Of a stretch of DNA of 64,000 nucleotides, positions 1-64,000 are shown piece after piece. This DNA comes from Burkholderia sp. USMB20 (GTDB lineage Bacteria > Pseudomonadota > Gammaproteobacteria > Burkholderiales > Burkholderiaceae), in the NCBI RefSeq assembly GCF_000949135.2, contig NZ_JTAN02000019.1, positions 1,054,001 to 1,118,000 on the forward strand, in the 5' to 3' direction. The translations under genes and the position numbers were made by a program. The notes beneath the pieces were generated by a model. That model was not told where the DNA came from, searched no databases, and saw only the letters and a list, made by a program, of their open reading frames with translations. The first letter of the stretch is position 1. Every line of letters begins with the position of its first letter.

Positions 1-223
1 CGCCGAACAGCGACATCGCCTGGGTCGCGCCGAGCAGCACGCTCCAGTCGAAACCGCGCTCGACCGTGTGCACCGAACGCTCGGTGAAGCCGGCCGCGCG
101 CGCGGCCGCACGAATGCGGTCGCACGCTTCCTGCGCGAGCAGCGGCTCGTCGCCGTAGACGGTGTAGAGCCCGGCCATCCCCTTCGCGAGGTGCGGCTCC
201 AGCGCATCAAGTCGCAATTGCAT
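1..223 (-). CDS. holA: DNA polymerase III delta subunit, N-terminal part (cut by window edge)
   Basis: This is the first ~74 codons of the clamp-loader subunit delta, which opens the beta sliding clamp during replication. The reading frame starts at ATG 223 (MQLRLDALEPHL...) and is open to the window edge. It contains the family's early 'YTVYGDEPLL' stretch, followed by a cysteine/arginine-rich helix. It follows lptE by 18 nt on the same strand, and leuS-lptE-holA is the usual order in beta- and gammaproteobacteria, which supports the call. Only the N-terminus is visible, so identity rests on this short match plus gene order. Confidence 0.82.
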   Translation of the reverse strand, partial: MQLRLDALEPHLAKGMAGLYTVYGDEPLLAQEACDRIRAAARAAGFTERSVHTVERGFDWSVLLGATQAMSLFG

Positions 224-241
224 CGATACGTGCGCCGGCGA

Positions 242-796
242 TCAGAGCGGCGGCGGCGGCAGCGGTGCGCCCGGTGCAACGCCCGGCACCACGTCCTCCG
301 GCGCCGGCGTCAGCGAGTGGACGATCGCGAGACGCCGCATCAGCTGGTCGACCGCGTCGTTCTCCATGTCGCCGTACAGGATCTCGGCTTCCTGCGCCTT
401 CGCGTTCGTGTACTGGTCGCTGTACGTCATCGCGCGGTTCAGCGCGATCGCGCTCGGCGGGATCAGCACGGTGCCGTCCTTGCTCGTCAGCGTGTAGTTC
501 AGCGTATAGAACAGCGCGTATTCCTGCGCCGAGCCGTACTTGTTGAGCGTCAGCGTGTTCTGCCCACGCGACTCCCACATGCGCAGCACGGCATCGGCGT
601 CGTCCGCCGACTTGACGATCTTCGTGTCGCTGCCGGCCTCGACGAGGCGCACCAGGCGCGCCTCGACGGGCGCCGGCGCGCCGGCCACCAGCAGGCGCTT
701 GAACGCGTAGTCCTGCTGGCCGCGCAACTGGAAACCGCATGCCGACAGCGCGAGCGCGCTGCCGACGGCGAGCATCAAAAACGATCTGCGGATCAC
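242..796 (-). CDS. lptE: LPS-assembly lipoprotein LptE
   Basis: A 184-residue outer-membrane lipoprotein that plugs the LptD barrel and helps insert lipopolysaccharide in the outer leaflet. A signal peptide ends in the lipobox LSAC with Cys20, followed by the family hallmark CGFQLRG. The C-terminus is proline-rich (APLPPPPL). The start is GTG 796, chosen because AAGGAG lies just upstream and it sits right before the signal peptide; the same frame runs open far into leuS antisense but that extension is not protein-like. It lies 38 nt after leuS and 18 nt before holA, so the three are probably cotranscribed. Confidence 0.92.
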   Translation of the reverse strand: MIRRSFLMLAVGSALALSACGFQLRGQQDYAFKRLLVAGAPAPVEARLVRLVEAGSDTKIVKSADDADAVLRMWESRGQNTLTLNKYGSAQEYALFYTLNYTLTSKDGTVLIPPSAIALNRAMTYSDQYTNAKAQEAEILYGDMENDAVDQLMRRLAIVHSLTPAPEDVVPGVAPGAPLPPPPL

Positions 797-834
797 CTTC
801 GCTCCTTCTGTGTGCGCCCGGCGGCCAACGGCCG

Positions 835-3724
<2,890 letters not shown>

Positions 3725-4193
3725 TCAGCCGGTCAGCCGGTCAGCGGGTCGCGCCCGGGCGGCCGGCGCGGCGGCGCCCGCCGGCGGCACGTCGGTCACG
3801 AAGCCGATCCGCGTGAGCCCGGCGCCTGCGCGGCGCCCATCACCTGCCGCGATCACGTCGTAGCGGGTCGCGCGCGAGGCGCGCAGCGCAGCTCGGCGGC
3901 GCGGCGCCCGCGGCGGCGGCCCGGAAGCGCGCCGGCAGCGCGTCGAGTGCGACGGGCGCGTCGTCCCAGTAGAGCTTGCCGGCGTCGTCGATCGACAGCG
4001 TGACCGACTGTGGCGTGTCGCGCGCGACGCCAGCCGCGACCTTCGGCAGGTCGAGCCGGATCGCGTGCGTCATCAGCGGCGCGGTGATGATGAAGATGAC
4101 GAGCAGCACGAGCATCACGTCGATCAGCGGCGTCATGTTGATCTCCGCCATCGGCGCGGACGTCTTGTGGTGCTCCAGCCCGCCGAATGCCAT
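3725..4193 (-). pseudogene. exbD: ExbD/TolR-family proton-channel protein, frame disrupted near the C-terminus
   Basis: Inner-membrane partner of ExbB in energizing TonB-dependent outer-membrane transport. From ATG 4193 the frame reads MAFGGLEHHKTSAPMAEINM, then the single membrane helix of the family with its conserved Asp (TPLIDVMLVLLVIFIITAP), and a normal periplasmic domain to about residue 100. There the frame slips. The in-frame reading ends at 3840 with an arginine-rich tail. The expected ending is instead found in another frame: RASRATRYDVIAA at about 3842-3880 and GLTRIGFVTDVPP at about 3781-3815, closing with TGA at 3725. At least two single-base indels are needed. It sits 22 nt after exbB. 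Sequencing error or genuine decay are both possible. Confidence 0.75.
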
Positions 4194-4215
4194 GATCGTT
4201 CCTCCCGGCCGCGCG

Positions 4216-4884
4216 TCAGGCGCCCTGCGCGCACACGAATACGTGCAGGTCGCGCGCGAAGCCGTCGAGTTCCTCGGCGAGCTGGCGCACGAGCCGCCCG
4301 AGGATGTTGTAGGCAAGCACCGCGGGGATCGCGACGACGAGCCCGAACGCGGTCATGATCAGCGCCTCGCCGACCGGCCCCGCGACGTTCTCGATCTGCG
4401 CCTGCCCGCTCGCGGCGATGCTGCCGAGCGCGTGGTAGATGCCCCAGACGGTGCCGAGCAGCCCGACGAACGGCGCGGTGCTGCCGATCGACGCCAGCAG
4501 CACCTGGCCGAACTCGAGACGCCGCTGCGAGCGCAGCATCGCGTGACGCAGCGCGCGCAGCACGCGTTCGCTGCGCTCGACACGCGCGGCGAGCGCGGCC
4601 GGATCGTGTTCGTCGGCCGCATCGCGCGCGGCTTCGGCGAGCGGCACGAACACGCGCTCGCGATCGGTGCCGGCGAGCGCGGCGATGCCCGCATCGAGCG
4701 ACGGCGCGCGCCAGAACGCGGCAAGCGCGCGCGGCCCCTGCCGCTTCGCGCGGACCAGCAGCCAGGCTTTCATGAGGAGGAAGCACCAGCTGGCGACGGA
4801 CATCGCCAGCAGCACGTAGGCGACGGCGTGCGTGATCGCATCGCCGCTTTCGAGGTAGTGGACAACGCCGGTGGGAATCGCCAT
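4216..4884 (-). CDS. exbB: MotA/TolQ/ExbB-family proton channel protein
   Basis: A 222-residue inner-membrane protein with three predicted helices: one near residues 15-35 (AVAYVLLAMSVASWCFLLM), and two in the conserved C-terminal half. The C-terminal region has the family signature APFVGLLGTVWGIYHAL (about residues 127-143) and IMTAFGLVVAIPAVLAYN. With ExbD and TonB it forms the proton-driven motor for siderophore and vitamin uptake. The start is ATG 4884, 19 nt after dapB; the in-frame extension upstream overlaps dapB and looks like shadow sequence. Next gene is the disrupted exbD. No tonB is present here, so TolQ/ExbB subfamily placement rests on sequence only. Confidence 0.88.
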   Translation of the reverse strand: MAIPTGVVHYLESGDAITHAVAYVLLAMSVASWCFLLMKAWLLVRAKRQGPRALAAFWRAPSLDAGIAALAGTDRERVFVPLAEAARDAADEHDPAALAARVERSERVLRALRHAMLRSQRRLEFGQVLLASIGSTAPFVGLLGTVWGIYHALGSIAASGQAQIENVAGPVGEALIMTAFGLVVAIPAVLAYNILGRLVRQLAEELDGFARDLHVFVCAQGA

Positions 4885-4903
4885 CGGAGTTTCCCCGTGA
4901 GGG

Positions 4904-5701
4904 TCAGCGCAGGCCGAGCACGTCCTGCATGTCGAACAGGCCGGCGCCGCGCGCCGACAGGAAGCGGACCGCACGCAGCGCGCCCTGCGCGTACGACACG
5001 CGGCTCGACGACTTGTGCGTGATCTCGATCCGTTCGCCGATCCCGGCGAACAGCACGGTGTGATCGCCGACGATGTCGCCGCCGCGCACGGCCGCGAAGC
5101 CGATCGTCGACGGGTCGCGTTCGCCCGTCACGCCCTGGCGGCCGTACACCGCGCAGTCGTCGAGCGAGCGCCCGAGCGCGCCGGCCACGGCCTCGCCCAT
5201 CATCAGCGCGGTGCCCGACGGCGCGTCGACCTTGTGACGGTGGTGCGCCTCGATGATCTCGATGTCGTAGCCGTGTGAGAAATGCTTCGCCGCGAATTCG
5301 AGCAGCTTCAGCGTGACGTTCACGCCGACGCTCATGTTCGCCGCGAACACGATGCCGATCTTGCCTGCCGCGGCCTGCAGCTCGGCCTTCTGCTCGGCGG
5401 TGAAGCCGGTCGTGCCGATCACGAGCTTCACGTCGTGGCGCAGCGCGGCCGCGACGTGCGCGATCGTGCCTTCCGGCCGCGTGAAGTCGATCAGGTAGTC
5501 GGCCTGCGCGAACACGGCGTCGAGGTCGTCGGTCAGCTTGATCCCGGTTTCCTTGCCGAGAAACGCGCCCGCGTCCTGGCCGAGGAACGGCGAATCGGCG
5601 CGGTCGAGCGCGCCGACGAGCTGCGCGTCGGAATCGTTGAGAACGGCTTCGATCAGCATCCGGCCCATACGGCCCGATGCACCGGCAATCGCAATCTTCA
5701 T
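4904..5701 (-). CDS. dapB: 4-hydroxy-tetrahydrodipicolinate reductase
   Basis: NAD(P)H-dependent enzyme of the lysine/diaminopimelate pathway, 265 residues. The nucleotide-binding motif GASGRMGR is at residues 8-15. The family signatures [18 protein letters not shown] (about 150-168) and VIGTTGFT are intact, including the catalytic His-His and Lys. ATG 5701 is the only sensible start. It lies 65 nt after bamE and 19 nt before exbB, so it is probably read through from bamE. Diaminopimelate feeds peptidoglycan as well as lysine, which fits the envelope theme of its neighbours. Confidence 0.97.
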
Positions 5702-5766
5702 GGCTTTCTACACGACAGGTCTAAAGGCGGGCGGCGCATGCCGCCCTGTTTCCGCACGCCGGCCGC

Positions 5767-6573
5767 TTACTGGGCCGGCGCGGTGAGCGGCTGGTTCTGC
5801 AGGTTGTCCGAGCCTTGCGGGCCGACCGGCGGCGACGCCTCGTTCGACGCGTTCGGCTGCGGCGGGCGATGGAACTGGAACTGCGGCTGGATCGCCGGCG
5901 CGGCGCCCGGCGGCTGGCCGCCCGGCACCGGCGCGCCGCCCGAGGCCTGCGCCGACGGCGTGAAGCGGCGGGCGGTCGTGCCCTGCCCCGACACCTGGTT
6001 GGTCGCGCGGTTCGCCGCGCGCGCCGCCTGGGCGTTCGCATCCTGGTCGACCGCCGCGCCGGAAACCGGCTCGACGGACGGGCTCGCGGCAGCGGTCGCC
6101 TGCGCGGCGCTCGCCGCAGCAGCGGCAGCGGCGGCTTCGGACGCCTTCTTCGCCGCGGCCGCGGCCTTCGCCTTCTTGCCGCCGCGATCGCCGTCGATAT
6201 CGGCCAGCAGGTCGAGTTCGGACGGCAGGTTGTCGGCGCCCGTCCAGCTCGCGAGGCGATCGCCCGAGAACGTCAGCACGAGGTCGCGCTGCTGGACGAC
6301 GGACGTCGAGCCGCGCTTGAAGTAAAAGAGGTAATCCCAGCGGTCGGCATGGAACATGTCCGACAGCAGCGGCGTGCCGAGCAACGCGCGCACCTGCTCG
6401 CGCGTCATTCCGGCCTGCAGCTGCGCGGCCTTCTCCTGCGACACGAAGTTGCCCTGCACGACAGTGATCCGATAGGGCGTGATGCTCTGCGCGATGCGCT
6501 GCGTCACGCTGTCGTACGACGAACAACCAGCCAGCGCGGCAACGGCGGCGGCAGCGATGATGGCACTCCGCAT
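5767..6573 (-). CDS. bamE: Outer-membrane protein assembly factor BamE with long C-terminal tail
   Basis: Lipoprotein subunit of the Bam complex that folds outer-membrane beta-barrels. The 268-residue product has a signal peptide ending in LAGC (Cys17). The SmpA/BamE fold follows at about residues 30-130, with GMTREQVRALLGTPLLSD and WDYLFYF. After the core comes a tail of about 135 residues: first Ala/Lys-rich (KKAKAAAAAKKASEAAAAAA), then Gln/Pro/Gly-rich. Typical BamE is about 110-180 residues, so the tail is an addition. The start ATG 6573 puts the signal peptide at the N-terminus; 40 upstream codons in frame are not needed. Divergent from fur across 142 nt. Confidence 0.92.
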   Translation of the reverse strand: MRSAIIAAAAVAALAGCSSYDSVTQRIAQSITPYRITVVQGNFVSQEKAAQLQAGMTREQVRALLGTPLLSDMFHADRWDYLFYFKRGSTSVVQQRDLVLTFSGDRLASWTGADNLPSELDLLADIDGDRGGKKAKAAAAAKKASEAAAAAAAASAAQATAAASPSVEPVSGAAVDQDANAQAARAANRATNQVSGQGTTARRFTPSAQASGGAPVPGGQPPGAAPAIQPQFQFHRPPQPNASNEASPPVGPQGSDNLQNQPLTAPAQ

Positions 6574-6715
6574 GCGACTCCTCTGATAGTGCGAAAGGGA
6601 TTCCGGGAACATTTCCGTCACCGAGCTGGCCCGCGTCGCGGGTCGCGCGTGTTTCTGGAACGGCGAAAAGCCGGTAACATTGAAGCCCTGCATTGTACTC
6701 TAGGGATGCCTAGCC

Positions 6716-7144
6716 ATGACCAATCCGACGGATCTCAAGAATATCGGGCTAAAGGCCACCCTACCGCGCCTCAAGATTCTCGAGATCTTCCAGCAAAGCC
6801 CGGTGCGTCACCTGACGGCCGAAGATGTCTACCGCAACCTGCTCAACGAGCAGCTCGACATCGGGCTCGCCACCGTTTACCGCGTGCTGACGCAGTTCGA
6901 GCAGGCCGGCCTGCTCACGCGCAGCAACTTCGAATCCGGCAAGGCCGTGTTCGAGCTCAATGAAGGTTCGCACCACGATCACCTCGTCTGCCTCGATTGC
7001 GGCCGCGTCGAGGAATTCTTCGATGCCGAGATCGAAGGCCGCCAGCAAGCGATCGCCAAGGAACGCGGCTTCCGGCTCCAGGAACACTCGCTCGCGATGT
7101 ACGGCTCCTGCACGACCGAGAACTGCCCGCACCGCAAGCACTGA
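6716..7144 (+). CDS. fur: Ferric uptake regulator Fur
   Basis: Iron-responsive transcription factor of 142 residues. The N-terminal winged helix includes the recognition helix [16 protein letters not shown] (residues 51-66). The metal-binding elements are HHDH at 86-89, the C92-x2-C95 pair, and a second pair C132/C137 near the C-terminal CPHRKH. With Fe2+ it represses iron-uptake genes. The promoter region is shared with divergent bamE, as in many beta- and gammaproteobacteria. A GC-rich hairpin with T-rich tail follows the stop. Confidence 0.97.
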
Positions 7145-7167
7145 TCCGCACCCTGCGCGCACGCGCG

Positions 7168-7210
7168 ACGGCCCGGCCGGCATCCCGCCGCCCGGGCCGT
7201 GTTGTTTTCG
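7168..7210 (+). terminator. Intrinsic terminator after fur
   Basis: Arms ACGGCCCGG (7168-7176) and CCGGGCCGT (7192-7200) form a perfect 9-bp stem, followed by GTTGTTTTC. It lies 23 nt after the fur stop, on the same strand. Confidence 0.75.
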
Positions 7211-7212
7211 GG

Positions 7213-7245
7213 ATGGAAAAACGGCCCGCACGTCGCGTGCGGGCC
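7213..7245 (-). terminator. Intrinsic terminator of the dctA-alc-allA operon
   Basis: Arms GGCCCGCACG (7223-7232) and CGTGCGGGCC (7236-7245) with a 3-nt loop. Read on the minus strand the stem is followed by GTTTTTCC, so it terminates transcription arriving from allA. It faces the fur terminator. Confidence 0.78.
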
Positions 7246-7354
7246 GGGTCGGGAACGTTTTCGGTCGATCGTGCGGGACGAGGCGCCGCGTGTCGCCGGC
7301 GCGCGGCGCTCGATCCACTCGAATCCGCTCAACCCCTGACCCTACCTTCGCGCG

Positions 7355-7879
7355 TCAGGCCGTGCTCGCGCACGCGGGCTCGAACTCGAGCGCCCACGCG
7401 TCGTCGAGCGGAATCTCGTCGCAGTTCGGCTGCGGGCCGCCACGGTCGACGATCACGAAGTCGCTGACCGCGTCGAGCGCGAGCAGCGGATGGTGCCAGA
7501 CGCCCTTCGCGTAGTTCACGCCCTGCCAGCCTTCGGCGAGGAACGCGCGCATCGCGTCGGGCCGGAACTCGCCGGCCGGCGCGACGACGATCGCATAGCG
7601 CGACACGGCCGCCAGCGGGATGAACGCCTGGCTGCCGTGCGGATGGCGCTCCATCAGCGTGATCGCCACCGGCAGCGCGCGCGGCTGCGCACGAAACACG
7701 CTGACGAGCGGCCGGCCGCCGTCCGCGCAGACGTCGATCGTCGCGAGATCGTGGAAGCGCTCGGTCGTGCCGCCGTTGATCGGGAAATGCCGCGCGCCTT
7801 CGAGCGCGATCACGTCGCCGAACGGCGCGAAGGCCTCGCGGGTCAGGCGCTCGACGCGCAGGATGTGTGGTCCGCTCAT
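7355..7879 (-). CDS. allA: Ureidoglycolate lyase
   Basis: Releases urea from (S)-ureidoglycolate to give glyoxylate, a late step of allantoin use. The 174-residue protein has the cupin-type family pattern: FAPFGDVI near the N-terminus, [14 protein letters not shown], the metal-site region [14 protein letters not shown], and the conserved [10 protein letters not shown] near residue 130. The start is ATG 7879 ([12 protein letters not shown]), preceded by AAGGAGGG; the 11 extra codons upstream overlap the gap to alc. It lies 14 nt after alc, the enzyme that makes its substrate. Confidence 0.93.
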
Positions 7880-7893
7880 GCCGATGCCCTCCT

Positions 7894-8901
7894 TCAAGCC
7901 GGCTCGCCCCACAGACGCAGGCGCGACACGCCGCCATCCGGGAAGATGTTGAAGCGCACGTGCGTGACGGGGCCGAGCGCCGCGAGCTGGTCGAACGTAT
8001 GCACGTGGTCCATCTGCAGCCTCTGCTCGCCGAGCAGTTCGGCCCAGAACATCGCCTGCGTGACGAGCGAATCGTCGGTGCCGCCGGCAACATGCGCGGC
8101 CTGCAGCGAACAGCGGTCGGGGAAGTTGCCCTTGAAGAACGCCGTATCGACCTCGACGCGCCGGATGATGCCCGGCCGCGCCAGCGCGACGATCGCCCAG
8201 TCGTTGCCGGGCTCGCGGCGGCGCCGCGTTTCCCAGCCGTCACCCATGTTCGCGCCGCGCCCCGGCATCAGCATCTGCGAGGCCGGACCGAAGTGCTGGT
8301 TGTTCGCGGCCACCAGGTAGCCGCCGTTCTCGATCGCCGCGAGATCGACGAGTTCGCCCGCCGGCACGTGGCGCCAGTCGCGCTGCGGCTGGCCGTACAC
8401 GCGCAGCCGCGCGAGCCCGCCGTCCGGATACAGGTTCACGCGCAGGTGCGTGACCGGCTGCGCATCGTCGACGCTCACGTAGTGATGCGAATTGCCCTGC
8501 AGCGTCGTCGCGGGGACGATCGTGCGCCATTCGGTGTCGTCCGGCGGCGTGTCGCCGTCCACCGCACAGGCCTCGATCGACGCGGCCGGCGGAAAGTTGC
8601 CGGTGAAGTGGCTCGTATCGAGATCGACGCCGTAGATCACGCCCGGCCGCGCGAGCCGGACCACGCAGAAGTCGTGGCCGGTGGTGCGCTTGCGGCGCGT
8701 TTCCCAGCCGTCCATCCACTTGCCGTGGTCGTCGTACTTGCCGGGAATGAACACGGCCGGCTCGGGATTCAGCATGCGCTCCTTCGGCGCGAAGAATTCG
8801 TCGCTGGCGAAGAGCGCCTGCGCGCCCAGGCGCGGGTCGGCGAGGTTCATGTAGCGCCGCGTGAAAGCCGGCGCGTTCGGGTCGAGGATGGGGGCTGCCA
8901 T
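7894..8901 (-). CDS. alc: Allantoicase
   Basis: Hydrolyses allantoate to ureidoglycolate and urea. The 335-residue protein shows the family's duplicated beta-sandwich: each half carries a [11 protein letters not shown]-type segment ([10 protein letters not shown] about residues 63-72 and [11 protein letters not shown] about 224-234), an R(L/R)xRPGVIY-type strand, and an [16 protein letters not shown] pair. The start is ATG 8901 with GGAG nearby upstream. Its position between a DctA-type transporter and allA, under a divergent GntR regulator, indicates an inducible purine-breakdown module; allantoinase is not in this window. Confidence 0.95.
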
Positions 8902-9004
8902 GTCGTCTCCATTATTTTGGCAAGGACCGGCGCATCGTCGCGCCGGCCACGGGACATTCGTTCGCGCGAAGCAGCCCGGGAGGCCGCTTCGCGCGCGGGT
9001 GCGC

Positions 9005-10324
9005 TCAGAGCGCGTGGGCCTGGTCGCCGGCGACCGGCGCGGCGCTGCCGGTTTCGTCGGCCACGTAGCGCAGTTCGCGGTTCAGCACGCGCTTCGCACG
9101 GGCCCGGTCGATGTCGTTCTCCCACACGGCGACGACCACCGTCGCGACGCAGTTGCCGATCAGGTTGGTCAGCGCGCGGGCAATGCCGACGAACCAGTCG
9201 ACCGGCAGGATCAGCACGAGGCCGAGCACCGGAATCGCGGGAATCGCCGACAGCGTCGCCGCGAGGATCACGATCGCCGACCCGGGAATCCCGTGCGCGC
9301 CCTTAGACGTGACGAGCGACACGAGCAGCACGACGATCAGGTCGTGCGTGGACAGCGGCGTGTTGGTGGCCTGCGCGATGAACAGCACGGCGAGCGTCAG
9401 GTAGATCGAGAAGCCGTCGAGGTTGAACGAATAGCCGGTCGGGATCACGAGGCCGACCGTCGAATCCTTGATGCCCATGTATTCGAGCTTGCTCATCACC
9501 TGCGGCAGCACCGCGTCCGACGACGCCGTGCCGAGCACGATCGACAGTTCCTCGCGCAGGTAGCGGATCAGCTTGAACACCGAGAAGCCCGCGAGACGCA
9601 TCACCGCGCCGAGCACGACCGTGACGAACACGAAGCAGCTCAGGTAGAACACCGCGACGAGGTAGCCGAGCTGCTTGAGCGACGCGACGCCGTACTTGCC
9701 GGTCGTGAACGCGATCGCGCCGAGCACGCCGAGCGGCGCGAGCTTGATGATGAAGCCGATGATGCGGAAGAACACGTGCGACAGTTCCTCGATCAGCGAA
9801 TTGACGCGCTGCGCCTTGTCGCCGAGCAGCGACAGCGCCGAGCCGAACAGCACCGCGAACACGAGGATCTGCAGGATGTCGCCCTTCGCGAACGCGTCGA
9901 TCGCGGTCTCGGGGATGATCTTCATCAGGTAGCCGGCCGTGTCCTTCAGGCTTTCGGCGTTCTTCGCGTACGTCGAGAGCGAGGCCGCGTCGAGCGAGCG
10001 CAGGTCGATGTTCATGCCGACGCCGGGGCGCGTGAGCCACGCGAGGACGAGCCCGATGCCGAGCGCGAGCGTCGTCATGATCTCGAAGTAGACGACCGCC
10101 TTCAGGCCGACCCGGCCGACCTTCTTCAGGTCGCCCGCATTGGCCATCCCGCTGACCACGACGCAGAACACGATCGGGCCGATGACCATCTTGATGAGCT
10201 TCAGGAAGCCGTCGCCGAGCGGCCTGAGCGACTCGGCGAAATGCGGGAAGAACGCGCCGAGCGCGACCCCCAGGATCAATGCGACGACTACCCGGCCAAA
10301 CAGCGAATTGAGGAATTTCGACAC
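9005..10324 (-). CDS. dctA: DctA-type dicarboxylate:cation symporter
   Basis: Inner-membrane transporter of the DAACS family, 439 residues with repeated hydrophobic segments. It has the family's [15 protein letters not shown]-type serine-rich motif (here [15 protein letters not shown], about residues 270-285), [15 protein letters not shown] in the first third, and [10 protein letters not shown] (about 305-314). The start is GTG 10324, preceded by GGGAG at 6 nt; a TTG 6 codons upstream is less likely. It precedes alc by 103 nt and appears to share the divergent GntR-controlled promoter. The usual substrates are succinate, malate and fumarate. In this setting it might carry a purine-breakdown acid such as allantoate or ureidoglycolate, but that is context inference. 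Confidence 0.88.
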
Positions 10325-10365
10325 GGCGCTCTCCCGATCCAACGGTTGCAGTTTCGTCTGTTCAT

Positions 10366-10380
10366 ACTGGTAAGACCAGT
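10366..10380. promoter_or_regulatory. Predicted GntR/FadR operator, site 1
   Basis: A perfect inverted repeat with arms ACTGGT and ACCAGT around AAG. It contains TGGT-N3-ACCA, the core preferred by FadR-subfamily GntR regulators. It lies 42 nt upstream of the dctA start, between dctA and the divergent GntR gene. Confidence 0.65.
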
Positions 10381-10528
10381 GATGTTATGGTGGATAGTAG
10401 GAAGCCGATATAGTCGAGTCAAGGACGGACAAAATAGGGATTTCCCGCCCCTGTGCCCCGCACCGTGCGGGGGCGGATCGTGGCTTTCCCGTAGGCCGGT
10501 CGTGCACCGCGCGCGTGCGGATTACAAT

Positions 10529-10543
10529 GCCGGTCAGACCGGC
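10529..10543. promoter_or_regulatory. Predicted GntR/FadR operator, site 2
   Basis: A second perfect inverted repeat of the same geometry: arms GCCGGT and ACCGGC around CAG, with the shared core GGT-N3-ACC. It ends 13 nt before the GntR start codon at 10557, over the region expected to hold the ribosome-binding site or transcript start, which suggests autoregulation. Confidence 0.55.
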
Positions 10544-10556
10544 CATCGTTCACATC

Positions 10557-11249
10557 ATGAAAAACGTTCCGCACACCGTGACCGACGCCGCCATCGCGAC
10601 GATCCGCGACCGGATCGAGGCAGGCGTGTATCCGGTCGGCAGCCTGCTGCCGGCCCAGCGCCAGCTCTCCGAGGAGCTGGAGATCAGCCGCGCGTCGCTG
10701 CGCGAGGCGCTGTCGACGCTCGAGGCGCTCGGGATGCTGCGCATCCGCGCCGGCAAGGGCGTGTACGTCGAAAGCGCGCAGGCGTCGGCCGCGCATCCGT
10801 GGCAATTCGCCGAGCAGTCGTCGCCGCCCGATACGTACCAGATGCGCTATGCGCTCGAAGGGTTCGCCGCGCGGATGGCGGCGCACGTCGTCACCGACGA
10901 CGACATCGCGTGGTTCGAGGACAACCTCGCCGACCTGCACGTCGCGCTGACCGACAGCGCGCTCGACGAAGCGTCGCAGCTCGACTTCGACTTCCACATG
11001 CGGATCATCCATCTCGCGGGCAACGCGGCGATCGAGTCGGTGCTGCGCAGCAGCGCCGACATCATGAAGGAAAGCCAGCGCATGCCGTTCTACCGGCGCG
11101 AGCTGCTGCTGTCGACGTGGCACGAGCACCGCGCGATCGTCGACGCGCTGATCGCCCGCGATGCGGCCGCGGCCGGCACCGCGATCGAGACGCACATCGC
11201 GAACGCCGCGCAGCGCGCGGGCATCTTCTTCCCGACGCCGGGCACCTGA
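10557..11249 (+). CDS. GntR-family regulator, FadR/FCD type
   Basis: A 230-residue transcription factor. The N-terminal winged helix-turn-helix covers about residues 8-70, with the family pattern VGSLLPAQRQLSEELEISRASLREAL and LEALGMLRIRAGKGVYV. The C-terminal FCD ligand domain has the metal-type residues of its class: D and H in FDFHMRIIHLAGN, and a late H in WHEHRAIVDAL and ETHIANA. The start is ATG 10557 (MKNVPHTV); 14 in-frame codons upstream run through a putative operator and are not convincing. Divergent from dctA-alc-allA, it is the probable regulator of that set. The inducer is unknown; allantoate, ureidoglycolate or glyoxylate are candidates by context. Confidence 0.88.
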   Translation: MKNVPHTVTDAAIATIRDRIEAGVYPVGSLLPAQRQLSEELEISRASLREALSTLEALGMLRIRAGKGVYVESAQASAAHPWQFAEQSSPPDTYQMRYALEGFAARMAAHVVTDDDIAWFEDNLADLHVALTDSALDEASQLDFDFHMRIIHLAGNAAIESVLRSSADIMKESQRMPFYRRELLLSTWHEHRAIVDALIARDAAAAGTAIETHIANAAQRAGIFFPTPGT

Positions 11250-11306
11250 CGCAGCCGCCGGCCTACGGTCGCGGCCGGCGCGGCAGCCGTTCGCCGGTCG
11301 TACCGG

Positions 11307-12197
11307 TCATCCCCCCGAAGGATCGCGATACGCGAGCGCGCGCTCGATGAACGCGCGCGCCGCGACGCTGCGGTATGCGCCCTTGCGCGTGAGCAGCGCG
11401 GCCGTGCGCGACGGCAGCGGCGGATCGAGTTCCAGCGCGCACAAGTCGCCGCGCTCGCGCGCGATCGCGTCGGGCAGCACCGTCGCGAGCCGCCCGCGGC
11501 GCACGAGTTCGAGCACCGCGCTCACCGTATTCGTCTCGATCGCGATCCTCGGCTGCACACCCTGCTCGATGAAATACCGGTCGATGCTCGCGCGCGTCGC
11601 GAACGCGCGGCTCAGCAGCACCAGCGGCTCGCCGGCGAGTTCGGCCGGGCTCAGCGCGCGGCGGTGACGGGCGAGGCGGTGCGCGCGGCCCGTCACCAGG
11701 GCGAGCGGTTCGTCCCACAGCGGCAGCGCGTCGATGTCGGGCGCGCGCGGCGGCATGAACGCGAAGCCCGCATCGAGACGGTCGTCGGCAAGCTGCGCCT
11801 CGATGCGCTCCTGCGACATCGCGTCGATCGTCAGCGCGACGTTCGGGAAATCCGCATGGAACGCATCGATCAGCGAGCCGCCCAGGTAGGCCGCGAAGGT
11901 CGGCATCATCGCGAGCCGCAGCGAGCCGCTGCCGAGATCGGCAACGTCGTGCAGCGCTCGCTGCCCGGTGTCGAGCTCGTGCAGCGCCGCGCGCGCGTGG
12001 CGCGCATAGACCTCGCCGAATTCGGTGAGCCGCACCGTGCGGCCCGAGCGGTCGAACAACGGCACGCCGAGCGTGTCCTCGAGCTGGCGGACCTGCTGCG
12101 ACAGCGTCGGCTGCGACACGTGCAGCGCATCGGCCGCGCGCGTGAAGCTGCGCTGCTCGGCGACGGCCAGGAAATAGCGGATGTGGCGGAGTAGCAT
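11307..12197 (-). CDS. LysR-family regulator, CynR-like
   Basis: A 296-residue transcription factor. The N-terminal helix-turn-helix is canonical (MLLRHIRYFLAVAEQRSFTRAADALHVSQPTLSQQVRQLE, residues 1-40). The effector domain shows the usual two-lobed periplasmic-binding fold, with GSLRLAMMPTF near residue 92. The HTH resembles CynR, but no cyanase genes are nearby. The start is ATG 12197; the frame stays open for over 1.5 kb upstream as antisense shadow. Divergent from an MFS exporter, with a LysR-type inverted repeat between them, so it probably controls that transporter. Confidence 0.88.
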   Translation of the reverse strand: MLLRHIRYFLAVAEQRSFTRAADALHVSQPTLSQQVRQLEDTLGVPLFDRSGRTVRLTEFGEVYARHARAALHELDTGQRALHDVADLGSGSLRLAMMPTFAAYLGGSLIDAFHADFPNVALTIDAMSQERIEAQLADDRLDAGFAFMPPRAPDIDALPLWDEPLALVTGRAHRLARHRRALSPAELAGEPLVLLSRAFATRASIDRYFIEQGVQPRIAIETNTVSAVLELVRRGRLATVLPDAIARERGDLCALELDPPLPSRTAALLTRKGAYRSVAARAFIERALAYRDPSGG

Positions 12198-12206
12198 GGC
12201 GGCCCG

Positions 12207-12231
12207 GGTATTGGTAGAGCCAATGAATACC
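12207..12231. promoter_or_regulatory. LysR-type operator between the LysR and MFS genes
   Basis: Two nested inverted repeats share one centre region: ATTGG-N5-CCAAT (12210-12224) and GGTATT-N13-AATACC (12207-12231). The inner one fits the T-N11-A pattern of LysR sites. It begins 9 nt upstream of the LysR start codon, the usual place for autoregulation and control of a divergent gene. Confidence 0.55.
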
Positions 12232-12494
12232 ATAAGGATCCAGTCTTGGACGCTATGGTTCGGTTCCCGCATCATACGCACATCCGCTCCCGCGCACGCC
12301 GACTGGCCGCCGCACCGGAGCGGCCGCCGGGCCGCCCTCCCGCCCGCGCACGACGTTGCGCCGCCGCCCGACCGGGTGCCGGCCACGCGCCCACGGCGCG
12401 CATCGTCGATCCGCTGACGCCGGCCCCGATTTCCGCAACCCCGCGTTGCCGACGGCCCGTGCCGCCGGCCGGCACCGCTGTTTCTTTCGCGACC

Positions 12495-13694
12495 ATGGAA
12501 CCGCATCAAGACAACCATCCTCCCCTGACCCGCGCGATGACGCTGCTGTTCGCCTGCGCGTGCGGCATCGTCATCGGCAACATCTACTACGCGCAGCCGC
12601 TGCTCGCCGCGATCGCGCACAGCTTCGGCCGCCCGCCCGCCGAACTCGGCTATCTCGTCACGCTGACGCAGCTCGGCTATGCGGCGAGCCTGCTGCTGAT
12701 CGTCCCGCTCGGCGACGCGGTCAACCGCCACACGCTGATCGTGCGGCTGCTCGTGCTCAACGTGATCGCGCTGGCCGCCGTCGCGTTCAGCACGAACTTC
12801 ACGATGTTCGTCGTCGCGAACATCGCGCTCGGCTTCGTCACGTGCTCGACGCAGCTGCTCGTGCCGTTCGCCGCGTCGCTCGCCGACGCGCGCACGCGCG
12901 GCCGCGCGGTCGGCACCGTGATGAGCGGGCTGCTGCTCGGCATCCTGCTCGCGCGCGTCGCCGCCGGCGCGATCGCCGACGGGTTCGGCTGGCGCGCGGT
13001 GTACGGCATCGCCGCGGCGATGATCCTCGCGCTGACCGGCGTGCTCGCGGTGAAGCTGCCGAAGGATCGCCGCCACGCGCGGCTCGACTACGCGGCGCTG
13101 ATGCGCTCGCTCGTCGCGCTGGTGCGCGCGCAGCCGCTGATCGCGCTGCGCTCGGCCTACGGCGCGCTCGTGTTCGCGTGCTTCAGCCTGCTGTGGACCG
13201 GCCTCACGTTCCTGTTGAGCCAGCCGCCGTACAGCTATTCCGAAGGGCAGATCGGCCTGTTCGGGATCGTCGGCGCGGTGGGCGCGCTCGCGGCGACGTC
13301 GGCCGGCCGGCTCGTCGATCGCGGCCACGGCAACGCGGCGACCGGCCTGTTCGCGGCGGCCGTGCTCGCGTCGTTCGCGCTGATCGCGGCCGGCGCGCAT
13401 TCGCTCGTCGCGCTGATCGCGGGGATCCTGCTGCTCGACGTCGGCGTGCAGGGCATGCACATCTCGAACCAGAGCGTGATCTATGCACTCGCGGGCCACG
13501 CGCGCAGCCGCGTGACGACCATCTACCTGACGAGCTACTTCGTCGGCGGCGCATGCGGATCGTTCGCGGCGAGCGTCGCGTACGGCATCGACGGCTGGCG
13601 CGGCGTGTGCATCGCGGGCGCCGCGCTCGCGGGCGTGCTGATCGCCCTGTGGCTCGCGTCGCAGCGGATCGGCGCGCGGCAAGTCACGCAATGA
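12495..13694 (+). CDS. MFS transporter (drug/solute exporter type)
   Basis: A 399-residue inner-membrane protein with about 12 hydrophobic segments. The N-terminal part has GIVIGNIYYAQPLLAAIA, a pattern I associate with a YgaY/YfcJ-like branch of the major facilitator superfamily. The loop 2-3 region reads PLGDAVNRHTLIVR. The start ATG 12495 (MEPHQDNHPPLTRAM) is placed at the beginning of hydrophobic sequence; the 83 codons before it in frame are Arg/Pro-rich and not membrane-like. Divergent from a LysR regulator and followed by a strong bidirectional terminator. Substrate unknown. Confidence 0.85.
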   Translation: MEPHQDNHPPLTRAMTLLFACACGIVIGNIYYAQPLLAAIAHSFGRPPAELGYLVTLTQLGYAASLLLIVPLGDAVNRHTLIVRLLVLNVIALAAVAFSTNFTMFVVANIALGFVTCSTQLLVPFAASLADARTRGRAVGTVMSGLLLGILLARVAAGAIADGFGWRAVYGIAAAMILALTGVLAVKLPKDRRHARLDYAALMRSLVALVRAQPLIALRSAYGALVFACFSLLWTGLTFLLSQPPYSYSEGQIGLFGIVGAVGALAATSAGRLVDRGHGNAATGLFAAAVLASFALIAAGAHSLVALIAGILLLDVGVQGMHISNQSVIYALAGHARSRVTTIYLTSYFVGGACGSFAASVAYGIDGWRGVCIAGAALAGVLIALWLASQRIGARQVTQ

Positions 13695-13719
13695 TCCGGT
13701 TTCGCTCCAGCCGATGAAA

Positions 13720-13755
13720 AAGGCACGCTCCGCCAATCGCGAGCGTGCCTTCTTT
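13720..13755. terminator. Bidirectional intrinsic terminator
   Basis: Arms AAGGCACGCTC (13720-13730) and GAGCGTGCCTT (13741-13751), a perfect 11-bp stem, with TTCTTT after it on the plus strand and TTTTTCATC after it on the minus strand. It separates the MFS gene from the convergent idnD-like gene. Confidence 0.88.
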
Positions 13756-13789
13756 GCCTTGCACGCCGTCGCACGCCATCAGCGGACGA

Positions 13790-14848
13790 TCAAGCCGCCG
13801 CGTCCGCGAAATCGATCAGCACCTTCATCGCGCGCTGCCGGTCGCCGGCCAGCTCGAACGCGCGGTTCGCGTCGCGCATCGGGAACACGCCCGTCACGGC
13901 CGGGCGCAGGTCGACGCGCTCGGCATTGATCAGCTGCACCGCGAGCGCGAATTCCGCATGGAAGCGGAACGAGCCGCAGATCGACAGCTCCTTCGCGACC
14001 ACGACGTTCTGCGGCAGGCTGACGTCGCCGCCGAGCCCGAGCTGCACGACGACGCCGCGCGGCCGCATCACGTCGAGACCGTCGCGCAGCGCACGCGCAT
14101 TGCCCGAACACTCGATCATCACGTCGAACGTGCCCTTGTCGGCACCGTAGCGCGTGACCCAGCCGGTGTCGGCCGCCGCGTTGATCGTATGGTCGGCGCC
14201 GAGCGCGCGGGCGACCTCGAGCGGCGCATCGACCACGTCGGTCGCGACGATCTCCGCCGCGCCGTGCACCCGCGCCGCCGCGACCGCCAGCACACCGATC
14301 GGACCGCACCCCGACACGAGCACGCGCCGCCCGATCAACGGGCCCGCGCGCGACACCGCATGCAGCCCGACCGCGAACGGCTCGGCGAGCGCCGCGAGCG
14401 ACAGCGGCACATGGTCCGCCACCTTCACGCACTGCGCGGCATCGCACACGAGCGCGTTGCGAAACGCGCCCTGCACGTGCGGCATGCGCATCGCGCTGCC
14501 GTAGAAGCGCATGTCGAGACACTGGTTCGGCAGCCCTTCGAGGCAATAGCGGCACGCGCCGCACGGGCGGCTCGGATTCACCGCGACGCGATCGCCGACC
14601 TTCACCGACGTCACGTCCGGTGCGACCGCCGCCACCGTGCCGGCAACTTCATGGCCGAGCACCATCGGCTGCTGCAGCCGGATCGCGCCGAAGCCGCCGT
14701 GCCGGAAGTAATGGAGATCGGAGCCGCAGATGCCGCCCATCGCGACCTCGACGCACACCTGGCCCGGGCCGATCTCGCCCGCGTCCTGCTCTTCGAGCCG
14801 CAGGTCGTTCGGCCCGTGGATCACGAGACACATGCAACGCATACGCAT
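13790..14848 (-). CDS. idnD: Zinc-dependent L-idonate 5-dehydrogenase-like enzyme
   Basis: Medium-chain dehydrogenase of 352 residues. Catalytic zinc ligands are C41 and H66-E67 (in GHEVAG). Structural zinc cysteines are C96, C99, C102 and C110 (CGACRYC...C). The Rossmann motif GCGPIGVLA is near residue 178. The best match by eye is L-idonate 5-dehydrogenase, which oxidizes L-idonate to 5-keto-D-gluconate. The start ATG 14848 follows GAGGGGG at a good distance; ATGs 2 and 5 codons later are alternatives. The neighbouring gluconate 5-dehydrogenase-like SDR would reduce the product to D-gluconate, which supports the call. Last gene of the operon, 10 nt after the hydroxyacid dehydrogenase. Confidence 0.8.
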   Translation of the reverse strand: MRMRCMCLVIHGPNDLRLEEQDAGEIGPGQVCVEVAMGGICGSDLHYFRHGGFGAIRLQQPMVLGHEVAGTVAAVAPDVTSVKVGDRVAVNPSRPCGACRYCLEGLPNQCLDMRFYGSAMRMPHVQGAFRNALVCDAAQCVKVADHVPLSLAALAEPFAVGLHAVSRAGPLIGRRVLVSGCGPIGVLAVAAARVHGAAEIVATDVVDAPLEVARALGADHTINAAADTGWVTRYGADKGTFDVMIECSGNARALRDGLDVMRPRGVVVQLGLGGDVSLPQNVVVAKELSICGSFRFHAEFALAVQLINAERVDLRPAVTGVFPMRDANRAFELAGDRQRAMKVLIDFADAAA

Positions 14849-14858
14849 GACAGCCCCC

Positions 14859-15815
14859 TCAGACGACCGGCGTGAGCAACGGCGCGCCGGCGAAGTGCGC
14901 GGCGAGGTTGTCGCGCACGAGCCAGCCCATCGCCTGGCGCGTCTCGACGGTGCCGCTCGCATGATGCGGCTGCAGCAGCACGTTCGGCAACGCGAGGAAA
15001 CGCGGGTCGATGCGCGGCTCGTTCCAGAACACGTCGAGCGCCGCGCCGGCGATCGCGCCGCGTTCGAGCGCGTCGAGCAGCGCGGGCTCGTCGACGGTCG
15101 TGCCGCGCGACACGTTCACCAGATAGCCGCGCGGGCCGAGCGCGTCGAGCACGCCCGCGTCGACGAGGTGGCGGGTCGACGCGCCGCCCGCCAGCGTGAC
15201 GATCAGCACGTCGCACCAGCCGGCCAGTTCCGCCAGCCGGCCGAAGAAGCGATGCTGGCTGTCGTCGCGCGGCGCGACGTCGAAGTAGCCGAGTTCGACG
15301 TCGAAGCCCGACAGCCGGCGCGCGAGCGTCGAACCGATCCGGCCGAAGCCGACGATGCCGACGCGCTTGCCGTACAGGCGCGTGACGAGCGGCATGTCGC
15401 CGTCGGACCATGCGCCGGAGCGGACGTACGCGTCGCCGGCGCCGATCCGGCGCAGCAGCGCGAGCGTGAGGCCGACGCCGAGATCGGCGACGTCGCCGGT
15501 CAGCACGTCGGGCGTGTTGGTCACGCGGATCCCGCGCTCGCGGGCGGCCGCGAGATCGATCGCATCGGTGCCGACGCCGTAGCACGCGATGATCTCGAGC
15601 TTCGGCAGCGCGGCGATCAACGCCGCGTCGGCGCCGAGGTCGCCGCGCGTCGCGATCGCGCGCACGCCGGCGCCGCGTTCGGCGAGGCATGCCGCGCGAT
15701 CGGCGGCCTCCCACAACCGATGGACGTCGTAGCCGGTCGACAACCATGCGTCGTCCCACGGCTGGTAAGGGCCCGTCATCAGCAGCTCGGGCCGCCGGTT
15801 CGATTCGTGCGCCAT
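14859..15815 (-). CDS. D-isomer-specific 2-hydroxyacid dehydrogenase
   Basis: A 318-residue NAD(P)-dependent enzyme. The cofactor motif GIVGFGRIGSTLAR lies at about residues 145-158. The catalytic triad of the family is present: Arg in NVSRGTTVDE, Glu in FWNEPRID, and His in LQPHHASGT. Likely substrates are glyoxylate/hydroxypyruvate or 2-ketogluconate. Because it sits with idonate/gluconate-type dehydrogenases, a 2-keto-sugar-acid reductase (GhrB-like) role is plausible but unproven. The start ATG 15815 (MAHESNRRPELL) removes a non-conserved upstream extension. Confidence 0.85.
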   Translation of the reverse strand: MAHESNRRPELLMTGPYQPWDDAWLSTGYDVHRLWEAADRAACLAERGAGVRAIATRGDLGADAALIAALPKLEIIACYGVGTDAIDLAAARERGIRVTNTPDVLTGDVADLGVGLTLALLRRIGAGDAYVRSGAWSDGDMPLVTRLYGKRVGIVGFGRIGSTLARRLSGFDVELGYFDVAPRDDSQHRFFGRLAELAGWCDVLIVTLAGGASTRHLVDAGVLDALGPRGYLVNVSRGTTVDEPALLDALERGAIAGAALDVFWNEPRIDPRFLALPNVLLQPHHASGTVETRQAMGWLVRDNLAAHFAGAPLLTPVV

Positions 15816-15888
15816 CTGCGCTTGCTCCTGTCGAAAAGCGTTGAAAGTCGAATGCGTGCCGGGCCGCGTCGGCCGCCCCCCGGCCCGT

Positions 15889-17343
15889 TCATGCATGCCG
15901 TGCGAGCGATTCGGCGTCCGGGGCCGATTGCGCCTGCGCGGCGTCGAGCGGATCGTCGAGATCGCGGTTCAGCGTCTCCGGCATCCGCGCGGTGGTGAAC
16001 AGCGTGATCAGCGTCAGCAGCACCAGGTACGCGGCGATCGGTACCCACGCATGCACGCCCGCCGCATGGTCGCCGCCGTGCCGCGCGATCACGGTCGCGA
16101 TGAGCGTCGCGCCGACGAGCGGGGCAATCCCGCCCGCGAGCACGGCCGACACTTCGCGCGAGAACGACACACCCATGTAGCGATGCCGCGCGCCGAACAG
16201 TTCGGGCAGCAGCGCGGCCTGCGCGCCGAGCATCCCCCAGTTCGCGAAGCCCTGCGCGATCGAGATCGCGATCACGCTCGCCACCACGTTCCCCTGGCTG
16301 AAGATCCACCACACCGGAAACGCGAGCGCGAGCTGCAGCCACGCGAACGTACGGTACACGCGCACGCGGCCGTAGCGATCGCTCAACCGCCCGGCCAGCG
16401 GCACCGTGCACGCGCCGACGGTCGCCGCGCACACCAGCGCGAGCGCGCCGATCGGCCCCTTCATCCCGATCACGCCGGCGAGATAGCTGACCGCGAGCGC
16501 CTGGTAGATCGACGAGCCGCCGTTCTCGGCCATCCGCAGGCCGATGCCGATCAGCAGCGTGCGCTTCGAATGCCGGACCGCGCTCTTCAGCGGATTCGCC
16601 GACACCTTCGCGCGCTTCTCGAGCCGCACGAAGGTCGGCGACTCGTGCAGCCGCACGCGCATGTAGAGTCCGACCGCGACGATCACCGCGCTGAACAGGA
16701 ACGGCACGCGCCAGCCCCAGCCGTCCGTCACGCGCTCGAGGTTCGCGAGCAGCAGGAAATAGACGGCCGCCGCGAGCAGCGTGCCGAGCTGGATCCCGAG
16801 AAACGGCAGCGACGCATAGAAGCCGCGTTTGCCGGGCGGCGCGTATTCGGTCATCAGCACGGCCGCGCCGGCCTGCTCCGCGCCGGCACCCAGGCCCTGC
16901 AGGATGCGCAGCAGCACCAGCAGCGCCGGCGCCCAGTAGCCGGCGCTCGCATAGGTCGGCAGCACGCCGATCAGCGTGCTCGCGACGCCCATCAGCAGCA
17001 CCGTCGCGGTCAGCACGAACTTGCGGCCGACGCGATCGCCGAGCACGCCGAACACGACGCCGCCGAGCGGGCGCACCGCGAAGCCGACGAAGTAGGTGCC
17101 GAAGCTCGCGATCAACCGCATCTCGGCGGTTTGCGCGGGAAAGAACAGCGGTCCGAAGACCAGCGCCGACGCGAGCGTGTACAGCGCGAAATCGTAGTAT
17201 TCGAGCGCGCTGCCGAGCGAGCAGGTCCATGCCGCGCGGTTCAGCTGCTGCGTGTCGACGCCGCGACGCTCGACGGCATCGGCCGGCGCGTCCGTGCCGG
17301 GCATTGCATCGCGCCGCGCGGGCGGCGGGGAAGTGCGATCCAT
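15889..17343 (-). CDS. MHS-family (ShiA/ProP-type) metabolite:proton symporter
   Basis: A 484-residue inner-membrane permease with 12 predicted helices. The metabolite:H+ symporter signatures are visible: SALEYYDFALYTLASALVF near residue 50, GDRVGRKFVL (about 105), and RILQGLGAGAEQAGA (about 155). The first ~30 residues are a polar cytoplasmic tail. Such symporters carry organic acids (shikimate, ketoglutarate, citrate) or betaines. Here it lies between gluconate/idonate-type enzymes, so a sugar-acid substrate is inferred. The start is ATG 17343, followed 73 nt after the stop by the hydroxyacid dehydrogenase start. Confidence 0.87.
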   Translation of the reverse strand: MDRTSPPPARRDAMPGTDAPADAVERRGVDTQQLNRAAWTCSLGSALEYYDFALYTLASALVFGPLFFPAQTAEMRLIASFGTYFVGFAVRPLGGVVFGVLGDRVGRKFVLTATVLLMGVASTLIGVLPTYASAGYWAPALLVLLRILQGLGAGAEQAGAAVLMTEYAPPGKRGFYASLPFLGIQLGTLLAAAVYFLLLANLERVTDGWGWRVPFLFSAVIVAVGLYMRVRLHESPTFVRLEKRAKVSANPLKSAVRHSKRTLLIGIGLRMAENGGSSIYQALAVSYLAGVIGMKGPIGALALVCAATVGACTVPLAGRLSDRYGRVRVYRTFAWLQLALAFPVWWIFSQGNVVASVIAISIAQGFANWGMLGAQAALLPELFGARHRYMGVSFSREVSAVLAGGIAPLVGATLIATVIARHGGDHAAGVHAWVPIAAYLVLLTLITLFTTARMPETLNRDLDDPLDAAQAQSAPDAESLARHA

Positions 17344-17450
17344 CGTTGTCTCCTGTCTCCTGCGTTCCGTTCCGGAACCCGGCGCGAGACGCACCGGGAT
17401 ATCGGCCCGCTCGTGCGGCGGGCTCTTCTGGGCATTCGGATGCCGGCGCG

Positions 17451-17510
17451 CGCCGGCATTAGCCGGCACTAGCCGGCATTGGCCGGCATCGGCCGGCGCT
17501 CACCGGCGCA
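17451..17510. repeat. Six-copy 10-bp GC-rich tandem repeat
   Basis: Six imperfect, exactly 10-bp units, consensus (A/C/G)GCCGGCATT, run head to tail between the MHS symporter and the upstream SDR gene. Units 1-4 differ at one to three positions; units 5-6 are more diverged. Each unit carries GCCGGC. It lies inside the predicted operon, so it would be transcribed. Confidence 0.8.
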
Positions 17511-17543
17511 ACGACGCTGCGCTCACGGCGCAAGCGCCGTCGC

Positions 17544-18317
17544 TCAGACGGCGCTGGTCAGCCCGCCGTCGACGAACAGCGTCTGGCCGTTCACGAAATC
17601 GGATGCGGCTGACGCGAGGAAGATCGCCGCGCCGCACAGCTCGTCGACCTGCCCCCAGCGGCCGGCCGGCGTGCGCTTGCACAGCCAGTCGGAGAACGCC
17701 GCGTCGTCGACCAGCGCGCGATTCAGTTCGGTCTCGAAATAGCCGGGCGCGAGGCCGTTCGCCTGGATGCCGTGGCGCGCCCAGTCGGCGCACATCCCTT
17801 TCGTCAGCATCCGCACCGCGCCCTTCGTCGCCGCATACGGCGCGATCGTCGGCCGCGCGAGCTCGCTCTGCACCGAGCAGATGTTGATGATCTTGCCGCG
17901 GCCGCGCGCGATCATGTGGCGCGCCACCGCCTGCGCGACGTTGAACACGCCGTCGAGGTTCACGCGCATCAGTGCGTGCCAGTCGTCCGGGTCGAATGCG
18001 TCGAGCGGCGCGCGGCGCTGGATGCCCGCGTTGTTCACGAGGATGTCGATCGCGCCGACGCGCGCCTCGAAATCGTCGATCGCCGCGCGCACCTGCGCGT
18101 GCTCGGCGACGTCGAACACTGCGTAGTCGGCCGCGAAGCCTTCCTCGCGGAAATGGCGCGCGAGCATCGCGGCCTTCTCCTCATTGCGATCGTTGATCAC
18201 GATCGCCGCACCGGCCTCCGCGAGCCCGCGGGCGAGCGTCAGGCCGATCCCGCGTCCGGAACCCGTGATCAGTGCGCGGCGGCCATCCAGGCGGAACCGG
18301 TCAAGCGCGTTGTTCAT
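17544..18317 (-). CDS. idnO: SDR oxidoreductase, gluconate 5-dehydrogenase type
   Basis: Short-chain dehydrogenase of 257 residues. The cofactor motif is GSGRGIG (residues 18-24), NNAG follows at about 94, and the catalytic Ser...Tyr-x3-Lys is SVQ.../YAATK (about 146-163). Sequence across the fold resembles 5-keto-D-gluconate reductase (IdnO/Gno), which interconverts 5-ketogluconate and D-gluconate. The start ATG 18317 (MNNALDRFRLDG) matches the family N-terminus. First gene of the minus-strand cluster and divergent from a LysR regulator. Confidence 0.84.
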   Translation of the reverse strand: MNNALDRFRLDGRRALITGSGRGIGLTLARGLAEAGAAIVINDRNEEKAAMLARHFREEGFAADYAVFDVAEHAQVRAAIDDFEARVGAIDILVNNAGIQRRAPLDAFDPDDWHALMRVNLDGVFNVAQAVARHMIARGRGKIINICSVQSELARPTIAPYAATKGAVRMLTKGMCADWARHGIQANGLAPGYFETELNRALVDDAAFSDWLCKRTPAGRWGQVDELCGAAIFLASAASDFVNGQTLFVDGGLTSAV

Positions 18318-18479
18318 GCATGTCTCCTCGTGCCATCGAGCCGACCGCCGGTCGCGGCCGGTCTCGCGTCGAGGGTATCTTCGGCGCTCGGCCGGGCGTC
18401 GCGCCAATGGTCTTTTTTGATCCGGTTATCATGAAATCCGATCACCGTTCTCTTCACCGTTCGCTACCGCCCGCCCACC

Positions 18480-19370
18480 ATGGAACTCAAGCAATTGCGC
18501 GCCTTCGTCACGCTCGCGGAAGAACTGCATTTCGGGCGTGCCGCGCAGCGCCTGTTCATCGTGCAGTCCGCGCTGAGCATGCAGATCAAGGCGCTCGAGG
18601 AGGATCTGGGCGCACGCCTGTTCGAGCGCGACCGTCACAAGGTCGAGCTCAGCGATACGGGGCGCGTGTTCCTGCCCGAAGCGCGGGCGACGCTGCAGCA
18701 GGCCGCGCGCGCGGAGCAGATGGCGCGGCTGTCGAGCCGCGGCGAGATCGGCGCGCTGCGCATCGCGTTCGTGTCGTCGGTGCTGCCGGCGCTGCTGCCG
18801 GCCGTGCTGCGCACGATGCGCGAGCGTTATCCGCTGATCGCGCTCGAACTGAAGGATTTGCCGACGCCCGACCAGATCGCCGCGCTGCGCGACCGGCGCA
18901 TCGATTTCGGGATGATCCGGCTGCCGGCCGCGTATGCGGGCATCGACACGCGCGTGGTGCTCGAGGAAGGCTTCGTGGTCGCGCTGCCGCTCGACCACCC
19001 GCTCGCCGCGCACGACACGATTTCACCGTCCGCGTTGCGCGGCCAGCCCGCGTTCGTGCTCGCGCGCCGCTACGCGCCCGGCTTTCACGACGACATGCTG
19101 CTGGCACTGAGCCGCGCGGGCACGACACTCGAGATCGCGCAGGAGTTCGGGGAATTCACGACGATGCTCGCGCTCGTCGCGGCCGGCATGGGGATCGGGC
19201 TGATCCCGGCGGAAGCCGCGAGCGCGCTGCCGCCGAACGTGCTCGCGCGGCCGCTCGACCTGGCCGGCCACCGGACCGGCATCGGCCTCGCGTGGACCGA
19301 CCTCGACAGCCCGCTGAAGCGCGCGTTCGTCGACGCGCTCGAGCAGGTGACGGCGAACGCCGCGCAATAA
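18480..19370 (+). CDS. LysR-family regulator of the sugar-acid cluster
   Basis: A 296-residue transcription factor. The helix-turn-helix is at residues 1-60 (MELKQLRAFVTLAEELHFGRAAQRLFIVQSALSMQIKALEEDLGARLFER). The effector lobe contains GALRIAFVSSVLPALLPAVL and GMGIGLIPAEAA. It is divergent from the idnO-like gene across about 160 nt and is the obvious candidate to control the idnO-symporter-hydroxyacid dehydrogenase-idnD set. The effector is presumably a pathway sugar acid. Confidence 0.87.
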   Translation: MELKQLRAFVTLAEELHFGRAAQRLFIVQSALSMQIKALEEDLGARLFERDRHKVELSDTGRVFLPEARATLQQAARAEQMARLSSRGEIGALRIAFVSSVLPALLPAVLRTMRERYPLIALELKDLPTPDQIAALRDRRIDFGMIRLPAAYAGIDTRVVLEEGFVVALPLDHPLAAHDTISPSALRGQPAFVLARRYAPGFHDDMLLALSRAGTTLEIAQEFGEFTTMLALVAAGMGIGLIPAEAASALPPNVLARPLDLAGHRTGIGLAWTDLDSPLKRAFVDALEQVTANAAQ

Positions 19371-19371
19371 A

Positions 19372-19401
19372 AAACCCGGCCGGGAAAAATTCCGGGCCGG
19401 G
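19372..19401 (-). terminator. Intrinsic terminator downstream of gap
   Basis: Arms 19375-19386 and 19390-19401 pair over 12 positions with one mismatch and a 3-nt loop. On the minus strand the stem is followed by a run of six T, so it ends the tktA-gap transcript. It also lies right behind the LysR stop on the plus strand, where no T run follows. Confidence 0.72.
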
Positions 19402-19449
19402 CTCGTTCGCCACGCAGGCCGCCGTGCGGCGGCCGCGCGACGTGCGGGA

Positions 19450-20460
19450 TTACTTCGCGTTCGCGAATGCGACTGCCGTATCCAGCATGCGGTTCGAGAA
19501 ACCCCACTCGTTGTCGTACCAGCTCGACACCTTGACGAGGCGGCCCGACACCTTGGTCAGCGTTGCGTCGAACGTCGACGAAGCCGGGTTGTGGTTGAAG
19601 TCGATCGACACCAGCGGTGCGTCGTTGTAGCCGAGGATGCCCTTCAGCGCGCCTTCCGATGCTTCCTTCATGATCGCGTTGACTTCCTCGACCGTCGTGT
19701 CGCGCTTCGCGATGAACGACAGGTCGACGATCGACACGTTGATCGTCGGGACGCGGATCGCGTAGCCGTCGAGCTTGCCGTTCAGTTCCGGCAGCACGAG
19801 GCCGACGGCCGACGCAGCGCCCGTCTTGGTTGGGATCTGGCTGTGGGTGGCCGAACGCGCGCGACGCAGGTCTTCGTGGTAGACGTCCGTCAGCACCTGG
19901 TCGTTCGTGTACGCGTGGATCGTCGTCATCAGGCCGGTTTCGAGGCCGATCTTGTCGTTCAGCGGCTTGACGAGCGGCGCGAGGCAGTTCGTCGTGCACG
20001 ATGCGTTCGAGATGACGGTGTGCTCGGCCTTCAGCACGTCGTGGTTCACGCCGTAGACGATCGTCGCGTCGACGTCCTTGCCGCCCGGCGCCGAGATGAT
20101 GACCTTCTTCGCGCCGCCCTTCAGGTGCGCGCTCGCCTTTTCCTTCGTCGTGAAGAAGCCCGTGCATTCCATCACGACGTCGACGCCCAGCTCGCCCCAC
20201 GGCAGTTCTGCCGGGTTGCGGTTCGCGAGCACGCGGATCTTGTCGCCGTTCACGACGAGGAAGTCGCCGTCGACCGACACTTCGCCCGGGAACTTGCCGT
20301 GCGCGGTGTCGTACTGGGTCAGGTGCGCGTTGGTCTTCGCATCGCCCAGGTCGTTGATCGCGACGATCTCGAGATCGTGCTTCTTGCCGTTTTCATAGAA
20401 CGCGCGCAGCGTGTTGCGGCCGATACGGCCGTAGCCGTTGATTGCGACGCGAATCGTCAT
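19450..20460 (-). CDS. gap: Glyceraldehyde-3-phosphate dehydrogenase
   Basis: NAD-dependent enzyme of glycolysis and gluconeogenesis, 336 residues. The Rossmann start is [17 protein letters not shown]. The active-site motif [12 protein letters not shown] has the catalytic Cys (about residue 155) and the paired His lies in a downstream HAYT segment. The C-terminal [15 protein letters not shown] is intact. ATG 20460 is preceded by AGGAG. It follows tktA by 87 nt on the same strand; the pair feeds triose phosphates into the Calvin/pentose-phosphate style network, as often seen in Burkholderia. Confidence 0.97.
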
Positions 20461-20547
20461 GGTCTATCTCCTGATGGCTGAAAAAATTCGTTTCGTGCAG
20501 CTTCACGGTGCGACGCGCGCGAGGGGTGGCGCGCGTCGCGAATGCTT

Positions 20548-22575
20548 TTAGGCCAGCACGGCCTTGGCGGTCTCGACGACGTGCTCGACGGTGAAGCCGA
20601 AGTACTTGAACAGCACGCCGGCCGGCGCCGATTCGCCGAACGTGTCGATCCCGACGACGCCGCCTTCGAGGCCGACGTACTTGTGCCAGAACGCGGTCAC
20701 GCCCGCTTCGATCGCGACGCGGCGCACGCCGTGCGGCAGCACGCGTTCGCGGTATTCGGCGTCCTGGCGGTCGAACACGTTGGTCGACGGCATCGACACG
20801 ACGCGGGCCGCGATGCCCTGCTGCGCGAGCGGCTCGACGGCCTTCATCGCGAGTTCGACTTCCGAGCCCGTCGCGATCAGGATGATCTTGCGCGCGACGA
20901 TCTCTTCGTCCCAGTCCTTCAGCACGTAGCCGCCCTTCTCGATGTTCGCGATCTGCGCGTCGGTGCGCGGGTTGAACGCGAGGTTCTGGCGGCTGAAGAT
21001 CAGGCTCGACGGACGGTCGGCGGCAACCGCGTGGGTCCAGGCGACGGCCGTCTCGACCGTGTCGGCCGGACGCCAGACGTCGTGGTTCGGGATCAGGCGC
21101 AGGCTCGACACGTGCTCGATCGACTGGTGCGTCGGGCCGTCTTCGCCAAGGCCGATCGAGTCGTGCGTGAACACGAAGATCGACGGGACCTTCATCAGCG
21201 ACGCGACGCGCAGCGCGTTGCGGCTGTAGTCGGAGAACGTCAGGAACGTGCCGCCGAACGGCTTGTGGCCGCCGTGCAGCGCGAGGCCGTTGATCGCGGC
21301 GCTCATGCCGAATTCGCGCACGCCGTAGTTGATGTGGTTGCCGAGCAGCACGCCCGCGCCTTCCGGATTCGCGCGGACCGCCTTCGATGCCTTCCAGTTG
21401 GTCAGGTTCGAGCCGGTCAGGTCGGCCGAGCCGCCGAGCAGCTCCGGCAGTGCGGCGGCGAGCCCTTCGATCGCCTGCTGCGACGCCTTGCGGGTCGCGA
21501 CCGTCTCGGCGCGCTCGTTCGCACCGGCGATGATCGCCGCAGCCTTCTCGGCCCAGTCGGCCGGCAGCTTGTTGGCCATCCGGCGCTCGAATTCGGCGGC
21601 TTCTGCCGGGAACTTCGCGCGATAGGCGGCGAACGTCGCGTCCCATTCGGTCTCGGCGCGCTTGCCGGCTTCCTTCGCGTCCCACGCTGCGTAGACTTCC
21701 TGCGGAATCACGAACGGCTCCCAGGTCCAGCCGAGGGCCGCGCGCGTCTTCGCGATTTCTTCCGCGCCGAGCGCCGCGCCGTGCACGTCGTGGCCGCCCG
21801 CCTTGGTCGCGGCGCCCTTGCCGATCACCGTCTTGCAGCAGATCAGCGTCGGCTTGTCCGACAGCTTCGCCTTCGCGATCGCCGCGTCGACCGCGTCGAC
21901 GTCATGGCCGTTCACGTTCGGGATCACGTTCCAGCCGTACGCTTCGAAGCGCTTCGGCGTGTCGTCGTGGAACCAGTTCACGACGTCGCCGTCGATCGAG
22001 ATGCCGTTGTCGTCGTACAGCGCGATCAGCTTGTTCAGCTTCAGCGTGCCCGCGAGCGAGCAGGCTTCGTGCGAGATGCCTTCCATCAGGCAGCCGTCGC
22101 CGAGGAACACGTACGTGTGGTGATCGACGATCTTCGCGCCGTCACGGTTGAACTCGTCGGCCATCAGCGCTTCGCCGAGCGCCATGCCGACCGCGTTCGC
22201 GAGACCCTGGCCGAGCGGGCCGGTGGTCGTCTCGACGCCCGGCGTGATGCCGTATTCCGGGTGGCCCGGCGTCTTCGAGTGCAGCTGGCGGAAGTTCTTC
22301 AGCTCTTCCATCGGCAGGTCGTAGCCGGTCAGGTGCAGCAGCGAGTACAGCAGCATCGAGCCATGGCCGTTCGACAGCACGAAGCGGTCGCGGTCCGCCC
22401 AGTGCGGGTTCGTCGGGTTGTGCTTCAGGTGGCGCGACCAGAGCGCGACGCCGATTTCGGCCATGCCCATCGGCATGCCGGGGTGGCCGGAGTTCGCTTG
22501 CTGGACGGCGTCCATCGCGAGCGCACGGATCGCATTGGCCATCAGGGTGGTGGAGGCGGGAGACGAAGTCGTCAT
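20548..22575 (-). CDS. tktA: Transketolase
   Basis: Thiamine-diphosphate enzyme of the pentose phosphate pathway, 675 residues. The N-terminal [24 protein letters not shown], the TPP motif GDGCLMEG...N, and the C-terminal transketolase signature [19 protein letters not shown] are intact. The start ATG 22575 ([19 protein letters not shown]) is chosen over an upstream in-frame start that adds an unconserved 15 residues. A minus-strand TAAAAT lies near 22720, about 145 nt upstream. Divergent from speE. Confidence 0.97.
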
Positions 22576-22770
22576 GTCGAGTCCGGAGAACGAGTCGAGG
22601 AAACGGGGGCACGGCGGCATCCGGAAGCTCGAGCGTCAATCGTTCCCGGCGCGCAGTGCGGCGCCTGACGGACGCGAAGCGGACGGAGCCTACGGACGGG
22701 GCTGCAAAGCTCGTCATTTTAACAGATGGGCTGACATTTCCCTTGTCGGCGCGTAGTGTTCCGGCACGGT

Positions 22771-22799
22771 TTTCCGCCAAACCGCCCGCCTCCTATAAT
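22771..22799 (+). promoter_or_regulatory. Predicted sigma-70 promoter of speE
   Basis: A perfect TATAAT at 22794-22799 with a weak -35 (TTTCCG, 22771-22776) at 17-bp spacing. It is 37 nt upstream of the GTG start of speE, in the speE/tktA divergent region. Confidence 0.55.
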
Positions 22800-22835
22800 T
22801 CAGACGTCGGAACTGTCTGCCCGAGCGGCCCGCCC

Positions 22836-23693
22836 GTGAACACGACCCTTCTCTTCCATCCCACGCCCGACGTCGCGTACGGCTTCCCGAACGCACGCCG
22901 GCTCGCGCACGTCGCGTCGCCGCACCAGCACATCGAGGTCTGGGAAACCCCGCAGCTCGGCCGCCTGTTCACGCTGGACGGCCGGCCGATGACGTCGGTC
23001 GGCGACGAATACGTGTACCACGAGTGCATGACGCACCCGGCCGCGCTTGCGCATCCGTGCCCGAGGAAGGCGCTCGTGCTCGGCGGGGGCGACGGCGGCG
23101 CCGCGCGCCAGCTGCTCAAGCACGCGTGCATCGAGCGGATCGTCGTCGCGGAGCTCGACGACGAGGTGGTCGGCATGGCGCGCCGCTATCTCGACGACGT
23201 GCACCAGGGCGCGCTCGACGACCCGCGCGTCGCGATCGTGATCGGCGACGCCGCGCATTTCGTCGCGTCGACCGTCGAGCATTTCGATCTCGTCGTGTTC
23301 GACCTCACGCCGCCCGACTCGCCGGCAGCCGGCCTCTATACACGCGAGTTCTACGCGCGGCTCAAGCGGATCCTCACGCCGTGCGGCGCGATCTCGATGC
23401 ATCTCGGCTCGCCGGTGTTCCACACGGCGCGCATCGCCGCGCTGCTCGACGATCTGCGCGCGAGCTTCGCGGTCGTCGATCCACTGTCCGCGCACGTGCC
23501 GCTGTACGGATCCCAGTGGCTGATGGCGATCGCGAGCGACACGCTCGACGCGGCCGCGCTGTTCGCGCACGACATCGACGAACGGCTCGCCGCACGCCGC
23601 GTGCAGGGCTTGCGCTACTACGACGCGCGACTCCATGCGGCCCTCTTTGCCCTGCCGCGCGCGCTGCGCGATACACTGGGCGTTCGTCGCTGA
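22836..23693 (+). CDS. speE: Polyamine aminopropyltransferase (spermidine synthase family)
   Basis: Transfers the aminopropyl group of decarboxylated S-adenosylmethionine to putrescine. The 285-residue product has the cofactor motif VLGGGDGGAARQLLKH (about residues 82-97), the catalytic-Asp segment FDLTPPDSPAAGLYT, and VYHECMTHP. The start is GTG 22836 (VNTTLLFHPT), which fits the short N-terminus of the bacterial family and the TATAAT just upstream; the 60 earlier codons in frame overlap the tktA promoter region. No speD is adjacent. Confidence 0.92.
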   Translation: MNTTLLFHPTPDVAYGFPNARRLAHVASPHQHIEVWETPQLGRLFTLDGRPMTSVGDEYVYHECMTHPAALAHPCPRKALVLGGGDGGAARQLLKHACIERIVVAELDDEVVGMARRYLDDVHQGALDDPRVAIVIGDAAHFVASTVEHFDLVVFDLTPPDSPAAGLYTREFYARLKRILTPCGAISMHLGSPVFHTARIAALLDDLRASFAVVDPLSAHVPLYGSQWLMAIASDTLDAAALFAHDIDERLAARRVQGLRYYDARLHAALFALPRALRDTLGVRR

Positions 23694-23907
23694 GCTGCCC
23701 GGCGGAGCATCGCTTCGCGGGCGGGCCACGCTTTCTGCCGCGCCCGACCCGCCACGCGCGTGCCCGGCGCGACGCAGGCGGCCCGCCTGCGTATCCTCTG
23801 CACAGCGCGGTGCCGCCCCGGGCACCCGCGCGCCAATATCCGTTGGACTGCAAAGCATGGGACCGGAGTCACCGCTCAAGCGCCAACCCCGTTCGACAGG
23901 AGATTTC

Positions 23908-24324
23908 ATGACCGATCCACGTCCGGCCAACGTGCCTTGGTTGACGCCTTACCTGGCCGTGCGCAATGCGCACGCGACCATCGAGTTCTTCAAGGCCGCT
24001 TTCGGTTTCGAATTGCGCGACGTCCTCGACGAGGACGGCGCGATCATGCACGTCGAGATGACCTACCGCGGGCAGCTGATCGTGATGTTCGCGCCCGAAG
24101 GCGCCTTCGGCTCGATCGCGCTCACGCCGAAGAGTGCGCACGCAACCGCTCCGCAGTCTTTCTACCTGTATGTCGACGACGTCGACGCAACCTGGCAGCG
24201 CGCGCTCGACGCGGGCGCGCAATCGCTGACCTCGCCGCAAGATCAGTTCTGGGGCGACCGCTTCGCCCAGATCGAGGATCTCGACGGCTACCGCTGGGCG
24301 CTCGCGCGCCGCCTGGCTGCATGA
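23908..24324 (+). CDS. VOC (glyoxalase/bleomycin-resistance) family protein
   Basis: A 138-residue protein of the vicinal-oxygen-chelate superfamily, PhnB/YdcE-like. It has the repeated beta-alpha-beta pattern: WLTPYLAVRNAHATIEFFKAAFGFE in the first module and FYLYVDDVDATWQRALDAGA in the second, closing with GDRFAQIEDLDGYRWAL. The start ATG 23908 follows ACAGGAGAT at a good distance. Its stop overlaps ATG 24321 in ATGA, so it is probably cotranscribed with rsmE. Substrate is unknown. Confidence 0.85.
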   Translation: MTDPRPANVPWLTPYLAVRNAHATIEFFKAAFGFELRDVLDEDGAIMHVEMTYRGQLIVMFAPEGAFGSIALTPKSAHATAPQSFYLYVDDVDATWQRALDAGAQSLTSPQDQFWGDRFAQIEDLDGYRWALARRLAA

Positions 24325-24341
24325 ACGGAGCCGCGATACGC

Positions 24342-25109
24342 ATGAGTGAAGCCACCACCACCGCGGCCGTGCCGCGTTTCTTCGTCGAAGCGGCGCTGCG
24401 CGCCGATACGACGCTCGCGTTGCCGGCCGACGTCGCGCGGCACGCGCAAGTGCTGCGGCTGCAGCCCGGCGACGCGCTCGCGCTGTTCGACGGCAGCGGC
24501 GGCCAGTACCGCGCGCGGCTCGTCGAGATCGACAAGCGCGGCGCGCTCGCGCAGCTCGAAGCGTTCGATCCGGCCGAGGCCGAGCCGCCCTATCGCGTGA
24601 CGCTGGCGCAAGGCATCGCCGGCGGCGACAAGATGGACTGGGTGATCGAGAAGGCCGTCGAGCTTGGCGTCGCGGCGGTCGTGCCGCTGTCGACGGCGCG
24701 CGGCGTCGTGAAACTGTCCGGCGAGCGCGCGGACAAGCGCGTCGCGCACTGGCGCGGCGTCGTGCGCGCATCGTGCGAACAATGCGGGCGCAACCGCGTG
24801 CCCGACGTCGCGCCGGTACGCGGCTTCGGCGCGTGGCTCGATACGCTGCCGGCCGCGCCGGCCGACGGCGAGCTGCGGCTGCTGCTGTCGCCGCGCGCGA
24901 GCATCCCGTTTGCGTCGCTGCCCGACGCGCCGCCCGCGGCGGCCGTCACGCTGCTGATCGGGCCCGAAGGCGGGCTGTCGCCGGACGAGGAACACGCGGC
25001 CCGCGCGCACGGGTTCACCGCGTTGTCGCTCGGCCCGCGCGTGCTGCGCACCGAGACGGCCGGCGCGGCCGTGCTGGCGGCGCTGGCCGCGCGCTGGGGC
25101 GGATGGTGA
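24342..25109 (+). CDS. rsmE: 16S rRNA (uracil-1498-N3) methyltransferase
   Basis: SPOUT-class methyltransferase that modifies U1498 of 16S rRNA. The 255-residue protein has a PUA-like N-terminal domain (RFFVEAALRADTTLALPADVARH) and the trefoil-knot signatures LLIGPEGGLSPDEE and LGPRVLRTETA near the C-terminus. The start is placed at ATG 24342 (MSEATTTAAV) with GGAG upstream; ATG 24321, overlapping the previous stop, adds 7 residues and is a fair alternative. Followed by a strong terminator at 25234. Confidence 0.93.
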   Translation: MSEATTTAAVPRFFVEAALRADTTLALPADVARHAQVLRLQPGDALALFDGSGGQYRARLVEIDKRGALAQLEAFDPAEAEPPYRVTLAQGIAGGDKMDWVIEKAVELGVAAVVPLSTARGVVKLSGERADKRVAHWRGVVRASCEQCGRNRVPDVAPVRGFGAWLDTLPAAPADGELRLLLSPRASIPFASLPDAPPAAAVTLLIGPEGGLSPDEEHAARAHGFTALSLGPRVLRTETAGAAVLAALAARWGGW

Positions 25110-25233
25110 TGCGTCGGGGCGCGGCCGGCGTGGCATGCGCCCGAAATGACCGACGCCGGCCCGATGCCTGACGCACGTTCGGACCGACGCCGCGCGTGAC
25201 TTCCCGGCGCCCATCGGCCGGAACGCAGACGCA

Positions 25234-25262
25234 AAAAAGCCCGCGCGATGCGGGCTTTTTGC
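25234..25262. terminator. Bidirectional intrinsic terminator
   Basis: Arms AAAAAGCCCGC (25234-25244) and GCGGGCTTTTT (25250-25260), a perfect 11-bp stem with T runs on both strands. It separates rsmE from the convergent barstar-type gene. Confidence 0.92.
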
Positions 25263-25300
25263 CGAATCGGCCGCGCTCGGGCGGCCAGCGGATCCGCGCT

Positions 25301-25864
25301 TTACGCGAACGAATAGAACACGCGGAACGCGACCTTGCGCTCGGCCCAGAACTCGGCGGCTTCGCGGAACACGTCGAGCAGCGTCTCGCGCCCTTCCTTG
25401 TCGAATTTCTGCGCGATCGGCAACCCTTCGAGAACGATCACGAAACCGGGCTGCGCGCCGGCCTTCGCGACGAGGTCGGTCAGGCAGTCGTACAGCGCGT
25501 CGTAGTTCTTGCCGAAATGCTTCGGAAACAGGAACGACGTCGCGATCGTCTCCATCACTTCCTGCTTCGACTGCGCGGCACCGCAATACGCGTACAGGAA
25601 ATGCTGGCCGAGCCGGCCGGCTTCGTCGGCGAGATCCTGCACGCGGAACGCGCGGATCGACTGCACGAGATTGGGTCGCACGGTCGTGAAAAGGCTCATA
25701 GGCTCCTCGTTCGATGAAAGCCCGGGCTCGGCTTCCTGTTGCTCCGCCGCGACGCCAGCCTGTGCCGCCGCGTGAAGTTGGATCACGCGCTGAAACAGGT
25801 TGCCGTCGCCGGCCGCGAACAGTTCCGCCGCCGCCGTATCGTGCGCGTAGATGGAGTCGCTCAT
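25301..25864 (-). CDS. Barstar-family ribonuclease inhibitor
   Basis: A 187-residue cytoplasmic protein. Its C-terminal ~100 residues are a barstar domain: HFLYAYCGAAQSKQEVMETIATSFLFPKHFGKNYDALYDCLTDL, with the conserved FGKNYDALYDCL segment that in barstar covers the RNase active site. It would protect the cell from the RNase encoded just upstream. The N-terminal ~55 residues are acidic and Ala/Gln-rich and are not part of barstar. The start ATG 25864 is 16 nt after the RNase stop; ATG 25873 is also possible. ATG 25699, preceded by GAGGAG, would give a 132-residue form close to the bare domain, so an internal start is quite possible. Confidence 0.85.
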   Translation of the reverse strand: MSDSIYAHDTAAAELFAAGDGNLFQRVIQLHAAAQAGVAAEQQEAEPGLSSNEEPMSLFTTVRPNLVQSIRAFRVQDLADEAGRLGQHFLYAYCGAAQSKQEVMETIATSFLFPKHFGKNYDALYDCLTDLVAKAGAQPGFVIVLEGLPIAQKFDKEGRETLLDVFREAAEFWAERKVAFRVFYSFA

Positions 25865-25880
25865 GCCGTTCATCCCGAAG

Positions 25881-26312
25881 TCATTCAACAATACGTTTAA
25901 AACTGTTGTAGTGGTCGTCCGTGTAATAACAGTTGTCGATCCGGCGCAATGGCCCGCCACAGACGATCCGGCGCGCGCCGCGATTGCGCGCGCGCGGCGT
26001 CGGCACCGTGTACTCGTGGTAGTAGCCGCGCTTCGCCTTCGGCAGGATCCGCTCGCGGTTGCCGAAGACGACGCCGTCCTTCTCGTACGGATAGGGGCCA
26101 CCGGCGCCGATCAGGCCAAGCGTGGTCACGGCCTCGCGCGGCAGACGGGCGGTCGGGATCGTATCGACCCCGCCGACGGCCAGGTCGGCCGAAACGGCCT
26201 GCCGTGCGTAAGCGGCGGAAACCAGACTGCCCGTCGGTGTACCGACGATACCCATCGCGAACATCGCGAAGACGGACGCGAGCGCGCCGTTGCGGAGCCA
26301 CTTGCGTGCCAT
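25881..26312 (-). CDS. Secreted guanyl-specific ribonuclease (barnase/N1-T1 family)
   Basis: A 143-residue RNase. A Sec signal peptide covers residues 1-36 (basic start, hydrophobic core, cut after AYA), leaving about 107 residues. All three catalytic positions of the barnase family are visible: Glu100 in GYYHEYTV, Arg114/115 in ARRIVCGG, and His134 in YTDDHYNSF. Cys118 and Cys128 could form a disulfide. The barstar-type gene follows directly, as expected for an RNase whose precursor must be held inactive. Local base composition in its 3' end is lower in GC than the surroundings, a possible sign of transfer. It could serve nutrition or competition; the sequence does not decide. Confidence 0.88.
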   Translation of the reverse strand: MARKWLRNGALASVFAMFAMGIVGTPTGSLVSAAYARQAVSADLAVGGVDTIPTARLPREAVTTLGLIGAGGPYPYEKDGVVFGNRERILPKAKRGYYHEYTVPTPRARNRGARRIVCGGPLRRIDNCYYTDDHYNSFKRIVE

Positions 26313-26462
26313 GAACCAGGGTTCCCGCTGTTAAATCAAGTAGTTGACGACCAACCAAAGGCGTTAGCGTAGCGCTATTGTCCGCGCGAATCAATGTTCG
26401 TTTGGGAACCGAAAGGCTGGCTCCGCCCCGAATCGCGCATTTTTTACCGAAATAAGACTACA

Positions 26463-26484
26463 TTTATCTTACGTGAGATAAAAT
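26463..26484 (+). promoter_or_regulatory. Promoter -10 with overlapping palindrome (candidate operator)
   Basis: TAAAAT (26479-26484) fits a sigma-70 -10 box, with a poor -35. A perfect inverted repeat, arms TTTATCT (26463-26469) and AGATAAA (26476-26482) around TACGTG, overlaps it. The expected transcript start falls at about 26490, exactly where the RNA stem described next begins. Confidence 0.45.
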
Positions 26485-26488
26485 ATCC

Positions 26489-26625
26489 GCGGCATCTCTC
26501 GCATGGCAAGACCTGCCTCCTTGCCACGCCCGCTAACCTGGGTGGAGAGATGCCGCTGTTGCTTATGGGAAGCGCGTTTGCGCCCTGCCCGCGGCGTGCC
26601 CATTGCGGGCACGCCTCTTTTTGCT
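26489..26625 (+). ncRNA. Candidate structured small RNA with three-way junction
   Basis: No protein is encoded here. The sequence folds on paper into P1, 12 perfect bp (26489-26500 with 26545-26556), enclosing P2 (TGGCAAG 26504-26510 with CTTGCCA 26520-26526) and P3 (26527-26531 with 26540-26544, one G-U pair). P2-P3 and P3-P1 abut without linker; only three bases join P1 to P2. A short GCGC hairpin (26572-26583) and an intrinsic terminator follow. No plus-strand gene lies downstream until thiL at 29169, so it looks like a free-standing RNA rather than a leader. I do not recognize the family: it lacks the conserved parts of SRP RNA, tmRNA, RNase P or TPP riboswitches. Confidence 0.55.
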
Positions 26626-26629
26626 TTTG
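26593..26629 (+). terminator. Intrinsic terminator of the candidate small RNA
   Basis: Arms GGCGTGCCC (26593-26601) and GGGCACGCC (26607-26615), a perfect 9-bp stem, followed by TCTTTTTGCTTTTG. The T run is on the plus strand only, so it ends plus-strand transcription, not that of maeB coming from the other side. Confidence 0.85.
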
Positions 26630-26687
26630 TTTACAATTTCGCCCGCCGCGCGGCAGCGGTTCGACCGACGCCGCGCGTTCATTCCGC

Positions 26688-28990
<2,303 letters not shown>

Positions 28991-29168
28991 GTGTCTCGTG
29001 GCGGGCGGATTAGAATGACTGTTCGACGGCATTGTAGCGCCAATCGAAGGCCGTCAGACCTGCGATTCGGGTGCGACAGCCGCGACATAAATGTACTGAA
29101 CGGTGCAGGAACGGCACCGCTCGCTGCGTACAATGCCATTCCTTTCACCGCTTCCGGGTTCCTCCGCC

Positions 29169-30167
29169 GTGCCAGCCGCCCTGTCCGAGTTTTCGCTGAT
29201 CGATCGCTTCTTCGCGCGCCGCGCGGCCCGGGGGGCGCGTGCGTCGACGCTCGGCATCGGTGACGATTGCGCGCTGATCGCGCCGCGATCCGGAAAATTG
29301 CTGGCCATTTCGACGGACATGCTGGTCGAGGGCCGCCATTTCTTCCCCGATGTCGCGCCCGACGCGCTCGGCCACAAGACGCTCGCGGTCAACCTGTCGG
29401 ATCTCGCGGCGATGGGCGCCGAGCCGCGCGCGTTCACGCTCGCGTGCGCGCTGCCGCGCGCCGACGCGGCGTGGCTCGAGGCATTCAGCAACGGCCTGTT
29501 CGCGCTCGCCGAGCGGTTCGGCTGCGAGCTGATCGGCGGCGACACGACGAGCGGGCCGCTGAACCTGTGCGTGACCGTGTTCGGCGAAGTCGCGCCGGAT
29601 GCGGCGCTGCGGCGCGACGCCGCGCGCGACGGCGACGACGTCTGGGTGTCCGGCACGCTCGGCGACGCGCGCGCGGGGCTCGGGCTCGCGCGCGGCGAAT
29701 GGAGCGCCGGCGCGGCCGAAGCCGCCGCGTTCCGGCACGCACTCGAGCGCCCGGAGCCGCGCATTGCGCTCGGGCTCGCGCTCGCGGGCGTCGCGCATGC
29801 GGCGCTCGACATCTCGGACGGCCTCGCCGGCGACCTGCGGCACATCCTGGCCCGCTCGAACGTGCGCGCCGAGATCGACGCCGACGCGGTGCCGCGCTCG
29901 GCCGCGCTCGCGACGCTGCCGCCCGACGTGCAGCGACGCTGCACGCTGGCCGGCGGCGACGACTACGAGCTGTGCTTCACCGCGCCGGCCGCGGCCCGCG
30001 CGGCGATCGAGGCAGCGGGCGCGAGCGCCGGGGTTCCGGTCACACGAGTCGGTACAATACATGCGTTGTCCTCGCCGTCGGAGCAGCCCGCGATCGCGTG
30101 GCGCGACGCCGCCGGCGCGCCCCTGACTCTCACGTTGCACGGTTTCGACCACTTCCATGCAGACTGA
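29169..30167 (+). CDS. thiL: Thiamine-monophosphate kinase
   Basis: Last step of thiamine diphosphate synthesis: phosphorylates thiamine monophosphate. The 332-residue protein has the PurM/ThiL fold signatures: FSLIDRFFARR at the N-terminus, GIGDDCALIAPRSGKLLAISTDMLVEGRHFF (metal and ATP binding), AVNLSDLAAMGAEPRAF and ALDISDGLAGDL. The start is GTG 29169 (VPAALSEFSLIDRF); ATG 29133 upstream overlaps TACAAT (29128-29133), which looks like the -10 box, and would give an unconserved extension. It overlaps pgpA by 11 nt, so thiL-pgpA-pncC are likely one transcript. Confidence 0.93.
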   Translation: MPAALSEFSLIDRFFARRAARGARASTLGIGDDCALIAPRSGKLLAISTDMLVEGRHFFPDVAPDALGHKTLAVNLSDLAAMGAEPRAFTLACALPRADAAWLEAFSNGLFALAERFGCELIGGDTTSGPLNLCVTVFGEVAPDAALRRDAARDGDDVWVSGTLGDARAGLGLARGEWSAGAAEAAAFRHALERPEPRIALGLALAGVAHAALDISDGLAGDLRHILARSNVRAEIDADAVPRSAALATLPPDVQRRCTLAGGDDYELCFTAPAAARAAIEAAGASAGVPVTRVGTIHALSSPSEQPAIAWRDAAGAPLTLTLHGFDHFHAD

Positions 30168-30702
30168 CCCGACGACCGCGCAATCCGCGGCCGCGCCCGG
30201 CGCCGCCCGGAACGCGCCGCGGCGCGCCACCGCGCGCTTCATGCTGTCGCACCCGGCGCACATCGTGTCGCTCGGCTTCGGCAGCGGGCTCGCGCCGTTC
30301 ATGCCCGGCACGTTCGGCACGCTGTTCGGCTGGCTCGCGTTCGTCGTGCTCAACCGCTACCTGACGGTGCCCGAATGGTGGGCGCTGATCGCGGTCGGTT
30401 TCGCGGCGGGCACGTGGGTCACCGGTTTCACCGCACGCAGGATGGGCACGAGCGATCCGGGCGCCGTCGTCTGGGACGAGATCGTCGCGATCTGGCTCGT
30501 GATGCTGTTCGTCACGCCCGCGACCTTCATCGGCCAGTTGTGGGCGTTCGTCGTGTTCCGCTGCTTCGACATGCTCAAGCCGCCGCCGATCCGCTATTTC
30601 GACCGTCGCGTGAAAGGCGGGCTCGGCATCATGGTCGACGACCTGATCGCCGCGTTCATGACGCTGCTCGTGATCGCCTTCTGGCGCTCCGTCGTCGGCT
30701 GA
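30157..30702 (+). CDS. pgpA: Phosphatidylglycerophosphatase A
   Basis: Inner-membrane enzyme of 181 residues that removes phosphate from phosphatidylglycerol phosphate. It has the family motifs GFGSGLAPFMPGTFGTLFGW, DPGAVVWDEIVAIW and the C-terminal FRCFDMLKPPPIRYFDRRVKGGLGIMVDDLIA, with several membrane-associated segments. ATG 30157 overlaps the thiL stop, implying translational coupling. thiL-pgpA adjacency is widespread in Proteobacteria. Confidence 0.95.
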   Translation: MQTDPTTAQSAAAPGAARNAPRRATARFMLSHPAHIVSLGFGSGLAPFMPGTFGTLFGWLAFVVLNRYLTVPEWWALIAVGFAAGTWVTGFTARRMGTSDPGAVVWDEIVAIWLVMLFVTPATFIGQLWAFVVFRCFDMLKPPPIRYFDRRVKGGLGIMVDDLIAAFMTLLVIAFWRSVVG

Positions 30703-30733
30703 CCGATTTCCCGACTCCCGTTTCCCGACGCGC

Positions 30734-31234
30734 ATGCCAACCGATTCCGTCGTCCATCAGCTTGCGATCCGCGCAGGCAACAAGCTGCGTGACGAGCACC
30801 TGTCGCTCGCCACCGCCGAATCCTGCACGGGCGGCATGATCGCCGCCGCGATCACCGACATCTCCGGCAGCAGCCAGTGGTTCGAGCGCGGCTTCGTCAC
30901 CTACTCGAACCAGGCCAAGATCGAGATGATCGGCGTGCCGCCCGACCTGATCGAGAAACACGGCGCCGTCAGCGAGCCGGTCGCGCGCGCGATGGCCGAG
31001 GGCGCGCTGCGCAACAGCCGCGCGCAGGTCGCGCTGTCGGTCACCGGCATCGCCGGCCCGGCGGGCGGCAGCGAGAAGAAGCCGGTCGGCACCGTGTCGT
31101 TCGCGTGGAGCAACCGGCTGCATACCGACGTCGAAACCCTCGTGTTCAAGGGCGACCGCGAGCAGATCCGCACGCAGGCGGCCGCGCATGCGCTGCGCGG
31201 CCTGCTGAAGCTGCTCGACGAACGCGAAGGCTGA
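30734..31234 (+). CDS. pncC: Nicotinamide-nucleotide amidohydrolase (CinA C-terminal domain)
   Basis: Stand-alone CinA C-terminal domain, 166 residues, which deamidates nicotinamide mononucleotide in the pyridine-nucleotide salvage cycle. The signatures LATAESCTGGMIAAAITDISGSSQWFERGFVTYSN and ALSVTGIAGPAGGSEKKPVGTV are intact, including the catalytic Ser in the ESCTGG motif. It follows pgpA by 31 nt on the same strand. Confidence 0.94.
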   Translation: MPTDSVVHQLAIRAGNKLRDEHLSLATAESCTGGMIAAAITDISGSSQWFERGFVTYSNQAKIEMIGVPPDLIEKHGAVSEPVARAMAEGALRNSRAQVALSVTGIAGPAGGSEKKPVGTVSFAWSNRLHTDVETLVFKGDREQIRTQAAAHALRGLLKLLDEREG

Positions 31235-31276
31235 TTCCCCCGCGCGACGGCAGCGGCGGCCGCCGCCCCTCGCCGC

Positions 31277-32335
31277 TTACTGGATCGCGTCGGGCTTCAC
31301 GACGATCCAGTTCTTGTCCGCCGTGACCGGCTGGCCGAGCGCCTTCTGCTGCGCGGCCGATTCGTCCGACCATGCGCGGATCTGCGCCATCTGCTTGTCC
31401 TTCTTGTTCACCCACACGCGCACGCCGCCGCGCGCGACGTCGGTCGCGTTCAGCAGCATGTAGCCGTCGGATTTCGGCGTGTCGCCCGCGACGAGCACCG
31501 GCTTCTTCCACTGGTCGATCCAGCCGGCGATCGAGCCGAGCTTGCCTTCGTACCACGTCATCGGGTTCATCAGGAACGGCGTGATCACGAGGTTGCGGTT
31601 CGCGGCCTCGTCGTACTTGCCGGCCTTGATCTGCAGCCGCGACGTGGTCAGCGCGCCCGTCGCCGGGTCGCGCAGCAGCGTCGTCACGCCGATCACGTTC
31701 TGCGGCTTCACGTTGTAGCCGTATTTCGGATCGGACAGCACGAGCCGCGCGAGCTCCTCGTGCGCGGCGGTCATCACGTACACCTCGATCCCGTTCTCGC
31801 GCAGCGCGTTGTACAGCTCCTGCATGCCGCGGAAGAAGCGCGGCGGGTTCGCGGTGCCGTCGACGACCTTGTCGCCCTGCCAGTAGCGGATCGGCACCGG
31901 CTTGCCGTCGGCGAGCATCGCGTCGACGTGGCGCTTCAGGTCGGCCAGCGACAGCCCCGCGAACGCCTGCGCGATCCACGGGTAGCAGACCAGGTCGTCG
32001 ATCTCGCAGAGCCGGTAGTAGTAGCTCGTCAGCGATTCCTTGTAGTCGGCGGAATCCTTGAACGGGATCAGCTTCAGCGACGGATCGAGCGAGTCGCGCG
32101 TCAGCACGCCGCGGTTCTCGAGATACGGCAGCAGCGACTCCTCGAGGTCATAGCGATAGGTCGTGTTGTCGGCGTCGAACACCGCGTAGTCGCCGCGGTT
32201 CGCGTGCGCGGCGATCATCGCGTTCAGCGCCTTCGCGCTGTCCGCCGGCCAGTGCGACAGGTCCGCCGCGTGAGCGAACGACATGCACAACGACGCGGCA
32301 AGCGCGCTGAGAAGACGTCGGGACAGCTTGGGCAT
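31277..32335 (-). CDS. Periplasmic HAD phosphatase, phosphorylcholine-phosphatase-like
   Basis: A 352-residue exported enzyme. A signal peptide covers residues 1-23 (cut after AHA). HAD motifs are DADNT (residues 54-58, nucleophile and acid/base Asp), MTAAHEE (motif II region), and GDTPKSDG (motif IV acidic cluster). These match the layout reported for Pseudomonas phosphorylcholine phosphatase (DMDNT and GDTPDSD), including length and the Tyr-rich segment after motif I. The likely role is to release choline from phosphorylcholine in the periplasm. The start ATG 32335 (MPKLSRRLLS) is set by the signal peptide. Convergent with pncC. Confidence 0.8.
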   Translation of the reverse strand: MPKLSRRLLSALAASLCMSFAHAADLSHWPADSAKALNAMIAAHANRGDYAVFDADNTTYRYDLEESLLPYLENRGVLTRDSLDPSLKLIPFKDSADYKESLTSYYYRLCEIDDLVCYPWIAQAFAGLSLADLKRHVDAMLADGKPVPIRYWQGDKVVDGTANPPRFFRGMQELYNALRENGIEVYVMTAAHEELARLVLSDPKYGYNVKPQNVIGVTTLLRDPATGALTTSRLQIKAGKYDEAANRNLVITPFLMNPMTWYEGKLGSIAGWIDQWKKPVLVAGDTPKSDGYMLLNATDVARGGVRVWVNKKDKQMAQIRAWSDESAAQQKALGQPVTADKNWIVVKPDAIQ

Positions 32336-32499
32336 GGCGCCGCTCCTTTTATGACATTCTGGTGACGGATCGATGACAAGCGGCAGCATCGCGCGATTGT
32401 GGCGCGGGCATGCGGTGCGCAAGCGACGGGAAGTTGTTCGCGTGCGCCAGGACGGCAAACACGCGAGGCAGGCGCGCGGCCCGCGAATGCGGGTTCGGC

Positions 32500-32530
32500 A
32501 TTGAAAGGCCGCCCGGGCGGACGGCCTGTG
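32500..32530 (-). terminator. Possible terminator after pyrF
   Basis: On the minus strand AGGCCG...CGGCCT form a 6-bp stem with a GC-rich inner palindrome, followed by TTCAA. It begins about 15 nt after the pyrF stop. The T run is short, so this is only a fair candidate. Confidence 0.4.
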
Positions 32531-32543
32531 ACTCAGCGATATT

Positions 32544-33371
32544 TCAGCGATGCGCGTTGATCGTATCGCGCGTCTTCTGCGCGGCGAGCGCGGCGGCTTC
32601 GGCGAAATCCTCGCCCTTGCTCGCGTACAGGATCGCGCGCGACGAGTTGATCATCATCCCGGTGCCGTCGGCGGTGCGGCCCGCGTTGACGGTCGCCTGC
32701 ACGTCGCCGCCCTGCGCGCCGATGCCGGGGATCAGGAGCGGCATGTCGCCGACGATCCCGCGCACGATCTCGATCTCCTTCGGGAACGTCGCGCCGACCA
32801 CGAGGCCGAGCTGGCCGTTCTTCGCATTCCACTTGTTCGCCGCGAGGTCGGCCACGACCTGGTACAGCGGCCGGCCACCCGTTTCGAGGAACTGCAGGTC
32901 CGACCCGCCCGGGTTCGACGTGCGGCACAGCACGATCACGCCCTTGCCTTCATGCTCGAAGTACGGCTCGACCGAGTCGTAGCCCATGTACGGGTTCACG
33001 GTGACCGCGTCCGCGCGATAGCGCTCGAACGCTTCGCGCGCGTACTGCTCGGCGGTGCTGCCGATGTCGCCGCGCTTCGCGTCGAGGATCACGGGCAGGC
33101 CCGGGTGCTGGAGGTGGATGTGCGCGATCAGCCGCTCGAGCTGATCTTCCGCGCGATGCGCGGCGAAGTACGCGATCTGCGGCTTGAACGCGCTCGCATA
33201 CTGCGCGGTCGCGTCGACGATCTGCCGGCAGAATTCGAAGATCGCGTCGGGCTGGCCGTCGAACTGCACGGGAAAACGCGACGGCTCGGGATCGAGGCCG
33301 ACGCACAGCAGCGAATTCGTGCGCTGCCACGCGGCGCGCAGCGATTCGATGAAAGTAAGCGGGGAAGACAT
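32544..33371 (-). CDS. pyrF: Orotidine 5'-phosphate decarboxylase
   Basis: Last step of de novo UMP synthesis. The 275-residue protein is of the longer (group 2) type: [31 protein letters not shown], and the catalytic Asp-Lys segment [22 protein letters not shown]. The C-terminal [18 protein letters not shown] is intact. ATG 33371 ([11 protein letters not shown]) gives the conserved N-terminus. It lies 39 nt downstream of the galM-like gene on the same strand and might receive read-through from the sugar operon. Confidence 0.96.
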
Positions 33372-33410
33372 GGCGGATACTCGCGGCAAACCGTTGGTAG
33401 ACCGCGTATT

Positions 33411-34475
33411 TTACCCGCGTCGCCGGCGTCCTTCGCGCACGGCGGCGTCGACCCGTGCATCGGCCCGCTCGACGGTGAACGCGAAACGCCGCGTGAGCCG
33501 CTCGCCCGGCGCGAGCAGCGTCATCCCGTGCGCGGCCGCGCCGCCCGGCAGGTTCACCGCATTGATCGGATGATCGACCGGCTCGAAGCAGAAGAACGGC
33601 TCGCCGGGCGGCGTATAGAGCACGTACGCATCGGCGTCGGCCGCGATCGTCAGCAACAGCCCGCGGCGCGGCCAGCTCACCGTCGCGTGGCCGCCCCAGC
33701 CGGTGAACGCGTGATTGACGAGCGTCGCCGGCAACGGATACGCGACGCCGAACTGCCAGGCCGGCGGCACGCACACGTGCCGCACCGGCAGGAAATCCGC
33801 GCCCGACAGCCACAGGCCACCCGCGGCCGCGGCCAGCTCGGTCGCGTCGTCGCGCACCAGGAACGGGTGCAAGCCGAGCCCGAACGGCAGCCGTGCGCGC
33901 CCCACGTTCTCGATCGTCAGCGCGATCGACAGCGTCGTGTCGTCGAGCGCGAACGACTGGATCGCACGAAACGCGTACGGCGCGCCGCTCGCGCGATCGA
34001 GCGACAGCTGCAGCGTGGTGTCGGTCGCGTCGTCCACCTGCCACGGCGCGAGCCAGCCGTCGCCGTGGATCGGCAGCGGCTCGTCGCGGCGGTTGCGCGG
34101 CACCGCGACGCTGCGCCCGTCGCATTCGAAGCGGCCGTTGCCGATCCGGTTCGAATACGGCAGCAGCGGATAGCACGCGAGTGCGTTCGGGTCCGTCGCC
34201 GTCTCCGGGTGTTCGCAACGTCGGAACACCGGCACCAGCGCACCGTGGTCGCCGCGCCAGTCGAAGCGCGCGATGCCGCCGCCGAGGTGGGGCAGCACGT
34301 CGAGCCGCAGCGCCGCGTTCGACAGCGTGACGGCCGCCGCATGCGCGGCGCCGACACCCTGCGCGAACGTGGCGGTCTGCGGGCCGGCGCTGACCGGCTG
34401 CGCGGCGGCAGCCAGGCGCGCACGGCGCGACTGGCTCGTGGACGACGACGCTGCGCGCGAGGACGTGGCGGTCAT
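33411..34475 (-). CDS. galM: Aldose 1-epimerase (galactose mutarotase type)
   Basis: A 354-residue sugar mutarotase. The fold signatures are SNAALRLDVLPHLGGGIARFDWRG, YPLLPYSNRIGNGRFECDG, the active-site His in PLPIHGDGWLAPW, and FGLGLHPFL. A Ser/Ala-rich N-terminal ~45 residues precede the domain. ATG 34475 is preceded by AAGGAG. As the last gene of the DgoK/DgoA sugar operon it would interconvert alpha and beta anomers of the imported sugar before its oxidation at C1. Confidence 0.87.
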   Translation of the reverse strand: MTATSSRAASSSTSQSRRARLAAAAQPVSAGPQTATFAQGVGAAHAAAVTLSNAALRLDVLPHLGGGIARFDWRGDHGALVPVFRRCEHPETATDPNALACYPLLPYSNRIGNGRFECDGRSVAVPRNRRDEPLPIHGDGWLAPWQVDDATDTTLQLSLDRASGAPYAFRAIQSFALDDTTLSIALTIENVGRARLPFGLGLHPFLVRDDATELAAAAGGLWLSGADFLPVRHVCVPPAWQFGVAYPLPATLVNHAFTGWGGHATVSWPRRGLLLTIAADADAYVLYTPPGEPFFCFEPVDHPINAVNLPGGAAAHGMTLLAPGERLTRRFAFTVERADARVDAAVREGRRRRG

Positions 34476-34549
34476 GGTGAACTCCTTTGCTTCGTCGATG
34501 AAGCGATACGGATCGTCGCGCGGTGCCGCGCGAACACGGACATCGGCAA

Positions 34550-35365
34550 TCAGGCCCAGCCGCCGTCGACCACCACGTCCTGCGCGGTGATCATCCGGCT
34601 GTCGTCGGCCGCGAGAAACAGCGCCATCCGGGCGAGATCGTCCGGCAGCAGCTCGGCGTCGATGCACTGGCCGGCCTTGATCGCCGCCCGGCCCGCGTCG
34701 TCGAGCCACAGCCTGCGCTGCTTGTCGGTCATCACCCAGCCGGGCACCAGCGAATTAACGCGGATCCCGAACGGGCCGAGATCGCGCGCGAGCCCGCGGG
34801 TGAGGCCCTGCACGGCCGCCTTCGCCATCACGTAGACGGGATAACCGCCGTTCTTCAGCATCCAGCTGATCGAGCCGAGATTGATGATCGCGCCGCCGCC
34901 GCGCTGCTTCATGTCGTCGATCACCGCCTGTGCGGCGAAGAACTGGTGGCGCAGGTTCACCGCGATGCCCGCGTCGAACGACGCAGGCGTCACGTCGCCG
35001 ATCGCGTGGCGCGTGTCGTTCGCCGCGTTGTTCACGAGCACCGCGATCGCGCCGATCCGTGCGCGGATCGTGTCGATCGCATGGCGCAGCGCGTCGATGT
35101 CGGTGAGGTCGCACGGGAGGAACAGCGGCGCGTGACGTACGTCAGGCGCCTGCGCGAGGCTTTCCGCGAGCGCCTGGCCCGCCTGTGCGTCGAGATCGAC
35201 GAACGCCACGCGCGCGCCCTGCCGCGCGAAGTGCTCGACGAACGCCGCGCCGATGCCGGTCGCGCCGCCCGTGATCAGCACCGCGCGATCCTCGAGGCTC
35301 GGGTAGCGCGCATAACGCGCGTCGCTCGCGGCGCGCGGATCCGGCGCGGAAGTTTCGATGGTCAT
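34550..35365 (-). CDS. SDR oxidoreductase, sugar 1-dehydrogenase candidate
   Basis: Short-chain dehydrogenase of 271 residues. The cofactor motif is GGATGIG (about residues 33-39), NNAAND marks the active-site Asn region, and the catalytic Ser/Tyr/Lys lie in GSISWM and YVMAK. The C-terminus ends in AQDVVVDGGWA. In Burkholderia sugar operons of this layout such SDRs oxidize D-galactose or L-arabinose to the lactone. Position between araH and galM supports that, but the substrate is inferred. The start ATG 35365 (MTIETSAPDP); the much longer in-frame upstream reading is araH antisense shadow. Confidence 0.83.
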   Translation of the reverse strand: MTIETSAPDPRAASDARYARYPSLEDRAVLITGGATGIGAAFVEHFARQGARVAFVDLDAQAGQALAESLAQAPDVRHAPLFLPCDLTDIDALRHAIDTIRARIGAIAVLVNNAANDTRHAIGDVTPASFDAGIAVNLRHQFFAAQAVIDDMKQRGGGAIINLGSISWMLKNGGYPVYVMAKAAVQGLTRGLARDLGPFGIRVNSLVPGWVMTDKQRRLWLDDAGRAAIKAGQCIDAELLPDDLARMALFLAADDSRMITAQDVVVDGGWA

Positions 35366-35388
35366 GCGAATCGTCTCCGTGGAATCGG

Positions 35389-36405
35389 TCAGTCGCGTAC
35401 GCCGCGGTTCTTCAGCTGGTCGAGCAGCACGGCCGCGAGCAGGATCGCGCCGCGCACCAGGTACTGGTAGAACGCGTCGATGTTCAGCAGGTTCATCACG
35501 TTCTCGACGGTGCCCATGATCAGCACGCCGATCACGACGCCCGAGATCGTCGCGCGGCCGCCCATCAGCGACACGCCGCCGAGCACGCACGCGGAGATCA
35601 CGTTCAGCTCGAAGCCCTGCGCGGCGTTCGGCTGGCCCGACGTGATGCGCGATGCGAGGATCACGCCTGCGAGCGCCGTCACCGCGCCCTGGATCAGGAA
35701 GATGTACACGCGCGTGCGTTCGACGTTGATCCCCGCGAGACGCGACGCCTCGGGGTTGCCGCCGATCGCGAGCGTGTTGCGGCCGTACACGGTCTGGTTC
35801 AGCAGCACGCCGAACACGATGAAGCACAGCAGCGTGACCCAGATCGGCAGCGACACGCCGAAGAGCGTGAGCCCGCCGAGCGCGATGAAGGTATCCGACG
35901 ACACGCCGACCGCCTGCCCCTTCGACACGATGAAGCCGAGCCCCCGCACGATTTCCATCGTCGCGAGCGTCGTGATCAGCGCGTTGATGCGCAGGTACGC
36001 AATCACCGCGCCGTTCACGAAGCCGATCGCGGCGCCTGCCGCGACCGCCGCGACGATCGCGACGAACGTGTTGTCGGTCGCGTTCAGCACCATCGCGCAC
36101 AGCACGCCCGAGAATGCGACAGTCGAGCCGATCGACAGGTCGAAGTCGCGCGAGGCCAGACAGAACATCATCGTGCACGCGACCATCCCGATCTGCGAGA
36201 TCGACAGCGCGAGGCCGAGCATGTTGTCGATCGAGAAGAAGTGATCGACCGTCAGCGACATCGTCAAGAACATCACCGCGAAGATCGCAATGAGGCTGTA
36301 TTCGGTGAGGTGCTGCCACCACTTCTGGCGGTCGCTCTGCTGTGGAACCAGCGCGTCGGCCGACGGCTTCACGGCTGCGCTGGCGAGGTTTTCCCTGACT
36401 TGCAT
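35389..36405 (-). CDS. araH: Sugar ABC transporter permease, AraH-type
   Basis: A 338-residue inner-membrane permease of the RbsC/AraH family, with about eight to ten hydrophobic segments. It carries the family loop LASRDFDLSIGSTVAFSGV (about residues 82-100) and SLMGGRATISGVVIGVLIMGTVENVMNLL near the C-terminus, the site that contacts the ATPase. The start is ATG 36405 (MQVRENLASAAV). It lies directly downstream of araG. With AraF and AraG it forms an ATP-driven importer for arabinose or galactose. Confidence 0.92.
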   Translation of the reverse strand: MQVRENLASAAVKPSADALVPQQSDRQKWWQHLTEYSLIAIFAVMFLTMSLTVDHFFSIDNMLGLALSISQIGMVACTMMFCLASRDFDLSIGSTVAFSGVLCAMVLNATDNTFVAIVAAVAAGAAIGFVNGAVIAYLRINALITTLATMEIVRGLGFIVSKGQAVGVSSDTFIALGGLTLFGVSLPIWVTLLCFIVFGVLLNQTVYGRNTLAIGGNPEASRLAGINVERTRVYIFLIQGAVTALAGVILASRITSGQPNAAQGFELNVISACVLGGVSLMGGRATISGVVIGVLIMGTVENVMNLLNIDAFYQYLVRGAILLAAVLLDQLKNRGVRD

Positions 36406-36485
36406 GGTTGTGTCTCCTGCTCCTGCGTCGCGCGGCCCGCGCCGCGCGTGATCGATTCGAATGTCCTGCGTCGCCCGCGGCGACC

Positions 36486-38006
36486 TCACACTGCGTCAGC
36501 CGCCTCGACGACGCTCGTCTGCGGCAGCGCGAGGCTCAGCACCGCATGCTCGTTCGCCCGTTCGCGCGGCAGCTCGCCTGCGATCCGCCCTTCGCGCATC
36601 ACGACGATGCGGTCGGACACGCCGAGCACTTCCGGCAGCTCCGACGACACCATCACGATCGCGCAGCCGCGCTCCGCGAGCCGGTAGATCACGTCGTAGA
36701 TCTCGTGCTTCGCACCGACGTCGATGCCGCGCGTCGGCTCGTCGAGGATCACGACCTTCAGGTCGGGCTCCGCGAGCCAGCGCGACAGGATCGCCTTCTG
36801 CTGGTTGCCGCCCGACAGGAAGCGGATCTTCTGCCGCCGGTTCGGCGTCTTGATCTTCAGCCGCTGGATGAAGCGGTCGGCCGTTTCGCTTTCGGTCTTG
36901 CGGTCGATGAACAGGCCCGCGCGCAGCGAATGACGGCGGCAGCTGATGTTGATGTTCTCCGCGACCGACGCCATCGCGATGATCCCTTCCTCCTTGCGGT
37001 CTTCCGGACACAGCACGATGCCGTGACGGATCGCGTCGCCGGTGCGCTTCACGTCGATACGCCGGCCGTCGAGCGTCAGCGTGCCCGCGCGCCGGCGGTC
37101 GGCGCCGTACACGAGCCGCATCAGTTCGCTGCGGCCCGCGCCGACGAGGCCGAAGAACCCGACGATCTCGCCCGCGCGCACCGAGAAGCTCGCGGGTTCG
37201 CGCAGCGCCGGGCCATCGACGCCTTCGGCCGACAACCGCACGTCGCCGAGCGCGCGCGGCGCGTAATGGTAGATATCCGAAATTTCACGCCCGACCATCT
37301 CGGCGACCAGCCGCTCGCGCGGCACGTCGGCGAGCGATTCGTGCGACGCGATCTTGCGCCCGTCGCGAAAGATCGTGCACGCATCGCACAGCCGGTAGAT
37401 CTCGTCCATCCGGTGCGAGATGTAGATCAGCGCGCGGCCCTGCGCGCGCAGGTCGTCGACGAGCTTGAACAGCACCTCGGTCTCGCGATGCGACAGCGAG
37501 CTCGTCGGCTCGTCGAGCGCGATCACGCGCGCATTGCGCATCAGCGCCTTGCAGATCTCGACCATCTGCCGCTGCGCGATCGACAGCCGGCCGAGCTTCG
37601 CATCCGGATCGAGATCGACGCCCATCGCCGCGAGCCGCTCGCGCACGTGGCGCTTCGCCTCGCCCTTCCTCACCCAGCCGAGCGCATTCGGCAGGCGGCC
37701 GAGCAGCAGGTTCTCCGCGACCGTCAGGTCCGGCACGTACTGCAGCTCCTGGTGAATCACCGCGATGCCGGCCGCGATCGACGCGGCCGCACTCGAGAAA
37801 TGCACGGGCTGGCCGTCGACCAGCACGCTGCCCGCATCGGGCTGGTATTCGCCGCCGAGAATCTTCAGCAGCGTCGACTTGCCCGCGCCGTTCTCGCCCA
37901 TCAGGCCATGCACCTCGCCCGCGTGCACGTCGAACGAGATGCCGTCGAGTGCGCGCACGCCGGGAAATACCTTGCCGATATTGTCAAAACGCAGTGCCGC
38001 TGACAC
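36486..38006 (-). CDS. araG: Sugar ABC transporter ATP-binding protein, AraG-type
   Basis: A 506-residue ATPase with two fused nucleotide-binding domains. The first has Walker [15 protein letters not shown] (about residues 38-51), the signature [15 protein letters not shown], and Walker [12 protein letters not shown]. The second has a degenerate Walker A ([11 protein letters not shown]), [14 protein letters not shown] and [20 protein letters not shown]. This is the standard RbsA/AraG architecture. The start is GTG 38006 ([12 protein letters not shown]). It follows araF and precedes araH. Confidence 0.94.
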
Positions 38007-38073
38007 GTCGTCTCCCTACTTGCAGATCCATCGATCGCCGGCCGCCGCATCACCGCGGCGGCCGGCGTGCCGC

Positions 38074-39069
38074 TTACTTCGAGGCAAGCCCCATCTCCTC
38101 GCGTACCTTCGACACGTTGTCGCGCGTCGCGAGCATGCCGGTGGTCAGCGTGAGCGGCGCCGGCGCCTTGCCCTGCGTGATCCACGTGTACATCAGCTCG
38201 GAGGTTTCCTCGCCGTGGCGCTTCGGGCTGATGATCACGGTGCCGTAGAAGCCCGTCGGCTGCGGCTTCTTGAACTCGTTCAACGCCGAATCGGAACCGC
38301 CGATGCCGATGCCGATCATGTTGTCCGCCTTGAAGCCGCGCCCTTCGGCCGCGCGCACCGCGCCGAGCACGGCCTCGTCGTTCAGGCCGTAGGCGACCCA
38401 GTGCTTGAACTGCGGGTTCTTGGTGAGCGCGATGTTCGCCGCGTTGAACGCGTTCTCGGTATCGGTCTTCGCCTGCGGCGCCGCGATCACGTTCGCCTTC
38501 GGAAAGCCCGCGGCCACCAGCGCATCGGTCGCGCCGCTCGTGCGGTCGTGCGCGGTCGGCAGTTGCTCGTAGGTGATGTCGATCGCGCCGACGTCCTTCA
38601 TGTTCCAGCCGCGCTTCTTGATCTCGGCCGCGATGCCGTCGCCGACCTGCTTGCCGATGTTGTACGCGGAGATCCCCATGTGCGGCACCGCCTCGATCGG
38701 CTTGCCCGCGCCGTCGACGAGGCGGTCGTCGACCGTCATCATCTTCAGGTTGTGCGACTTCGCCTTCGCGACGATGCCCGGCCCGAGCTTCACGTCGGGC
38801 GTGCAGATGATGAAGCCCTGCGCCTTCTGCGCGGACAGGTTGTCGATCGCGCTCATCACCTTCTCGCCCGACGGCGCACCGATCTTCACGAGCGTGAAGC
38901 CCTTGTCCTTCGCGGCGATCTCGGCGAACTTCCATTCGTCCTGGAACCACGGCTCTTCCGGCTGCTTCACGAGGAAGCCGATCTTGACCGGGTCGGCCGC
39001 GTGCGCCACCGGGCTTCCCATCACCACCGCGGCCGCGGCGGCCAGCGTTACGAACGTTCTGCGTTTCAT
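38074..39069 (-). CDS. araF: Periplasmic sugar-binding protein, AraF-type
   Basis: A 331-residue exported binding protein for an AraFGH importer. A signal peptide covers residues 1-24 (MKRRTFVTLAAAAAVVMGSPVAHA). The mature protein shows the Peripla_BP fold, with VKIGFLVKQPEEPWFQDEWKFAEIAAKDKGFTLVKI at the start of the first lobe and YGLNDEAVLGAVRAAE. E. coli AraF is the closest in length and N-terminal sequence by eye. Arabinose-binding proteins often also bind galactose, so the surrounding galactose-type enzymes fit. First gene of the transporter trio. Confidence 0.91.
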   Translation of the reverse strand: MKRRTFVTLAAAAAVVMGSPVAHAADPVKIGFLVKQPEEPWFQDEWKFAEIAAKDKGFTLVKIGAPSGEKVMSAIDNLSAQKAQGFIICTPDVKLGPGIVAKAKSHNLKMMTVDDRLVDGAGKPIEAVPHMGISAYNIGKQVGDGIAAEIKKRGWNMKDVGAIDITYEQLPTAHDRTSGATDALVAAGFPKANVIAAPQAKTDTENAFNAANIALTKNPQFKHWVAYGLNDEAVLGAVRAAEGRGFKADNMIGIGIGGSDSALNEFKKPQPTGFYGTVIISPKRHGEETSELMYTWITQGKAPAPLTLTTGMLATRDNVSKVREEMGLASK

Positions 39070-39171
39070 CTCCAGTGTCTCCTTGTCTTCATCGAACGGA
39101 ATGCAGCCGCTTGTTGGTTTCGACGCAGCGTGCGCGCGGCCGTCGCACGTGCGGTCTGTCGAATCGTTGCG

Positions 39172-39954
39172 TCAGTCGTGGTACAGCGCCGCGCGCCCGC
39201 CGTCGACGGTGATGCACGCGGCATTGATGAACGGCGCCTCGTCGGACGCGAGGAACACGGCCGTCATCGCGACTTCCTCCGGTTTGCCGATCCGCTTCAT
39301 CGGCTGCAGCGCGAGCGTCCCGGCGCGCGCCGCGGCCGGGTCGGCCTGCGCATCCCACCAGTCGCGCGTGAGCTGCGTCTCGATGTAGCCGGGCGCGATC
39401 GCGTTCACGCGCACGTTGCGCGCCGCGTATTCGATGCCGAGCGCACGCGTGAGGCCCAGCACGCCGTGTTTCGCGACCGGGTACGGAAAGCAGCCCGGGA
39501 TGATCCGGAACGCATGCGTCGACGCGATGTTGACGATGCTGCCGCGGCCGCGCTCGACCATGCCCGGCAGCGCCGCGCGGCAGCCGTGCCACACGCCGTC
39601 GAGGTCGACCGCGAAGCAGCGGCGCCAGTCGTCGTCCGTCATCGTCAGCGGATCGGCGAACACGTTGATGCCCGCGTTGTTCACCAGCACGTCGAGCGGG
39701 CCGAAAGCCGCTTCGGTCTGCGCGAGCGCGTCGCGTACCGAGTCCTGCCGCGCGACGTCCGCATGCAGCGCCAGCACGCGCGCGCCGTCGATGTCGTCGG
39801 TGATCGCCGCGGCCGTGCGCTGCGCCTGCGCGAAGTCGAGGTCGACGAGCGCGACGGCCGCGCCCTCGCGCGCGAACGCCTGCGCGATCGCGGCGCCGAT
39901 CCCGCGGCCCGCGCCCGTCACCATCGCGACCTTGCCCGCGAGGCGTTCCATCAT
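39172..39954 (-). CDS. SDR oxidoreductase, second dehydrogenase of the sugar operon
   Basis: Short-chain dehydrogenase of 260 residues. It has GAGRGIG (about residues 13-19), NNAGINVF, and the catalytic pair in ASTHAF...YPVAKHG. It ends FINAACITVDGGRAALYHD. Its start ATG 39954 overlaps the dgoA stop in ATGA, so it is translationally coupled. Two SDRs in one operon suggest either two sugars or two steps; which one is the galactose/arabinose 1-dehydrogenase cannot be told from sequence alone. Confidence 0.84.
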   Translation of the reverse strand: MMERLAGKVAMVTGAGRGIGAAIAQAFAREGAAVALVDLDFAQAQRTAAAITDDIDGARVLALHADVARQDSVRDALAQTEAAFGPLDVLVNNAGINVFADPLTMTDDDWRRCFAVDLDGVWHGCRAALPGMVERGRGSIVNIASTHAFRIIPGCFPYPVAKHGVLGLTRALGIEYAARNVRVNAIAPGYIETQLTRDWWDAQADPAAARAGTLALQPMKRIGKPEEVAMTAVFLASDEAPFINAACITVDGGRAALYHD

Positions 39955-40628
39955 GCGGCTCCGCCGCGCGCCGCGCGCAGGCCGGCCTGGAACGCGCGTG
40001 CGTTCGCCGCGGTCGTGTCCGCCGACTGGCCGGGCCGGTACAGCGCCGAACCCAGGCCGAAGCCGTTGGCGCCTGCCGCGAGGAACGGCTGCATGTTGTC
40101 CGGCGTAATCCCGCCGACCGGAAGCAGCGGCACCGCGCGGTCGATCACCGCGCGCCACGCCTTCACGACGGGTACGCCGAGCTGCTCGGCCGGGAACATC
40201 TTCAGCACGTCGGCGCCGTTCGCGAGCGCGGCGAACGCCTCGGTCGGCGTCGCGACGCCCGGTGCGCTCGCGAGCCCGCGCTCGCGTGCGCGGCGGATCA
40301 CCGCCGCGTCGCTGTGCGGCATCACGATCAGCGTGCCGCCCGCGTCCTGCACGCGGTCGACGAATTCGGCGCGCAGCACGGTGCCCGCGCCGACGATCAT
40401 GTCGTCGGGCAGCGCGCGGCGCAGCGCCGCGATGCTGCCGAACGGATCGGGCGAGTTCAGCGGCACCTCGACGATCCGGAAGCCGGCTTCATGCAGCGCA
40501 AGGCCGTGGTCGACAGCTTCCGCGGGCGCGATGCCGCGCATGATCGCGATCAGCGGGCACGCGTCGAACGCGCGCATCAGCGCGGCGTGCGGCGTGTACG
40601 GCGCGGGCAGCGTAAGGTCGGACGACAT
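39951..40628 (-). CDS. dgoA: 2-dehydro-3-deoxy-6-phosphogalactonate aldolase
   Basis: Class I aldolase of 225 residues that splits 2-keto-3-deoxy-6-phosphogalactonate to pyruvate and glyceraldehyde 3-phosphate. The KDPG/KDPGal aldolase signatures are CPLIAIMRGI (with the Glu-replacing region), GFRIVEVPLNSPDP, IVGAGTV, SDAAVIRRARERGL, and the Schiff-base Lys in ADVLKMFPAEQLG (about residue 128). PLNSP, where KDPG aldolase usually has a different residue set, favours the galactonate enzyme. The start ATG 40628 (MSSDLTLPAP). It follows dgoK by 22 nt and overlaps the next SDR. Confidence 0.92.
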   Translation of the reverse strand: MSSDLTLPAPYTPHAALMRAFDACPLIAIMRGIAPAEAVDHGLALHEAGFRIVEVPLNSPDPFGSIAALRRALPDDMIVGAGTVLRAEFVDRVQDAGGTLIVMPHSDAAVIRRARERGLASAPGVATPTEAFAALANGADVLKMFPAEQLGVPVVKAWRAVIDRAVPLLPVGGITPDNMQPFLAAGANGFGLGSALYRPGQSADTTAANARAFQAGLRAARGGAA

Positions 40629-40650
40629 TGGCGGTTCCTCTTCAATCGGT

Positions 40651-41676
40651 TCATTGGTCGGCGCAGACGGGTTCGCCATCCGCGCGCACGAGTCCGGCAC
40701 GCGACGCGATCCACCACAAGCCGCGCTCGGTCGCCTGTGCGACGACGCGTGCATGCGTGCAGCCGAATACGCTCAGCGCGTCGACGTAGCGCGCGCACAA
40801 TCCGTCGTCGCCGATCAGCAGCAGCGGCTGGTTCGCGAGCGCGACCCCGCGCTCCGCGAGCATCGCGTCGAGCGCGTTCAGCTCATGGCCGATCAGCAGC
40901 CCGGACAGATAGTCGCCCTGCGCATCGGGCGCGAGCCGGTCGGTCAGGCCGAGCGTGCGCGTGCTGAAGATCGTCGCGAGCAGCCCCGCGCGCTGCGCGC
41001 CGCGGGCCACCGCGACACCGCGCGCGAACGCCGCGCGGTCGGGCGACGCGCTCGCGCGCATCGTGCGGCCGAGGATCGTGTGATCGCGCAGCGCCGCGAA
41101 CAGCTCGCCCGTCATGAAAGTCTGGAAGCGCTCGATGAGCCCGTCCTTCACCCATGCCCACTTCGCATGCGTGCCCGGCAAGCCGATCAGTACCCCTGAA
41201 CGATCGGCATCAAGCATGGGATCGTTCGCGAGTGCGCCGAATATCTGCGTTTCTTCGCCGCGCATCACATCGGGCAATTCGCCCGTCGCGATCACGCCCG
41301 GCACGATCGACACAGTCGTGCCGCGCGCCGTCGTCACCGTGACGAGCCCCGCGACGAGCGCGTCGGCGCCGGCCGGCACCGCTACGTACGGCGCCTCGCG
41401 CCAGCCCTGCGCGCTGCCGACCATCCCGGCCGCCAGCACCGGCACGCCCGGCGCGCGGTCGAGCCAGTCGCCGCATGCTTCCTCGAACACGACGTCGAAG
41501 GCACGCGCGCCGCCGGCCGGCACGTGCATCACGCCTGCCGCGCGGCTGCGCGTGTCGAGCAGCGCGCCGTGCGCGTCGAACAGATACGCGCGCAGCGACG
41601 TCGTGCCCCAGTCGAGCGCGATCAGCGACGGGGCGGCGGAGTTGGCGTCCGGAGCGGTCCGGGTCGAATGGGTCAT
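40651..41676 (-). CDS. dgoK: 2-dehydro-3-deoxygalactonokinase
   Basis: A 341-residue sugar-acid kinase that phosphorylates 2-keto-3-deoxy-galactonate. The N-terminal phosphate loop SLIALDWGTTSLRAYLFD, EACGDWL, AGMVGSAQGWREAPYVAVPAG, and LPGTHAKWAWVKDGLIERFQTFMTGELF are typical of DgoK. Its ATG 41676 overlaps the IclR stop (ATGA), so it is coupled to the regulator. With dgoA it completes the lower part of the galactonate branch; no galactonate dehydratase is in this window. Confidence 0.94.
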   Translation of the reverse strand: MTHSTRTAPDANSAAPSLIALDWGTTSLRAYLFDAHGALLDTRSRAAGVMHVPAGGARAFDVVFEEACGDWLDRAPGVPVLAAGMVGSAQGWREAPYVAVPAGADALVAGLVTVTTARGTTVSIVPGVIATGELPDVMRGEETQIFGALANDPMLDADRSGVLIGLPGTHAKWAWVKDGLIERFQTFMTGELFAALRDHTILGRTMRASASPDRAAFARGVAVARGAQRAGLLATIFSTRTLGLTDRLAPDAQGDYLSGLLIGHELNALDAMLAERGVALANQPLLLIGDDGLCARYVDALSVFGCTHARVVAQATERGLWWIASRAGLVRADGEPVCADQ

Positions 41677-42572
41677 CGTTTGATCCTGCGGGTACCCTGC
41701 GGCGGGCTCCAGCCCAGTTCCGCGGAAATGGCTCGCGCTTCGCGCTGCACGAGCGGAATCAGTTCGTCCATCCGGTCGTGCGGCATGTACGGGATCGTGC
41801 TCGCGACCGATACGGCGGCGACGATCGCACCCGACGCGTCGCGGATCGGCGCGGCCACGCAGCGGATCGACGCTTCGTTTTCCTCGAGGTCGAACGTGTA
41901 GCCACCGGCCGCGTAATGCGCCATGCGCTGCAGGAACGCGCTCGTCTCGGGCCGGTTGTCCGGCTTGAAATTGACGCCGGCCAGCGCGCGCCGCGCGGCT
42001 TCGAACAGCGAGCGCCACCGGTCCGGATCGAGGTCGAGCATCATCGCCTTGCCGATGCCGGTCGACGCGAGCGGCATCCGGTGGCCGACGCGCGAACGCA
42101 TCTCGAGGCCGCGCGTGCCGGGAATCTTGTCGATGTACAGCACGTCGTCGCCGTCGCGCACGCCGAGGTGGATCGTGTCGAGCGTCGCTTCGGCGAGCGC
42201 CTCGAGGTGCGGCCGTGCAACCGCCGTGAGCGGCATCTGCTCGAGCGCGATCGTGCCGAGTTCGATCAGCTTCGGGCCGAGCAGGTAGCCGCCCTGCACC
42301 TGGCGCAGGTAGCGCGCCTGCACGAGGCTGCTGACGAGACGGTGCGTCGTGCTGCGCGTCGTGCCGAGCGCGGCGCCGATCGCACGCATGTCGCGCGCGC
42401 CGTTCGCGATCGCTTCGAGGATCGCGAGGCCGCGCAGCAGCGTCTGCGTGCCGGCCTGCTGCGCGGCGAGGTCGAGCGGCGTGCTGGTCGCGCCGATGCT
42501 GTCGGTCAGCGGCGCATCGTCCGGCGTCGCGCGCCGGGCGTCGAGAGCAAGGGTATCGGGCATCTTGGTCAT
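41673..42572 (-). CDS. IclR-family regulator heading the sugar operon
   Basis: A 299-residue transcription factor. After a ~40-residue polar start comes the winged helix-turn-helix (TLLRGLAILEAIANGARDMRAIGAALGTTRSTTHRLVSSLV). The IclR ligand domain follows, with GTRGLEMRSRVGHRMPLASTGIGKAMM and a C-terminal GAIVAAVSVASTIPYM. The start is ATG 42572; ATG 42563 is an alternative. It is the first gene of a nine-gene run through galM, unlike the more common divergent arrangement, so it probably controls its own transcript. The effector is presumably a galactonate-pathway intermediate. Confidence 0.9.
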   Translation of the reverse strand: MTKMPDTLALDARRATPDDAPLTDSIGATSTPLDLAAQQAGTQTLLRGLAILEAIANGARDMRAIGAALGTTRSTTHRLVSSLVQARYLRQVQGGYLLGPKLIELGTIALEQMPLTAVARPHLEALAEATLDTIHLGVRDGDDVLYIDKIPGTRGLEMRSRVGHRMPLASTGIGKAMMLDLDPDRWRSLFEAARRALAGVNFKPDNRPETSAFLQRMAHYAAGGYTFDLEENEASIRCVAAPIRDASGAIVAAVSVASTIPYMPHDRMDELIPLVQREARAISAELGWSPPQGTRRIKR

Positions 42573-42919
42573 GGAACGGGCTTCTTCAGCGGAATCGGTC
42601 TAGCCGCTGTCGCGAGGCCGGAACGAAGTCCGGCGTAGCGGCAACGCGGCGGTCGATGCACCGAGGAAAGCGCCCGGCGAACGTCATGGAAGGTGTCTCC
42701 GTGTGCGTCGGGCGCCGCGCGATGCGTGGGTCCGAAGCTGTCGATGTGCTTCGGATTGTAGGAGCGCACGCACTCGCCTCCAATATTTGAGTGCGTTGTC
42801 CAGATAATGAGAAATGCGACGGAAGCCGCGGCATTCGGCGCGGAACCGCCGCGCCATGCGCACGGGGGCGGAACCCGACACGTTGCGGGTCCCGCCCCCG
42901 TTATCCGCGCGCGGCGCGC
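42573..42919. other. Intergenic region before the IclR-dgoK operon
   Basis: A 347-nt gap between the EF-hand gene stop and the IclR start. It should hold the promoter of the nine-gene operon; I see no clear -35/-10 pair. An AT-richer patch lies at 42776-42815. The left part near 42862-42901 is a long hairpin listed separately. Short open frames across it are Arg/Pro-rich and unconvincing. Confidence 0.5.
42862..42901 (-). terminator. GC-rich hairpin downstream of the EF-hand gene
   Basis: Arms 42862-42877 and 42886-42901 pair over 16 positions with one mismatch and an 8-nt loop. It begins 19 nt after the EF-hand gene stop on the minus strand. There is no T run, so it may be a weak or factor-dependent terminator, or an RNA-stabilizing stem. 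Confidence 0.5.
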
Positions 42920-43324
42920 TTACTGCTGGTTCGTGCTGCGCGCCTGCATGTAGCGCTGCACGTCGGAGAACGACACGCGGCCGCTACCGTTCGCGTCGAT
43001 CTGCCGGAAGTGGTTCGCGACGTAGCCGAGGCCGGCCGCGCGCGCCTGCGCTTCGGTGATCGAGCCGGTGTTCTGCGTGTCGGCCGCGCCGAACTGCCGC
43101 GCGAGCTTGCGCACCACCTGCGCGTGCAGCGCGGCGCCCGTCGTCTGCGTGCCGGCGGTCGGCTTGCGCGCGGCCGGCGGCACGTACGGATCGCCAAGCT
43201 GCGCCTGGCGCGCGCGCGCCGGGGTGGCGGCGTCGCTCGCCTGCGCGAACGCGGACACCGATGCGGATGCTGCAACGCCGGCGCATGCGAGCGCCGCGGC
43301 AACGACGATGAAACGTTTCTTCAT
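42920..43324 (-). CDS. Small secreted EF-hand protein
   Basis: A 134-residue exported protein. A signal peptide covers about residues 1-27 (MKKRFIVVAAALACAGVAAS..., cut after AFA). The C-terminal half has two EF-hand-like loops: DTQNTGSITEAQ (weaker) and DANGSGRVSFSD (canonical D-x-N/D-x-S-G spacing, with a 12th-position Asp in place of Glu). Calcium binding is likely for the second. The start ATG 43324 is fixed by the signal peptide. It lies 84 nt after the S10 peptidase gene. Function unknown. Confidence 0.82.
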   Translation of the reverse strand: MKKRFIVVAAALACAGVAASASVSAFAQASDAATPARARQAQLGDPYVPPAARKPTAGTQTTGAALHAQVVRKLARQFGAADTQNTGSITEAQARAAGLGYVANHFRQIDANGSGRVSFSDVQRYMQARSTNQQ

Positions 43325-43408
43325 GTCAGGCTCCAGTCTGGAATGAGGTCGTCGACGGCCGGCGAACGGCGCCGCCGCGGGCGCGCGTCGCCAGGCCCGC
43401 ACATCGCA

Positions 43409-45019
43409 TCAGTGCGCGGCCGCGTTGTAGAAAGTCACGAGGTCGGCTTTCTCCTGCGGACGCGACGTATCGTCGAGATAGACCATGTGTCCACCCTGAT
43501 AGTCCTTGATCGTCAGGTTCGGTTGCGTGCCGAGCCGCGCGAGGTCGAGCTCGGTCTGGTAGAACGGCGTCGCGATGTCGTGATACCCGTTCAGCGACAG
43601 CACCTTCAGCGACGGATTCAGCGTCAGCGCAGCCGCGAGATCGGGAATCGTGTCGGGCATCGCGAGGCCGTCGTGCGTCCAGTCCCAGGTCTCGATCGCA
43701 TTGCTGCTGAGCGAATACGCCGACTGCGCGCTGTACTTCAACACGTTCGGCAGGTAGCTGCCGATCGTGTCGGTGAACGGCTTCGTGATGAACGTGCTCG
43801 ACGGGTCCCCGTCCGCCGCGAGCGGGCTCGACGACGGCACGTTCACGCGTGCGTCGTAGCGGCCGATCAGCGTGCCCGGGATCAGCGCCACCTGGAAGCT
43901 GTTGTCGAAGAAGGTCGGGACCACGTTGAAGTCAGCATTCCACAGCGACTGCTTCACGCCGGTCGAATTCACCATCGTCGTGACGAGCGCAGGCGGAGGC
44001 GGCGTGTGGCTCGCGAGATAGGCGTTCACGGCGGGCGTGTAGCTGCCGGCCGTCAACTGGCGCATCTGGTCCGCGTACTGCGGCAGGCTCGACGGGTTCG
44101 GATTGTCGAGCTGGTAGTACGCGCCGACGGTGCCGTAGGACGGCACGAAGCCCGCGCAGCTCACCGGGCTCGCCCCGTTGTTCGAGTTGCCGACATAGTC
44201 GCTCGCCATGTCGCAGTTCGCGTTGTAGTTCAGGATCGACGACTGCAGCACGATGCCGTCGAGCTTCACGCCGGCCGTCTCGAGCAGGTTCGCGAGCACG
44301 TCGGTGCGCGGCGTGCCGTACGACTCGCCGAACAGGTATTTCGGCGAATCGTTGCGCCGGTTCACGGCGATATAGCGCGTCACGAAGTCGCGGAACGCGC
44401 CGCCGTCCTGGTCGACACCCCAGAACGTCTGGTTCGTGTTCGGCGCGATCGCCTCCGAGAAACCGGTGCCGATCGCATCGACGAACACGAGGTCGGTCGT
44501 GTCGAGCAGGCTTTCCGCGTTGTCGACGAACGGGAACGTCGAGGCATTCGCGTTCGGGTCGCCCGTCTGGATCCGCTTCGGACCGAACGAGCCGAGATGC
44601 AGCCACACCGATGCGGAACCGGGGCCGCCGTTGTACAGGAACGTGACGGGCCGCTTCGCCGCGGGCTGGTTGTCCGCGGTGTACGCGATGTAGAAGAACG
44701 AGGCTTCGGGCGCGCCCGTCTGCGGATTGCGCGCGACGAGATGGCCGGCGGTGGCCGTGTAGCGAATCGTCTTGCCGTTCAGCGTGATCTGGTGATGGGT
44801 GACGGCGGCCTTTTCGACCGCGGCGGACGCGTCGAGCGACGCGGTCGCGCTCGATGAATAACTGTTGGGATCGTTGTACGGCCTGTCCACCTGAGCGGCG
44901 GGATCGGCTGAATTGTCGGTACCTGCTGCCGAGGACGGGGTCACGTCGTCGTTGCAGGCCGTCAGAATCAGCGAAGAGAACACAACTCCCAACCACAGCT
45001 TCGCTTTGCTCGCTGGCAT
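43409..45019 (-). CDS. Lipoprotein serine carboxypeptidase, family S10
   Basis: A 536-residue predicted lipoprotein: the signal peptide ends in LTAC (Cys22). The S10 alpha/beta-hydrolase signatures are complete: FLYNGGPGSASVWLHLGSFGP (oxyanion region), the nucleophile Ser in FGESYGTPR, Asp in NGYHDIATPF, and His in GGHMVYLD at the C-terminus. Such enzymes remove C-terminal residues from peptides, usually at acidic pH. The start ATG 45019 is preceded by AAAGGA. S10 peptidases of this lipoprotein type occur in Burkholderia and other environmental bacteria; the substrate is unknown. Confidence 0.88.
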   Translation of the reverse strand: MPASKAKLWLGVVFSSLILTACNDDVTPSSAAGTDNSADPAAQVDRPYNDPNSYSSSATASLDASAAVEKAAVTHHQITLNGKTIRYTATAGHLVARNPQTGAPEASFFYIAYTADNQPAAKRPVTFLYNGGPGSASVWLHLGSFGPKRIQTGDPNANASTFPFVDNAESLLDTTDLVFVDAIGTGFSEAIAPNTNQTFWGVDQDGGAFRDFVTRYIAVNRRNDSPKYLFGESYGTPRTDVLANLLETAGVKLDGIVLQSSILNYNANCDMASDYVGNSNNGASPVSCAGFVPSYGTVGAYYQLDNPNPSSLPQYADQMRQLTAGSYTPAVNAYLASHTPPPPALVTTMVNSTGVKQSLWNADFNVVPTFFDNSFQVALIPGTLIGRYDARVNVPSSSPLAADGDPSSTFITKPFTDTIGSYLPNVLKYSAQSAYSLSSNAIETWDWTHDGLAMPDTIPDLAAALTLNPSLKVLSLNGYHDIATPFYQTELDLARLGTQPNLTIKDYQGGHMVYLDDTSRPQEKADLVTFYNAAAH

Positions 45020-45447
45020 CGTTGCTTTCCTTCTCTCGAATGTTTTTTTGTGTCGAGCAGCCGGGTGAGCCGCCCCCCGCCTCGATTGCGGCCGATAAGC
45101 CGAGGCGCCGGCCAATATACGCGAGCGGGTCGGCTTTGAAAAATTTGGAAATATTCGATCGGCGGGCGGTGCAGTGCACACCTTTCAGGAATGCTTCGAT
45201 TCGCGAACCGTCGCTTTTCAGTCGCCTTTCGATTGCTTTCGTGTTTACTCCGGAGCACTAAAAATCACACGGATTTCGTGCCATATCGGCAAACAAAATT
45301 CCGCGCGTGCGAGCATTGCTCAGCAAAGCGAAATAGATGAATTCGTCTAATGGATGCGGCCCGAAATGCGGGCATCACGAATGCGCTGCAGTGCACCAAT
45401 GGCGCAGCGGCGACGGAACGGACAATGCGACGGCGCGGGTGCGCCGC
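45020..45447. other. AT-rich intergenic region between mtgA and the S10 peptidase gene
   Basis: A 428-nt gap with noticeably lower GC than its surroundings, mainly at 45135-45160 and 45240-45345. A minus-strand promoter candidate for the peptidase lies at 45114-45141: -10 TATATT and -35 TTTCAA, spaced 16. Nothing in the right-hand part looks coding, and no known RNA motif is seen. Confidence 0.5.
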
Positions 45448-46185
45448 TCACTGCGATTGCGGAAGTTCGGCCGCGCCCATCCGGCGGGCAATGACGGCCG
45501 CGCGCTGCGCCTGGTAGGCCGAGCCGCGGTGCGCGTCGAACCAGCGCGGCTTGGGCAGCATCACCGCGAGGCGCGCCGACTGCCACGCGCCGAGCCGGCT
45601 CGCGGGAATCTTGTAGTAATAACGGGCGGCGGCCTCGGCGCCGTACACGCCGCGGCCCCATTCGACCGAATTCAGGTAGATCTCGAAGATCCGCTCCTTG
45701 TCGAGCACCGTCTCGAGCATCCACGTGATGATCAGCTCCTGCCCCTTGCGGATGTAGCTCTTCTCGCGCGACAGGAACAGGTTGCGCGCGAGCTGCTGGG
45801 TGATCGTCGAACCGCCCGCGACGATCCGGCCGCGCGCCTTGTTCTTCTCCCATGCCTGCAGGATCGCGTCGACGTCGTAGCCGTTGTTGGTCGCGAAGGT
45901 CGAATCCTCCGACGCGATCAGCGCGCGCTTCAGGTTGCGCGAGATCTGGTCGTATGGCACCCACTGATGCTGGATCCGCGCGGGCGGGTTGTCGCGCGAC
46001 AGCCACCATGCGTCGGTCCGCATGAACGCGGTCGAGCCGGGATTGATGAACGACCACGCGGCGATCTGCACGAGATAGAACAGCTGCGTCGCGAGCCATG
46101 CGCCCGCGAACACCGAACCCGCATAGACGAGCCAGCGCGTCGCGCCGACCGTGCGCGTGCGCTGCGTGCCGCTGACCGCCACCAC
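45448..46185 (-). CDS. mtgA: Monofunctional biosynthetic peptidoglycan transglycosylase
   Basis: Inner-membrane glycosyltransferase (GT51) of about 245 residues that polymerizes lipid II glycan strands. One N-terminal membrane anchor (about residues 15-40) is followed by the GT51 motifs: [17 protein letters not shown] (catalytic Glu), [29 protein letters not shown] and [17 protein letters not shown]. The start is one of two adjacent GTG codons (46185 used; 46182 possible), 14 nt after aroE. Last gene of the mpl operon, whose first gene recycles murein peptide. Confidence 0.93.
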
Positions 46186-46199
46186 GTGCCGCGCCCTGC

Positions 46200-47066
46200 T
46201 CAGGCCGCCGCGAGCGCCTGGCGCAGCGCGGCCAGCACCGGTGCGCCGTCCGGCCGCACGCCGCGCCAGATGAAGAACGATTCGGCCGCCTGCTCGACCA
46301 GCATCCCGAGCCCGTCGGCCGTGCGCGCGCCGAGCGACGCCGCATGCTGCATGAACACCGTCGGCTGCGCGCCGTACATCATGTCGTACGCGAGCGTGCC
46401 CGCGCCGAACGCGGCCGCGTCGCACGCCGGCAGCGCCGCATCGAGGCTGCCTGCCGTCGCGTTGACGATCACGTCGTACGGCTCGGGCCGCACGGCGTCC
46501 GGGCCGCCGCCCGACAGTACGCAGCCCGCATCGTGCGCGGCCTGCGTGAACTGGCCGACGAGCGCCTCGGCCTTGCTCGCGGTGCGGTTCACGATCGTGA
46601 TCGACAGCGGCGCGCGCTCGAGCATCGGCAGCACGACGCCACGCGCCGCGCCGCCCGCGCCGAGCAGCAGGATGCGCGTGCCCGCGAGCGACACGCCGAG
46701 ATTCGATTCGATGTCGCGCACGAGGCCGACGCCGTCCGTGTTGTCGCCGTAGATGCCGCCGTCGGCATCGATGCGCAGCGTGTTCACCGCGCCCGCCGCC
46801 GCCGCGCGCGGCGACAGCGTGTCGGCGAGCGCGTGCGCGTCGAGCTTGAACGGCACCGTCACGTTCGCACCGCGTCCGCCTTCGGCGATGAACGCGCGCA
46901 CGGCGGCCTCGAAGCCGTCGACCGGCGCGAGCCGGTGTTCGTAGACGATCGCCTCGCCCGTCTGCGCGGCGAACTGCGCGTGGATGAACGGCGACTTGCT
47001 GTGCGCCACCGGGTTGCCGAACACCACATAGCGGTCGGCGCCGCTCGTCGACGCGGCTGCGTTCAC
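46200..47066 (-). CDS. aroE: Shikimate dehydrogenase
   Basis: NADP-dependent enzyme of the shikimate pathway, 288 residues. It has [21 protein letters not shown] (shikimate-binding Ser-Lys region), [12 protein letters not shown] (catalytic Lys), [13 protein letters not shown] (catalytic Asp), the Rossmann [14 protein letters not shown], and [11 protein letters not shown] (NADP specificity). It starts at GTG 47066, which overlaps the RNase stop in GTGA. This coupling to rnb and mtgA is seen across Burkholderia-type genomes. Confidence 0.96.
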
Positions 47067-49162
47067 GATGCGCGCCCCTCTTCGCTTGCCGCGCTTTCCT
47101 GGCCGTTGGCGGTCGCGGCCTCGTCGCCCGCGGCCGTCGCGCCGTCCGCTTCGGCCAGTGCTTCGGCCTCGGCTTGCGCCGACGCGTCCTGCGCATCGAC
47201 CAGCGTGTCGTCGCCGCCCTCGTTCTCGTCTTCGTCGTCGGCCGCGTCGCCGCTCGTCACGGTCGGCGCGTCGAGCACGTTAAGCAGCCGCACCGACGCC
47301 TCGATCGTCAGCTCGTCGAGCGACATCACGTCGAGCAGCACGCGCGTGCCGCGCGCATGCACGCCGAGCCCCGGCACGTGCAGCAGCAGCGGAATTTCCT
47401 CGAGGCGCACCAGGTCGCCCTTCACGACGCTCGCGACGACCTGCTTCTTCTGCTCCTGCGCGAGCCAGCGCAGGCACCAGAAGTACTCCATCCGGCGCTG
47501 GTAGTCGGCGTACGCGGTATAGGTGTCGTCGAAGCCCTGCACGACCGCGTACAGGTCGGCGTCCTTCGGCTTGAACGGCGCGGCGAGCTTCGCGGTGACG
47601 CCGTGCTGCACGCATGCCAGCAGTTGCCACTGGTTCACGAGGTCGACGTAACGGCGCAGCGGCGACGTGCTCCACGCGTATTGCGCGACACCGAGGCCTT
47701 CGTGCGGCGCGGCCGTCGTCTGCATCCGCGTGCGCTTCGGGCCCGGCGCGCCGAAGCCGCGCTGCGAGCGATAGATGCCGGGCACCGTGTGATCGTGCAG
47801 GAACGCGCCCCACGTCGAGTTCGCGAGGATCGCGAGCTCCGACACGATCAGGTCGAGCGGCGAGCCGCGGCGGCGCGGCGTGATCGTCACGTGCTCGCCT
47901 TCGACGTAGAAGTTGTAGTCGGTGTTGCGCTGCACTTCGCGCTTCAGGCCGTAGCCCGCGCGCGCGACCTGGCGCTTCTCGAACAGCGCCTGCGCGAGCG
48001 GCCACAGCACGGCGATGTCGTCCTTGTGCGGATAGTCGCCGGTGCCGGCGGCGAGCGTCTCTTCGTTGACGAGCTCGTCGAGCGTGTTGTGGCGCAGGTT
48101 GTTCTTCACGAACACCAGTTCGGCGCGCGTCTCGTTCGCGACGATCTCCTGCGTCTCGCGGTTGACGATGATGTACAGCGACAGCGCCGGGCGGTAGTCG
48201 CCTTCCTTCAGCGTGAACACGTCGACCACGTCGTCCGGCAGCATCGTGATCTTGTCGCCCGGCATGTAGACGGTCGACAGGCGCGCGCGCGCGATCGCGT
48301 CGACCGCGTCGCCGCGCACGATGCCGAGCGCCGGCGCCGCGATGTGCACGCCGATCCGCACGCGACCGTCGGACAGGTGCTCGACCGAAAACGCGTCGTC
48401 GATTTCGGTCGTCGTGATGTCGTCGATCGAGAACGCCTCGACGTCCGCGCGCGGCAGGTCGTCCGGCAGCGGGCCGACCGTGACGGCCGGGAAGCCGGTG
48501 CCGTGCGGGAAGAATTCCGCGAGGAAGCGCGCCTCGTGCAGCGCACGCGGCGACGCGATGCCGCCGCAGTCGAGCATCAGCCGCGCCGGCGACACGCCGC
48601 GCGCGCCGGCCGCCGCTTCCATCGCCTTGTATTCGATCGCGTTCTTGTCCGGCCGCGTCAGCAGCCCGAGCACCTTGCCCGCGAACGCTTCCGGCAGCTT
48701 GCCGGCCTTCAGCTCCTCTTCGTACTGCGCCTGGACGAGCGCCTGCTGGCGCTTGCGCTCGAGCGACGCGAGCGCCATCTTGAGCTGCTCTTCCGGCGCG
48801 CGCTGATACTGGCCGCGCCCCTTGCGGCGGAAGTAGACGGGCGAGCCGTGCAGCCGCAGCACCAGCGCCGCGCGCTCGACCGGACCGTAGGTCGCGCCGA
48901 AGTATTCCGCGGCCAGCGCCGTATACGCGAATTCGTCGGCCGGCGCGCATTCCCACAGGAAATCCAGGTCGATCTGCTGCGCGGCCGTGTCGGCTTCCTG
49001 CATCAGCTCGCTCGCGGCCGGCTTCTCGAATTCGATCAGCACGTCTTTCGCGCGCACCTTCGCCCGCCGCCCGCCGGGCAACTCGACCTGAAACGCGTCG
49101 CCCTGGCGCGACAGCACGCTGCCCGCCTTGAAACTGCCCGATTCCTCGAAGAAAACGTTCAC
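47063..49162 (-). CDS. RNase II-family exoribonuclease
   Basis: A 699-residue 3'-5' exoribonuclease of the RNB family. The catalytic-domain signature is [22 protein letters not shown] (three of the four metal-binding Asp), with GVHIAAPAL and [15 protein letters not shown] after it, and an RNB end near [14 protein letters not shown] and [19 protein letters not shown]. The N-terminal part has OB-like segments. The C-terminal ~50 residues are acidic and Ala-rich ([19 protein letters not shown]), an unusual tail. The start ATG 49162 ([14 protein letters not shown]). Second-last coupling of the mpl operon. Confidence 0.9.
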
Positions 49163-49243
49163 TCAGTACTCTCGTTCAGACTGCCGGGCGCCGCATCGAC
49201 GGCGCCGCATGATGATGGGAATTCGATCGGCATGACGCCGGGT

Positions 49244-49813
49244 TCATGACGTTCGGTCGTCGCAAAAAGCGAGAACGTCGTCGACATAGTCGGCAAATTC
49301 GCTGATTCCGTGGTCGCTGCCTTCGATCACGCGCGTTTTCGCGCCCGGGTAGTGGGCGAGCATCTCGCGGTAGTCCAGCACTTCGTCGCCCGTCGCCGCG
49401 AACAGATAGTAGCGTTCGGGCCGCGAAATCGCCGGCACGCGCAGCGCATCGAGCTCCTGCAGGTGATGGCGTTCGACGACGATCGAGCCGCCGCCGTGCC
49501 ACAGCGGCTGTTCGCCCAGATGCTGCTCGAGGTCGCGCTGCGGCACGATCGCCGGATTCAGCAGCACCGCCTTCCAGCCGTGCTTTTCGGCGAGCCAGGT
49601 CGCGTAGTAGCCGCCGAGCGAGCTGCCGATCACCGTCACGTCGCGCACCCCGGCCACCGCGGCTTCCGCGACGGCGATCGCCTCGAGCGGCGACACCGAC
49701 AGCGACGGACAGCGCCATTCGGGCGTGCGGCCGAGCTCGGCCATGCGCGCGGCGAGGAGGCGCGACTTCTGCGACTCCGGCGACGACCGGAACCCGTGCA
49801 GGTACAGGATCAC
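49244..49813 (-). CDS. YqiA/YcfP-type alpha/beta-hydrolase esterase
   Basis: A 189-residue serine hydrolase. It has the family start VILYLHGFRSSPESQKS, the nucleophile elbow IGSSLGGYYATWLA (Ser65), and the late His in IEGSDHGISEF; an acidic residue near TGDEVLDY completes the triad. The start is GTG 49813, which overlaps the mpl stop (GTGA), so it is translationally coupled. The substrate is unknown, as for E. coli YqiA. It precedes the RNase II-family gene by 81 nt. Confidence 0.87.
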   Translation of the reverse strand: MILYLHGFRSSPESQKSRLLAARMAELGRTPEWRCPSLSVSPLEAIAVAEAAVAGVRDVTVIGSSLGGYYATWLAEKHGWKAVLLNPAIVPQRDLEQHLGEQPLWHGGGSIVVERHHLQELDALRVPAISRPERYYLFAATGDEVLDYREMLAHYPGAKTRVIEGSDHGISEFADYVDDVLAFCDDRTS

Positions 49814-51195
49814 GCGCGGCTCCCGAGCGCGTCGAGCAGCTTCTGGTGCACGCCGCCGAAGCCGCCGTTGCTCATCACGAGTACGTGGTCGCCCGGGCGC
49901 GCGGCCTCGACGACCGACTTCACCAGGAGATGGAGATCGTCGAACGCGCGGGCCTTGTCGCCGAGCGGCGCGAGCGCGTCGCCGAGATTCCAGCCGAGCG
50001 CGTCGCGCCCGGTCGGCGCGCCGTAGCCGAACACCAGGTCGGCGTCGGCGAGACTGGCCGGCAGTTGCGCCTTCATCACGCCGAGCTTCATCGTGTTCGA
50101 ACGCGGCTCGAGCACAGCGAGAATACGGGAGTTTTGGCGGCCGACGCGTGCACGAAGGCCGGCGATCGTGGTTTCGATCGCGGTCGGATGGTGCGCGAAG
50201 TCGTCGTAGACGGTTACCCCATCCACGCTGCCGCGCACTTCCATGCGCCGCTTCACGTTGCGAAACGATGCGAGCGATTCGGCCGCCTGCGCGGGCGGCA
50301 CGCCGACGTGGCGGGCGGCCGCGATCGCCGCGAGCGCGTTCATCCGGTTGTGGTCGCCCTGCACCTGCCACGCGACCTCACCGACACGCTCGGCCTGCGA
50401 ATACACGGCGAAGCGTTCGTCGACCGGCACGCCGTCCTCGGCCGGCAGCGCCTGCCAGCCGCCATCGACGCCGAAGCGCTCGACCTCGCTCCAGCAGCCG
50501 CGCGCGAGCACGCGCTCCAGCGCGTCCGAACGGCCGTTGGTCACGATCCGGCCGACGCCCGGCACGGTGCGCACGAGATGATGGAATTGCGTTTCGATCG
50601 CGGCGAGATCCGGGAAGATGTCGGCGTGATCGAATTCGAGATTGTTGAGCACCGCGGTGCGCGGCCGGTAATGGACGAACTTCGAGCGCTTGTCGAAGAA
50701 CGCCGTGTCGTATTCGTCGGCCTCGATCACGAAGAAACTCGAATCGGTCAGCCGCGCCGATACGCCGAAGTTCAGCGGCACGCCGCCGATCAGGAAGCCC
50801 GGGTTCAGGCCGGCATCTTCCAGCAGCCACGCGAGCATCGACGACGTGGTCGTCTTGCCGTGCGTGCCCGCGACCGCCAGCACCCACTTGCCTGCCAGCA
50901 CGTGTTCGCCGAGCCATTGCGGGCCGGATACATAAGGCAGGCCGCGATCGAGGATCGCCTCCATCAGCGGGTTGCCGCGCGTGACGACGTTGCCGATCAC
51001 GAACAGGTCGGGCTTCAGGTCGATCTGCTCGGCGCCGTAGCCCTCGATCAGCGTGATGCCCTGCGCCTCGAGCTGCGTGCTCATCGGCGGATAGACGCCC
51101 GCGTCGCAACCCGTCACCGTGTGGCCGGCCTCGCGCGCGAGCACGGCGAGACCGCCCATGAAGGTGCCGCAGATGCCAAGAATGTGGATGTGCAT
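49810..51195 (-). CDS. mpl: UDP-N-acetylmuramate:L-alanyl-gamma-D-glutamyl-meso-diaminopimelate ligase
   Basis: Murein-peptide recycling ligase of 461 residues that reattaches the tripeptide to UDP-MurNAc. The N-terminal MHIHILGICGTFMGGLA and the Mur-ligase P-loop AVAGTHGKTTTSSMLAWLLE (about residues 107-126) are diagnostic, followed by FFVIEADEYDTAFFDKRSKFVHYRP and VYDDFAHHPTAIETTI. The start ATG 51195 begins at the conserved MHIHILG. First gene of the mpl-yqiA-rnb-aroE-mtgA operon and divergent from the 51428 gene. Confidence 0.95.
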   Translation of the reverse strand: MHIHILGICGTFMGGLAVLAREAGHTVTGCDAGVYPPMSTQLEAQGITLIEGYGAEQIDLKPDLFVIGNVVTRGNPLMEAILDRGLPYVSGPQWLGEHVLAGKWVLAVAGTHGKTTTSSMLAWLLEDAGLNPGFLIGGVPLNFGVSARLTDSSFFVIEADEYDTAFFDKRSKFVHYRPRTAVLNNLEFDHADIFPDLAAIETQFHHLVRTVPGVGRIVTNGRSDALERVLARGCWSEVERFGVDGGWQALPAEDGVPVDERFAVYSQAERVGEVAWQVQGDHNRMNALAAIAAARHVGVPPAQAAESLASFRNVKRRMEVRGSVDGVTVYDDFAHHPTAIETTIAGLRARVGRQNSRILAVLEPRSNTMKLGVMKAQLPASLADADLVFGYGAPTGRDALGWNLGDALAPLGDKARAFDDLHLLVKSVVEAARPGDHVLVMSNGGFGGVHQKLLDALGSRA

Positions 51196-51427
51196 AGATG
51201 AATGCTTTCGCGCCGCCGGGCGCCGTCGATTCGGAAAGATGGTCTGCGGCACGCCGGACAGGCCGCCCGGCCAACGACTTTCGCCGCGACACAAAGACCG
51301 TCATTGTAACTGACGGCCCGCCGTGCCCGGCGGCCCGAACGACGGATCCGGATGCCGCGCGGCACGGCAGGCGACGCGCGGCCGCACCGCGTTCGGCCGC
51401 CGCGCGATCGAGTATGATTGCCGGATC

Positions 51428-52072
51428 ATGTCTCGCAAACCTCTTGTCGACCCGCGGCGCGCCCGCGAGGAAATCGCCCAGTCCGCCGCCCGCCTGATCG
51501 CGGAGGACGGCCTCGATTACGCCAGCGCGAAACGCAAGGCCGCGCGCCAGCTGTTCGGCGATACGCGCGTTGCCGGCGAATGGCTGCCGGATAACGACCT
51601 GATCGAGGAAGAACTGCGCGAGTACCTCGCCCTGTTCCAGAGCGACACGCAGCCGGACGAACTGCGCCGCCTGCGCGAGATCGCGCTCGACTGGATGCGC
51701 CGGCTCGCCGAGTTCAATCCGTATGTGACGGGCGCGGTGCTGAACGGCACCGCGAACGGGCATTCGGACATCCATTTGCAGATCTTCACCGACAACCCGA
51801 AGGACGTCGCGATCTACCTGCTGAACCAGAACGTTCAGTACGACGTGTCCGAGACGCGGCATTTCGCCGGTCGCGCCGACGTCGAGACGCTCAGCTTCCT
51901 GTGGCGCCCGCGGCGCGACGTGGACGCGATCGGCATTCATGTCGCGCTCTACGCGAGCGACGACCTGCGCGGCGCGGTCAAGGCCGACGCGCGCGGCCGG
52001 GTCGCCCGCGCGGATGCCGTCGCATTGCGTGCGCTCGTCGAAGCCAGCAACGCCCCTTCCGAACCGGAATGA
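51428..52072 (+). CDS. Conserved protein, nucleotidyltransferase-like
   Basis: A 214-residue protein. The N-terminal half is helical and charged (REEIAQSAARLIAEDGLDYASAKRKAARQLFGD). The second half contains PYVTGAVLNGTANGHSDIHLQIFTD, which recalls the minimal nucleotidyltransferase motif G-[GS]...D-x-[DE], but with D-I-H where D-x-D is expected, so catalysis is doubtful. No signal peptide or membrane helix. The start ATG 51428. It sits just upstream of a tlpA-like gene (7 nt gap) and divergent from mpl, a recurrent beta-proteobacterial arrangement. Function unknown. Confidence 0.78.
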   Translation: MSRKPLVDPRRAREEIAQSAARLIAEDGLDYASAKRKAARQLFGDTRVAGEWLPDNDLIEEELREYLALFQSDTQPDELRRLREIALDWMRRLAEFNPYVTGAVLNGTANGHSDIHLQIFTDNPKDVAIYLLNQNVQYDVSETRHFAGRADVETLSFLWRPRRDVDAIGIHVALYASDDLRGAVKADARGRVARADAVALRALVEASNAPSEPE

Positions 52073-52079
52073 TTCAACG

Positions 52080-52631
52080 ATGATGAAACGCATGTTGCCG
52101 CTCGCGGTGGTCGCGGCTGCCGCCGTCGCCGGCGGGCTCGCCGCCGGCCACTGGTTCCGCGGCGGCAGCGCCGATGACGGCGTCGCCGTCGCCGCGCCCG
52201 CTGCGCAGGGCAGCCCGGTCGACCAGCTGTGGGCCGCGTCGCTGACCGGCGTCGACGGCAAGCCGGCGTCGCTCGCCTCCTTCAAGGGCCAGAAGGTCGT
52301 GGTCAATTTCTGGGCGTCGTGGTGCGGCCCGTGCGTCGAGGAGATGCCGGAGCTCGTCGCGCTGTCGCACCAATACAAGCAGAAAGGCATCCGCTTCATC
52401 GGGATCGGCGTCGATTCCGACCAGAACGTGAAGAACTTTCTGCAGAAGGTGAAGGTCGACTATCCGGTTTTCGTCAGCGGTTATGCGGGCGCCGATCTGG
52501 CCCGTAATTTTGGAAATACCGCGGGCGCGCTGCCGTTTACGGTCGTCATCGACGAAACCGGCAAGATTCGCGAGACAAAATTAGGACAAATCCAACCGGC
52601 CGAGCTGAAAAAGACCCTCGACGCGTTGTGA
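52080..52631 (+). CDS. TlpA-like thiol:disulfide thioredoxin
   Basis: A 183-residue membrane-anchored or exported thioredoxin-fold protein. The N-terminal segment (residues 3-24) is a signal anchor. The active site is VNFWASWCGPCVEEMPELVAL with CGPC at residues 82-85, and the cis-Pro loop is ALPFTVVIDETGKI. This layout is that of TlpA/ResA reductants acting in the periplasm, for example in cytochrome c maturation. It starts 7 nt after the upstream gene and precedes the aroQ promoter region. Confidence 0.88.
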   Translation: MMKRMLPLAVVAAAAVAGGLAAGHWFRGGSADDGVAVAAPAAQGSPVDQLWAASLTGVDGKPASLASFKGQKVVVNFWASWCGPCVEEMPELVALSHQYKQKGIRFIGIGVDSDQNVKNFLQKVKVDYPVFVSGYAGADLARNFGNTAGALPFTVVIDETGKIRETKLGQIQPAELKKTLDAL

Positions 52632-52765
52632 TCGCCCTGAACGGCGGCCAGCACGTTGGCGGCGATTTGTACGTCGATCGCCGCAATTTCACGTGAATTC
52701 GCTGATACTTTGCAGCCGCACCGGTAATTCTTGCAGGTCCGGCGCGCTCGGCCGTTCGGCAAAAC

Positions 52766-52795
52766 TAGACAAATTTCTCTAAATAGCGCTAAAGT
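52766..52795 (+). promoter_or_regulatory. Possible promoter of aroQ-accB-accC
   Basis: TAGACA (52766-52771) and TAAAGT (52790-52795) at 18-bp spacing, in an unusually AT-rich stretch 31 nt upstream of the aroQ start. Confidence 0.35.
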
Positions 52796-52825
52796 TCGCG
52801 CAATTCCGCAGAAATAGAAGCGACC

Positions 52826-53278
52826 ATGACACGATTGCTGGTGCTGCACGGCCCCAACCTGAACCTTCTCGGCACCCGGGAACCGGAGGTGTACGGCCGC
52901 GTCACGCTCGCGCAGATCGATCAGGCGCTTGCCGCGCGAGCCCAGGAAGCCGGCGCCGAACTGTCGTCGTTCCAGAGCAACCATGAAGGCGCGCTCGTCG
53001 ACCGCATTCAGGCCGCGCGGGAGGAACAGACCGATTTCATCCTGATCAATCCCGCCGCGTATACGCACACGAGCGTCGCGATCCGGGACGCGATCGCCGG
53101 CGTCGGCATCCCGTTCGTCGAGGTTCATCTGTCGAACGTGCACCGCCGCGAAGCGTTCAGGCATCACTCCTACTTTTCCGACCAGGCCGAAGGCGTGATC
53201 TGCGGGCTCGGCTGGAAAGGTTATCTGTACGCGCTCGAGTACGCGCTGGACAAGCTGCAAGGCGCGTCGCGCGGCTGA
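52826..53278 (+). CDS. aroQ: 3-dehydroquinate dehydratase, type II
   Basis: Dodecameric shikimate-pathway enzyme of 150 residues. It has [21 protein letters not shown] (catalytic Tyr), [33 protein letters not shown] and the His-containing [23 protein letters not shown] 52826 is the family start. aroQ-accB-accC is a common order in proteobacteria. Confidence 0.97.
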
Positions 53279-53342
53279 TTTCGCGATCTAGATTCAGCGC
53301 CGGTCCCACCGGCGCTTTCACGTATTGAAAGGGGAATTCCCG

Positions 53343-53816
53343 ATGGATCTTCGTAAGCTGAAAACTCTGATCGACCTCGTTTCCGAATCCGGCATCTCCG
53401 AGCTGGAAGTCACGGAAGGCGAAGGCAAGGTGCGTATCGTCAAGAACGCGCCGCCGGTCTACGTGCAGCCGACGGCTGGGTATGCCCCGCAAGTCAGCGC
53501 GCCCGCTCCGTCGGTCGCGCTGCCGACCGAAGGCGCTGCCGCGCCGGCAGCAGGCGCCGCCGCCGCACCGGCCGCCCCGCAAGGCCACGTCGTGACGTCG
53601 CCGATGGTCGGCACGTTCTATCGCGCGCCGTCGCCGGGCGCGGACCCGTTCGTCCAGGTGGGCGACACGGTCAAGGAAGGCCAGACGATCTGCATCATCG
53701 AAGCGATGAAGCTGCTCAACGAGATCGAGTCGGACAAGGCCGGCGTGATCAAGGAAATCCTCGTCGAGAACGGCCAGGCCGTCGAATACGGCCAGCCGCT
53801 TTTCGTGATCGGCTAA
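53343..53816 (+). CDS. accB: Biotin carboxyl carrier protein of acetyl-CoA carboxylase
   Basis: Carries biotin for the first step of fatty acid synthesis. 157 residues: a helical N-terminus ([25 protein letters not shown]), an Ala/Pro linker (about 45-80), and the biotinyl domain, with the biotin Lys123 in [10 protein letters not shown] (the family consensus EAMKM, here EAMKL). The start ATG 53343 follows AAAGGGG; 6 in-frame codons earlier are not conserved. It lies 64 nt after aroQ and 85 nt before accC. Confidence 0.96.
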
Positions 53817-53901
53817 GTCCGCCGCGCGGCCCGTCCGGCCGCGCGCCGCCGATGCTCGCCAGGCGCCGTTCGCGCGCCCCTCGAAGAGACGAATACTCGC
53901 T

Positions 53902-55269
53902 ATGTTTGAAAAAATCCTCATTGCCAACCGCGGTGAAATCGCGCTGCGCATCCAGCGCGCGTGCCGCGAACTCGGCGTCAAGACGGTGGTCGTCTACTCG
54001 GAAGCCGACAAGGAAGCCAAGTACGTGCGCCTCGCGGACGAAGCCGTCTGTATCGGCCCGGCCCCGTCGAACCTGAGCTACCTGAACATGCCGGCGCTGA
54101 TCAGCGCCGCGGAAGTCACCGATGCCGAGGCGATCCACCCCGGCTACGGCTTCCTGTCCGAGAACGCCGACTTCGCGGAACGCGTCGAGCAGTCGGGCTT
54201 CACGTTCATCGGCCCGCGCCCGGAAACGATCCGGATGATGGGCGACAAGGTCACCGCGAAGCAGACGATGATCAAGACCGGCGTGCCGTGCGTGCCGGGC
54301 TCGGAAGGCGCGTTGCCGGACGATCCGAAGGAGATCGTGAAGATTGCGCGCGCGATCGGCTATCCGGTCATCATCAAGGCAGCGGGCGGCGGCGGCGGGC
54401 GCGGGATGCGCGTCGTACACACCGAAGCCGCGCTCGTGAACGCGGTCAACATGACCCGCGAGGAAGCCGGCCGTGCATTCGGCAACCCGCAGGTGTACAT
54501 GGAGAAGTTCCTCGAGAACCCGCGCCACATCGAAATCCAGGTGCTGTCGGACGCGCACAAGAACGCGATCTGGCTCGGCGAGCGCGACTGCTCGATGCAG
54601 CGCCGTCACCAGAAGGTGATCGAGGAAGCGCCGGCGCCCGGCATTCCGCGCCGCCTGATCGAGCGCATCGGCGACCGCTGCGCGGACGCGTGCAAGAAGA
54701 TGGGCTATCTCGGCGCGGGCACGTTCGAATTCCTGTACGAGAACAACGAGTTCTACTTCATCGAGATGAACACGCGTGTGCAGGTCGAGCACCCGGTGTC
54801 GGAGATGATCACGGGCGTCGACATCGTGCAGGAACAGATCCGCATCGCGGCCGGCGAGAAGCTCGCGCTGCGCCAGCGCGACATCGAGTTCCGCGGACAT
54901 GCGATCGAATGCCGGATCAACGCGGAAGATCCGTTCAAGTTCACGCCGTCGCCGGGCCGGATCACGTCGTGGCATACGCCGGGCGGCCCCGGCGTGCGCG
55001 TCGACTCGCATGCGTACAATGGCTATTTCGTACCGCCGAACTATGATTCGATGATCGGCAAGCTGATCACCTACGGCGCGACGCGCGACCAGGCGATCCG
55101 CCGGATGCGCATCGCGCTGTCGGAAATGGTCGTCGAAGGCATCCAGACCAACATCCCGCTGCACCGCGAGCTGATGATCGACTCGAAGTTCGTCGAAGGC
55201 GGCACCAGCATCCACTATCTCGAACACCGGCTCGCCCAGAAGCAGCAGGTCGCACCGGAAGAAGCGTAA
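53902..55269 (+). CDS. accC: Biotin carboxylase of acetyl-CoA carboxylase
   Basis: ATP-grasp enzyme of 455 residues that carboxylates the biotin on AccB. It has [25 protein letters not shown], the glycine-rich loop [17 protein letters not shown], the substrate-side [22 protein letters not shown], and the C-terminal [16 protein letters not shown]. Start ATG 53902. The stop is 2 nt before prmA, so the genes are tightly linked. Confidence 0.97.
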
Positions 55270-55271
55270 GC

Positions 55272-56174
55272 ATGAGCTATCGCGAACTCGTCGTCGAACT
55301 GGCCCGTGAGCATGCGGAGGCGCTGTCCGACGCGCTGCTCGACCTCGGCGCGCTGTCGGTGTCCGTCGAGGACGCCGACGCCGACACGCCCGACGAACAG
55401 CCGCTCTTCGGCGAGCCCGGCCTCGTTCCCGAACGCACCGCGTGGCAGCACTCGCGCGTGATCGCGCTGCTGTCGCCCGATCACGACCCGGCCGTGCTGC
55501 TCGCGGCGGCCGCGAACGAGATCGGCGTCGCCGAGACGCCGAAGTTCGACGTGCGCGAAGTCGAGGAACAGGACTGGGTGCGGCTCACGCAGTCGCAGTT
55601 CGAGCCGATTCCGATCGGCGAGCGGATCTGGGTCGTGCCGTCGTGGCACGACGCGCCCGACCCCGACGCGCTGATCCTCGAACTCGACCCCGGTCTCGCG
55701 TTCGGCACCGGCAGCCACCCGACCACGCGTCTGTGCATGGAATGGCTCGAACAATCGGTGAAGCCTGGCCTGTCGGTGCTCGACTACGGCTGCGGCTCGG
55801 GCATTCTCGCGATCCTCGCGCGGAAATGCGGGGCGAACCCCGTGGTCGGCATCGACATCGATCCGCAGGCGGTCGAATCGGCGCGCCAGAACAGCGAACG
55901 CAACCATGCGGAAGTCACATACGGGCTGCCCGATGCGTGCCCGGCCGGCGAATTCGACATCGTCGTCGCCAACATCCTGTCGAACCCGCTGAAACTGATG
56001 GCGTCGATGCTCGCATCGAAGGTGAAACCGGGCGGGCGCATCGCGCTGTCGGGCGTGCTCGCGCGCCAGGCGGACGAAGTCGCGGCCGTCTATGCGCGCT
56101 ACGTCGACATCTCGGTCTGGCGCGAACACGAAGGTTGGGTATGCCTCGCCGGAACCCGGCGGGAAAGCCATTAG
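55272..56174 (+). CDS. prmA: Ribosomal protein L11 methyltransferase
   Basis: S-adenosylmethionine-dependent enzyme of 300 residues that trimethylates L11. The N-terminal recognition domain ends in [38 protein letters not shown], and the class I SAM motif is [20 protein letters not shown] (about residues 169-188). Motif IV is [15 protein letters not shown]. It starts 2 nt after accC, a conserved accBC-prmA order. Confidence 0.96.
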
Positions 56175-56219
56175 AATAGCGCTGTCCTTCACTCTGGCCA
56201 GCAGGCCGCCCGGCTCGAC

Positions 56220-57590
56220 ATGCTTCTTGCGACGCGCTGCCCTCATTGCGAAACCGTCTTCCGGCTGCAGCAGGAACAGCTCTCGCTGCATGACGGGCTC
56301 GTGCGTTGCGGACACTGTCAGCAGGTCTTCGACGCATCGCAGTCGCTCGTGCCCGATCCGGCACCGCCGGAATCCGCGCTGACCGAAGCGGCGCCGGTCG
56401 AGCCGGCCGCCGCCAACCCGCAGCACGACGCCGCGCCCGCGCGGCTCTTCACCACCGACGCACCGGTCGAACCGGCGGCCGGTTCCGATTACCAGCCGGA
56501 AGGCTGGGACATGTGGGCGCCGTGGCTCGATGCCGGCGTCGACCCGTCCCTGCAGCACAGTGTCGAGACCGTGCGCGCCGAGCCGCTGATCCCGCTTGCG
56601 CTGCCGTCGACGGAATCCGGTGTGGTTCACCTGTCCGGCACGCCGGCACCGATCGCATCGCAGCCGGCCGAGTTGCACGCCGTCGCCGCGCGATCGGCCG
56701 GACCGGATGCAGTGCCGCCCGAAACCGACGAACCGCTCACGCCGCTCACCGAACCCGACCTGCGCGAACCGCGCTTCGTCGCGCCCGCGCCATCGGTCGA
56801 ACCCGCCGCAGCAGCGCCCGTCGAACCGGTCGGCAACGCGCGCTTCGCCGTGCCCGACGACGAGCACGCGCCACGCGAACCGCGCTTCGCGTTCAGGCCG
56901 GTACAAGCCGAGCCCGGACTCGAACCGAAACCCGAACCCGACACCCACGCCGAACGTGCCGCCGCACCGGCCGCAGCCGCCAGCGAATCGGGTGCCGAAC
57001 CGGACGTACAACCGGCCGTCCAATCAGCGGCCCCCTTCCCCGCCGCACTGTCCGACGACGATCGCCCGCCCTTCGCCGTGACGCGCGAGCCGCGCGCGCA
57101 GCAGCGACGTGGAACGCTCGGCGGCTTTTTCGGCGGCCTCGTCGCGGCCGTGCTCGCGGTGCTGCTCGTCGCGCAGCTCGCGTGGTGGCAGCGCGAAACC
57201 GTGATGATCTACTGGCCCGTCACGCAGGGCTGGTTCCGGCAGGCGTGCGCGCCGCTCGGCTGCAAGGTGACGCCGCCGCGCGCGATCGACGGCCTGCGGC
57301 TCGACGCGGCCGACCTGCGCCAGATCGACGGCCCGCGCGTGCTGGAGTTGAAGGTGCCGCTGACGAACCGCTACCGCGTCGCGCTCGCCTACCCGTCGCT
57401 CGAGCTGACGCTGCTCGACGACACGAATCACGTGACCGTGCGCCGCGTGCTCGCGCCGCGCGACTACGTGCGCCCGGGCATGCCGATCGACGCCGGGCTG
57501 CCGCCCGGCACGACACAGACGATGGTCGTCCGTCTCGACACGAACGGCGCGCCCGCCTCGAATTTCCGCGTCCAGATCTTCTATCCGTGA
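56220..57590 (+). CDS. Zinc-ribbon and DUF3426 membrane protein
   Basis: A 456-residue protein in three parts. An N-terminal zinc ribbon of the MJ0042 type has C7-x2-C10 (CPHC) and C30-x2-C33 (CGHC). A long (~250-residue) Pro/Ala/Glu-rich linker follows, with repeated EPA and EP motifs. One membrane helix (about residues 298-318, FFGGLVAAVLAVLLVAQLAWW) leads to a periplasmic DUF3426 domain (LRLDAADLRQIDGPRVLELKVPLTNRYRVALAYPSLELTLLD). Start ATG 56220, 45 nt after prmA. Function is unknown; the accBC-prmA-DUF3426 neighbourhood is typical of Burkholderia. Confidence 0.85.
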   Translation: MLLATRCPHCETVFRLQQEQLSLHDGLVRCGHCQQVFDASQSLVPDPAPPESALTEAAPVEPAAANPQHDAAPARLFTTDAPVEPAAGSDYQPEGWDMWAPWLDAGVDPSLQHSVETVRAEPLIPLALPSTESGVVHLSGTPAPIASQPAELHAVAARSAGPDAVPPETDEPLTPLTEPDLREPRFVAPAPSVEPAAAAPVEPVGNARFAVPDDEHAPREPRFAFRPVQAEPGLEPKPEPDTHAERAAAPAAAASESGAEPDVQPAVQSAAPFPAALSDDDRPPFAVTREPRAQQRRGTLGGFFGGLVAAVLAVLLVAQLAWWQRETVMIYWPVTQGWFRQACAPLGCKVTPPRAIDGLRLDAADLRQIDGPRVLELKVPLTNRYRVALAYPSLELTLLDDTNHVTVRRVLAPRDYVRPGMPIDAGLPPGTTQTMVVRLDTNGAPASNFRVQIFYP

Positions 57591-57662
57591 CGCCCCGCGG
57601 CGCGCGCATGCGCGCCGTCTCAACCCGCGCGCCGCTGCGGCGCGCTATTTCGGAGCACGAAC

Positions 57663-58166
57663 ATGAGCAAAGTTACGCTGGGTGGCAACCCGATCGATCT
57701 CGCCGGCACGTTCCCGGCCGTCGGCTCGCAAGCCCCCGACTTCAAGCTGGTCGGCAAGGACCTCGCCGACCTGTCGCTCGCCAGCTTCGCCGGCAAGCGC
57801 AAGGTGCTGAACATCGTCCCGAGCCTCGATACGCCCACCTGCGCGACGTCTACCCGCAAGTTCAACGAAGCCGCGTCGTCGCTCGACAACACGGTCGTGG
57901 TGGTCGTGTCCGGCGACCTGCCGTTCGCCGCCACGCGCTTCTGCACGACCGAAGGCCTCGCGAACGTCGTGACGGCTTCGACGTTCCGCGGCGGCCGCGC
58001 GTTCGCGAACGCATACGGCGTCGACGTGACGAGCGGCCCGCTGAACGGCCTGACGGCCCGCGCGGTCGTCGTGCTCGACGCGCAGGACAAGGTGCTCCAC
58101 GCGGAACTCGTCGGCGAGATCAAGGACGAGCCGAACTACGACGCAGCGCTCGCCGCACTGAAGTAA
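57663..58166 (+). CDS. tpx: Thiol peroxidase Tpx (atypical 2-Cys peroxiredoxin)
   Basis: A 167-residue lipid- and hydroperoxide-scavenging enzyme. The peroxidatic Cys60 lies in [16 protein letters not shown] and the resolving Cys94 in [12 protein letters not shown], the correct spacing for Tpx. The N-terminal [15 protein letters not shown] and the C-terminal LLHAELV...[12 protein letters not shown] are typical. Start ATG 57663 with GGAG upstream. Thioredoxin-dependent; cytoplasmic or periplasmic location is not decided by an obvious signal peptide, which is absent. Confidence 0.95.
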
Positions 58167-58260
58167 CCCGCAGCCGCCCGGCCCTGCCGCGCGAGGCCCG
58201 ACGGCCTGCGCGCGCCGGCCGGGCAGCCGCCTCCCTTTGCTCTCTACAGGAACGCACGCC

Positions 58261-59199
58261 TTGACTACGCTGATTTGCGGCTCGCTCGCCTACGACAACA
58301 TCATGACCTTCGAAGGCCGGTTTCGCGAGCACATCCTGCCCGACCAGGTTCACCTTCTGAACGTGAGCTTCCTCGTGCCGACGATGCGTCGCGAATTCGG
58401 CGGTTGCGCGGGGAACATCGCCTACGCGCTGCACATGCTCGGCGGCGACGCGCGCATCATGGCGACGGTCGGCGCGAACGACGCCGATCGCTATCTCGAG
58501 CGTCTCGACAGCCTCGGCCTGTCGAAGGCCAGCATACGCGTGGTGCCCGAAACGCACACCGCGCAGGCGATGATCACGACCGATCTCGAGAACAACCAGA
58601 TCACCGCATTCCACCCGGGCGCGATGATGCAGTCGCACCTGAACCGCGCGGACGAAGTGTCGGGCGTGAAGCTCGGCATCGTCGCGCCGGATGGCTTCGA
58701 CGGGATGGTCCAGCACGCCGAGCAATTCGCGAAAGCCGGCATCCCGTTCATCTTCGATCCGGGCCAGGGCCTGCCGCTGTTCGACGGTGCGACGCTGCGC
58801 CGCATCATTGAACTCGCCACCTTCGTTGCGGTCAACGACTACGAGGGCAAACTCGTCAGCGACAAGACGGGCTGGTCCGAACAGGAAATCGCCAGCCGGG
58901 TTCAGGCGTTGATCATCACGCGCGGCGAGCGCGGCGCCACCATTCTTCACAAAAACGGCGAAGAACAGATTCCGGTCGTGCAAGCCGAGCGTGTCGTCGA
59001 TCCGACCGGCTGCGGCGACGCCTTCCGGGGCGGCCTGCTGTACGGCATCGAGAATGGCCTCGACTGGGCAACCACGGGCCGCCTCGCGAGCCTGATGGGC
59101 TCGATCAAGATCGCCCACCAGGGGCCTCAAACTTACGCACTGACGCGCGCCGAAATCGACGCGCGCTTCGAGGCTGCCTTCGGGTACAGTCTCAAATGA
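58261..59199 (+). CDS. PfkB-family nucleoside kinase
   Basis: A 312-residue ribokinase-fold kinase. It has LICGSLAYDNIMTFEGRFREHILPDQ, EFGGCAGNIAYALHMLGG, the substrate-lid region and the ATP/anion-hole signature VDPTGCGDAFRGGLLYG. Burkholderia thailandensis has a characterized nucleoside kinase (BthNK) of this type and length that phosphorylates adenosine and inosine-like nucleosides, so this is probably its orthologue. Start TTG 58261 with AGGAA upstream; an in-frame TTG 8 codons earlier is less likely. A lipoprotein gene follows 19 nt later. Confidence 0.82.
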   Translation: MTTLICGSLAYDNIMTFEGRFREHILPDQVHLLNVSFLVPTMRREFGGCAGNIAYALHMLGGDARIMATVGANDADRYLERLDSLGLSKASIRVVPETHTAQAMITTDLENNQITAFHPGAMMQSHLNRADEVSGVKLGIVAPDGFDGMVQHAEQFAKAGIPFIFDPGQGLPLFDGATLRRIIELATFVAVNDYEGKLVSDKTGWSEQEIASRVQALIITRGERGATILHKNGEEQIPVVQAERVVDPTGCGDAFRGGLLYGIENGLDWATTGRLASLMGSIKIAHQGPQTYALTRAEIDARFEAAFGYSLK

Positions 59200-59218
59200 A
59201 TATTGTGGGAGAGCAAAG

Positions 59219-59692
59219 ATGTTGACCAAGAAAACCCTCACGCTCGCTGCCATGCTGACGGCCACGCTGACGCTCGCCGGCTGCTTCACGGCGCCGGGCT
59301 CGGCAGATGTCTATAGCGTCGGCCAGGCGCAGCGCGAGCAAACCGTGCGCATGGGCACCGTCGAAAGCGTCCGTGCGGTGCGCATCCAGTCCGATGGCGG
59401 CGGCAGCGCGATCGGCACGCTCGGCGGCGGCGCGCTCGGCGCAGTCGCGGGCAGCGCGATCGGCGGCGGCAAGGGATCGATCCTGACGGCCATCGCGGGC
59501 GGTCTCGTCGGCGCGGTCGCAGGCAACGCGGTCGGCGAAAACCTCAGCACGGCGAACGGCGTCGAAATCACCGTGCGCCTCGACAACGGCGACCTGCGCT
59601 CGATCACGCAGGCAGCGAGCGGCGAAGTGTTCCGCGCCGGCGAACGGGTGCGACTGCTGTCGAGCGGCGGCGTCACGCGCGTCACGCACTAA
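59219..59692 (+). CDS. Glycine-zipper outer-membrane lipoprotein (SlyB/Pcp-like)
   Basis: A 157-residue lipoprotein with lipobox LAGC (Cys22). Two glycine-zipper stretches follow: GSAIGTLGGGALGAVAGSAIGGG and ILTAIAGGLVGAVAGNAVGE (about residues 63-105), the 2TM glycine-zipper domain of the SlyB/Pal-like 17-kDa antigen family. The C-terminal part has a beta strand set (VEITVRLDNGDLRSITQ). These proteins help maintain the outer membrane under stress. Start ATG 59219; a strong terminator follows the stop. Confidence 0.88.
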   Translation: MLTKKTLTLAAMLTATLTLAGCFTAPGSADVYSVGQAQREQTVRMGTVESVRAVRIQSDGGGSAIGTLGGGALGAVAGSAIGGGKGSILTAIAGGLVGAVAGNAVGENLSTANGVEITVRLDNGDLRSITQAASGEVFRAGERVRLLSSGGVTRVTH

Positions 59693-59728
59693 CGAGCATC
59701 CTCAGCACGCGGCGCAAGCCGCGGTCGA

Positions 59729-59761
59729 ACGCATGTGCGAAGCTGCACATGCGTTTTTTTT
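59729..59761 (+). terminator. Intrinsic terminator after the glycine-zipper lipoprotein gene
   Basis: Arms ACGCATGTGC (59729-59738) and GCACATGCGT (59745-59754) form a perfect 10-bp stem with a 6-nt loop, then a run of T to 59761. Confidence 0.93.
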
Positions 59762-59803
59762 CGTCCGTGCCCGGCAGCCGGCCGGCCCATCGATGCAGGC
59801 GGA

Positions 59804-59840
59804 CGAAAAAAATCCCGCCACCTGAGCCAGATGGCGGGAT
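59804..59840 (-). terminator. Intrinsic terminator of the histone H1-like gene
   Basis: Arms ATCCCGCCA (59812-59820) and TGGCGGGAT (59832-59840), a perfect 9-bp stem. On the minus strand it is followed by TTTTTT. It ends the 59908-60615 gene. Confidence 0.9.
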
Positions 59841-59844
59841 CGAT

Positions 59845-59860
59845 TGAGTAGCGCTACTCA
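59845..59860. repeat. 16-bp perfect palindrome
   Basis: TGAGTAGCGCTACTCA is perfectly self-complementary. It lies 48 nt downstream of the histone H1-like stop and just before its terminator. It may be an operator-like site or part of the 3' end RNA; no partner gene is evident. Confidence 0.6.
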
Positions 59861-59907
59861 ACCCGCGGACACCGCGTGAGTGTCCGGGTAGTGCTGGTCA
59901 GCCGCGA

Positions 59908-60615
59908 TTACGGACGGCTGCCGGTCGGGAACGGCCATGCCGCTGCCGGGTTGAGCGCGGTCTTCACGCCCGATGCCGGCGCGACCGATGCGGTCGACGC
60001 GGTGGTTGCCGGTGCAGCCTTCTTCACGACGGCCTTCTTCGGAGCAGCAGCCTTCTTCGGTGCAGCGGCCTTCTTCGCCGGTGCGGCAGCCTTCGGAGCA
60101 GCGGCAGCCTTCGGTGCAGCAGCAGCCTTCGGTGCAGCGGCAGCCTTCTTCGCAGGGGCAGCCTTCTTGGCAGGCGCAGCCTTCTTCGCAGCAGCCTTCT
60201 TCGCAGGCGCAGCCTTCTTGGCGGCAGCCTTCTTCGCCGGCGCGGCCTTCTTGGCAGCAGCCTTCTTCGCCGGTGCTGCCTTCTTCGCAGCAACCTTCTT
60301 CACCGCGACTTTCTTCGCAGCAACCTTCTTCGCAGCGGCCTTCTTCGCCGGTGCTGCCTTCTTCGCGGCAACCTTCTTCACCGCGACTTTCTTCGCAGCA
60401 ACCTTCTTCGTTGCGACCTTCTTTGCCGCGACCTTCTTCGCAGCAGCCTTCTTCGCCGGTGCTGCCTTCTTCGCGGCAACCTTCTTCACCGCGACCTTCT
60501 TCGCAGCAACCTTCTTCACCGCAGCGGCCTTCTTCGCCGGAGCAGCAGCCTTCTTCGCAACGGTCTTCTTGGCAGCAACCTTCTTAGCAGCCGGTTTCTT
60601 CTTGGCAGTAGCCAT
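59908..60615 (-). CDS. Histone H1-like nucleoid protein with Ala/Lys repeats
   Basis: A 235-residue protein made almost wholly of lysine and alanine (pattern KKVAAKKAAPAKKAA), ending in a short non-repetitive tail (PAAAWPFPTGSRP). This resembles the eukaryotic-like histone H1 C-terminal tail and bacterial HctB/AlgP-type nucleoid proteins, which bind DNA non-specifically through charge. The DNA contains three long near-identical blocks (see repeat at 60261). Start ATG 60615; length is expected to vary between strains because of the repeats. Single gene, with its own terminator. Confidence 0.85.
   Translation of the reverse strand: MATAKKKPAAKKVAAKKTVAKKAAAPAKKAAAVKKVAAKKVAVKKVAAKKAAPAKKAAAKKVAAKKVATKKVAAKKVAVKKVAAKKAAPAKKAAAKKVAAKKVAVKKVAAKKAAPAKKAAAKKAAPAKKAAAKKAAPAKKAAAKKAAPAKKAAPAKKAAAAPKAAAAPKAAAAPKAAAPAKKAAAPKKAAAPKKAVVKKAAPATTASTASVAPASGVKTALNPAAAWPFPTGSRP
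60261..60520 (-). repeat. Three-copy ~70-bp direct repeat inside the histone H1-like gene
   Basis: Blocks beginning near 60261, 60339 and 60448, each about 70 bp, encode the unit KKVAVKKVAAKKAAPAKKAA. The copies differ by one to three bases. Spacing is 78 and 109 bp. Such repeats are prone to slippage and would change protein length in multiples of the unit. Confidence 0.8.
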
Positions 60616-61053
60616 GTTGTTCTCCTTCAGGTTCAGATGAGAGTCAGTTCAAACTACACCCTTCGTCAAAACCCGCTTCCCGCGGACGCTGTTCAGGACG
60701 TGCGCTTCGAAGCGGGCTATTCATCGGCGTACGCGGATACCACGCGCTTACGCTAATGAATACGGTATGGCGCGCGTGACCCCATGGCCTCGCGCGCCAA
60801 ATCAAGTCGGTAGCCGGCGCGCCTCGCGCCGCCACCCCTAATCGCTTGATCAAGCGGACCGCCACACGGCCGTCCGCTTTTTCCGGAGGGAAGTTTGCCC
60901 ATCCCACTGAAGGGTTCGCAAAGTGCCGATCATGTCGTTGGGCCGTTAAGGCACCGGGCATGCTTTGCATCAGGCGTTCTTGCTCCTAAACCTTGGGCCG
61001 GGGCCGAGAGGCCGCCGGCTGCTCACATCATGTGACGGGTTCGCTGCTGCGGG
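60616..61053. other. Intergenic region between the histone H1-like gene and nrdB
   Basis: A 438-nt gap. It should hold the histone H1-like promoter near 60620-60780 (minus strand); no clear boxes are seen. An inverted repeat CCCGCTTC/GAAGCGGG spans 60669-60715. A plus-strand terminator-like hairpin (AAGCGGAC 60852-60859, GTCCGCTT 60872-60879, then TTTCC) has no gene in front of it. Short open frames here are not convincing. Confidence 0.5.
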
Positions 61054-62265
61054 TTATTCCCAGGACAGCGCGCCGCCCGTCTGATACTCGATCACACGCG
61101 TCTCGAAGAAGTTGCGTTCCTTCTTCAGGTCGATCATCTCGCTCATCCACGGGAACGGGTTTTCCTCGTTCGGGAACAGCGGGTCGAGGCCGATCTGCTG
61201 GCAACGGCGGTTGCTGATGAAGCGCAGATAGCTCTTGAACATCGACGCGTTCAAACCCAGCACGCCGCGCGGCATCGTGTCCTCAGCGTAGCGGTATTCG
61301 AGTTCGACAGCCTGCTTGAACAGCTCGCGGATCTCGGCGCGGAATTCCGCGGTCCAGAGATGCGGGTTCTCGAGCTTGATCTGGTTGATCAGGTCGATGC
61401 CGAAATTGCAGTGCATCGACTCGTCACGCAGGATGTACTGATATTGCTCTGCAGCACCCGTCATCTTGTTCTGGCGGCCGAGCGCGAGAATCTGCGTGAA
61501 GCCGACATAGAAGAACAGGCCTTCCATGATGCAGGCGAACACGATCAGCGACTTCAGCAGCTTCTGATCCGCTTCGAGCGTGCCGGTCTTGAAGGCCGGG
61601 TCCGTCAGCGTGTGGATGAACGGGATCAGGAATTCGTCCTTCGCGCGGATCGACGTGACCTCGTGGTACGCGTTGAAGATCTCGCCTTCGTCGAGACCGA
61701 GCGATTCGACGATGTATTGGTACGCGTGCGTGTGGATCGCCTCTTCGAACGCCTGGCGCAGCAGGAACTGCCGGCACTCGGGCGCCGTGATGTGGCGGTA
61801 CGTGCCGAGCACGATGTTGTTCGCGGCGAGCGAATCGGCCGTCACGAAGAAGCCGAGGTTGCGCTTGACGATACGGCGCTCGTCCTCGGTCAGACCGTTC
61901 GGATCCTTCCACAGGGCGATGTCGCGGGACATGTTGATTTCCTGCGGCATCCAGTGGTTCGCGCAACCTGCCAGATACTTTTCCCACGCCCACTTGTACT
62001 TGAACGGCACCAGCTGATTGACGTCAGTCTGGCCGTTGATGATGCGCTTGTCTGCAACGTTGACCCGCGCTTCCGAACCGCCGGCGGGAACAGCCGATGC
62101 TTGCGGCGGCACCGCAAGATCGCCTTCGAAAATGTCGCGGACCTGATGGGCGGCAGGCGTTGCAGCCTGCATTCCGACAGCCATCCCTGCGGAGGTGCGC
62201 AACGCGTTTTGCTGCGCTCCGCTCGCGGGGGTTACGGCAGTCTTCTCGTCATCCCAGTTGAGCAT
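61054..62265 (-). CDS. nrdB: Ribonucleotide reductase class Ia, beta subunit
   Basis: A 403-residue radical-generating subunit. The N-terminal ~85 residues are an Ala/Gln-rich extension. The di-iron core shows [23 protein letters not shown] (Glu/His ligands), [13 protein letters not shown], and [20 protein letters not shown] (Glu and His ligands). The C-terminus ends [10 protein letters not shown], the tail that docks to the alpha subunit. Start ATG 62265 ([11 protein letters not shown]). It lies downstream of nrdA on the same strand across a 363-nt gap. Confidence 0.95.
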
Positions 62266-62628
62266 AAATTCTCACCATCAATTTAGAACGGTTTGTACCA
62301 TCTTTTCCTGAGCGATAAAAGGGCTCGCTCACGAAAAATCCTTTTTTCGATTCGCGTTGCGACCTCGATACAACACTTTGAGCAACGCATCGTCGTTCAT
62401 GCAGCGCGCGACGTGTGTCGCACGTGTATCGCGAGGTGCGCTCGACGCATCGAACGCTGATCGAAACGCGACGTCGTCGGGGATGTTTCGATCGCTTGTC
62501 ACTGCCTGCAACGCGAGTGCCGCGTTACAGATTCCTTATCATTTTTTTAGTTGAGAGCGGCGCACACTTCAACCTCGATCGGTTGTCGTGCGCGCCGCCC
62601 GAACCTTCTTCAGGTCATGCGCGCCGCG
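62266..62628. other. Gap between nrdA and nrdB
   Basis: 363 nt between genes of one enzyme is unusually long. It is richer in AT, with short A/T runs near 62335-62350 and 62540-62550. A 6-bp hairpin GAGCGA/TCGCTC spans 62311-62331. A minus-strand frame 62329-62511 (60 codons) and its inner ATG 62400 have no ribosome-binding site and are not called. No NrdR-type boxes are seen. Confidence 0.5.
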
Positions 62629-64000
62629 TTACTGGCAGGCTTCGCACTCGTCGAAGCCGGGATCGCCCGGGCGCATCGTGCATACCGGACCGTCCGCTTC
62701 GACCGGTGCGAGTGCCGGTGCCGCGTCGACTGCGCCCGACGACGACGCTGCGCCGCCCGCTGCACCGAAGCCGCCTGCCGCGCCTTGCGCGCCGCCGCTG
62801 CTCGAGCCGCCGCTCGTCGGCACTGCGTTCAGCGCGCCGTGTGCGACCGTCGACTTCTCGACGTGCGTCGCCGCCATCGTGCGGAGGTAGTAGGTCGTCT
62901 TCAGACCGCGCAACCAGGCGAGCTTGTAGACCTCGTCGAGCTTCTTGCCCGACGCGCCGCCCATGTAGATGTTCAGCGACTGCGCCTGGTCGATCCACTT
63001 CTGGCGACGCGATGCCGCTTCGACCAGCCACGTCGGGTCGACTTCGAACGCGGTCGCGTAGATCGCGCGCAGGTCGGCCGGGATTCGGTCGATGCGCGAC
63101 AGCATGCCGTCGAAGTACTTCAGGTCGGCGACCATCACTTCGTCCCACAGGCCGCGTTCCTTCAGGTCGCGGACGAGGTACTCGTTGACCACCGTGAATT
63201 CGCCCGACAGGTTCGACTTCACGTACAGGTTCTGGAAGGTCGGCTCGATGCATGCCGACACGCCGATGATGTTCGAGATCGTCGCCGTCGGCGCGATCGC
63301 GACGCAGTTCGAGTTGCGCATGCCGTGCGCCGCGATCCGCGAACGCAGCGTCGTCCAGTCGAGCGACTCGGACGTGTCGACCTCGACGTAGCCGCCACGC
63401 GCTTCCGTCAGCAGCTTCAGCGTGTCCTGCGGGAGGATGCCGCGATCCCAGAGCGAGCCGCGGTAGCTCGAGTAGCGGCCGCGTTCCTCGGCCAGCTCGG
63501 TCGACGCGTAGTACGCGTAGTAGCAGACCGCTTCCATCGAACGATCGGCGAACTCGACCGCCGCTTCCGACGCGTACGGCGTGCGCAGCAGGTGCAGGCA
63601 GTCCTGGAAGCCCATGATGCCCATGCCGACCGGACGGTGCTTCAGGTTCGAGTTACGCGCCTTCGGCACCGCGTAGTAGTTGATGTCGATCACGTTGTCG
63701 AGCATGCGCATCGCGACGCTGATCGTGCGCTTCAGCTTGTCGTGGTCGAGCGCGTAGCTGCCGTCGGCCTGCTTCACCAGGTGGGCGACGAGGTTCACGG
63801 AGCCGAGGTTGCACACCGCGATTTCGGTGTCGCTCGTGTTCAGCGTGATTTCCGTGCACAGGTTCGACGAGTGGACAACGCCGACGTGCTGCTGCGGCGA
63901 GCGCACGTTGCACGGATCCTTGAACGTGATCCACGGGTGGCCCGTCTCGAACAGCATGCCGAGCATCTTGCGCCAGAGCTGCTGCGCCGGGATCTTCTTG
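62629..64000 (-). CDS. nrdA: Ribonucleotide reductase class Ia, alpha subunit, C-terminal part (cut by window edge)
   Basis: Large catalytic subunit that reduces ribonucleoside diphosphates. The visible ~456 C-terminal residues are in frame to the window edge. The active site is intact: Asn, Cys and Glu in [10 protein letters not shown], then [10 protein letters not shown] with the redox Cys, and [29 protein letters not shown] and [22 protein letters not shown] Gly/Ser/Ala-rich linker (about 60 residues) precedes the C-terminal CEACQ tail, whose cysteine pair is re-reduced by thioredoxin or glutaredoxin. Paired with nrdB downstream. Confidence 0.96.

Follow-up and report, generated by a model that had tools for sequence, protein, structure and literature searches.

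Positions 26489..26622 (plus strand) of a 64,000-nucleotide stretch of Burkholderia sp. USMB20 DNA, the whole of which we call the window, hold a predicted small RNA of about 134 nt whose ends are placed from a -10 box, a first stem (P1) and a terminator. This RNA is a member of a conserved structured RNA family that is new to Rfam 15, and its kind is already known, that of small RNAs with an anti-Shine-Dalgarno loop. As far as sequence allows one to judge, the family is on balance probably trans-acting, its members pairing through the loop of a hairpin (P2) with ribosome-binding sites under the control of a dedicated regulator; we infer its transcription, its pairing with mRNAs, its targets, and the regulator with its sign, all of which are predicted. 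The RNA has what a free-standing small RNA should have, namely its own terminator, a promoter-like sequence and no same-sense gene after it, as well as what points to action in trans: a structure preserved through compensatory changes, and an unpaired seed that is likewise conserved.

The minimum-energy fold agrees with the architecture described in a first-pass annotation of this DNA. A 12-bp stem, P1 (5' strand 26489..26500, 3' strand 26545..26556), encloses two hairpins in a three-way junction with three unpaired bases (26501-26503): P2 (26504..26526; 7 bp, 26504-26510 with 26520-26526), which carries a nine-base loop (ACCTGCCTC, 26511-26519), and P3 (26527..26544; 6 bp, 26527-26532 with 26539-26544), whose loop is variable. 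The strong plus-strand terminator that had been placed at 26593 was found there as well (26593..26622), as a hairpin of 9 pairs (26593-26615) followed by the U-rich tail TCTTTTTGCT, and the P1 stem begins four bases past the TAAAAT box read from the sequence at 26479..26484 (plus strand), on which, as had also been seen, an inverted repeat lies (26463-26482). TAAAAT fits TAnAAT, the -10 consensus reported for B. cenocepacia J2315 in the part of PMC4603805 covered here. Three features go beyond the earlier description: a fourth hairpin, P4 (26567..26590), seen both in the fold and in the genus consensus; the anti-Shine-Dalgarno character of the P2 loop; and the outcome of a sigma-70 scan, which gave no plus-strand match, so that a good -35 box is lacking. 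The fold of 26487-26625 reaches -72.3 kcal/mol (z -4.8), a value equalled by none of 200 shuffles. A search for tRNAs and tmRNA returned none.

At the Rfam 15 gathering threshold the window gave no match, and a relaxed search of 26300-26720 gave five chance-level matches (best E 1.3), in line with the initial failure to place the RNA in a known family. By blastn, on the other hand, the segment 26455-26630 matched 54 of the 65 genomes in the genus of G001, the nearest genome, with which the window has 43% of sampled 31-mers in common; from its best matches, the window seems to affiliate near the B. cepacia complex. A covariance model built from the window and the 54 blastn loci of the genus found the RNA, at E <=0.001, in 95 of 398 genomes of the family, distributed over 4 of 25 genera (60 in g1, 2 in g13, 10 in g25 and 23 in g20). 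The five remaining genomes of the genus, searched apart, all matched, which brings the RNA to 65/65 genomes of the genus plus three sister genera. In a sample of 399 genomes from the order there were three matches, all within the same family and none outside it, the filters of the family and order searches both being strict enough to miss weak matches. Scanning named genomes with a sequence pattern returned 63 stretches: 26 from Burkholderia, including B. cenocepacia, B. cepacia, B. ambifaria, B. anthina and B. territorii, and 37 from other organisms. When 3 of the 26 and all 37 others were scanned with the model, the three Burkholderia loci scored E <=4.4e-29 and the best of the 37 E 0.081, so the latter were rejected as homologues outside the genus. 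A distant blastn search of a plasmid collection gave no match.

Support for the structure comes from covariation. We assembled an alignment (A3, n=35) from the window, 10 of the 54 genus loci and 24 of 40 distant loci; left out were 44 genus loci and 16 distant ones (L169, L171-L182, L184, L186 and L187), whose 5' half could not be aligned or which, for L187, represent a locus elsewhere. Within this selected set, whose fitting to the model favours the structure, changes on both sides were seen at 9/9 modelled pairs of P1, 6/7 of P2 and 5/5 of P3, more weakly in P4 (4 of the 7 pairs in its two helices), and at 27/37 pairs overall. Compensatory changes in P1, P2 and P3, whose lack had been named beforehand as grounds for abandoning the RNA, are thus abundant. 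Cells of A3 pair in 94.9% of cases, as against 80.1% in shuffles and 38-50% with slid partners; none of 500 shuffles reaches any of five covariation measures, and the terminator hairpin has its pairs intact in 100% of cells. Two observations weigh against that bias. Folds of single sequences, made without any alignment, show the junction in distant members such as L148, L149, L156 and L183, and in a structure-free alignment of the genus both-side changes already occur at 7/37 pairs, although the covariation term is small (-0.89).

The P2 loop stands out from these changing stems. TGCCTC is present in 35/35 sequences of A3 and the longer TGCCTCC in 33 of them (the exceptions being L158 and L166), while in the genus set 54/55 sequences have TGCCTCC and the last, L020, has CGCCTCC. 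This loop is complementary to GGAGGCA, which makes a strong Shine-Dalgarno site; in its RNA form, CUGCCUC, it resembles the 3' end of 16S rRNA. Pairing with Shine-Dalgarno sites would predict freely changing stems around a near-constant loop, which is the pattern found, and 26511-26519 is therefore the likely seed.

The second conserved element lies at the promoter. The dyad TTTATCT-N6-AGATAAA (26463..26482, plus strand, 20 bp, with TACGTG as its spacer) overlaps the -10 box and is a probable operator; with up to two mismatches allowed it has no other match in the window and none in 100 shuffles. Its conservation together with the RNA, which the first-pass annotation had proposed to check, holds throughout the genus, where TTTATCY-N6-RGATAAA is matched exactly by 49/55 sequences and with one mismatch by 6/55 (55/55 at <=1 mismatch). 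Among 24 distant junction-bearing loci, 22 have a relaxed form of the dyad at <=2 mismatches, a form picked after inspecting the sequences and compared with a single-base shuffle control for these loci; L154 has three mismatches and L158 five. In L165, L167 and L170 one copy lies further upstream and a second, degenerate copy sits at the -10 box. Paired changes within the dyad, such as TTTAGC with GCTAAA, hint at a two-fold symmetric protein site, probably that of a DNA-binding regulator. Such sites are rare in the rest of the genomes: the strict pattern is present in 3/10 genomes, always at the RNA promoter, and the relaxed one has 1-3 sites per genome in six genomes, where the reversed pattern has 0-1 (palindromes, which appear on both strands, being counted once). 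The RNA promoter is among these sites in 5/6 genomes, the single site of G155 lying elsewhere, and the remaining sites have various neighbours. Neither the strict scan of 10 genomes nor the relaxed scan of 6 revealed a wider regulon, so the dyad looks dedicated to the RNA gene. Since it sits over the -10 box, we infer that the bound protein would more likely repress than activate. A different dyad (TTTATCACG...CGCTAAA) occupies position 1501-1520 of L272 and L279, apparently the same place in two genomes; in L279 it is near a gene that, named by eye, encodes a TetR-like regulator, and it may be that regulator's own site.

The RNA gene is flanked by minus-strand genes on both sides. Divergent from it is a gene for an exported guanyl-type ribonuclease (PF00545, 25881..26312), upstream of the RNA and accompanied on the same strand by a barstar-type gene (PF01337); convergent with it is a malic enzyme gene (26688..29032) with a C-terminal PTA_PTB domain. 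On the plus strand no credible gene follows until near 29.1 kb, the malic enzyme gene in between being on the minus strand, which bears out the initial conclusion that the RNA is not a leader. The ribonuclease gene accompanies 54/55 genus loci and the malic enzyme gene 55/55; the locus without the ribonuclease (L031) was fetched too short there, and L063, from NCTC13227, a strain that we take to be identical with J2315, was fetched from a genome already represented. From the 45 places that scored under 100 bits in the family covariance search, 40 distant loci were fetched, and both genes are present in 38 of them, the exceptions being L158 and L187. The former (1501-1624) is a second copy of the RNA in genome G040, with the junction and a TGCCTCT loop, without the dyad, and set between genes that look by eye LysR-like and asd-like. 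In J2315, BCAL3394 is described as a putative exported ribonuclease (PMC11054960, in part) and BCAL3395 as malic enzyme (PMC3596321, in part), the latter at complement 3719319..3721676 (PMC4603805, in part). The counterpart locus of J2315 likely lies between these two genes, just below 3,719,319 of replicon 1, on the basis of the matching genes rather than of a DNA comparison; another malic enzyme of that strain is BCAL0205. Two observations concern the neighbours themselves. In the window the malic enzyme gene falls into two reading frames, with a break near 26.98-27.02 kb, through an assembly error or a disabling mutation. Upstream of the ribonuclease gene, the letters of 26330-26410 hardly vary among the 55 sequences of the genus alignment, less so than those of the RNA; this stretch is likely the ribonuclease promoter and 5' leader on the minus strand, and a regulatory leader may lie in it.

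Rhizobial anti-Shine-Dalgarno small RNAs are known to present exposed CU-rich loops to ribosome-binding sites. Such loops are likewise a feature of the Neisseria NmsR RNAs, as cited in the covered part of PMC5688073. For the new RNA, the Rfam search returned no match to any family of this sort. Closer at hand are ncS03, ncS05, ncS27 and ncS62, double-hairpin RNAs of B. cenocepacia assigned to RF02278 ('toxic small RNA') in the same part of PMC5688073: they too come from Burkholderia, have unpaired CU-rich stretches complementary to ribosome-binding sites, and end in a terminator. They differ, however, in being 57-92 nt long, with two hairpins, and in occurring several times per genome, whereas the new RNA has about 134 nt, a three-way junction and usually one copy; RF02278 was rejected, as it is absent among both the curated and the relaxed Rfam matches. 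MtvR, a 136-nt RNA of B. cenocepacia reported to cover the hfq ribosome-binding site (PMC4046987, in part), is alike in length and genus, and was rejected because the complement of its published Northern probe (Table 2 of that paper) has no exact match in any of 220 loci. Other J2315 small RNAs, such as ncS35, ncS37 and ncS54 (PMC5688073, same part), are also terminator-bearing, strongly folded, conserved and intergenic. The 15 biofilm small RNAs of Table 1 in that paper were all rejected by position, since all lie elsewhere; the highest replicon 1 entry is 3666557, as compared with the counterpart locus beside BCAL3395. The same text mentions a list of 148 small RNA start sites, held in its supplement. 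More widely, the RNA is not listed in the J2315 small RNA tables of the main texts covered here, and the covered parts of PMC5688073, PMC4603805, PMC4046987, PMC4035088, PMC10175445, PMC10987360, PMC5719362, PMC3521395, PMC11054960, PMC3596321 and PMC3862766 place no small RNA between the ribonuclease and malic enzyme genes. One explanation for its absence from the biofilm list of PMC5688073 would be a promoter that is silent in biofilms, other reasons being possible.

Other readings of the locus were weighed against that of a trans-acting RNA. The constancy of both neighbours could mean that the RNA acts in cis, either against read-through from the malic enzyme gene or on the ribonuclease and barstar genes; we hold this to be unlikely, as stable gene order is the sole link to the neighbours, the second copy in L158 sits elsewhere, and the start region of the ribonuclease gene has, by eye, no GGAGG. 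A compact junction with a constant loop would equally suit a protein site, in which case the RNA would chiefly bind and titrate a protein, such as a chaperone or an RNA-binding regulator. Such a role is about as unlikely: the constant letters are exactly the Shine-Dalgarno complement, and an unsystematic look noticed no repeated motif of the sort typical of titrating RNAs.

Compact three-way junctions with few unpaired bases are also a common aptamer scaffold, and a regulatory or ligand-sensing RNA had initially been envisaged. Of this proposal, a free-standing structured RNA with its own terminator and a promoter-like region is supported. Ligand sensing finds no support: the most constant unpaired part is the Shine-Dalgarno complement in the P2 loop and not the junction, and the RNA has its own terminator with no plus-strand gene for about 2.5 kb, which makes a ligand sensor or a ribozyme very improbable. 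The same low probability applies to a gene for a small protein, or to a conserved stretch of DNA that has no function as RNA. Two open frames (26394-27449 and 26503-27126) do cross the region in the window, but indels among the relatives break a common reading frame across the RNA, which counts against a protein-coding reading, and the stems covary as RNA pairs with a terminator downstream.

If the RNA acts in trans on ribosome-binding sites, it would be transcribed independently, from a promoter that has a TAnAAT box and no good -35 box and is controlled by a protein binding the dyad that overlaps the -10 box. Given that this site is almost confined to the RNA promoter, the regulator would serve mainly the RNA gene. 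P1 would close and protect the 5' end and hold two hairpins in a compact junction, P2 would present the CUGCCUC loop as a seed, and P4 and the terminator would make up the 3' end. The loop would then pair with Shine-Dalgarno sites of the GGAGGCA type in certain mRNAs and block ribosome binding.

As for targets, a search of four genomes for GGAGGCAG located 2-8 nt before an ATG identified one gene common to all four, a FadB/FadJ-like gene of fatty acid breakdown, which has the leader GGAGGCAGGCAG-ATG in each of them (L191, L204, L214 and L221). GGAGGCA precedes 18/21 FadB-like orthologues from RNA-bearing genera versus 0/5 from genera without a match, a contrast in which clades are confounded; the count derives from 34 rows after removal of 7 g25 paralogues (46-50% identity) and of L270, the second copy in G077, and both g25 orthologues are without GGAGGCA. 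The predicted duplex energy lies below that of 178 other starts, for a gene picked by pattern and a background without GGAGGCAG starts. Among the controls, GGAGGCGA also gave a string common to 4/4 genomes, equalling the FadB-like lead, and GGAGGACG gave one common to 3/4, the fourth genome differing by one letter. Because the control patterns do as well, the FadB-like gene stays a mere lead as a candidate target.

The seed itself may be dispensable in some lineages. The 19 loci fetched from g20 comprise three with the junction (L166, L183 and L185), one located elsewhere (L187) and 15 in which the loop-bearing 5' half is rebuilt (L169, L171-L182, L184 and L186). These 15 retain a P4-like hairpin and the terminator, and the upstream dyad is found with no mismatch in 11 of them, one in L176, two in L171 and L180 and three in L182, counted with the relaxed form chosen after seeing the sequences and with no shuffle control. 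The operator at the -10 box is retained across four genera and doubled in some members. A bolder and rather doubtful idea is that the RNA is the single output of its dedicated regulator, a one-gene signalling unit making a broad translational blocker, and that one lineage has swapped the effector while keeping the control.

These results describe a well-supported RNA family that Rfam 15 does not contain, in bacteria of medical and agricultural importance. Its structure, seed and operator are directly testable, and the constant operator offers a way to identify the regulator and its signal. The rebuilt members in g20 constitute a natural experiment on effector change under constant control.
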